Source: a virus
Reading direction: 5' to 3' (one strand)
Virus record (IMG/VR): IMGVR_UViG_3300029787_000222
Coordinates: 1-30,424 of that record
Length of the DNA stretch: 30,424 bases
Part shown: positions 1 to 30,424 of the stretch, one piece after another
How the letters are laid out: every line of letters begins with the position of its first letter
How positions within the stretch are numbered: position 1 is the first letter of the stretch
Notes under the pieces: generated by a model
What the model was told of the DNA's origin: nothing
Seen by the model: the letters and a program-made list of their open reading frames with translations, nothing else
The model's database searches: none
Made by a program: the position numbers and the translations under genes

Positions 1-53
1 AACCAGTAAAAAAAGAACAACCTAAAAAGAAAGTAAAAAAAGAGGAGAAATAA
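1..53 (+). CDS. 3' end of small Lys-rich neck-region protein (partial)
   Basis: This is the last part of the gene that is complete at 30095-30298. It encodes the lysine/glutamate tail ending in KKEEK and stops with TAA at 51-53, just before the tail tube gene. The three base differences from the right-end copy (positions 2, 26, 29) are all synonymous. It is partial only because the window begins here. Confidence 0.85.
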   Translation, partial: PVKKEQPKKKVKKEEK

Positions 54-179
54 CACATGGCAGTTAGTGGAAAAGTCTATTCTAAAAGTGATTTTAGTGT
101 AGGTATAAAAAACAAAAATGCAACTGCATTTGAAACAGCAGCAGCTAATGATACTGCATACGAGTTACTTCCTGTAATT
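1..179. repeat. Left copy of imperfect terminal direct repeat
   Basis: Bases 1-179 match 30246-30424 at a constant offset of 30245 with no indels. Five positions differ: 2, 26, 29, 99 and 107. Four of the changes are silent in the overlapping genes and one (position 99) changes Val to Ile in the tail tube protein. The repeat shows that the sequence wraps onto itself, as expected for a circular or circularly permuted phage genome read slightly past one unit. The mismatches suggest that the two ends derive from different members of a population rather than from one molecule. Confidence 0.9.
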
Positions 180-1172
180 AATGTATCTGCACCAGTCCTC
201 AATCTTGTTGAAAGTGGTGAGATACGAAGCAATAATGCAGGAATGATTGAACTTGATACAGATCAATTTAGAACAACTAAAGGTGGATTTATCACAATGG
301 ACTTTGAAGTTCCAGCAGAACGAGATATGATTGTTCGTATGTTGGCTAATGTCCTTCAAGATCATGGAGAAAGTGGTTCAGATCCTTATGTTCACACGAT
401 TCAAGCTACTTCAAGTGCAGCTTTATCAAGACCTGATTTTACAGGCAGTTCAAGTTCAGGGATACCAAGTCTATTTGACATTGGTTTATATTACCCTGAG
501 TCTGCACAAGATAAACTGATTACAAGTGCTGTATTACAAAGTCTTACAATGAACTTTGATATGACTGATGGTAGATGTTTACTAAGTGGAACATTATATT
601 CAGGTATGACAAGTGCAAGTAAGTTCTTAGTAGAACAAACTTTAAGTGCTAATTCAGCAGCACCAACTCTAATGAGTGCATCACCAACACAAATAGAATC
701 TTATTTTGATACTAAGAAACTTGATGTTGATGGAACTTCGTTAGCAGATATGGTGATTACTGGAGTATCATTTACATTTGAAAACAATGTAGCGAGAGTT
801 GGTAGAGATTCTAATGGCGATGCAGAAAGTTATGCTTTTGGTATCCCATCAGTAAACATTACTGGAGAGATTTCATTAATGTATGATGCAAACTTTGACT
901 TTGCAAGTGGTGGTAATGTATTACAAGACTTTTTAAGTGGTAATACTGCAACACTAAAACTACAACAAGGTGATGGTACAGCTTCAACAGCAGGTGAAAT
1001 GAACATAGAATGCGAAATCTATTCAACAGCAGTAAACTTAGATCCGAATGCAGACACAGGTGCAGTAATTACAATTCCATTTAAAGTGGTACAACCTACT
1101 TCAAGTGGTGCAGCATCAGGTACAGCATTTAAGTTTGAATATGTAGATTCAACCCAAGCAAGTGGTTGGTAA
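57..1172 (+). CDS. Major tail tube protein
   Basis: A 371-residue protein that probably forms the tube of the flexible tail. It is rich in Ser, Thr and Gly with alternating beta-type segments, no membrane segment and no long helices, as in tail tube proteins of siphoviruses. Its place fits: it follows the neck genes (when the ends are joined) and is followed by the two small tail assembly chaperone frames and the tape measure gene, the usual order in this class. An AGGAG site sits about 10 bases before the ATG. No catalytic motif is visible. Family assignment rests on order and composition, so an alternative virion structural role is possible but less likely. Confidence 0.75.
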   Translation: MAVSGKVYSKSDFSVGIKNKNATAFETAAANDTAYELLPVINVSAPVLNLVESGEIRSNNAGMIELDTDQFRTTKGGFITMDFEVPAERDMIVRMLANVLQDHGESGSDPYVHTIQATSSAALSRPDFTGSSSSGIPSLFDIGLYYPESAQDKLITSAVLQSLTMNFDMTDGRCLLSGTLYSGMTSASKFLVEQTLSANSAAPTLMSASPTQIESYFDTKKLDVDGTSLADMVITGVSFTFENNVARVGRDSNGDAESYAFGIPSVNITGEISLMYDANFDFASGGNVLQDFLSGNTATLKLQQGDGTASTAGEMNIECEIYSTAVNLDPNADTGAVITIPFKVVQPTSSGAASGTAFKFEYVDSTQASGW

Positions 1173-1187
1173 ACGAAGGAGTAACAC

Positions 1188-1460
1188 ATGAAGGTTAAAA
1201 TGTTCGATAAAGAGTGGGAAGTGAAGAATCCTACTTACAAAGAAAAAAGAGAACTACAAAAATTGAGAATGATGGCTTTAGATTCTACTGGTAAAGTAGA
1301 TACCGAAAAGTTCTATGATTGTCTTGAATTTGTAGAAAAGATAAGTGGCTTATCAGAAAGTGATTATGTTGCTAAAGATAAGCCCTTAACAATGGGTGAG
1401 GTAGATGCTTTGCTTTCGAAATGTCTAAGTGAATTTTTAGATGTTTCAAAAAAAGGCTAA
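1188..1460 (+). CDS. Tail assembly chaperone, short form (lambda gpG-like role)
   Basis: A 90-residue, charged, mainly helical protein between the tail tube and tape measure genes, the place of the tail assembly chaperone that loads tape measure protein before the tube polymerises. A GGAG site precedes the ATG. The last codons are TCA AAA AAA GGC TAA, so a run of seven A residues (1448-1454) lies six bases before the stop. The next frame begins at 1460 and is in the -1 frame. This is the layout of programmed -1 frameshifting used by many tail chaperones to make a long form. Similarity to lambda gpG is in position, size and arrangement only; I see no recognisable sequence match. Confidence 0.65.
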   Translation: MKVKMFDKEWEVKNPTYKEKRELQKLRMMALDSTGKVDTEKFYDCLEFVEKISGLSESDYVAKDKPLTMGEVDALLSKCLSEFLDVSKKG

Positions 1461-1490
1461 TGGCTTTGTCGTCGTATGTGTGGTTTAGCC
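1448..1490 (+). promoter_or_regulatory. Candidate -1 programmed frameshift site
   Basis: The heptamer A AAA AAA (1448-1454) is in the correct phase for tandem -1 slippage. The shifted frame reads AGG CTA ATG and continues into the 1460-1864 frame, giving a fusion of about 225 residues. A 6-bp stem GGCTAA/TTAGCC (1455-1460 with 1485-1490) and a competing GTGG/CCAC hairpin (1480-1483 with 1489-1492) lie just downstream and could stimulate pausing. Tail chaperone frameshifting is well known in siphoviruses. The alternative is simple translational coupling through the TAATG overlap, which this genome uses elsewhere. Confidence 0.55.
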
Positions 1491-1864
1491 ACTATGGTTA
1501 TCCACACTTCGACAAAGAGTTTCCTTATAAAAGGCAAAGTCCAATCACTAATAAAGTAAAGACATATAAGGATCAGGAAGATGTATTATTGGAAATTGAT
1601 AGAGTGTTTGACAAGTTCAAAGATTCTAAATTTTCTATGGGTAGAAACCTATATTTTATATTACCTCTTTTTTGCAATCCAAAATGTCTTTACCAGGATT
1701 GGATAGGGGAAACCATAAAAGAATATAAGATGAGTAAGAATCTTAATATTCCAATAGCAAGAAGCTTAGATGAAGCAGATTCATTTATTGTAGATAATTT
1801 TTTAATTATAGATAACGAACTAAACTCCATAAGAGAGTATGAGGTAGAAAAGAATGGCAGATAA
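1460..1864 (+). CDS. Tail assembly chaperone, downstream frame (gpT-like role)
   Basis: A 134-residue frame that starts at an ATG overlapping the stop of the 90-residue chaperone (TAATG) and overlaps the tape measure start by 11 bases. It has no good ribosome binding site of its own. It is probably made as the C-terminal part of a frameshift fusion, by coupled reinitiation, or both. It is rich in aromatic residues with a charged C-terminus and shows no known motif. In lambda-like phages the equivalent domain (gpT) contacts the tube protein while gpG contacts the tape measure. Function is inferred from position. Confidence 0.6.
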   Translation: MALSSYVWFSHYGYPHFDKEFPYKRQSPITNKVKTYKDQEDVLLEIDRVFDKFKDSKFSMGRNLYFILPLFCNPKCLYQDWIGETIKEYKMSKNLNIPIARSLDEADSFIVDNFLIIDNELNSIREYEVEKNGR

Positions 1865-3449
1865 AAAAATAAGATTATTAGTTCAAGCCGAAGTTAAAAA
1901 AGCTGTTCAAGCACTTAACAAAGTAGAAAAAGAACAAAAAGATATAAAGAAGCAAAATGATGGATTAAAGAAAAGTTTTGCTACTATAGGTGGTGTTATT
2001 GCAAGTGCATTTAGCATTCAAGCAATAGCAAGATTTACACAAGAATCAATTAAATTAGGTTCTCAAACAATATCACTTACACGAAGTTTTACAAATCTTG
2101 GTAAAGGTATTGGGCTAAACGAAGAATCATTAAAGAGGTTTAGAAAAGCGACTGATGGTACTGTATCAGATGTTGATCTTATGATTCAAGCAAATAATGC
2201 TATGTTGCTTGGTGTTGTACAAAATGAAGAAGAATTTTCTGAATTAATTGATTCGGCACAAAGACTTGCTAAAGCAGTAGGTAAAGACACCTTATTTGGT
2301 ATTGAATCTTTAACAACTGGTATTGGTCGTCAATCACGACTTATGTTAGACAACTTGGGTATTATTGTAAAAGCAGAAGATGCTTATAAGGCAATGGCAC
2401 AAGCTACTGGTAAATCAGTTGCAGCATTGACTGATTTAGAAAGAAAACAAGCATTTATTACTGCTACAATGGAATCGGTAAGAAGTAAAGTTGCTAATCT
2501 TGGAGATGAAGAATTAGATGCTACCGATGCTACCTTAGCTTTGTCCTCAGCATTTAAAAATTTACAAGGTACTATTGGAATAGAATTACAAGATGAAGTA
2601 GAAACTACTGCAGGATTATTTGCAAATCTTTTATCAACTTCCGATTTATTAATTCAAAAAATTGGATTATTGAATTTTGCTACAGGCAATGTAGCATTTG
2701 GATTAGCACAAGCCAATACAGAAGCCAAAAAAGCAGCAGAAGAAGGAATGGATGATTTTATTGATAGATTACAAAGAATCCCTGAAACAGACCCAATGCA
2801 ACAAGCATCAGCACAAGCAGAATCCTTTGGGAGGATACAAGGTAATTATCAAGCACATAATGATGCTATGGCAGCTATAGATGAAGATGCTTTAAATTTT
2901 AGAATGGGTGGATTAGAAAATGAATTTTTTCAAAGAGAAGCATTTAATAAACAAGCCGAGCAAGATATGAAAGAACACAGAAAAGCTGCTAAAGAAGCAC
3001 ACGAAGAAAAAATAGCACAAAATCTTGAAGCTGCAATCTTACAAGGACAATCTGCAAAACAAGCTGGTATATCAGTAGTAAAAGCAGAAGTAGCTGAAGC
3101 ACAAGCAGGATTGATTTCAAGTATTATGAAGTCATTACCATTTCCTATTAATCTTGCAGTAGCTGCAGGGGCAGGTGGAATGATTGGTAAAGTAACCGAT
3201 TCTTTATTTTCCTCTTTTGCAACAGGTGGTAGTTTTGTAACTAAAGGCAGAACTACCTTACCTCTTGGAAATGGAGTAGTAGTAGGAGATAATGCAAGTG
3301 GTATGGAACGAATTGATGTAACACCATTACCAAGTCCTACAAGCAATGGAAATAACATTACAATAAATATATCTGCCCCATTGGTAGATGAAACAGTAGT
3401 AGATACAATAATACCTGCTATTAGACGAGCAGAAAAACTTAACTTATAA
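1854..3449 (+). CDS. Tail tape measure protein
   Basis: A 531-residue protein with a Lys/Glu-rich helical start (residues about 8-40), a hydrophobic stretch (about 44-60), long alanine- and glutamine-rich helical segments, and a second hydrophobic Gly/Ala stretch near residues 425-460. This pattern and the location after the chaperone frames mark it as the tape measure protein, which sets tail length and helps DNA entry. At the usual ratio of about 0.15 nm per residue it would fit a tail of roughly 80 nm. No lytic transglycosylase or peptidase domain is visible. It overlaps the preceding frame by 11 bases. Confidence 0.8.
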   Translation: MADKKIRLLVQAEVKKAVQALNKVEKEQKDIKKQNDGLKKSFATIGGVIASAFSIQAIARFTQESIKLGSQTISLTRSFTNLGKGIGLNEESLKRFRKATDGTVSDVDLMIQANNAMLLGVVQNEEEFSELIDSAQRLAKAVGKDTLFGIESLTTGIGRQSRLMLDNLGIIVKAEDAYKAMAQATGKSVAALTDLERKQAFITATMESVRSKVANLGDEELDATDATLALSSAFKNLQGTIGIELQDEVETTAGLFANLLSTSDLLIQKIGLLNFATGNVAFGLAQANTEAKKAAEEGMDDFIDRLQRIPETDPMQQASAQAESFGRIQGNYQAHNDAMAAIDEDALNFRMGGLENEFFQREAFNKQAEQDMKEHRKAAKEAHEEKIAQNLEAAILQGQSAKQAGISVVKAEVAEAQAGLISSIMKSLPFPINLAVAAGAGGMIGKVTDSLFSSFATGGSFVTKGRTTLPLGNGVVVGDNASGMERIDVTPLPSPTSNGNNITINISAPLVDETVVDTIIPAIRRAEKLNL

Positions 3450-3461
3450 GGAGATAGACAA

Positions 3462-3758
3462 GTGGAAGTTGGAAAAGATAGTAAATTCACATTTAGCATT
3501 GAAACACTAATTAGTATAGCAGTTACAATATTTATGGTGGTCGGATTATGGTTTAATCTTCAAGCTGATATACAAGAAGCAAAAGAACTACCTGAACCAC
3601 CAATCAGTAGAACAGAATATGATCTTAAGGATCAGATGATTAGAAATTCAATTTTAAATACTGAAGAAAAAGTAGAGAAATTAGAAGATAAAGTAGATGA
3701 CATTAAAGAGGATACAAGAAGTATCAATGAAACCCTACTAAACATGAATAACAATTAG
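3462..3758 (+). CDS. Small membrane-anchored coiled-coil protein
   Basis: A 98-residue protein starting with GTG after a clear AAGGAGA site (3448-3454). It has one membrane segment near residues 15-32 (ISIAVTIFMVVGLWFNL) and then a heptad-like charged helix from about 65 to 90 containing EEKVEKLEDKVDDIKED. The layout, N-terminal anchor and C-terminal coiled coil, recalls small membrane proteins found near tail or lysis genes, but the order is opposite to that of XhlA-type hemolysins. Location between the tape measure and a secreted protein gene suggests a role at the membrane during infection or lysis. Function is unknown. Confidence 0.75.
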   Translation: MEVGKDSKFTFSIETLISIAVTIFMVVGLWFNLQADIQEAKELPEPPISRTEYDLKDQMIRNSILNTEEKVEKLEDKVDDIKEDTRSINETLLNMNNN

Positions 3759-3766
3759 GATGGATT

Positions 3767-4147
3767 ATGAAAAATATGATAAATATGTGGCTATTGGTGC
3801 TTGGGTTATTTACTTCGTCGCTATACTCACAATCAGCATCTTTGGATAGTTTTCAAGATATTCAATTAATGAAGAATGAATTTTGTGCTGTAATAGAAGT
3901 GAATGCTTCTTGGAATTGGAGTAACAGAATACCACTTGAAAAAATACAAAACTGCTATACTGGGTATGTAGATATATCTAATAAAAACATAGGTGCAGTC
4001 ATACAAAAAGAATGGGACATCAAAGTAGTGCCTACCATTATTATCTTTGAATATGGAGTAGAGGTCAAACGATTTGAAGCAGACTTATCTATGAAATTTA
4101 GAGAAGAAGAAATCTTAAATAACATTAGACAAGAGATTAGAAAATAA
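3767..4147 (+). CDS. Exported thioredoxin-like protein lacking the CxxC motif
   Basis: A 126-residue protein with an N-terminal signal-type hydrophobic segment (residues 7-20) and a likely cleavage region near SLYSQSAS. The rest follows a thioredoxin pattern: a strand ending VIEVNASW (residues 42-49), the strand YVDISNKN (67-74), the KVVPTIIIFEYG block (86-97) with the cis-proline at 89, and then the terminal strand and helix. Where WCGPC should stand the sequence is WNWSN (49-53), so both redox cysteines are missing. It probably acts outside the cytoplasm as a binding or folding module rather than an oxidoreductase. It overlaps the next gene by one base (TAATG). The fold call is from motif reading only. 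Confidence 0.65.
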   Translation: MKNMINMWLLVLGLFTSSLYSQSASLDSFQDIQLMKNEFCAVIEVNASWNWSNRIPLEKIQNCYTGYVDISNKNIGAVIQKEWDIKVVPTIIIFEYGVEVKRFEADLSMKFREEEILNNIRQEIRK

Positions 4148-4536
4148 TGGCAAAGATGTACACAAAACCTAAGCTAAGAGAACGAATTAAGAATCGTATC
4201 ATGAGAGGTAACAAAGGTGGTAGACCAGGACAATGGTCTGCAAGAAAATCACAACTTCTTGTTAAAGCATACGAAAAAGCAGGTGGTGGATATAGAGGTG
4301 GTAAAAGCAAATCAGCAAAAGCCCTTAGCAGATGGACTAAACAGAAATGGACTACAAAGTCAGGAAAGAAATCATCTAAGACTGGTGAAAGATATTTACC
4401 TGAAAGATTGCTAAAATCTATGACTTCATCACAATATGCTTATGAAACTAAAAAGAAAAGAAAAGCAACAAAGGCAGGAAAGCAATCTGCTAAATATTCT
4501 AAACGAACCACTAAACGAATTAGGAGATATACATGA
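4147..4536 (+). CDS. DUF5872-like basic protein
   Basis: A 129-residue strongly basic protein. Residues about 8-60 carry KPKLRERIKNRIM, then GGRPGQWSARKSQLL and YEKAGGGY, followed by LSRWTKQKW and RYLPERL. This string of motifs matches what I remember of the DUF5872 family, which occurs in aquatic phages and other viruses and has no known function. The C-terminal third is a Lys/Arg-rich tail. It may bind nucleic acid or be a minor virion component. It starts by overlap with the preceding stop, and its own stop overlaps the next start (ATGA). Confidence 0.7.
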   Translation: MAKMYTKPKLRERIKNRIMRGNKGGRPGQWSARKSQLLVKAYEKAGGGYRGGKSKSAKALSRWTKQKWTTKSGKKSSKTGERYLPERLLKSMTSSQYAYETKKKRKATKAGKQSAKYSKRTTKRIRRYT

Positions 4537-6833
4537 GTTTTATTAACTCTAACTATTCATCAAAGCTATCACCAACTATGACAGAAAATTGGTTGGTACA
4601 GATATTTAAAAATACTAATTCAAGCATAGCTTATACTGACACACCTGATTTACGATTTAGTTTTTCAGAAACAATATATAATAGCTTAGACTATTATCCT
4701 GCAATTCTTAATAAACCAAGCATATCTTATTCACTTGATCTAAAAGGGTTTACTACAAAAACTGGATCAGTAACTTTGAATATTGCTAATATAGATTTAG
4801 ATGGGACTACTTTATTAGAATTATTAGGTAATGATTATATCAATGGGCAAGTAAATATATTATCTCAATTAGATAATGATGGAACTGCTGCTAATGCTTT
4901 GCAGATGTTTAGTGGTAAAATAAGTAGCTTTGGATATAGAGGAAATACGATTGTATTAAGTGTAGTATCAAATAGACCATTTCAAAATGTATCTATACCA
5001 CAAGGAAGAAGTGTTAATGCAGATAATCCACAATACAATAATAAAATACAACCACTTGTCTATGGGGACTATACTGCTAATACCAACTTTGTCAATGGGC
5101 AAGATGTCTATGCTTGTCCCTTCTTGAAAAATGATGGTGCTAACTTTATGTACATTGTACCTGAAGGAACAAGTGGTTCAGATAAGGCAGAATTTTATGA
5201 CAAAGGTATGAAGCGATTTGTAGAAATTACTGGAATGACTGATACTTCAGTTGCAACAGTAGATAGTATAAAAGTATTAAAAGTTCCAAAGAGTATGGAA
5301 AGACAATTTAAGATGTTGCCTGATGATGTAACTGCAACCATAGTAGGAAGTGGTGTAAGTTTAACTGCTGGTAGTTTAGATAATGCTTACAATGGTAATA
5401 CTGGCAATAGTGTAACTTATGCTAATACAGCAGGTTTTGGAAGTGAATCAAAAGGGGTAGTATTAAAATTACAAATGCCACAAGTAACTGGTAAAATTAC
5501 TGCAATCACATTAGGAATATCTGGAACATATAGCCAAACCATAACTGGTAGTCCAAGTGGAACTGATGGGGCATTCTTTAATTTATCAGATGCACTAAGT
5601 GGTAGTTTTGGTTCATCAAGTGGAGATATTGAATTAGTAGGAAGTTCTTCAAGTGGAGATAAGGTTGATAGAACTAATGTAGCTTTGCCAACATCTACAG
5701 ATATATCAGGGATATTAGAAAACAATGCTTTACCTGATAATTTATATTTAAGTTTTAGATTTAATGCAGAAGGTGGTAATGGAGATTATAGTAATTTTAA
5801 TGTTATTTTAAGCAATCTATTTGTAACAGTTACTGCAGCAAACGACTTAGCAAATGAGCCGATTGCATCACAAGAATTTAATGCTGGGATAGAAAAAGTA
5901 TATTTAGGTAGAGATGTAACTACAGAATCCTTTACAGCATATTCATCAGTAGCCACATTAACTGATCTTGATAATCCAGTAGCGATCCATAGAGAATTAT
6001 TACACAGCATATTAAATGTAGCAGATAGTGATTCAGATGCAAAGATAGAAAATTCAGGATATAAGGCAGTAGCAGAATTAAGAGATAGTACCTTAACCAG
6101 TCCAACATCTACTCATTGGAAAACAAGATTGGCATTAGATGAATCTGAAGCATTAGAAGGAATAATGGAACAATTACAATATGAGGGTTGTTTTTTCTTT
6201 GAGTTTAGTCCACAAGCACAACAAACTGCAATTAGTGGAGTAAGTCCTTTGAGATACTTTACTATTCCTGATAGTATAACTGCAGCAGCAGATTTATCAC
6301 AAATAGATATATCAGATTATGAATTGGGTATTACACCAGTTTCTGATTTAGAAACTAATATTGTAGTAAACTATAAACCACACCCAGCAGAAAATCAATA
6401 TCTAAAACAAGATACTTATACTTCAGCAGTTAGTGGATCGGTTCATGGAACAATCTTTGATAATGCTTCACACCAAAAACAAGAAATGAATTTAGACTTT
6501 GTATATGATGCAGTAGATGATGTTAGTGGTTCAAGAAACTCCAGTTGGATAAACTTTAGAAAATCATTGTTTGGTGAATATAAAACCACAGTAAATGCAA
6601 CATTGGTTAATCCTGAAAAATATGCAATGCTACAAGTAGGCGATGCTATAGACTTTGGTGAAGAAACCTTTGGCGAAATAGGTAGTCCATTTGATGAAAT
6701 ATCAGACACCTTCGATAGCTTTATTGCTATGCCTACAAGACTATTCAAGGATGCATGGTCAGGGAAAAAATTTATAATAACAAATCTGAAACGACAGGTA
6801 GGGAAAGTTTCAGTACAATGTAGAGAGGTTTAA
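4533..6833 (+). CDS. Large distal tail (baseplate/hub-region) protein
   Basis: A 766-residue beta-rich protein preceded by AGGAGATATAC. It lies after the tape measure, in the position of distal tail or hub proteins that form the tail tip. The N-terminal part (about 1-170) reads like strands and short turns typical of tail proteins. The middle (about 270-430) is Ser/Gly-rich and may be an inserted carbohydrate-binding or Ig-like beta domain, and the C-terminal part (about 470-766) is again mixed alpha/beta. No protease or glycosidase motif is evident. Host contact at the tail tip is a reasonable inference, not shown. Confidence 0.65.
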   Translation: MSFINSNYSSKLSPTMTENWLVQIFKNTNSSIAYTDTPDLRFSFSETIYNSLDYYPAILNKPSISYSLDLKGFTTKTGSVTLNIANIDLDGTTLLELLGNDYINGQVNILSQLDNDGTAANALQMFSGKISSFGYRGNTIVLSVVSNRPFQNVSIPQGRSVNADNPQYNNKIQPLVYGDYTANTNFVNGQDVYACPFLKNDGANFMYIVPEGTSGSDKAEFYDKGMKRFVEITGMTDTSVATVDSIKVLKVPKSMERQFKMLPDDVTATIVGSGVSLTAGSLDNAYNGNTGNSVTYANTAGFGSESKGVVLKLQMPQVTGKITAITLGISGTYSQTITGSPSGTDGAFFNLSDALSGSFGSSSGDIELVGSSSSGDKVDRTNVALPTSTDISGILENNALPDNLYLSFRFNAEGGNGDYSNFNVILSNLFVTVTAANDLANEPIASQEFNAGIEKVYLGRDVTTESFTAYSSVATLTDLDNPVAIHRELLHSILNVADSDSDAKIENSGYKAVAELRDSTLTSPTSTHWKTRLALDESEALEGIMEQLQYEGCFFFEFSPQAQQTAISGVSPLRYFTIPDSITAAADLSQIDISDYELGITPVSDLETNIVVNYKPHPAENQYLKQDTYTSAVSGSVHGTIFDNASHQKQEMNLDFVYDAVDDVSGSRNSSWINFRKSLFGEYKTTVNATLVNPEKYAMLQVGDAIDFGEETFGEIGSPFDEISDTFDSFIAMPTRLFKDAWSGKKFIITNLKRQVGKVSVQCREV

Positions 6834-7601
6834 ATGTCGTACTTTATTTATGATTCAATCAATCAATATAGAAGTGATAACACAATTACAGAAGGTCAAA
6901 TGACAGATAGTGGCACACCAACATTTTCTGCTACTTCAACTATTACTGACCACGAAAGAGCATCAGATCAAAACATAGGAACTATTATTAGTGCAGTAGC
7001 CGATAGAGATGCAATAGAATATGCAGTTGGTAGTAGTGTAACTGCAGATGCTGCAGCAGTATATTTTACTGGAGATGATTCAGTATCAAGTGGAACTATT
7101 ATGACATTTTTTATAGATACTGATAGAGCAAGTTTACCAAGCAAAGGTACAATATCAGCAGTAAGTGCATCAGGTTGGGCAGTAGCAGATTTAACAGAAA
7201 CTACTGGAACAAAATTCTTTACTGAATTTAATGGATCAGTAACCAATGTATCAGAAATCTTAATTGGTAAGAAACTATCATTTGAAGTAGAACCTGATGT
7301 CAATGTTCAATCATCCATTGATTATGAAAACTCAATCCAAAGAAGTTTAGGTGGAGTAGAATATGCTTTAAATGTAAATCCAGGACAAGAAGTACATACT
7401 ATATCATTTCAAAATATTTCAAGCACATTTAAATCTAATTTAATTACTATGCAAGATGCAATCAAAGGTGAAGCTAAGAAATTTGTTTGGAACGATGGAT
7501 CATCTTTCCATTGGGTAAGATTGGATAAACCAATGACATTTACTGAAATAGCAGATGGTCGCTTTTCTACACAGCTGGTCTTAAGGCAACAAATCCAGTA
7601 A
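6834..7601 (+). CDS. Tail tip structural protein
   Basis: A 255-residue protein starting directly after the stop of the large tail protein. It has a Ser/Thr-rich N-terminal half and a C-terminal half from about residue 165 to 255 with aromatic-rich strands such as KFVWNDGSSFHWVRLD. It is the last gene of the tail operon before a terminator, which fits a tail tip or distal tail component. I cannot assign a family. The start follows the preceding gene without a gap, so translation is probably coupled. Confidence 0.6.
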   Translation: MSYFIYDSINQYRSDNTITEGQMTDSGTPTFSATSTITDHERASDQNIGTIISAVADRDAIEYAVGSSVTADAAAVYFTGDDSVSSGTIMTFFIDTDRASLPSKGTISAVSASGWAVADLTETTGTKFFTEFNGSVTNVSEILIGKKLSFEVEPDVNVQSSIDYENSIQRSLGGVEYALNVNPGQEVHTISFQNISSTFKSNLITMQDAIKGEAKKFVWNDGSSFHWVRLDKPMTFTEIADGRFSTQLVLRQQIQ

Positions 7602-7646
7602 ATACAAGACTTTTATACTGAAAGGTATATAATCACCCCATAAACA

Positions 7647-7675
7647 AAAAAGCCCTCATTCGAGGGCTTCTTTGT
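7647..7675. terminator. Two-way intrinsic terminator
   Basis: A perfect 7-bp stem AGCCCTC/GAGGGCT (7651-7657 with 7662-7668) with a 4-base loop. It is followed on the plus strand by TCTTTGT and on the minus strand by TTTTTTGTTT, so it can end both the rightward late transcript and the leftward transcript of the minus-strand gene. It lies where two transcription units converge. Confidence 0.85.
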
Positions 7676-7692
7676 AGGTAGAGGTAAAACAA

Positions 7693-7917
7693 TTATATTG
7701 AAGCAAATTCTAAAGCATCTTCTAAAGATTCAAACTTTCTAATAAATTGTTTATTAGTTGTTTCATCAATTAGAAAGAAGTCTTTATTACTTAATTTATG
7801 TATCATAACATTCTCATCTAATCTATTAGTGCCTTGAATAGCTTTAAACCAAACATTATTAGCATCATGTTCTCCAACTACTGAATCTGCTAAAAATATA
7901 TCTTTTTTAAATTCCAT
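7693..7917 (-). CDS. Lone minus-strand small protein, unknown function
   Basis: A 74-residue protein starting at the ATG at 7917 (MEFKKDIFLAD), chosen because AAAGGAGA stands just before it on the minus strand. A longer reading from 7965 would start inside the promoter. The protein is acidic, mixed alpha/beta, with no helix-turn-helix, membrane segment or cysteine cluster. It has its own perfect sigma-70-type promoter and shares a leader sequence with the early operon, so it is probably expressed early. A role in controlling early genes or the host is possible from position; nothing in the sequence proves it. Confidence 0.75.
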   Translation of the reverse strand: MEFKKDIFLADSVVGEHDANNVWFKAIQGTNRLDENVMIHKLSNKDFFLIDETTNKQFIRKFESLEDALEFASI

Positions 7918-7949
7918 TGTATTCTCCTTTTGTTTAACTAACATATACA

Positions 7950-7978
7950 ATAATATGGAATACAATCACCAATGTCAA
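7950..7978 (-). promoter_or_regulatory. Sigma-70-type promoter of minus-strand gene
   Basis: Read on the minus strand: TTGACA (7978-7973), exactly 17 bases, TATTAT (7955-7950). The start would lie about 25 bases before the ATG at 7917. The leader contains GTTAGTTAAACAAAAGGAGA, nearly the same as the leader of the divergent early promoter. Confidence 0.85.
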
Positions 7979-8010
7979 CAATATTCGGAATTATTTTTTT
8001 AAGGGTGTTT

Positions 8011-8031
8011 TGTGGATAAAATTGTGGATAA
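8011..8031 (-). promoter_or_regulatory. Two DnaA boxes, 12-bp spacing
   Basis: TGTGGATAA occurs at 8011-8019 and again at 8023-8031. Each is the exact complement of the consensus box TTATCCACA. The start-to-start distance is 12 bp, so they lie on nearly the same helix face. Two exact 9-mers so close together are unlikely by chance in this sequence. Confidence 0.7.
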
Positions 8032-8035
8032 ATAG

Positions 8036-8059
8036 AGTAGGGGGTACAGTAGGGGGTAC
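8036..8059 (+). repeat. 12-bp tandem repeat (iteron-like)
   Basis: AGTAGGGGGTAC is present twice in direct tandem (8036-8047 and 8048-8059), followed by a TGTG that does not extend a third copy. The G run is notable in an AT-rich genome. The period equals the DnaA-box spacing. It may be a binding site for a phage initiator such as the DnaD-like protein. Confidence 0.8.
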
Positions 8060-8150
8060 TGTGTAAGAAAAAGAAAAAGACAAAGATTAATATAAAGCTA
8101 AAGAATAGGAAGAATTAAAAGAATTGGAAAAAGAAGGTTGAAAATAAACA

Positions 8151-8179
8151 TTGACAAGTTGAATATTAATCACTATTCT
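8151..8179 (+). promoter_or_regulatory. Early promoter
   Basis: TTGACA (8151-8156), 17-base spacer, TATTCT (8174-8179). The leader carries GTTAGTTAAACAAAGG (8186-8201) running into GGAG, with the ATG of the first early gene at 8209. This promoter probably drives the whole early module up to the terminator near 15490. Confidence 0.85.
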
Positions 8180-8208
8180 TGTAGAGTTAGTTAAACAAAG
8201 GAGAAAAA

Positions 8209-8511
8209 ATGAAACTATTTACTATGAAAGAAATATTTGAAGATATTAAAGATGCTGTCGATACAGCAGAACACTACATGGATTCAACCGAAGATCAACT
8301 TGATGGACTTGTACAAATATTTGAAAAAGTAGAAGAAATGCAAAAACATTATGATTTATATGAAGCTAAAGACATGAATTATAAAATGGAAGCAATCAAA
8401 GAAATGGCTGAATATAGAGAAATAACCGACTTTGAAGATATGTTAGATGATGATTTTGGCAACTTGACAAGTGAACAAATGTCAGAAAAAACAAATATGG
8501 AGAAACAATAA
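8209..8511 (+). CDS. First early gene, acidic helical protein, unknown
   Basis: A 100-residue protein, very acidic (many Asp and Glu) and predicted mostly helical, starting after a perfect GGAGA site behind the early promoter. The first gene of an early operon often encodes a host-takeover or regulatory protein, but no motif supports a specific job. Near its start the DNA holds a 16-base dyad, TGCTGT-CGAT-ACAGCA (8253-8268), which could be chance or a regulator site. Acidic DNA-mimic proteins are one possibility; this is a guess from charge alone. Confidence 0.7.
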   Translation: MKLFTMKEIFEDIKDAVDTAEHYMDSTEDQLDGLVQIFEKVEEMQKHYDLYEAKDMNYKMEAIKEMAEYREITDFEDMLDDDFGNLTSEQMSEKTNMEKQ

Positions 8512-8512
8512 A

Positions 8513-8599
8513 ATGATAGTAGAAATAATCGCATATTCAATATTCATAATATTTTTTTGGGAAATGTTTAAAAAGGTGGTACAAGAATGGATACAGTAA
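8513..8599 (+). CDS. 28-residue membrane peptide
   Basis: A short reading frame beginning two bases after the preceding stop, with a GGAGA site (8499-8503) about ten bases before the ATG. Residues 2-17 (IVEIIAYSIFIIFFWE) form one membrane segment, followed by a basic tail. It overlaps the start of the next gene by 13 bases. It is the first of three such tiny membrane peptides in the early operon. It is too short for family assignment; the placement, the SD and the coherent hydrophobic segment support expression. Confidence 0.5.
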   Translation: MIVEIIAYSIFIIFFWEMFKKVVQEWIQ

Positions 8600-8817
8600 T
8601 TAAATTTAATTTTAAAGAATTAGAATTGTTAATTGAAGTAATGGAAAGAAATCGAATTGACAATGATGATGAAAACAAGTTAAGGCATGAACTACGACAA
8701 ATTCGTGAGAATGCAGAAATTAAGAAAAACACAGATACAGAAGTATTGGCTAACAAGCCATCAGAAGAAGTGAGATTAAATCCTTCTATGAGTACAGCTG
8801 TTGATGAAATAGAATAA
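8587..8817 (+). CDS. Small charged protein, unknown
   Basis: A 76-residue protein preceded by AAGGTGG. Residues about 8-45 form a charged amphipathic helix or two (ELELLIEVMERN, ENKLRHELRQIREN), and the C-terminal third is likely disordered. It overlaps the membrane peptide before it and is followed closely by the SSB-like gene. No enzyme or DNA-binding motif is clear. Confidence 0.65.
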   Translation: MDTVIKFNFKELELLIEVMERNRIDNDDENKLRHELRQIRENAEIKKNTDTEVLANKPSEEVRLNPSMSTAVDEIE

Positions 8818-8826
8818 GGAGAAAAT

Positions 8827-9453
8827 ATGGCTTTTGTAAATTTAAAAGACCTAAAAGCAAATGTAGGTGGTCAGTTGAGATTGACTTTAAACTCAGCAGG
8901 TGTCTACGAAGAAAAAGAATGGCAAGGTAAGAAGTTTAATACCTTTAAATATGAAGTGATCCAAGATGGCACTATATCAAGCTTAGATGCGACAGATAGT
9001 CTTCATAGGAAGTTGATGAGTATATCAAAAGGAAATGACTTCCTATTAAGTTGGGAACAATTCACTACTGATTCAGGCGAGCTTAGAAATTATTGGAAGG
9101 TTGAACCAGTTAGTAAAGATTCTGCTAATCCAGTATTTGAGAATGTAAAGAAAAGCATCAATGAGTTTGACCAAAAACTACAAGCAGATAAAGCAGTAAA
9201 ACAAGCAGTAGAAACTACTAATACCACTTACACCAATGGTGCAAGAATGGGTATGATTTTCAACAATGTAGTTAAATTGTATATTGCCAATGATATGGTA
9301 TGGACTACTGACGAGTTTGTAAACAACTTTAAACGAGTTGAAGCTTGGGTAGAAGCTTGTGAAAATCCTAAAGCGATACCACAAGCAAGCAAACCTAATG
9401 AACCAGTTGCCGAAGAATCGGTAGAAATTAAAGCAGACGACTTACCATTCTAA
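8827..9453 (+). CDS. Single-stranded DNA-binding protein (SSB-like)
   Basis: A 208-residue protein after TAAGGAGA. The N-terminal part (residues 1-95) reads as a beta-barrel-like series of strands with aromatics (EEKEWQGKKFNTFKYEVI, WEQFT, YWKVEP), as in OB folds. The C-terminus is a disordered linker ending in KADDLPF. An acidic tip ending in Pro-Phe is the hallmark of bacterial SSB proteins and docks many host repair and replication proteins. A helical region (about 105-185) lies between the two parts, which is unlike classical SSB. It probably coats phage ssDNA and links it to host partners. Confidence 0.65.
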   Translation: MAFVNLKDLKANVGGQLRLTLNSAGVYEEKEWQGKKFNTFKYEVIQDGTISSLDATDSLHRKLMSISKGNDFLLSWEQFTTDSGELRNYWKVEPVSKDSANPVFENVKKSINEFDQKLQADKAVKQAVETTNTTYTNGARMGMIFNNVVKLYIANDMVWTTDEFVNNFKRVEAWVEACENPKAIPQASKPNEPVAEESVEIKADDLPF

Positions 9454-9551
9454 TGAGTAACGATAATACAATAATAATGCTCTTATTAGTAATTGTTTGG
9501 TTGATAGTTGCATTATTTGGAATTATGTTTGTGGGGTTAATTATAATGTAG
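9453..9551 (+). CDS. 32-residue membrane peptide
   Basis: The ATG overlaps the stop of the SSB-like gene (TAATG), so it is translationally coupled. After a short polar start (MSNDN) residues 6-32 are almost entirely hydrophobic (LLLVIVWLIVALFGIMFVG within), giving one long membrane segment with no tail. The coupling and hydrophobicity argue for a real product. Function is unknown; inner-membrane peptides of this size in phages can alter host physiology or block superinfection, but nothing here shows which. Confidence 0.55.
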   Translation: MSNDNTIIMLLLVIVWLIVALFGIMFVGLIIM

Positions 9552-9556
9552 AAACT

Positions 9557-9632
9557 GGGGCAGCTACTTCTTATTCCTTTGTTTAATTAACATGATCAAA
9601 TCGAATAGTAGCTGTCCCTTTCTCCTGAAAGG
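9557..9632 (+). ncRNA. Structured leader of methyltransferase gene (candidate riboregulator)
   Basis: Two adjacent hairpins lie just before the ATG at 9638. Stem A pairs 9557-9568 with 9607-9618 (11 Watson-Crick pairs and one G.U) and exposes a 38-base loop. Stem B pairs CCTTTC (9617-9622) with GAAAGG (9627-9632), closing a four-base loop and covering the ribosome binding site AAAGGA. Loop A contains CCTTTGTTTAATTAAC (9576-9591), complementary to the early-operon leader at 8186-8201 (15 pairs plus one G.U). Its TCCTTT (9575-9580) can also pair with the methyltransferase's own AAAGGA. Structure is read by eye; regulation is inferred. Confidence 0.5.
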
Positions 9633-9637
9633 ATATT

Positions 9638-10384
9638 ATGATAAATAAAATACATAATGAAAATTGTTTAGATACTATGGCTAAAATGCCAGACAATTTT
9701 ATTGATGCAACTATAACTTCTCCACCATACGACAATTTAAGAGATTATAATGGATATGATTTTAATTTTAATAAAATAGCAAAACAATTATATAGAGTAA
9801 CAAAAGATGATGGAATTTTAGTCTGGATAGTTGGAGATGCTACAATTCAAGGAAGTGAAACTGGAAGTTCTTTCAAACAAGTATTGCATTTTAAAGAATT
9901 AGGATTTTCTTTGCACGATACAATGATTTATGAAAAAAACAGTTCATCTTTTCCAGCAAGAAAAGAAAGCAATAGATATACTCAAATATTTGAGTATATG
10001 TTTGTCTTTGGAAAAGGTGGTGTATCTGCAAATCTTATTTGTGATAAAAAAAATAAATGGGCAGGACATAAAGATTTTTCAGGCAAATTAAAAAATCCAG
10101 TTCCAGAATATTCTCCAAGAACAAATATATGGAAATACTCTACGAGTTTTAACGATAAAACTGGACACCCTGCTGTTTTCCCTGAACAATTAGCAGAAGA
10201 CCATATATTAACTTGGACAAATGAAAAAGATTTAGTTTATGATTGTTTTATGGGAAGTGGAACTACTGCAAAAATGTGCATTTTAAATAATCGTAATTAT
10301 ATTGGTAGTGAAATTTCTAAAGAATACTGCGATACAGCAAACGAAAGAATTTATAAGATTAATATACAGGAGAAAAATGCCTAA
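9638..10384 (+). CDS. DNA methyltransferase (beta-class order, TSPPY)
   Basis: A 248-residue SAM-dependent DNA methyltransferase. Catalytic motif IV is TSPPY (residues 27-31) near the N-terminus, and the SAM-binding motif FMGSGTT (204-210) is near the C-terminus, the order of beta-class amino-methyltransferases. TSPPY is common in N4-cytosine enzymes but also occurs in N6-adenine enzymes, so the methylated base is open. The middle (about 100-180) is the probable target recognition region. It overlaps the next gene by 8 bases. It probably protects phage DNA from host restriction or marks it. The leader may control its translation. Confidence 0.85.
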   Translation: MINKIHNENCLDTMAKMPDNFIDATITSPPYDNLRDYNGYDFNFNKIAKQLYRVTKDDGILVWIVGDATIQGSETGSSFKQVLHFKELGFSLHDTMIYEKNSSSFPARKESNRYTQIFEYMFVFGKGGVSANLICDKKNKWAGHKDFSGKLKNPVPEYSPRTNIWKYSTSFNDKTGHPAVFPEQLAEDHILTWTNEKDLVYDCFMGSGTTAKMCILNNRNYIGSEISKEYCDTANERIYKINIQEKNA

Positions 10385-10793
10385 ATTAAAAATATTCCCA
10401 AGCGACTCTATATGGAGTAAATACATTAGAACAAGAGATAATTGGACTTGCCAAAGATGTGATAAGAAATATGCACCACCCACTTCTGCCTTACATTGTT
10501 CACACTTTTGGAGTAGAGGATCATGGAGTGTAAGATTTGATGAAGATAATTGCCAGGCATTATGTTATGGCTGCCACTCATATTTAGGTGGCAATCCACA
10601 AGAACATAGAGAATTTATATTAAATAAATTAGGACAAGAAAGATTTGATGCTTTACAGAAAAGAAGAAATACTGCATTAAAGTCAGGACAAAAGAAACAC
10701 TTATTATCAAAAGAATTTAGAAAAGAAGTACAATTAATGTTAGATAATTTAAATCTTAAAAAGTCAGAAGATTTTTACGACTATTTAGATTAG
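10377..10793 (+). CDS. NinG/Rap-like HNH protein (recombination nuclease)
   Basis: A 138-residue protein with the start at 10377, chosen because CAGGAGAAAA precedes that ATG. Zinc-type cysteines CQRC (25-28) and CYGC (63-66) bracket ALHCSHFWSRG (38-48) and RFDEDN (53-58), followed by GGN (71-73) and a helix containing KLGQERFDAL (84-93). The string CxxC, HCSHFxSRG, RFDEDN, GN and G-ER-AL parallels lambda NinG (Rap), which cuts Holliday junctions and branched DNA. It probably resolves recombination or replication intermediates before packaging. A general HNH nuclease is the alternative. Confidence 0.7.
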   Translation: MPKLKIFPSDSIWSKYIRTRDNWTCQRCDKKYAPPTSALHCSHFWSRGSWSVRFDEDNCQALCYGCHSYLGGNPQEHREFILNKLGQERFDALQKRRNTALKSGQKKHLLSKEFRKEVQLMLDNLNLKKSEDFYDYLD

Positions 10794-10812
10794 GAGAAAA
10801 AAGGAGAATAAA

Positions 10813-10947
10813 ATGAGTTGTTACAGAATAATATATTGCTTAACAAAAAATTGCAACACTTTAATAAACAATGACGAAGGTGGATATTGTATAAAGTGTT
10901 GGAATAAAAAAGACGAAGAAGTAAAAAAAGCAGGTAAGAATGGCTAA
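10813..10947 (+). CDS. 44-residue zinc-ribbon-like protein
   Basis: A short gene after a clear AAGGAGA site. It carries five cysteines: C3, C9 and C14 in the first half, and the pair C26-x2-C29 in YCIKC. C9-x4-C14 together with C26-x2-C29 would make a small zinc knuckle or ribbon. The C-terminus is lysine-rich. It overlaps the next gene by 8 bases. Small zinc-binding phage proteins often touch nucleic acid or host polymerase; the specific role is unknown. Confidence 0.6.
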   Translation: MSCYRIIYCLTKNCNTLINNDEGGYCIKCWNKKDEEVKKAGKNG

Positions 10948-11200
10948 ATCACACCCAACTTATAATGTGTCTGGTAAGCACATGGGAACAATACAGGATC
11001 GTTGCAAGAATGCAAATATACCTGATGCTTGGAGCGAAGAAGGAATAGCAGAAAGAGAAGCTTTTGCAAAACAATTTGGAAGGGCATGGTATTTATTTCA
11101 AGGTAAAGAAATGCGATATAACAGAAAAAAGACTTGGTTAGAACAATTCCATGTTGAAGATACAAGACGACCAAGAGGAAAGGGGCTAAGAAAAAAATGA
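10940..11200 (+). CDS. Small basic protein, unknown
   Basis: An 86-residue protein with a Trp/Tyr-rich middle (FGRAWYLFQGKEMRYNRKKTW) and a basic end (RRPRGKGLRKK). It overlaps both neighbours (8 bases before, 4 after), so it sits in a tightly packed early operon between a zinc-ribbon protein and a membrane peptide. The charge suggests nucleic acid binding, but no known domain is recognised. Confidence 0.65.
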   Translation: MAKSHPTYNVSGKHMGTIQDRCKNANIPDAWSEEGIAEREAFAKQFGRAWYLFQGKEMRYNRKKTWLEQFHVEDTRRPRGKGLRKK

Positions 11201-11289
11201 TAGATATAATAGTTACTTTAGGTGTGCTTTATGGTTGCTACAAATTGTTTCCAAAAGTATACGAAGAAATACACAAATTAGATGAATAA
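11197..11289 (+). CDS. 30-residue membrane peptide
   Basis: It starts at an ATGA overlap with the stop of the preceding gene. Residues 2-17 (IDIIVTLGVLYGCYKL) form one membrane segment and the remainder is a short charged tail (YEEIHKLDE). This is the third tiny membrane peptide in the early operon and has the same design as the one at 8513. It is too short for family assignment. Confidence 0.5.
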   Translation: MIDIIVTLGVLYGCYKLFPKVYEEIHKLDE

Positions 11290-11301
11290 GGAGAATAAAG
11301 T

Positions 11302-11946
11302 ATGGCACATACAATATATAAAACAAAGGAAGGTAAAAGAGTTAGTTCGGTTACCACAATCATAGGCAACAATCTTGGGTGGAACTTTTATCCATTGTTA
11401 AATTGGAATTTAAAATTACTAAAACAGGGAGTAGATCCAAAAGAAGAATTAAGGTCTGCAGGTAGAACAGGGACTTTAGCACACAATATGATAGAACAGT
11501 TTACTATTGGTGGTAGAGTACAGAATTTAGATACCTATTCTCCAACAGAAATTAGTCAAGCTAAACAAGCATATTATAACTATTTGGATTTTAAAAACGA
11601 CTATCAGCCTGAAATCTTGCATAGTGAACTACAAATGGTTTCAGAAAAATATAAGTTTGGTGGAACTTGCGATGCAGTAGCCAAAGTAAAGATTGGTAAA
11701 AACACCAAGCTTATGATCTTAGACTGGAAAAGTAGTAATTCTATACATTCAGAACATAAAATACAAATATCTGCTTATGCAAAAATGTATGAAGAAAATA
11801 CAGGCGAAAAAATCAAAGGTGCTTTAATTGTACGAATAGACAAAGAAAAAAAAGAGTATCAAGTAGAGCATTTAAAGATTAAAGACTTGAACTGGGGTTG
11901 GAAGATGTTTAAGTTATTATTAAAAATACAGGAGAATAAAAGATAA
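11302..11946 (+). CDS. PD-(D/E)XK nuclease of RecB/Cas4 type
   Basis: A 214-residue protein after an AGGAGA site with the full RecB-family nuclease pattern: GTLAHNMIE (57-65, motif H61), GGTCD (120-124, D124), ILDWKSS (139-145, D141 and K143) and QISAYAKMY (155-163, Q155 and Y159). These are the metal-binding and DNA-contacting residues of RecB-like exonucleases and phage nucleases. It probably processes DNA ends during recombination-dependent replication or degrades host DNA. No iron-sulphur cysteines are present, unlike typical Cas4. It overlaps the next gene by one base. Confidence 0.8.
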   Translation: MAHTIYKTKEGKRVSSVTTIIGNNLGWNFYPLLNWNLKLLKQGVDPKEELRSAGRTGTLAHNMIEQFTIGGRVQNLDTYSPTEISQAKQAYYNYLDFKNDYQPEILHSELQMVSEKYKFGGTCDAVAKVKIGKNTKLMILDWKSSNSIHSEHKIQISAYAKMYEENTGEKIKGALIVRIDKEKKEYQVEHLKIKDLNWGWKMFKLLLKIQENKR

Positions 11947-12311
11947 TGAGAAAACGATTTTTAGATGCTGACATTTTTAGTAAACAATGGTTCAGAAAGC
12001 TATCGGCACAACAAAAAGTATTATGGCTATATATTATATCCAACTGCAGCCACGATGGCTTTTGGGAGTATGATCCTGAAAGATTGACCTTTGAATGCAA
12101 TGGATATGAAGGAGAAATACCTGACATCATTAAAGAAAAGCTACAAATGATTCCTATTGATGATTCACAATATCTATTAAAAAGCTTTATACGATTTCAA
12201 TATGGAAAGCTAAAAATGACAGCACCAGTCCATAAACGAATCATAGAAAGAATATTTGATAAAGGGTTACATGATCATTTTGAAGAATTAGAGGGAGATT
12301 TCTGTGAGTGA
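11946..12311 (+). CDS. DnaD-like / replisome organiser N-domain protein
   Basis: A 121-residue protein whose opening RKRFLDADIFSKQWFRKL and the following KVLWLYIISNCSHDGFW are the pattern of N-terminal winged-helix domains of phage replisome organisers and DnaD/DnaB-like loading proteins. It is short and lacks the usual C-terminal DNA-binding extension, so it may be a single-domain version. It lies in the replication part of the early operon, and no phage helicase or polymerase is present. It probably helps load the host replisome at the candidate origin. The family call is from pattern memory. Confidence 0.6.
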   Translation: MRKRFLDADIFSKQWFRKLSAQQKVLWLYIISNCSHDGFWEYDPERLTFECNGYEGEIPDIIKEKLQMIPIDDSQYLLKSFIRFQYGKLKMTAPVHKRIIERIFDKGLHDHFEELEGDFCE

Positions 12312-12507
12312 TAGAGTTCTAAAAGCAATAGAATTTATTAATAATAAAGAAATAGCTAACATTCACTATATCAATCCCCACAGTATGTGGTTTGACACGA
12401 AAAAACCAGTAGACTTTGGAGATGGAATATTATTTGACCATATCACTTGTACCACCTTAACAGAAGAACAAGTATTATCCTTAGCAAAGGATTTTCAATG
12501 GAAGTAA
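12304..12507 (+). CDS. Small protein, unknown
   Basis: A 67-residue protein read from a GTG at 12304 that overlaps the preceding gene by 8 bases, with a GGGAGA site just upstream (12293-12298). It is mixed alpha/beta with an aromatic middle (PHSMWFDTKKPVDFGDG) and a helical end. It overlaps the next gene by 10 bases. No motif is recognised. Its place between a replisome-organiser-like gene and a methyltransferase suggests a DNA-related accessory role only by association. Confidence 0.6.
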   Translation: MSDRVLKAIEFINNKEIANIHYINPHSMWFDTKKPVDFGDGILFDHITCTTLTEEQVLSLAKDFQWK

Positions 12508-12704
12508 AAGAACTCAATTCCATCTTAATTTATTGTAAAGTAAATGACATCTATGAAATTCAATATGTAGAATCTGCAGGTAGAGTTTCATCGGACTTAC
12601 AAGACATGATGGAATTGTATTGCTTTAAGTACAATAAATACATACCAGTTAAAGATATAATAAAAACAGCCAAAGAACATGGCTACAACAAGGATTTGGG
12701 ATAA
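12498..12704 (+). CDS. Small protein, unknown
   Basis: A 68-residue protein. The ATG at 12498 is preferred over an upstream TTG (12447) because AAAGGA stands at the right distance and the overlap with the preceding gene is short. It shows one or two strands (SILIYCKVND, YEIQYVES) and a helical C-terminus with KYIPVKDIIKTAKEHGY. It is not recognised. Confidence 0.6.
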   Translation: MEVKELNSILIYCKVNDIYEIQYVESAGRVSSDLQDMMELYCFKYNKYIPVKDIIKTAKEHGYNKDLG

Positions 12705-12709
12705 AGATA

Positions 12710-12826
12710 ATGAATATATATTGGCATTTAAAAGGAGTGTCGCAGGTAACCAATCCTGTTTACCCTTGGTCAAATATATGCTTTCGATTCTTATTGGTCT
12801 GGCGACATATCCCAAAAAAATTATGA
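12710..12826 (+). CDS. Possible 38-residue peptide overlapping the methyltransferase start
   Basis: A short frame from ATG 12710 to TGA 12826 whose stop overlaps the probable methyltransferase start (ATGA at 12823-12826), the same coupling used by other gene pairs here. It has a hydrophobic/aromatic middle (WSNICFRFLLVWRHI). The ribosome binding site is weak. The alternative reading is that this stretch is an N-terminal extension of the methyltransferase, whose frame is also open back to 12679. The two frames compete; I prefer the separate peptide slightly. Confidence 0.35.
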   Translation: MNIYWHLKGVSQVTNPVYPWSNICFRFLLVWRHIPKKL

Positions 12827-14280
12827 AAAATAAAATATTATGTGGAGATAGCTTAGAAGTCTTAAAAGACTTTGAAAACAACTATTTTGATAGTGTAGTA
12901 ACCGATCCACCCTATGGAATTTCATTCATGTCAAAGTCGTGGGATTATGATGTTCCCCAAGTAGAATTATGGAAAGAAGTATATCGTGTCCTAAAACCAG
13001 GTGGGCATATCTTATCTTTTGCAGGTTCAAGAACATATCACAGAATGGCAGTAAACATAGAAGATGCTGGATTTGAAATAAGAGATATGTTAGGGTGGTT
13101 ATATGGTAGTGGCTTTCCTAAATCACATAATGTTGGAAAAGCAGTTGATAAATTGCAAGGAAGAAATTCACAAAAAGAAATAGAATTTGTTGAATGGCTT
13201 AAAACACATAATACATTTTCTATTTCTGAAATAGACAAAAGATTAGGAACAAAATCACAAGCATTTCATTATTTTGCTAAATCTAGTAGTAATAGACAAA
13301 TTCCAACAAACAAACATTATGAAATTATTAAAGAATTATTATTGTTAGATGATACATACGATTCTTTTATAGAAAACAAAAATAAAAGATTAGAAGAAAT
13401 AAGAGAAATACAGGGATACGATAATGGAATAAAAAATTGGAATAAATCATATAAAAAGCCAATTTTAGATAAACCTAAAACAGAAGAAGCAAAACAATGG
13501 GAAGGTTGGGGAACTGCATTAAAACCAGCACACGAACCTATTGTAATGGCAAGAAAACCATTTAAGACATCAGTAGCAGAAAATGTCTTAACACATGGCA
13601 CAGGTGGAATAAACATAGATGAGTGTAGAGTTGGAACTGATGAAAAAATTAAATTTGAAAGAAAAAAAGAATCAACAACAGCAAGTGGATGGAAAGATGT
13701 AAATAGAAATCCTTATGAACAACATAACAAAGGAAGATTCCCTGCAAACATAATCCACGATGGAAGTGAAGAAGTATTAGAGATATTTCCTGAAACAAAA
13801 CAAGCAAAAAGTAGAACTATTAGGAATTTTAAAGGTTGGAAAAATGAAGGTAATTTAAAAAAACATGAAGTATATAAAGATGATTCTAATTCTGCATCAA
13901 GATTCTTTTATTGTGCCAAAGCAAGTAAAGCAGAACGAAATATGGGGTTAGATGATTATGAGGAAAAACCTATGGGAATGTCCAATAGAGCAAAACATAG
14001 ATCAACATTAGATCATAGCCATGATATAGATTTAAATAGAGTAATAAATAGAAAAAACTACCACCCAACAGTAAAACCAATCAAACTAATGGAATATTTA
14101 GTAAGATTAGTAACACCTAAAAAAGGCATAGTATTAGAACCTTTTGCAGGATCAGGAACAACATTAATCGCTTGTAAGCAACAAGGATTCAATTATATAG
14201 GCATAGAAAGAGAACAAGAATACTGCGATATAGCAGAAGCAAGACTAAAAGGAGTTAAAATACAAGGAACATTATTTTGA
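12823..14280 (+). CDS. Site-specific DNA methyltransferase with inserted recognition domain
   Basis: Read from 12823 this gives 485 residues starting MKNKILCGDSLEVL, the normal opening of this family. Motif IV is DPPYG (28-32), and the SAM motif FAGSGTT (441-447) is near the C-terminus (beta-class order). Between them are family-typical WLYGSGFPKSHNVGKA (92-107) and WGTALKPAHEP, and an inserted stretch (about 110-190) with an HTH-like pattern (ISEIDKRLGTKSQAFHYF). Such inserts serve as target recognition domains. DPPY favours N6-adenine methylation. The longer open frame from 12679 would add 48 residues that do not look like the family. Its stop overlaps the next gene. Confidence 0.85.
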   Translation: MKNKILCGDSLEVLKDFENNYFDSVVTDPPYGISFMSKSWDYDVPQVELWKEVYRVLKPGGHILSFAGSRTYHRMAVNIEDAGFEIRDMLGWLYGSGFPKSHNVGKAVDKLQGRNSQKEIEFVEWLKTHNTFSISEIDKRLGTKSQAFHYFAKSSSNRQIPTNKHYEIIKELLLLDDTYDSFIENKNKRLEEIREIQGYDNGIKNWNKSYKKPILDKPKTEEAKQWEGWGTALKPAHEPIVMARKPFKTSVAENVLTHGTGGINIDECRVGTDEKIKFERKKESTTASGWKDVNRNPYEQHNKGRFPANIIHDGSEEVLEIFPETKQAKSRTIRNFKGWKNEGNLKKHEVYKDDSNSASRFFYCAKASKAERNMGLDDYEEKPMGMSNRAKHRSTLDHSHDIDLNRVINRKNYHPTVKPIKLMEYLVRLVTPKKGIVLEPFAGSGTTLIACKQQGFNYIGIEREQEYCDIAEARLKGVKIQGTLF

Positions 14281-14579
14281 AAAACTCAATAGACAATCAA
14301 GCAAAAGGTTACCAAGACTTAATCGACGAGGTAGAAAAAGAACAAGCAAAGATATTAAAAGAACTAAAATATGTTCTTACTGGTATACAAGGGGGAAGGT
14401 CATTATCAGATCAAGAGTATCAATGCTTCATTGAACGAGCATTAGAAAAAAAGAAATTTGACGATATAGCTTATAATATGAGAATATCAGAAAGTTCAGC
14501 AAAGACCTATTATAATCGAGCCATAAAAAAGCTATCGAAAGAAGCCACTTTGGTAAAATATAAGCTTCGTAGAAAATGA
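14277..14579 (+). CDS. Sigma-70 region 4-like HTH regulator
   Basis: A 100-residue protein read from a TTG that overlaps the methyltransferase stop (TTGA). AAGGA lies upstream at a workable distance. The C-terminal half holds LSDQEYQCFIERAL, then FDDIAYNMRISESSAKTYYNRAIKKL (in residues about 61-86), a helix-turn-helix of the sigma region 4 type shared with phage late regulators (ArpU/RinA-like). The N-terminal 35 residues are a charged helix. It lies near the end of the early operon, shortly before the late genes, which fits an activator of late transcription. A control protein for the flanking methyltransferase and nuclease-like gene is the alternative. Confidence 0.65.
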   Translation: MKNSIDNQAKGYQDLIDEVEKEQAKILKELKYVLTGIQGGRSLSDQEYQCFIERALEKKKFDDIAYNMRISESSAKTYYNRAIKKLSKEATLVKYKLRRK

Positions 14580-15232
14580 ATAAGTTAGACACAGCATATC
14601 ATCAACTAAAAGAACTATCTCATAGTACAGACTACCACCATTACTTACATAACAAGTATTACACCTACCAACAGCAACTAAAGACCATTAATAATAAACT
14701 GGATAAAGAAATGGCACATATCCAGGACAATAGAACACCTGAACAACACTTTATGGATATCTGTAGAGGTTGGTTAGTAGAAGATGTATTTACTTATCTA
14801 TTCTCATTGCCACCATATAAAGAACTAACTGCGACCTTTGATAACCATGATCAAGATAGAGTCATAAGAGTCATGAGAAGGGAAATAACTGCAGCACCTG
14901 ACTTCAAAGTAACCTATAGGAACAAAACCATAAAGATAGAGGTACAATCCTTATTTGCTAATATACCCTTTTTCCACATCAAAGAACATAAAGCCAAAAA
15001 GCTAACCCACAGAAACAGTTTCCTGATCCAATTCAATATCCCACATAGGCAGATAGTAGTCTTTGAGCCACATCAAATAGAATTAGGCACATATAGACTA
15101 ATAGAGGACTTTAGTACCGATACCATAAAGAAATATGGATATAGATACACTATTGATGAATTGCCTAAAGAAATGATAATATCAAACTTCGTCGATAAAT
15201 TGCCTAAAAAAATAATTTCCTTATTTTCTTGA
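14576..15232 (+). CDS. PD-(D/E)XK-like protein, candidate restriction endonuclease
   Basis: A 218-residue protein starting at ATGA overlap with the HTH regulator. After a helical N-terminus (1-80) comes APDFKVTY (107-114), then IKIEVQSLF (119-127), giving P108-D109, E122 and Q124, followed by FFHIKEHKAKKL (132-143). A PD-x12-E-x-Q core with a following basic helix is reminiscent of the PD-(D/E)XK fold. The E-x-Q variant is known from BglII and BstYI. Together with the methyltransferase two genes upstream it could be part of a restriction-modification cassette. Motif evidence is partial, so a non-nuclease role remains possible. Confidence 0.4.
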   Translation: MNKLDTAYHQLKELSHSTDYHHYLHNKYYTYQQQLKTINNKLDKEMAHIQDNRTPEQHFMDICRGWLVEDVFTYLFSLPPYKELTATFDNHDQDRVIRVMRREITAAPDFKVTYRNKTIKIEVQSLFANIPFFHIKEHKAKKLTHRNSFLIQFNIPHRQIVVFEPHQIELGTYRLIEDFSTDTIKKYGYRYTIDELPKEMIISNFVDKLPKKIISLFS

Positions 15233-15257
15233 CACTAATTGTAGAATACCATATTTT
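15229..15257 (+). promoter_or_regulatory. Third sigma-70-type promoter
   Basis: TTGACA (15229-15234), 17-base spacer, TATTTT (15252-15257). The -35 box overlaps the stop codon of the preceding gene. The leader reads GTAGTTAATTAAAATAAAGGAGA, a variant of the leader behind the two divergent promoters near 8000. It would drive the small gene at 15288. Confidence 0.75.
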
Positions 15258-15287
15258 AAGTAGTTAATTAAAATAAAGGAGATTAAA

Positions 15288-15443
15288 ATGGTTAAAAACG
15301 ATAAATTAAATAAATCGGAATTGGAATATATACACCAAGAATTGAGTAGGGAGTATTGGAAATATCTTTCTGATAAAGATAAAGAGCCAATATTCTTGAA
15401 AAATTTGCTGAGCAAAGTGAATAAACAAATAAACGAATTGTAA
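15288..15443 (+). CDS. 51-residue charged protein, unknown
   Basis: A small gene with a perfect AAAGGAGA site, its own promoter (15229-15257) and a strong terminator directly after it, so it forms an independent single-gene unit. The product is charged and helical, with an aromatic middle (REYWKYLSDKDKEP), and no known motif. Having a private promoter suggests that it is needed at a high level or at a separate time. A regulator or host-directed protein is possible but not supported by motif. Confidence 0.7.
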   Translation: MVKNDKLNKSELEYIHQELSREYWKYLSDKDKEPIFLKNLLSKVNKQINEL

Positions 15444-15470
15444 TACCTCTTAATATCAGTTAAGTGCAGA

Positions 15471-15496
15471 AAGCCCCTCAATCGAGGGGTTTTTTG
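15471..15496 (+). terminator. Intrinsic terminator ending the early module
   Basis: Stem CCCCTC/GAGGGG (15474-15479 with 15484-15489), AATC loop, followed by TTTTTT (15490-15495). Flanking A and T residues extend the stem. It closes the early transcript and the 15288 gene. Confidence 0.9.
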
Positions 15497-15550
15497 TAGT
15501 CCTAAATAAATTATCTTTCTCAACAATATCAACACTTACAAGCATGTAGA

Positions 15551-15575
15551 ACTCTTAAATAAGGGTTTCTTGTAG
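15551..15575 (+). terminator. Weak second terminator-like hairpin
   Basis: ACTCTT/AAGGGT (15551-15556 with 15561-15566, one G.U) with an AAAT loop, followed by TTCTTGTAG. It resembles a decayed copy of the two strong terminators, which are followed by TTCTTTGTAG and TTTTTTGTAG. It may act as a backup. Confidence 0.4.
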
Positions 15576-15582
15576 TCTTTTT

Positions 15583-15630
15583 CCCTATAGGGTAGAAGGG
15601 TAACACCTTCCCTTTCGTTTTAATAACGAA
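15583..15630. promoter_or_regulatory. Cluster of inverted repeats before the terminase gene
   Basis: Three dyads follow one another in a gene-free stretch: the perfect palindrome CCCTATAGGG (15583-15592), GAAGG/CCTTC (15595-15599 with 15606-15610) and TTCGTT/AACGAA (15614-15619 with 15625-15630). Phage cos or pac sites usually lie next to or in the small terminase gene, so these are candidates for packaging recognition. They could also be operators of a late promoter. No clear -35/-10 pair is seen here. Confidence 0.45.
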
Positions 15631-15652
15631 CACATAACCTTCAAATAGTGGG

Positions 15653-16021
15653 GTGATTAGTTTGGCTGCAGCTAAAACAACAAAGGTTGTAAAACAACCA
15701 AAAAACAACGAAAAACTTGTTGGTGGAATAACTGGCAAGGGTTGGAAAAAAGGACAATCAGGTAATCCTAATGGAAGACCTAAATCTGGTTTTGCCTTAA
15801 ATGAATATATCACCGATCTTGCTAATGTAGAATTAGAAGATAAAAAGACTATGTTAGAAGCTGTTGTAGGTAAAGTATATGAAGAAGCATTAGATGGTAA
15901 TATGAGTGCTATTAACTTCCTGGCAGATAGAATCTTGGGTAAACCAAGTCAAAGTATAGGGATCAAAGATGTTTCAGATGAACCAATTAAGGTATTTGAT
16001 ATAGATGGACTGGACGATTGA
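15653..16021 (+). CDS. terS: Terminase small subunit (DUF5681-type N-terminus)
   Basis: A 122-residue protein containing GKGWKKGQSGNPNGRPK (in the region of residues 28-44), the signature of DUF5681-type proteins found before the large terminase gene, followed by a helical part. The start is uncertain: GTG at 15653 or TTG at 15662. The GGGGTG just before the latter could serve as its ribosome site. It binds the packaging site on DNA and activates the large subunit. It overlaps the large terminase gene by 17 bases. The cluster of dyads just upstream may be its target. Confidence 0.75.
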   Translation: MISLAAAKTTKVVKQPKNNEKLVGGITGKGWKKGQSGNPNGRPKSGFALNEYITDLANVELEDKKTMLEAVVGKVYEEALDGNMSAINFLADRILGKPSQSIGIKDVSDEPIKVFDIDGLDD

Positions 16022-17198
16022 TGCCACAAGGAAATCAATCCTTAAAGACGATACACGATACAAGATCTTATCCTGTGGTAGAAGGTGGGGGAAGTCTTAC
16101 TTCTCTATTTTATTTTTATTATCTAAGCCTTTTAAAGCTAACGAAAGAAGGTGGATTGTTTTTCCAACATATAGACAAGCTAAGATGGTATCTTGGTCAA
16201 TACTCAAGGACATCTTTTCACATAAAGAAGTCAGTATCAATGAAACTGAATTATCTATTACACTTGACAATGGTGCAAAAGTTGAACTCAAAGGGGCAGA
16301 CAAGCCAGACTCACTTAGAGGAGTATCTACAACAATGGTAGTGCTTGATGAGTACAGTTATATGAAAGAGAATGTGTGGGGAGAGATTATACAGCCGACT
16401 TTAGCAGAAACTAAAGGATCGGCTTTATTTGTAGGAACTCCAACTGGAGTACAGAACCACTTTTATGATCTATTTGTTAAAGGACAATCACAGAATAGTG
16501 ATTATAAGTCCTGGCAGTTTACCACATTAGATGGTGGCTTTATTTCTGAATCAGAAGTAGAGAATGCAAAAAAGAATTTAGATAAGAGAACTTTTGAACA
16601 AGAATATCTTGCAAGTTTTCTTACTGCTGCAAATAGAGCAGCATACAATTTTAGTAGAGATATACATTGTAGAGTAATGGAGAAGTCCCCAAGAATGTTT
16701 TGGGGAATTGACTTTGGGGTAGCATCTTATATGACTGCTTTATTAATGTGTGAGAATACTGCAGGAGAATTATATGTATTTGATGAGATTGGATTACAGA
16801 ACTCTAATACCTTTGAATTGGCTAAGCTAATGCAGTTAAAAGGTAGAGGATTACCAGTATATCCTGATCCAGCAGGGAAGGCAAGAACTTCTAATAGTAC
16901 CAAGTCTGACCATAAGATATTACAAGAAGCTGGGTTTACAGTTATAGCTAAGAAAGCTAATCCAACCCAGAAGGATCGTTTGAATGCTTTGAATAAGATG
17001 TTAGAAGATGCTACTGGAAAGCATAGACTATTTATTAATCCTAAGTGTAAGAACACTATTAGAGATTTAGAACTATGTACTATGGAGAATGGGCAAATAC
17101 TAAAGACTGAAACATTATCACACTTCTTAGATGCTTTATGTTATCCAGTTGATTACCGATATGGATTTAAAGGACAAGCTAAGGCAATAGAATGGTAA
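16005..17198 (+). CDS. terL: Terminase large subunit
   Basis: A 397-residue packaging motor and nuclease. Walker A GRRWGKS is at 25-31, Walker B MVVLDE at 111-116 with catalytic E116, and the coupling motif GTPTG at 144-148. The RNase H-type nuclease domain shows D236 (GIDFG), D288 (YPDPAG) and D376 (SHFLDALCY). It pumps DNA into the prohead using ATP and cuts the concatemer. Length is at the short end of the family but all key motifs are present. It overlaps the small subunit gene and, through TAATG, the next gene. Confidence 0.95.
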   Translation: MDWTIDATRKSILKDDTRYKILSCGRRWGKSYFSILFLLSKPFKANERRWIVFPTYRQAKMVSWSILKDIFSHKEVSINETELSITLDNGAKVELKGADKPDSLRGVSTTMVVLDEYSYMKENVWGEIIQPTLAETKGSALFVGTPTGVQNHFYDLFVKGQSQNSDYKSWQFTTLDGGFISESEVENAKKNLDKRTFEQEYLASFLTAANRAAYNFSRDIHCRVMEKSPRMFWGIDFGVASYMTALLMCENTAGELYVFDEIGLQNSNTFELAKLMQLKGRGLPVYPDPAGKARTSNSTKSDHKILQEAGFTVIAKKANPTQKDRLNALNKMLEDATGKHRLFINPKCKNTIRDLELCTMENGQILKTETLSHFLDALCYPVDYRYGFKGQAKAIEW

Positions 17199-17371
17199 TG
17201 TTTTTATTAGGAATGAGTGTTGGAATTATTGTTAGCATGATAAGTGCTATGGTATGGGGATACCGATTAAGTATAAAAGAGGAAGAACTAAGTAGAGAAA
17301 TGATCAAGGATTTCCAGGATAGATTCTTGGAAACCGAAGAACAAAAAATTTATAAAAGGTATGAATCATGA
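17198..17371 (+). CDS. 57-residue single-pass membrane protein
   Basis: A small gene squeezed between large terminase and portal, overlapping both (TAATG before, ATGA after). Residues 2-21 (FLLGMSVGIIVSMISAMVWG) form a membrane segment and the rest is a charged helix (EEEELSREMIKDFQDRFLE-like). Its conserved overlap geometry argues that it is translated. Proteins of this kind in head operons have no agreed role. Confidence 0.6.
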   Translation: MFLLGMSVGIIVSMISAMVWGYRLSIKEEELSREMIKDFQDRFLETEEQKIYKRYES

Positions 17372-18699
17372 TAATTTATAATTTGACAGAAAAGATGTTG
17401 TATGACTTGTTAATGGATACAATAGAAGAAGGATTAGAAAAAGAACATAGTGAACGAGAAAGATTGTTAGACTATTTTGAAGGAATCAATCTTGAGCATG
17501 ACATTAAAGGATACTTTGATAGTGAATCTTTATCGCAAATCCCACCTATGTACATTAATCTTGTAAGAAATATTATTAGTCGTAGAGCATTGGTATATCA
17601 ACAAGCACCAGTAAGATTTAATGAGAAATACACAGACATCTTAGGCGATTTTGATTCTGTGATGAAACAATTTGAACAGCTTACTTATCTATTAGGTACA
17701 GAAGCTTTATATACTCATTGGGATGACAATGCAAAGAAACTAAAGTATAGACCAATCCACTTCTTTACCCCATTCTTTAAACCAAACGAAGATGAACCTT
17801 TTGCTATTATGTATCAAGCAGAATCACATCTACAAGGCAGAACAGAAGATGCTCAATATATGTTTTGGTCAAAAGAAACAGAAGATATGGAAGGCAAACA
17901 CTTTATGATTAGCAGTAGAGGTAAGATTACTTCTATTGTAGAAGGGGATAGAAACCCTTATGGAGATGTCTTGCCATTTAACATAGCACATAGACATCCA
18001 TTTACAAGAGATTTCTTTAGAGAAGGGGCATCAGACTTAGTAGATGGTATGAGAAGTATTAACATTATGCTTACCGAACTTGCTTTACATGGAAGATTTC
18101 AATTAGGACAACCAGTATTTACAGGATTAGATACTGAACAACGAATCCAAATGGGACAAGATAAAGCATTAGTATTGCCAGAAGGTGCGAACTTTAATTA
18201 TGCAACACCGAATGCAAATGTTCAAGCAATGATTGAATCCACGAAGTATATGGTAGATAGTATTGCACAATCCAACAATGTACGAATCAACTGGACTGAT
18301 AAGAGCCAAGAAAGTGGATTAAGTAAGAAGATGGGACAAATGGACTTAATGGATGCTCTAAGATCAGACACAGAACAAATCTATAGACCATTTGAGAAAC
18401 AACAATTTGAGATTGCTAAAAGAATCTGTGAAGTATCAGGTGGTATTAATCTTGGGGATCAGTTCAGCATAGACTTTGCTGAAAGAGAAGTGCCTATGAG
18501 TACCGATGAAGAAATTAAATACTATTCTTGGGCATTCCAAAATGATTTAGAAACAAGACAATCTTATTTAAGAAAGAAGAATCCTGACTTCAAGGAAGAA
18601 GAAATACAACAGATTGTGGAACAGATAGATGCTGAACAACCACAAGAAGCAGACGAAACACAATCTATCATTGATAGAATAGGTGAACAAGTTGGCTAA
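17368..18699 (+). CDS. Portal protein
   Basis: A 443-residue protein directly after the terminase. It has the alpha/beta start (residues 1-100, with IPPMYINLVRNIISRRALVY), a middle domain with strands, the long helical stem region (about 280-350) and an acidic C-terminus (EEEIQQIVEQID). It forms the dodecameric ring through which DNA enters and leaves the head and to which the tail attaches. Length and place agree with SPP1/HK97-type portals. It overlaps the minor head gene by 17 bases if that gene starts at GTG. Confidence 0.85.
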   Translation: MIIYNLTEKMLYDLLMDTIEEGLEKEHSERERLLDYFEGINLEHDIKGYFDSESLSQIPPMYINLVRNIISRRALVYQQAPVRFNEKYTDILGDFDSVMKQFEQLTYLLGTEALYTHWDDNAKKLKYRPIHFFTPFFKPNEDEPFAIMYQAESHLQGRTEDAQYMFWSKETEDMEGKHFMISSRGKITSIVEGDRNPYGDVLPFNIAHRHPFTRDFFREGASDLVDGMRSINIMLTELALHGRFQLGQPVFTGLDTEQRIQMGQDKALVLPEGANFNYATPNANVQAMIESTKYMVDSIAQSNNVRINWTDKSQESGLSKKMGQMDLMDALRSDTEQIYRPFEKQQFEIAKRICEVSGGINLGDQFSIDFAEREVPMSTDEEIKYYSWAFQNDLETRQSYLRKKNPDFKEEEIQQIVEQIDAEQPQEADETQSIIDRIGEQVG

Positions 18700-19384
18700 T
18701 TTAGATTTCTACAATAAAGAAATAGAGAATATCCAACAACAGTTAATTGACAAATTGGATAACCTGGTAGTAGGGTTAGGTAGAGTAACCGATACTGAAC
18801 TAATGCAAATTGCTAAACAGATAGACTTCTTTGCAGAAATGGAAACATTAGGATTTACGAAACTAATGAATAGAGTAGGTAAAACCTTTGATGATGAGAT
18901 AGCAAGAGTATTTGCAGAACTATCTAAAAGAGAGTTAGGACAAGTATCTGCAGCAAGTATCGATGCTTTAAGAGAACTAAAGAACTTTGAAATGACCTAT
19001 TTGACCAATGGAGTAAGGCAGTATTCAGATCAACTAAAGACTGCGATGCTAAGAGGAATCATAACTGGGGAAAGTAATATTCAGATAATGAATAACATTA
19101 ATAGCACCTTTGGGGTAGGAACTTATATTAGTTCAAGTGAAACTTCTTTTTTGATTAATGATGCTTTTTCACGATTCAGTAACACTTCAAGAGCCAAAGC
19201 ATTTGAGGAGTTTCCTGAAATAAAGTTTCAATACATTGGACCAAGCGATGGCAAGACAAGAGATGTATGCCAACGAGCATTACAAGAGCCACCACTAACA
19301 AGAGAAGAAATCAATGCTTTAGGATATATAGATTTTGGTAATAGAGGTGGATACAACTGCAGACATGATTGGGTAAGAGTATGA
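18683..19384 (+). CDS. Minor head protein (Mu F / SPP1 gp7-like)
   Basis: A 233-residue protein that follows the portal gene, as minor head (MuF-type) proteins do. Its C-terminal part carries the family pattern KFQYIGPSDGKTRDVCQ followed by GGYNCRHDWVRV, with C and H residues that may bind zinc. The N-terminal two thirds are helical. The start is GTG at 18683 or TTG at 18692. In SPP1 the equivalent protein binds the portal and DNA and is injected or affects ejection. No toxin domain is appended. Confidence 0.75.
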   Translation: MNKLANLDFYNKEIENIQQQLIDKLDNLVVGLGRVTDTELMQIAKQIDFFAEMETLGFTKLMNRVGKTFDDEIARVFAELSKRELGQVSAASIDALRELKNFEMTYLTNGVRQYSDQLKTAMLRGIITGESNIQIMNNINSTFGVGTYISSSETSFLINDAFSRFSNTSRAKAFEEFPEIKFQYIGPSDGKTRDVCQRALQEPPLTREEINALGYIDFGNRGGYNCRHDWVRV

Positions 19385-19845
19385 GATTAGACCAGGTAGT
19401 TAAACCTAATTCTAAAGTGATGACCAAGTTAGCACAAGATGCTATTGATAAAATTACTTTAGATGCAAGTAAAGGCAAGTTTCAGAATGGAAGAAGTGGA
19501 TATTCTTACAAAAATGATACTTATAGAAAGTATAAAGCAAATAGTATGCAAGGAAAGAATGGTAAACTAAAAGCATTTAGAAACCAATCTACCGACACAC
19601 AAACTGCTTTTGTCAATATGAAACTAACTGGTAGAACCCTTAGAAGCATGAGAGGATCAGGAAAGACTGATACTGCAATCATTACTTACGATAGAGGGGA
19701 AATAGTATTAGGCAATCAGAAAAGAGGATATGACATCTATGACTTGTCTAACAAGAATAAAGAATTTATAGCCGAGAGATTCGGCAAAGAACTTTTGGAT
19801 AGAAACATTAAAAAGTATGTATCCAAAACAACGATAATAAAATAG
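19381..19845 (+). CDS. Head morphogenesis / neck-type protein
   Basis: A 154-residue protein from the ATG at 19381, chosen for the ATGA overlap with the preceding stop. It is basic, with a helical N-terminus, a Lys/Tyr-rich middle and a C-terminal part KLTGRTLRSMRG (in 88-99) followed by strands and a helix. This pattern resembles phage virion morphogenesis or tail-completion proteins (Mu G / HK97 gp10 type), but its place before the scaffold gene is early for a neck protein. Assignment is tentative. Confidence 0.5.
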   Translation: MRLDQVVKPNSKVMTKLAQDAIDKITLDASKGKFQNGRSGYSYKNDTYRKYKANSMQGKNGKLKAFRNQSTDTQTAFVNMKLTGRTLRSMRGSGKTDTAIITYDRGEIVLGNQKRGYDIYDLSNKNKEFIAERFGKELLDRNIKKYVSKTTIIK

Positions 19846-19854
19846 GAGGGCAGA

Positions 19855-20391
19855 ATGTCCGAAGAAAATGCAGTAGTAGAAGAACAAGCAGTAGCAGAAG
19901 CTCCTACACAGGAAACAAGTAATGAAGTCGGTAATTTAATTGCAGAAAGCAAGAAATACAGACAAAGAAGCCAAGCAGCAGAAGCTGAGTTGAACGAACT
20001 CAAAGAAAACCTCAAACTTCAAGAAACAAAACAGCTTGAAGAAAAAGAGGAGTTTAAATCTTTGTATGAAAAGATGAAGGAAGAAAACTCACAGTTAAAA
20101 CCTGTAGTAGAACAATTTCAGATCCAAGAAAAGCAAAGACGAGAACATCTGTTGTCCCAACTTTCAGATGAAGAACAAGAAATCTATACAGACCTGCCAA
20201 CAATAAAGTTGGAAAAGCACATTGAAAGATTGGGAAGTAAAAAAGTGCAAATATCTGATGCTAAAGAGGTTACTTCTTCTGGTAAGTTTGCTGGTAATAG
20301 CAAATGGAATGATTTGTCCGAAAAAGACAGATTGGAAGCCAGGAAGAATCCTAAACTTTGGAAACAGATAGTAGATGGCTATAGAAATTAA
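19855..20391 (+). CDS. Capsid scaffolding protein
   Basis: A 178-residue acidic protein directly before the major capsid gene, with an AGGAGGGC ribosome site. The N-terminus is Glu/Ala/Gln-rich and disordered, residues about 30-105 form a long charged coiled coil (ESKKYRQRSQAAEAELNELK), and the basic C-terminus (ARKNPKLWKQIVDGYRN) would bind capsid protein. Composition and place are typical of phage scaffolds that guide prohead assembly and then leave. No protease domain is seen in it or nearby. Confidence 0.8.
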   Translation: MSEENAVVEEQAVAEAPTQETSNEVGNLIAESKKYRQRSQAAEAELNELKENLKLQETKQLEEKEEFKSLYEKMKEENSQLKPVVEQFQIQEKQRREHLLSQLSDEEQEIYTDLPTIKLEKHIERLGSKKVQISDAKEVTSSGKFAGNSKWNDLSEKDRLEARKNPKLWKQIVDGYRN

Positions 20392-20414
20392 AACCTTAAA
20401 AGGAGAGTAATAAA

Positions 20415-21287
20415 ATGGCTGATGGAAATGTAACAACAACAACAGCTGCTAATTTTATCCCAGAAATGTGGAGAGATGCTATCCTTGATTATGCTGAAAG
20501 AAAATTTATCATTCGTAATCAAGTACAAGACTTCTCATCAATGTTAGCAGATGGTGGCGACATTCTAAATATACCTAAGGTTACTGAAGAAACTGCTGCA
20601 GCTAAAGGTGCAGGAAGTGCAGTAACATATACTAACAACACAGATGGTGTAATTCAATTATCTGTAGATCAACATCACTACGAAGCGAAAAGAATCGAAG
20701 ACATCGTAAGAGTCCAAGAATCTGCTGACCTATTTGGTGCTTATGCAAAATCAATGGGTTATGCTTTAGCTAAAAAAGTAGAAAACTACTTAGCAGTAGA
20801 TGTATTACAATCTGCTACTGGTAACGATGTAACTTTATCTGCTGATAACACCTTCACAACTGCTTTAATCAGAAGTGGTTTACAAAAAATGCTTGATGCA
20901 GGTTTTGACTACACAGATGGCGATTCATTCTTATATGCTTCACCAGCTGCTTATATGTCATTACTATCTCTTGGCGACTTCACAGAAGCTCAAAAAAGAG
21001 GAGATGGAGCTAATCCATTAGTATCTGGTAATGTGATCCAAGCTTATGGTTTAAGCTGTTATCCAAGTGTAGACTGGGATGACGATGGTGGTACTGGAGA
21101 TGAAACAGCAACTATTTTTAACAGAAATAGTGTTTACTTTGCACAACAAGTAGCTCCAAGAGTTCAATCATCTTATGATATTGATCATCTTGCAACTTCT
21201 GTTGTAGCTGATGTACTATTCGGTGCAGCATTATCTCATGCTGCTAATTCAACATCATTAGGTGTTGTAAACTTCGTAAATCCATAA
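20415..21287 (+). CDS. Major capsid protein
   Basis: A 290-residue protein after a strong AAAAGGAGA site and directly after the scaffold gene. It starts with a short N-arm, then FIPEMWRDAILDYAERKFIIRN-like helices, a beta-hinge, a long Ala-rich helix region (about 100-135) and a C-terminal A-domain-like part. This is the order expected for an HK97-fold capsid protein of the P22/cyanophage-like kind. It probably forms the icosahedral shell. A stem-loop follows the gene. Codon choice seems more GCT/GAC-rich than in neighbours, as for a highly expressed gene. Confidence 0.85.
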   Translation: MADGNVTTTTAANFIPEMWRDAILDYAERKFIIRNQVQDFSSMLADGGDILNIPKVTEETAAAKGAGSAVTYTNNTDGVIQLSVDQHHYEAKRIEDIVRVQESADLFGAYAKSMGYALAKKVENYLAVDVLQSATGNDVTLSADNTFTTALIRSGLQKMLDAGFDYTDGDSFLYASPAAYMSLLSLGDFTEAQKRGDGANPLVSGNVIQAYGLSCYPSVDWDDDGGTGDETATIFNRNSVYFAQQVAPRVQSSYDIDHLATSVVADVLFGAALSHAANSTSLGVVNFVNP

Positions 21288-21291
21288 TTTG

Positions 21292-21342
21292 GACTAACGA
21301 AAATCGGTTAAATATGGGGCTAATTTCGGTTAGCCCTATATT
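21292..21342 (+). promoter_or_regulatory. Mutually exclusive hairpins after the capsid gene
   Basis: One stem pairs 21311-21323 with 21330-21342 (about 13 bp with one G.U, loop TTTCGG). A competing pairing joins CTAACGAAA (21294-21302) with TTTCGGTTAG (21324-21333, one bulge). There is no U-run after the first stem, so it is not a classic terminator. It may protect capsid mRNA from 3' decay or tune read-through into the fibre and lysis genes. Confidence 0.5.
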
Positions 21343-21373
21343 ACCATTAAATATTAATTTGAAGGGGATATAG

Positions 21374-21598
21374 ATGCCAGTATACGAATATAAATGCTCT
21401 TGTGGTAAACAATTTGACACCATACAAAGCATACATGATGAAAAACTTGTAAAATGCAACAAAAAGATACATGATTGCAACCAAGATGGAACTCTTACAA
21501 GACTTATCTCAGCACCTGCCATATTTTCTGATGATATTGGTAGAGGTCATAAACGAATGAAAGACAAAGATTTATATAAGGAATTAGACATTGAGTAG
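21374..21598 (+). CDS. FmdB-type zinc ribbon protein
   Basis: A 74-residue protein starting MPVYEYKCSCGKQFD, the opening of FmdB-type zinc ribbons, with C8 and C10 (CxC instead of the usual CxxC), then C28 and C35, and a LTRLISAPAIF ending block. An AAGGGG site precedes it. Such small zinc proteins occur in many phages without a firm role. The gene overlaps the fibre gene by 8 bases, so the fibre may be translated through coupling. Confidence 0.75.
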   Translation: MPVYEYKCSCGKQFDTIQSIHDEKLVKCNKKIHDCNQDGTLTRLISAPAIFSDDIGRGHKRMKDKDLYKELDIE

Positions 21599-24500
21599 TA
21601 ATACCAATATAGGAAATACACCTGTAAACCAGGGTTATGTTCAATTAGTCCACATGGGAGAAACTGGAGGGATCGATGGTACACTTCGTACTTTATACGA
21701 TGGCGATGGGACTGCATCAGATCTACAGATTGCAAGTAACAAAGTTAAAATATCTACTGAATTATACATTGGTAGCAAAACTATTACTGAATATGTACAA
21801 GATATTGTTGGTAGTATGTTCACAACAGGTTCTTATACAAACATTACTACCACTTATGACGATACTAATGGAAACATTGATTTAAGTGCTTCAGGAGAAG
21901 TAACTCTTACAGGCACACAAACCTTAACCAATAAAACCTTAGCAAGTCCAACTTTTACAGGCACAGCAAATGGTGCTAATTTAACTCTTACTGGCGATTT
22001 AACAGTTAGTGGAGATACCATATTTACTAATTCTAATACAGTATTGATTGGTGATGCGATCCTTACTTTGAATGCAGATGAAACAGGAAGTCCAACAGCA
22101 AATGCAGGATTTGAAGTAGAACGAGGAACATCTACTAATAAAACTTTTATATGGAACGAAACAGACGACAAATGGACTATTGGAAGTGAAACCTTTGTAG
22201 CGAGTACCTTTGAAGGAAACTTAACAGGGAATGTAACAGGTAATGTAACTGGTAGTGCAAGTCTTAACTTATTAAAATCAAGCAATCTATCAGACTTGGC
22301 AAGTGCATCAACTGCAAGAAGTAACTTAGGTGTAGATGCAGCAGGAACTGATAACTCAACTAATGTTACCTTAGTAACTACATCACACGATTATTTATCT
22401 CTATCTGGACAAGCAATAACCTTAGGAACAATAGATATTAGTGATGATACCAACTTAGTAGGTGGTACTGGAATCACATTAACTGGCGATACACTATCTA
22501 CAACTGATTCTGAGATTGTACATGATAATCTTAGTGGTTTTGTAAGTAATGAGCATATAGACCATTCAGGAGTATCTATTAGTGCAGGTTCAGGTTTAAC
22601 TGGTGGTGGAAATATTACTGCAACAAGGACATTAAGTTTAGATGTAAATAATTTAGATACTCAAGTACCTGCTTTAGAGTTAGCAGATAAGATAGCAATT
22701 TATGACAATAGTGCAACTGAAACTAATGTAGCCACACTCACACAATTAAAAGCTATTGTCAATACAGATACCAATACGAATCAATTAACAGAATTTACTT
22801 TAAGTGGAGATAGTGGATCAGATCAAACTATATCTCATGGAAATACATTAGAGATTTCAGGTGGTAATGGAATCTCTACTTCTACAAGTGCTACCGATAT
22901 TCTAAGTGTTGCATTAGGTGGATTTTCAGCTTTAACACTTGAATCAAGCCCTGCTGAACAAGATTTATTAGCTTTAGAAGATGCAATAGATGGAACAACT
23001 AAAAAAGTACAAGTAGGTGCTTTAACTTCAGGTGCAGTAACCTCATACACTAATACTGGCAATGATAGAGTATTAACTTCTGGTGGTGGTACTACTATTA
23101 ATGGAGAATCTAATCTTACTTTTGATGGAACAAATTTAGATTTACCTGATAGTAAAAAAGTTAGATTTGGAACTGGTAATGATTTAGAAATTTATCACGA
23201 TGGAACAAATAGTGTCATCAATAACACTACTGGTGATTTACAAATTTATAATAATGCTGATGACAAAGATATTGTATTACTTTCAGATGATGGAAGTGGT
23301 GGAACAACTGCTTACTTAACATTAAATGGTAGTGCTTCGTTAATAGATTTTGATAAAGCATCAAGATATATGGATAGTGTTTGGGCATACTTTGGAACTG
23401 GATTAGATTTTAAAGTTGGACACGATGGTTCTAATGCTTACATAGCAAATGACACTACTGGAGATTTATACATACAAAATGATTTAGCAGATAGAGATGT
23501 TATTCTAAGAAGTGATGATGGTTCTGGTGGAACAACTGCTTACCTAACCTTAGATGGTAGTGCTACAAGAGTAGATGTATCACAAGATCTAAGAATACCA
23601 GTAGATAATAAACAATTTAAGATTGGTGCAGGGGAAGATTTATTGCTCTATCACGATGGTAGCAATACACATATACAAAGCAATACTGCACCATTAATTA
23701 TAAATCAAGTAGCAAATTCTACAATGGAATTTAAAACAAATAATACTTCTGCTATGACAATCAATGCTTCTCAAAATGTCGGTATAGGAACTTCGTCGCC
23801 AAGTCATGAAATGGTTTTAAGAAAAGACCAAGCAGCAGAAACTGAATTTAGTATTGTCAATTTAACAAGCAATTCAAGTGCTAAAACTAATCTAAGATTT
23901 AGAAATGCTACATCAGGTAGTGAATCAGGCAATGGTGCATTAATACAACTTACTAATGGAAACGACTTTAAGATTTTAAATCAGTTTGGTAATAATTTAA
24001 TATTAGGTACAAGTAATGCAGAAAAGATGAGAATTACTGGTGCAGGTAATGTCGGTATAGGAACTGCATCACCTGAAGCAAAATTAGATATAGTTGGAAA
24101 TTCAGATAGTGTCGCTGCATTAAAATTAGGTTCAAATGCTACACATGGATTTCATTTCTTTGAAAGAAGCACAGAAGGCGATTTAAGAATTAAAAAAGAA
24201 GTAAGTGGAAGTTTAGCTGATGTTATAAATATAGCAAGAAGCGATGGAGATGTTGGATTTTATAATAATGTCGGTATAGGAACTAACTCACCTGGTTATA
24301 AGTTAGATGTAGCAGGGCAAGGTAAAGTTACTAATGGCTGGTTAGTAGATAATGGAACTACTGCTGGATTCTTTACAACAGATTCTGACAATGTAAACTT
24401 TGGTGCATCAACATCAGGTAAAGGATTAAAATTATATAGTGCCAATGCTGAAGCTATGCGAATAGACTCATCAGGTAATGTCGGTATAGGAACTGCATCA

Positions 24501-25460
24501 TTAGGTGCAAGTGCTAAATTAAATGTAGTAAGTGGTTCAAGTGCTTATACTGCACAATTCTCAAGACTCGATGGAGATGATGGATTATTCTTGCATAGTG
24601 AAGCAGCAGGAACACATTATAATTGGTTAATTACTACTCAAGATAATGTAGATAAAGGATTTGAAATTACACCTTCAACAGGAGTAGGAAATAGAACTTT
24701 TAGCACACCTGCTTTTGTAATTAAAGCAGATACAGGTAATGTCGGTCTGGGAACTAACTCACCTGAAGGTAAAGTCCACATTTATAATGGAGATGCAAGT
24801 GTAGCACCTGATGGAGATGCTGATGAATTAGTAGTAGAAAATTCAAGCAGGTCAGGTATTAGTATTTTATCAGGAGAATCTAATGGGCATACTGGTTCAT
24901 TATTATTTGGAAGTGCAAGTGATGCCTTTGCTGCTGGTGTTGTATGGAGTTATTATAATAAAACACTAACTTTAAAATCTCAAAATTCAAATGGTATTGT
25001 TAAAATAGCAAGTGCAAATAATTCTCTTGCTATGACTATTGATACTTCACAAGATATAAAAATTGAACAATCTCTTGGAATTGGAGTTGCTGCAAGCAGT
25101 ACAACAGGAAGATTAGATTGTAGTAATGATGTAGTAGCTTATTCAACTTCTGATAAACGATTAAAAGAAAACATTAAACCATTAGATAATGCTTTAGATA
25201 AAGTATTAAAGATTAGTGGTGTAGAATTTGACTGGAAAGAATTAACTGAAGAAGAAAAGAAAACTATTCATGGAAACGAAGGACATGATGTAGGGGTTAT
25301 AGCACAAGAAATAGAAGAAGTCCTGCCTGAAGTAGTTACAGAAAGAGATACTGGATATAAAGCAGTTAAATATGAAAAGATTGTGCCTATACTTATAGAG
25401 GCAATAAAAGAACAACAGAAACAAATAGAGGAATTGAAAAATGGCTATAGTAATCGCTGA
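21591..25460 (+). CDS. Tail fibre / receptor-binding protein with S74 chaperone
   Basis: A 1289-residue protein from a TTG start with AAGGA upstream. The N-terminal part (1-230) includes the tail-fibre signature LTGTQTLTNKTL and likely attaches to the virion. The middle has repeated beta modules: LxxYHDGxN with SDDGSGGTTAYLTL blocks, then several NVGIGT repeats. The C-terminus (about 1185-1289) is an intramolecular chaperone of the endosialidase (peptidase S74) type, with SDKRLKENI (S1187-D1188) and GHDVGVIAQEIEEVLPE, ending in a coiled coil. It folds the trimer and then cuts itself off at the catalytic serine. It probably binds the host surface. Confidence 0.85.
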   Translation: MSSNTNIGNTPVNQGYVQLVHMGETGGIDGTLRTLYDGDGTASDLQIASNKVKISTELYIGSKTITEYVQDIVGSMFTTGSYTNITTTYDDTNGNIDLSASGEVTLTGTQTLTNKTLASPTFTGTANGANLTLTGDLTVSGDTIFTNSNTVLIGDAILTLNADETGSPTANAGFEVERGTSTNKTFIWNETDDKWTIGSETFVASTFEGNLTGNVTGNVTGSASLNLLKSSNLSDLASASTARSNLGVDAAGTDNSTNVTLVTTSHDYLSLSGQAITLGTIDISDDTNLVGGTGITLTGDTLSTTDSEIVHDNLSGFVSNEHIDHSGVSISAGSGLTGGGNITATRTLSLDVNNLDTQVPALELADKIAIYDNSATETNVATLTQLKAIVNTDTNTNQLTEFTLSGDSGSDQTISHGNTLEISGGNGISTSTSATDILSVALGGFSALTLESSPAEQDLLALEDAIDGTTKKVQVGALTSGAVTSYTNTGNDRVLTSGGGTTINGESNLTFDGTNLDLPDSKKVRFGTGNDLEIYHDGTNSVINNTTGDLQIYNNADDKDIVLLSDDGSGGTTAYLTLNGSASLIDFDKASRYMDSVWAYFGTGLDFKVGHDGSNAYIANDTTGDLYIQNDLADRDVILRSDDGSGGTTAYLTLDGSATRVDVSQDLRIPVDNKQFKIGAGEDLLLYHDGSNTHIQSNTAPLIINQVANSTMEFKTNNTSAMTINASQNVGIGTSSPSHEMVLRKDQAAETEFSIVNLTSNSSAKTNLRFRNATSGSESGNGALIQLTNGNDFKILNQFGNNLILGTSNAEKMRITGAGNVGIGTASPEAKLDIVGNSDSVAALKLGSNATHGFHFFERSTEGDLRIKKEVSGSLADVINIARSDGDVGFYNNVGIGTNSPGYKLDVAGQGKVTNGWLVDNGTTAGFFTTDSDNVNFGASTSGKGLKLYSANAEAMRIDSSGNVGIGTASLGASAKLNVVSGSSAYTAQFSRLDGDDGLFLHSEAAGTHYNWLITTQDNVDKGFEITPSTGVGNRTFSTPAFVIKADTGNVGLGTNSPEGKVHIYNGDASVAPDGDADELVVENSSRSGISILSGESNGHTGSLLFGSASDAFAAGVVWSYYNKTLTLKSQNSNGIVKIASANNSLAMTIDTSQDIKIEQSLGIGVAASSTTGRLDCSNDVVAYSTSDKRLKENIKPLDNALDKVLKISGVEFDWKELTEEEKKTIHGNEGHDVGVIAQEIEEVLPEVVTERDTGYKAVKYEKIVPILIEAIKEQQKQIEELKNGYSNR
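23174..23564 (+). repeat. Diverged tandem repeat module in fibre gene
   Basis: Two in-frame units of about 228 bp: the first ends at about 23336 and the second at about 23564. Both encode a YHDG/GHDG-type segment, a DTTGDL-type segment and then SDDGSGGTTAYLTL with a final DGSA or NGSA. A third partial unit begins near 23637. The units differ at many third codon positions, so the duplication is not recent. Confidence 0.7.
23775..24755 (+). repeat. Five spaced NVGIGT repeats in fibre gene
   Basis: AATGTCGGTATAGGAACT occurs at 23775, 24048, 24267 and 24477, and a variant at 24738. All are in frame and spaced 210-273 bp. Each encodes NVGIGT (NVGLGT in the last). The exact DNA identity of four copies, against diverged flanks, suggests recombination or gene conversion among them. 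Confidence 0.85.
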
Positions 25461-25689
25461 AAAAGTACAAGAACAAGCACAAAGTTCTGTAAAAATGGTA
25501 GAAATCAAGCATACAAGAACTATGCAAGATGCTTCAGGTAAAGATGTAGAAGTAGTAGACTTTGTGGAAACAAAACAAATAGACCAAGCTATATCACTAT
25601 GTGAAGCACATAAAGCTAATTTAGAATCACAACTTACTGAGTGTGAAGCAGAATTAGCAGACTATATAGCAATAAGAGATGCTGAATAA
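25441..25689 (+). CDS. Small coiled-coil protein after fibre
   Basis: An 82-residue protein overlapping the fibre gene by 20 bases. The C-terminal half is a Glu/Ala-rich helix (SLCEAHKANLESQLTECEAEL) and the N-terminal half looks strand-like (SSVKMVEIKHTR). Genes with this layout often follow S74 fibres in aquatic phages; the role is unknown, perhaps fibre assembly. Confidence 0.65.
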   Translation: MAIVIAEKVQEQAQSSVKMVEIKHTRTMQDASGKDVEVVDFVETKQIDQAISLCEAHKANLESQLTECEAELADYIAIRDAE

Positions 25690-25979
25690 TGGCATTACCA
25701 GTAGTTCCAAACACTAATGTTGCAATGTATACTCATTTAAGAGTATCAACTGATTGTAATGAAACAACTAATTTAAGTTTAGGTAGTTTGCTAAATGGTG
25801 GTGCTTTTGCTTTTGACAATTCGTTTGGTGCAGCAGGTGGAGCAATGAAAGATTGTGATTTAATAGGTGGTAGTAATAATCCATTACAATCCACAGCAGG
25901 TTCAGTTAATTTATATGATGATGATATAGGAACTGCACCTTTTCACATGAGTCATACTATCGGTGGGCAATATACATAA
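25689..25979 (+). CDS. Small protein, unknown
   Basis: A 96-residue protein starting at a TAATG overlap. It is Gly/Asn/Ser-rich (LNGGAFAFDNSFGAAGG) with no helix-rich part and no membrane segment, so it may be a virion or fibre-associated protein. No family is recognised. A 32-base gap with GGAGG follows before the next gene. Confidence 0.6.
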   Translation: MALPVVPNTNVAMYTHLRVSTDCNETTNLSLGSLLNGGAFAFDNSFGAAGGAMKDCDLIGGSNNPLQSTAGSVNLYDDDIGTAPFHMSHTIGGQYT

Positions 25980-26011
25980 AGATTTTATTAATATAACTTG
26001 GAGGTTATGAA

Positions 26012-26236
26012 ATGAGTGAAGAAAGAAAAGTAAATATAAACGATAAAGACTACAACTATGATGAGTTATCACAAGAACAAAAAATCTTGGTAGAACACAT
26101 TGAAAATTGTAGAAAAAGAAAATCATCTTTGGCTTTTGAAATGGATCGTGAGAATGTAGCTGAAGGTGCTTTTGCTAAAATGCTTACTGAATCGTTTGAT
26201 AAAAAAGAAGAAGTGAAAGAAGAAAAAGATGCCTAA
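26012..26236 (+). CDS. DUF6447-like small protein
   Basis: A 74-residue protein after TTGGAGG. Its pattern NINDKDYNYDELSQEQKILVEHI (in residues 8-31), then a helix ending AEGAFAKML, matches my memory of the DUF6447 family: short charged proteins common near lysis or tail genes in aquatic phages. The tail is Lys/Glu-rich. It overlaps the holin gene by 8 bases. The job is unknown. Confidence 0.6.
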   Translation: MSEERKVNINDKDYNYDELSQEQKILVEHIENCRKRKSSLAFEMDRENVAEGAFAKMLTESFDKKEEVKEEKDA

Positions 26237-26600
26237 ATTAAATGTAGTAGCAGGAATCATTGATAAAGTTGCTGATAAGATAGACGAGTTTACACTTGAT
26301 AAAGCAGAAAAAGCACAACTTATACAAGAGATCAACAAAGCACAGATTGAAGTCAATAAAGTTGAAGCCAATAGCAATAGCTTATTTGTTTCAGGATGGC
26401 GACCTTTTGTGGGTTGGACTTGTGGAATAGCTTTATGTTACCATTTCGTCTTACAGCCATTCTTAACATTCTTATTATTTGCCTTTGGATACCCAATAAC
26501 CTTACCCACTTTCGATATGGGAACATTAACAACTGTATTGATGGGTATGTTGGGACTGGGTGGATTGAGAAGTTACGAGAAGGTCAAGAAGTCAGCATGA
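26229..26600 (+). CDS. Holin, 3TM family
   Basis: A 123-residue protein with an amphipathic charged N-terminus (1-50), then SGWRPFVGWTCGIALCYHFVL (in 55-75), a second hydrophobic segment FLTFLLFAFGYPITL (in 79-93) and a third, LTTVLMGMLGLGGLRSYEK (in 101-119). The SGWRPFVGW motif and the final GLGGLRSYEK are typical of the 3TM phage holin family. It makes holes in the inner membrane so that the endolysin reaches the cell wall. It lies directly before the endolysin gene and overlaps it (ATGA). Confidence 0.85.
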   Translation: MPKLNVVAGIIDKVADKIDEFTLDKAEKAQLIQEINKAQIEVNKVEANSNSLFVSGWRPFVGWTCGIALCYHFVLQPFLTFLLFAFGYPITLPTFDMGTLTTVLMGMLGLGGLRSYEKVKKSA

Positions 26601-27073
26601 CGACCTTTGAACAAATTATCGATGGTGTCCTGGAACATGAAGGGGGCTATGTTAATGATCCCTACGATAAAGGTGGTGAAACCAAGTTTGGTATTGCTAA
26701 ACGATGGTATCCTGATGTAGATATTAAGAACCTTACTAAAAGTGATGCAATTAATATCTATTACAATGAATATTGGAAACCAAGTAAAGCAGATTTCTTA
26801 CCGAATGACTTGAAAGCCACCTATTTCGATATGTGTGTAAACATGGGACAAAGACAAGCTGTAAAAATACTACAACAAGCCATTAATAGTAGAAAAATGA
26901 AGAAGATTGAGGAAGATGGAGTTATCGGAGAAATAACCATAGGTAGTGCAGGGAGAATCTCAAAGAAGCGATTACAGGCCTATCGCTGCTTATTCTATGG
27001 TAGATTAGTATCCGAAGAACCTGATCAACAACGATTCTATTATGGGTGGTTTAAAAGGGCAACTACTATATGA
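26597..27073 (+). CDS. Endolysin, GH108 muramidase
   Basis: A 158-residue protein from the ATG at 26597, chosen for overlap with the holin stop; a longer upstream reading covers the holin in another frame. The N-terminal EHEGGYVNDPYDKGGETKFGI (in 13-33) is the GH108 signature, with E15 the likely catalytic acid. The C-terminal part contains NMGQRQAVKILQQAIN and DGVIGEITIGS, matching the peptidoglycan-binding domain that usually follows. It cuts the glycan chains at the end of infection. No signal peptide, so it depends on the holin. Confidence 0.9.
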   Translation: MTTFEQIIDGVLEHEGGYVNDPYDKGGETKFGIAKRWYPDVDIKNLTKSDAINIYYNEYWKPSKADFLPNDLKATYFDMCVNMGQRQAVKILQQAINSRKMKKIEEDGVIGEITIGSAGRISKKRLQAYRCLFYGRLVSEEPDQQRFYYGWFKRATTI

Positions 27074-27837
27074 AAAAGATTAAAAGCACAGGGATAATAT
27101 TTGGCGATATGCACTTCCCTTTGCATGATGAAAAAGCATTTAGCTGTGCATTAAAGGTAATTGAAAAAGTAAAACCTGATGTATTTATTAACTTAGGTGA
27201 TTTTGCAGAAGGGGAATATGTATCACATTGGAGATGGCAACGAAGAAAGCGACCACCATTGGAATACCAACTTCCCTTAATTGATAAAGAAGCAGATGAA
27301 GTCAATTACCACATGGATAGAATTGATAAAGCACTTGATAAAGTAGGGTGTAAAAAGAAATATTTGGCTATGGGAAACCACGATGCCTGGTATAATCAAT
27401 TTGTAGATGAGAATCCATATTTGGAACAATATAAACCTGAGAATCTATTTAAGATAGAAGAAAGGGGTTATGAGTGGTATCCTTATGGAGAACTCTTTAA
27501 AGTAGAGAATAGTAAGCTATATGCTTATCATGGGGGACATTATGGATCAGTCAACCATGCAAGAAGTACAGTACAAAATCTTGGGTGTAATGTGATCTAT
27601 GGGCATACTCACGATTGCCAACGAAGTGTAATGCAACACATTTCAGGCATACATATAGCACAAAGTATGGGGTGCTTGTGTAAGATGAAGAAAGACTTTT
27701 TAAAAGGTAGAAAGGTAAACTGGACTCACAATGTAGGGATTGTTGACTTCTTTACAGATGGGTGGTTTAACTTGATTACCTTAGACATACATAATGGAAT
27801 GACAACTTGGAACAATAAAATTATAAAGGGAAACTAA
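27070..27837 (+). CDS. Calcineurin-like metallophosphoesterase
   Basis: A 255-residue protein starting at ATGA overlap with the endolysin. It shows the full metal site: GDMH (12-15), NLGDF (41-45), MGNHD (101-105), YHGGH (153-157) and YGHTH (177-181). Substrate is not evident; in phages these enzymes may act on nucleotides, nucleic acid ends or signalling nucleotides. Its place after the lysis genes suggests late expression. It overlaps the following small gene by one base. Confidence 0.85.
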   Translation: MKKIKSTGIIFGDMHFPLHDEKAFSCALKVIEKVKPDVFINLGDFAEGEYVSHWRWQRRKRPPLEYQLPLIDKEADEVNYHMDRIDKALDKVGCKKKYLAMGNHDAWYNQFVDENPYLEQYKPENLFKIEERGYEWYPYGELFKVENSKLYAYHGGHYGSVNHARSTVQNLGCNVIYGHTHDCQRSVMQHISGIHIAQSMGCLCKMKKDFLKGRKVNWTHNVGIVDFFTDGWFNLITLDIHNGMTTWNNKIIKGN

Positions 27838-28007
27838 TGGATTTAGGCGAAACAATAAAACGATTAAAAGAACTATCTGCTATATTACAAGCAAACACTA
27901 TATCAGATAGAGAAAAAGAATATTACCTACCTGAGATGTTTCGTTTAATAGACAAATTAGAAGTTCCTCAATTAATAGGAGAATTTAGCAATGACTACAT
28001 ATCTTGA
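27837..28007 (+). CDS. 56-residue helical protein
   Basis: A small gene coupled by TAATG to the phosphoesterase and overlapping the next gene by 17 bases. It encodes two amphipathic helices (ETIKRLKELSAILQ and EMFRLIDKLEV). It has no membrane segment. The next gene's ribosome site lies inside it. Its expression is supported by coupling on both sides; the function is unknown. Confidence 0.6.
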   Translation: MDLGETIKRLKELSAILQANTISDREKEYYLPEMFRLIDKLEVPQLIGEFSNDYIS

Positions 28008-28977
28008 AAAATATTGCACAATTAGTGATATACAATTAGTAGCCCCTTTTGTATTTGACTATGACAGGAAACGAACTATCTCAAACTGGGCAAGTTATAG
28101 TGGGAGTGGTAATAGTACAGTTTATCAAGCAGGAAGTGTTGGGAAGTTTACTCAACTCTTTGCAAATGACATTGAACTTACTTCAGTCGGAAGTACAGGA
28201 GCAATAGATGCTGATGGAAAATACTATTTTGACGAAGATGCAGATGTAGTGTACTATAGACCTACATCGACCAACAACCCCAATTTTGATGAAGCTGTAA
28301 CAGCTGGTAGGGATAATAAAACTCTCTTTGAGGAGTTTATATCAAGAAGTTCCGACTTTGTGAGGTCGTATATCAATAAACCGATATATAAGAACAAAGG
28401 AGTAGGAACTGGGGATAGTTTAGGTAGGGACTTCCCTGAAGTAATAGTTAGGGCTACAGCTTTATTAGCAGCGAGTATGGCAATTATGCCTTATGACAAT
28501 GAACGAGGAACTGAATTACAAGTTCAAGTATATGATCCTTCAACCAATCTTGGATTGTTAGACATGATACGAAAAGGTGTAATTAGCTTAGATCAAGATG
28601 AAGATGGTAGAGATAAAATAGTAAAAGAAGTATCTATTAATGGCTCTACTACTGGTGCTATTGTAGATACCTATGGCTTTCCTCAAACATCATTTGATAG
28701 AATCAAGGTGCTGATTACTGGAGCAGGGACATTTACTGCTGGTAGTTCATCAAGTGTTACTTTTAGTTCTTATGTTGGAAGTGATGCAGGATTACAAACC
28801 AATCTTGTAGAAAACAATCAGATAATTGATGGTGGATTACAACACATAGGTCATGGAGTATACATACGATTTAGTACAGGAGTTTATACTGCAGACGACC
28901 AATGGGAAGTAGAAGTATCAGGATTAGACCACACTTCAGGTGGTGGCATTGAAACCATACAAATGAAAAGAAGATAA
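27991..28977 (+). CDS. Head-tail connector / adaptor-like protein
   Basis: A 328-residue protein with AGGAGAATT upstream. The N-terminal region (1-200) contains SDIQLVAPFVFDYDR and later helices (LFEEFISRSSDFVRSYINKPI, VRATALLAASMAIM) that resemble connector proteins of the gp6/DUF1320 kind, which sit below the portal. The C-terminal 110 residues are a beta-rich Ser/Gly domain, an unusual addition. Position before neck and tail tube genes supports the connector role. Confidence 0.55.
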   Translation: MTTYLEKYCTISDIQLVAPFVFDYDRKRTISNWASYSGSGNSTVYQAGSVGKFTQLFANDIELTSVGSTGAIDADGKYYFDEDADVVYYRPTSTNNPNFDEAVTAGRDNKTLFEEFISRSSDFVRSYINKPIYKNKGVGTGDSLGRDFPEVIVRATALLAASMAIMPYDNERGTELQVQVYDPSTNLGLLDMIRKGVISLDQDEDGRDKIVKEVSINGSTTGAIVDTYGFPQTSFDRIKVLITGAGTFTAGSSSSVTFSSYVGSDAGLQTNLVENNQIIDGGLQHIGHGVYIRFSTGVYTADDQWEVEVSGLDHTSGGGIETIQMKRR

Positions 28978-29309
28978 TGGCACACTTAGATAGAAAGAAA
29001 AAACTCTTAAAACGATATGGCTTAAAGGCAGTTAATAGACCGAAGATGACACCAAGCCATAAGACTAAGAAAGCAGTTGTGTTATCAGAAGTAGGACATA
29101 AACTAAAACTGATTAGATTTGGGGATCAGAAGTCAGGACATAATTATTCTGCAGGTGCAAGAAAAGCATTTAAGTCAAGGCATAGACGAAACATAGCCAA
29201 AGGTAAATCAAGTGCTGCATATTGGGCAGATAAGTTTTTATGGAGTGCAGGGGGTAGAAAGAAAAGCCCACCTAAATCACAAAAAAGAACTTATGGAAAG
29301 AAAAGATAA
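28977..29309 (+). CDS. Basic protein with LIRFGDQ/RHRRN motifs (DUF6321-like)
   Basis: A 110-residue very basic protein. The middle has KLIRFGDQKSGHNYS (in 43-57), then ARKAFKSRHRRNIAKGKSSA (in 60-79) and YWADKFLW, a pattern I recall from a family of unknown function (DUF6321-like) in aquatic viruses. The ends are Lys/Arg-rich. It may bind DNA at the head vertex or be packaged. It overlaps both neighbours by one base (TAATG). Confidence 0.6.
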   Translation: MAHLDRKKKLLKRYGLKAVNRPKMTPSHKTKKAVVLSEVGHKLKLIRFGDQKSGHNYSAGARKAFKSRHRRNIAKGKSSAAYWADKFLWSAGGRKKSPPKSQKRTYGKKR

Positions 29310-29524
29310 TGTGGAATTTATTTAAAGATAAAAACGAGTACAACGAAAAGAATATCATCGGATTTCTTTCTTTTGCTTTAATGTGTGTATTTGGTATAGT
29401 GGATTTAGCAATGGGTATAATTGGAATTGAACTAATGGTAAATGATTATATTTATAATTCATTTGTTTGGGTAACCTTAGGTTCATTTGGTATTTCAGCA
29501 TCAGAAAAGGTATATAAGAAATAA
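29309..29524 (+). CDS. Two-helix membrane protein
   Basis: A 71-residue protein with two hydrophobic segments, IIGFLSFALMCVFGIVDLAM (in 16-35) followed closely by IIGIELMV, and IYNSFVWVTLGSFGI (in 48-62). Overlap with both neighbours (TAATG) suggests coupled translation. The size and topology would also fit a second holin or antiholin, but it lies in the neck module, away from the endolysin. Not recognised. Confidence 0.6.
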   Translation: MWNLFKDKNEYNEKNIIGFLSFALMCVFGIVDLAMGIIGIELMVNDYIYNSFVWVTLGSFGISASEKVYKK

Positions 29525-29661
29525 TGGCTAAAAAGAATACAAGCACCTACATAAAAAGAAATGGTAAAAAGAAAACCAGGCAGGGTAAAAGCAAACGAAC
29601 AAAGTATGGTACAAAAGCAAGTAAGAAGTATTATAAGAAAAAGTATAGAGGGCAAGGATAA
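29524..29661 (+). CDS. 45-residue highly basic peptide
   Basis: A short gene coupled by TAATG on both sides. About 19 of its 45 residues are Lys or Arg, and it ends KYRGQG. A compact basic peptide of this type is likely to bind nucleic acid or to form part of the virion. It resembles small basic proteins I have seen in marine phages, but I cannot name a family. Confidence 0.6.
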   Translation: MAKKNTSTYIKRNGKKKTRQGKSKRTKYGTKASKKYYKKKYRGQG

Positions 29662-30098
29662 TGGGCATAGAATTTGAAAATATTTATAAAGATAGAGTAA
29701 TTGATACGATCCAGAAGTTATTGAAACAAAATCTTGCTTCTATTCCAGTAGTATTTGATGAGCATAGAGGACAAGAAAGTTTCTTGATCATACCTGAAGC
29801 AGATGCTTTTGTTGATTATGCAAGTAATGTACATATAAGAGAATTTACAACAACAATCAACTATCAATTACGAAAAGGTGGAGAATACACCAAAGAGAAT
29901 CAATTAAACAGACTGACAATGATAGCAGAAGTTGTCAAAAGACTTTTATTCGATAATAGAAACTATGAAAGTGGTAATATTACATTTTGGTATGGTGGTC
30001 TTGTATCAAGTGTAGAATATACACGAGATGAAGAAGATGAAACTATATCCAATGTAATCATCACTTTCCAATGCAACACAAATGAGGTGATTTCATGA
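29661..30098 (+). CDS. Tail completion / neck-type protein
   Basis: A 145-residue alpha/beta protein between the connector genes and the tail tube gene, the place of the tail terminator or completion protein. It starts with a helix (YKDRVIDTIQKLLKQ), then strands (SIPVVFDEHRG, REFTTTINYQLRKG), a helix and a last strand pair (NVIITFQCNTN). This order of elements is common for tail terminator proteins. It overlaps the next gene by 4 bases (ATGA). Confidence 0.6.
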   Translation: MGIEFENIYKDRVIDTIQKLLKQNLASIPVVFDEHRGQESFLIIPEADAFVDYASNVHIREFTTTINYQLRKGGEYTKENQLNRLTMIAEVVKRLLFDNRNYESGNITFWYGGLVSSVEYTRDEEDETISNVIITFQCNTNEVIS

Positions 30099-30298
30099 AG
30101 TATAAACACATAAAAGGACTTCAACTACAAAAACCATCATATCTTAATACTCCTAATCAAAAGATTAGACAATTATTAGCTGGTGGAGAAGTTGAATTAG
30201 AAAAAGAAAACTTGGAAGAATTTGAATCTTTAGGTGTTCAAGTTCAGCCAGTAAAAAAAGAACAACCTAAGAAAAAAGTAAAAAAAGAGGAGAAATAA
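30095..30298 (+). CDS. 67-residue Lys-rich protein before tail tube
   Basis: A small protein with GAGGTG upstream, an N-terminal folded part (SYLNTPNQKIRQLLAGGEVEL) and a Lys/Glu tail (KKEQPKKKVKKEEK). Its 3' end is repeated at 1-53. It is the last gene before the tail tube and probably a neck or assembly accessory. Not recognised. Confidence 0.65.
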   Translation: MKYKHIKGLQLQKPSYLNTPNQKIRQLLAGGEVELEKENLEEFESLGVQVQPVKKEQPKKKVKKEEK

Positions 30299-30424
30299 CA
30301 CATGGCAGTTAGTGGAAAAGTCTATTCTAAAAGTGATTTTAGTATAGGTATTAAAAACAAAAATGCAACTGCATTTGAAACAGCAGCAGCTAATGATACT
30401 GCATACGAGTTACTTCCTGTAATT
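30246..30424. repeat. Right copy of imperfect terminal direct repeat
   Basis: It matches 1-179 with five base differences and no gap (see the left copy). It places a second copy of the tail tube start at the right end and defines a genome unit of about 30,245 bp. Confidence 0.9.
30302..30424 (+). CDS. Major tail tube protein, 5' part (partial)
   Basis: The first 41 codons of the tail tube gene, cut by the window end. They agree with the complete gene at 57-1172 except for one Val to Ile change and one silent change. This is the same locus seen a second time after wrapping, not a paralogue, because the upstream gene end is repeated as well. Confidence 0.85.
   Translation, partial: MAVSGKVYSKSDFSIGIKNKNATAFETAAANDTAYELLPVI

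Follow-up and report, generated by a model that had tools for sequence, protein, structure and literature searches.

What is an RNA hairpin doing in the middle of a phage operon when its loop carries the complement of the ribosome-site region of leaders lying elsewhere in the same genome? The window, by which we mean the whole stretch analysed, is a 30.4-kb virus record (30,424 nucleotides) that contains tail and head genes, a terminase (16005-17198) and an endolysin, and that is laid out with one leftward gene facing a rightward early operon. Within this operon an earlier note, made from the sequence alone, had placed two hairpins before the ATG of a methyltransferase gene and had described them as that gene's leader RNA, one of them burying the gene's own SD and the other directing its loop against ribosome sites.

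The first of the two, hairpin A (9557-9618, plus strand), lies in the rightward operon 5 nt 3' of a 32-aa ORF and has a 12-bp stem (9557-9568 with 9607-9618, one of the pairs being G.U) that closes a 38-nt loop. Its identification as an antisense hairpin draws on the fold, on covariation and on relatives; the fold of 9550-9645 reaches -26.5 kcal/mol with a z of -3.4, a value that none of 200 shuffles equalled. The loop segment CCTTTGTTTAATTAAC (9576-9591, plus strand) is the complement of a leader common to several promoters, from about +1 into the SD. Behind the stem stands a conserved pyrimidine tail, TTTCTCCT (9619-9626, plus strand), which is anti-SD-like, a second, generic anti-SD; RNAcofold pairs only this tail with SDs, a method that cannot show kissing by the loop. 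There is no conserved U-tract terminator after the stem, the tails varying between clades, and no conserved promoter of the hairpin's own was found, so that a discrete small RNA would require processing. A loop-blind promoter scan gave none at the hairpin, and no -10 lies at leader spacing beside the loop copy. An intrinsic terminator was rejected because the tail is not conserved as one, and a minus-strand promoter inside the hairpin because none lies at the right spacing.

Hairpin B (9617-9632, plus strand; CCTTTC-TCCT-GAAAGG), over the methyltransferase SD, is real in the window and yet no conserved feature. Folded alone (9617-9622 with 9627-9632) it has -7.6 kcal/mol, and in the MFE of the whole leader 4 bp of it are left and the tail is paired elsewhere. 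Among relatives it is present where the next gene supplies AAAGGA and absent where the ATG follows 3-5 nt after the tail, and many relatives have no SD whatever at its position. The pair of hairpins described before the ATG thus holds for A in full and for B as a local structure, and the burying of the SD by B as a conserved lock was rejected, since B is absent in many relatives.

Relatives were gathered through the SSB-like gene (8827-9453, plus strand), which always lies 5' of the hairpin and whose label is based solely on the acidic DDLPF tail of its product; the protein had no match in Pfam or PDB. The search gave 33 viral loci and then, with a profile, 52, and found no bacterial genome, host genome or cultured phage relative. 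A hairpin stands 3' of the gene, directly or after a small ORF, in 49 of 49 contigs, window included, with a stem of about 10-13 bp and a loop of 28-40 nt, longer where an insertion is present (in L164, L180 and L188 the script picked another local fold, the hairpin being plain in the sequence). There are 34 viral contigs with the tail pattern, all of this lineage and each with a single copy. In the hairpins of L156, L166 and L171 the loop has, towards its 5' side, a 20-nt insertion that contains a mini-hairpin (CCAACTTCATTGTTGG), and the anti-leader segment there is intact.

The gene behind the hairpin is exchangeable cargo: across 48 contigs the first gene 3' of it belongs to 10 unrelated clusters, of which the DNA methyltransferase of the window (9638-10384, plus strand) is one, and among the best 80 methyltransferase relatives the tail pattern occurs only in L002, which comes from a contig of the same lineage. 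Because the downstream gene swaps in this way, the hairpin is not a methyltransferase element and its description as a methyltransferase leader has to be given up; a SAM-type riboswitch was rejected on the same ground and for want of any Rfam match. The 32-aa ORF (9453-9551, plus strand; MSNDNTIIMLLLVIVWLIVALFGIMFVGLIIM), which encodes one membrane span, fills the interval between the SSB-like gene, whose stop codon it overlaps, and the hairpin. It is optional, being kept in most relatives and absent from L102-L104, L111, L175 and L182, where the hairpin is retained. In L091, L093, L096, L098, L099 and L107 a short ORF that has an SD of its own (AAAGGAAAAAATGGGGCA...) lies just 3' of the SSB-like gene and contains the hairpin; its TGA and the ATG of the next gene, which lacks an SD, overlap as ATGA, and translational coupling through the hairpin is possible there. 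A short ORF through the hairpin (MGQLLLILFCLIN...) is open in many class B contigs, its terminal ATGA overlapping the next start, and was rejected as the cause of conservation because it is broken in L092 and L105 and has no counterpart in class A.

Scanned for promoters over its whole length and blind to the loop, the window gave three, and no more, that have an SD and a start codon; their leaders were identified without use of the loop. Two of these promoters are divergent (7917-8209), both sigma-70-like with 17-bp spacing and both running directly into the same leader: the rightward early promoter with its leader (8151-8208, plus strand; GTTAGTTAAACAAAGGAG at 8186-8203, target site 8186-8201) and the leftward one (7918-7978, minus strand; ATGTTAGTTAAACAAAAGGAG at 7944-7924, target site 7942-7924). 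The third (15229-15287, plus strand) lies 5' of the terminase genes and has the common leader too (GTTAATTAAAATAAAGGAG at 15263), as a weaker predicted target. The loop 16-mer matches the plus strand at 8186-8201 with 15 pairs and a single G.U; it is also complementary to the minus strand at 7942-7927, with one extra A as a bulge, just as the earlier note had read them; a pattern search with up to three mismatches gave these two sites only, where 0.6 would be expected by chance. When all 40-nt windows on both strands of the 30 kb were scanned for duplexes, the two leaders were the two best non-self sites (-22.4 and -22.0 kcal/mol), and, averaged over the two best duplexes at gene starts of the window, the loop was equalled by none of 300 dinucleotide-shuffled versions. 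The claim of an early target is right for the leader at 8186 and too narrow as a whole, the pre-terminase promoter at 15229 having the same leader.

On the strength of these sequence relations we think it reasonably probable that the element is a phage antisense RNA hairpin, made in the early operon, that would occlude the 5' end and the SD of mRNAs bearing the common leader. The rival that survives best has the loop act in cis only: it would reach back about 1.4 kb to the 5' end of its own long mRNA, tie leader and hairpin together and control the translation or decay of that operon. In its favour, one putative transcript of the window includes both the 8186 leader and the hairpin, as is the case in most relatives. 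The match to the divergent minus-strand leader, however, is equally strong in the window, and nearly all well-covered contigs have an opposite-strand leader, which cannot be on the hairpin's transcript, so that action there must be in trans. Action in cis alone is therefore unlikely, and a trans-acting antisense RNA, one of the two modes that the earlier note had offered, is the best reading.

An antisense RNA is also what the comparison between lineages points to. The leader differs in divergent lineages (GTTGAA.., GTAAGTTA.., GGTTAAAC.., GTTAAGTTAA..), and the loop has changed along with it. The loop complement of the main lineage, ATGTTAATTAAACAAA followed by AGG or AGAG, is the consensus of that lineage's leaders. 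For G007 (L183), with leaders ATGTTGAATAAAAAAAAGGAGAAC, ATGTTGAACAATAATGGAGAAC and ATGTTGAAACAAAAAGGAGAAC and the loop complement ATGTTGAATAGTGGAGAAC, the stretch common to both is GTTGAATA..GGAGAAC; for G009 and G011 (L186, L189), with leader ATAGTAAGTTAAGTTAAAAAGGAGATTA and loop complement ATAGTAAGTTAAGCTGTGGAGATTA, it is ATAGTAAGTTAAG..GGAGATTA; and for G003 (L177), with leaders GGTTAAACAAAAGGAGA and GGTTAAACAGAAAAAGGAG and loop complement GGTTAAACGTAGGAGAG, it is GGTTAAAC..AGGAG. G001 (L174) shares TAGTTAACAAA between its leader TAGTTAACAAAACAAAGGAA and its loop complement TAGTTAACAAAGGAA, and G013 (L191) shares GTTAAGTTAA..GAGAT between CGTTAAGTTAATTAAAATAAGTTAGGAGATTAAA and TGTTAAGTTAAGAGATATAAA, respectively. 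The match falls into two segments, one at the 5' end of the leader and one at the SD, separated by a gap of variable length; this suits an antisense RNA lying over +1 to SD and is unlike a DNA operator.

In most contigs, unbiased duplex scans ranked the promoter leaders first or close to first among all sites. In a matched-versus-swapped duplex test, which used all gene starts and was blind to the loop, the own loop did better than swapped ones in seven of eight families, and three of 40,320 permutations were as good; the own loop was not favoured in family I (G004, G008). The loop had helped in part to recognise the leader consensus of G007 and G009-G014, whereas the permutation test used loop-blind gene starts. 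Shuffle tests on single contigs were not significant for G001, G003, G004, G007 and G008. Loop-blind 8-mer enrichment at gene starts is weak per contig because each has only two to four leaders, and the enriched 8-mers lie within the loop complement at about ten times the frequency of average words. A test of the wobble direction of leader changes was abandoned, since the search pattern had biased it. In the main lineage the leaders differ among themselves (GTTTTTTAAAC, GTTAATGAC, GTTAGTTAGAT) and the loop hardly changes, so that the coupling is to the leader consensus and not base by base to every leader. Most of the well-covered contigs have two to four leaders, and the 46 genes directly behind leaders fall into 33 clusters, mostly small and hypervariable. 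Since loop and leader changed together between lineages, we regard the hairpin as a probable RNA switch by which the phage turns down its own genes.

Such tracking also bears on the reading of the hairpin as an intercistronic device for stability, partial termination or processing, in which binding to leaders would be secondary and would alter read-through into the cargo genes. This would fit the position of a strong stem after a fixed gene and before cargo genes that have no promoter of their own, as well as the U-rich tails of some clades (L174, L183), but the tail has no conserved U-tract and the loop of such a device would have no need to track leaders; we regard it as quite improbable.

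The stem sequences are diverse, from GGGGCAGCTACT through GGGAAGGGATAT, GGGCTGTG, GCCGCAGGAC and GCTGCGGGGAA, and 222 of 228 stem cells in 19 distinct hairpins are paired, with 27 G.U and not one A.C. Since the reverse strand would make each G.U an A.C, it is the plus-strand RNA that is the conserved structure. When all 17 hairpins were aligned with MAFFT, the divergent stems came out misaligned, and pairs were for this reason counted by position and on a 12-sequence alignment, in which every cell pairs and both sides have changed in five of the 12 pairs (matched by none of 500 shuffles). Covariation of the stem, and of the loop with the leader, was what the earlier note had proposed to look for in relatives, and both are found. 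This leaves little room for a DNA site at the promoter +1, bound by a phage repressor or activator, of which the hairpin would hold an extra copy. The common GTTARTTAAAC is indeed partly palindromic, stands at the start of all three window promoters and changes between clades; yet the covariation is that of an RNA, the loop copy contains an anti-SD at a variable distance from its 5' part, L102-104 retain both ends with the middle changed, and no promoter accompanies the loop copy, all of which makes a DNA site very improbable. That hairpin and leader are conserved DNA edges for gene-cassette swaps is hardly credible as the main function, although it would suit the ten gene families behind the hairpin and the spread of leader-driven genes over so many clusters, given that leader and loop are oppositely oriented and the RNA-type stem covariation is left unexplained; a role as recombination boundary may be a side effect.

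The antisense hairpin that we favour would build on a conserved plus-strand RNA whose loop is complementary to leaders on both strands and co-varies with them at the level of clades. It would be transcribed as part of the rightward early operon, behind the SSB-like gene and ahead of the exchangeable cargo genes, and its stem would present the loop as the complement of the common 5' leader. As the early transcript builds up, the loop would pair with the leaders that bear this address, namely those of the operon's own first gene, of the divergent minus-strand gene and, probably, of the pre-terminase promoter. Because the loop extends over the leader from about +1 and takes in the SD, its pairing should keep ribosomes from loading: the duplex would prevent 30S binding and may be exposed to RNase III. 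As the hairpin is transcribed 1.4 kb after the leader of its operon (8186), the outcome would be delayed negative feedback, in which leader-bearing first genes would give a short pulse of expression and then be shut down. We infer that loop and leader pair in the cell, and with this timing; the position of the duplex suggests repression and not activation or stabilisation, and the acting molecule would be a processed fragment and not the whole mRNA.

The leader looks like a constant address before exchangeable genes, and the hairpin like its matching silencer. We tentatively conjecture a leader-addressed RNA regulon: one constant 5' leader would stand on promoters whatever gene they drive, one antisense hairpin would silence every such mRNA, new genes would be controlled at once, and address and anti-address would co-evolve and differ by lineage. 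With an address specific to each lineage, the hairpin could in addition serve to exclude sibling phages specifically. If true, this would provide a general timing of genes without a protein repressor, in phages without recognised lysogeny genes, and would explain immediate control over freshly swapped accessory genes.

The phage antisense RNAs c4, CI, sar and OOP mostly control the lysogeny switch and have one or two target genes, and sar and OOP are transcribed opposite their targets. In its working the hairpin is closest to c4 of P1/P7 and to the CI RNA of P4. The loops of c4 (RF01695; Citron and Schuster 1990) are described as covering the ribosome site (PMC12197685, PMC8198154); like the element here, c4 is a phage antisense RNA in the same operon as a target, with complementary loops aimed at the ribosome-binding-site region, and complementarity of the loop to the target ribosome-site region is found here as well. 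The element differs in being one simple hairpin downstream of the target leader, with several target promoters on both strands. Rfam at the gathering threshold gave no match in the window or nine relatives, and c4 at a relaxed threshold none in the window region; no lysogeny genes were recognised among the window proteins scanned, and the c4-like order upstream of an icd/ant-type target is not seen. With no Rfam match, a different gene order and no lysogeny genes seen, the hairpin does not belong to c4.

The CI immunity RNA of P4, with seqA and seqC as targets, is described as a processed RNA that brings about transcription termination in the lysogen (PMC4825925). It too is an antisense RNA embedded in the phage's own transcript that pairs with more than one site, and the hairpin's loop is likewise antisense to more than one leader in most well-covered contigs; the difference is that several separate promoters here share one leader that includes the SD. 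The sar RNA of P22 and the OOP RNA of lambda are described as antisense RNAs that reduce the expression of a phage mRNA (PMC12197685), whereas the loop here recognises a repeated leader elsewhere in the genome. The PeSLs (promoter early stem-loops) of T4-type phages (Arbiol 2010, Comeau 2014) are described as a promoter and stem-loop bordering swapped genes (PMC4503421), and share with the hairpin the border position and the conserved promoter or stem-loop elements at swapped genes; the hairpin, however, has no early promoter joined to it, and its loop is antisense to a leader. RegA and RegB of T4 likewise represent a phage-encoded shut-off of many early mRNAs at ribosome sites, but are described as proteins (PMC3014915), where the agent here would be an RNA. 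Unlike c4 and CI, the hairpin is addressed to a shared leader before hypervariable genes, and we count it as a variant of phage antisense regulation; a literature search, with most subscription papers outside its coverage, turned up no earlier description.

Some further observations concern the surroundings of the leaders. Just 5' of the third leader-bearing promoter and the terminase, the gene at 14277-14579 encodes a 100-aa protein that matches sigma-factor/regulator PHROGs (phrog_36, phrog_1190) and is a candidate late-gene activator. Between the divergent promoters two copies of the DnaA-box-like TTGTGGATAA (8010-8031 and 8033-8056) lie beside GGGGGTA direct repeats, a possible replication origin. 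In two relatives (G009:29836, plus strand; G011:12536, minus strand) the leader of a 257-aa gene holds a partly doubled address (GTAAGTTATAGTAAGTTAAGTTA), and it forms the strongest predicted non-self duplex there, with -28.1 kcal/mol in G009 and -26.3 kcal/mol in G011.
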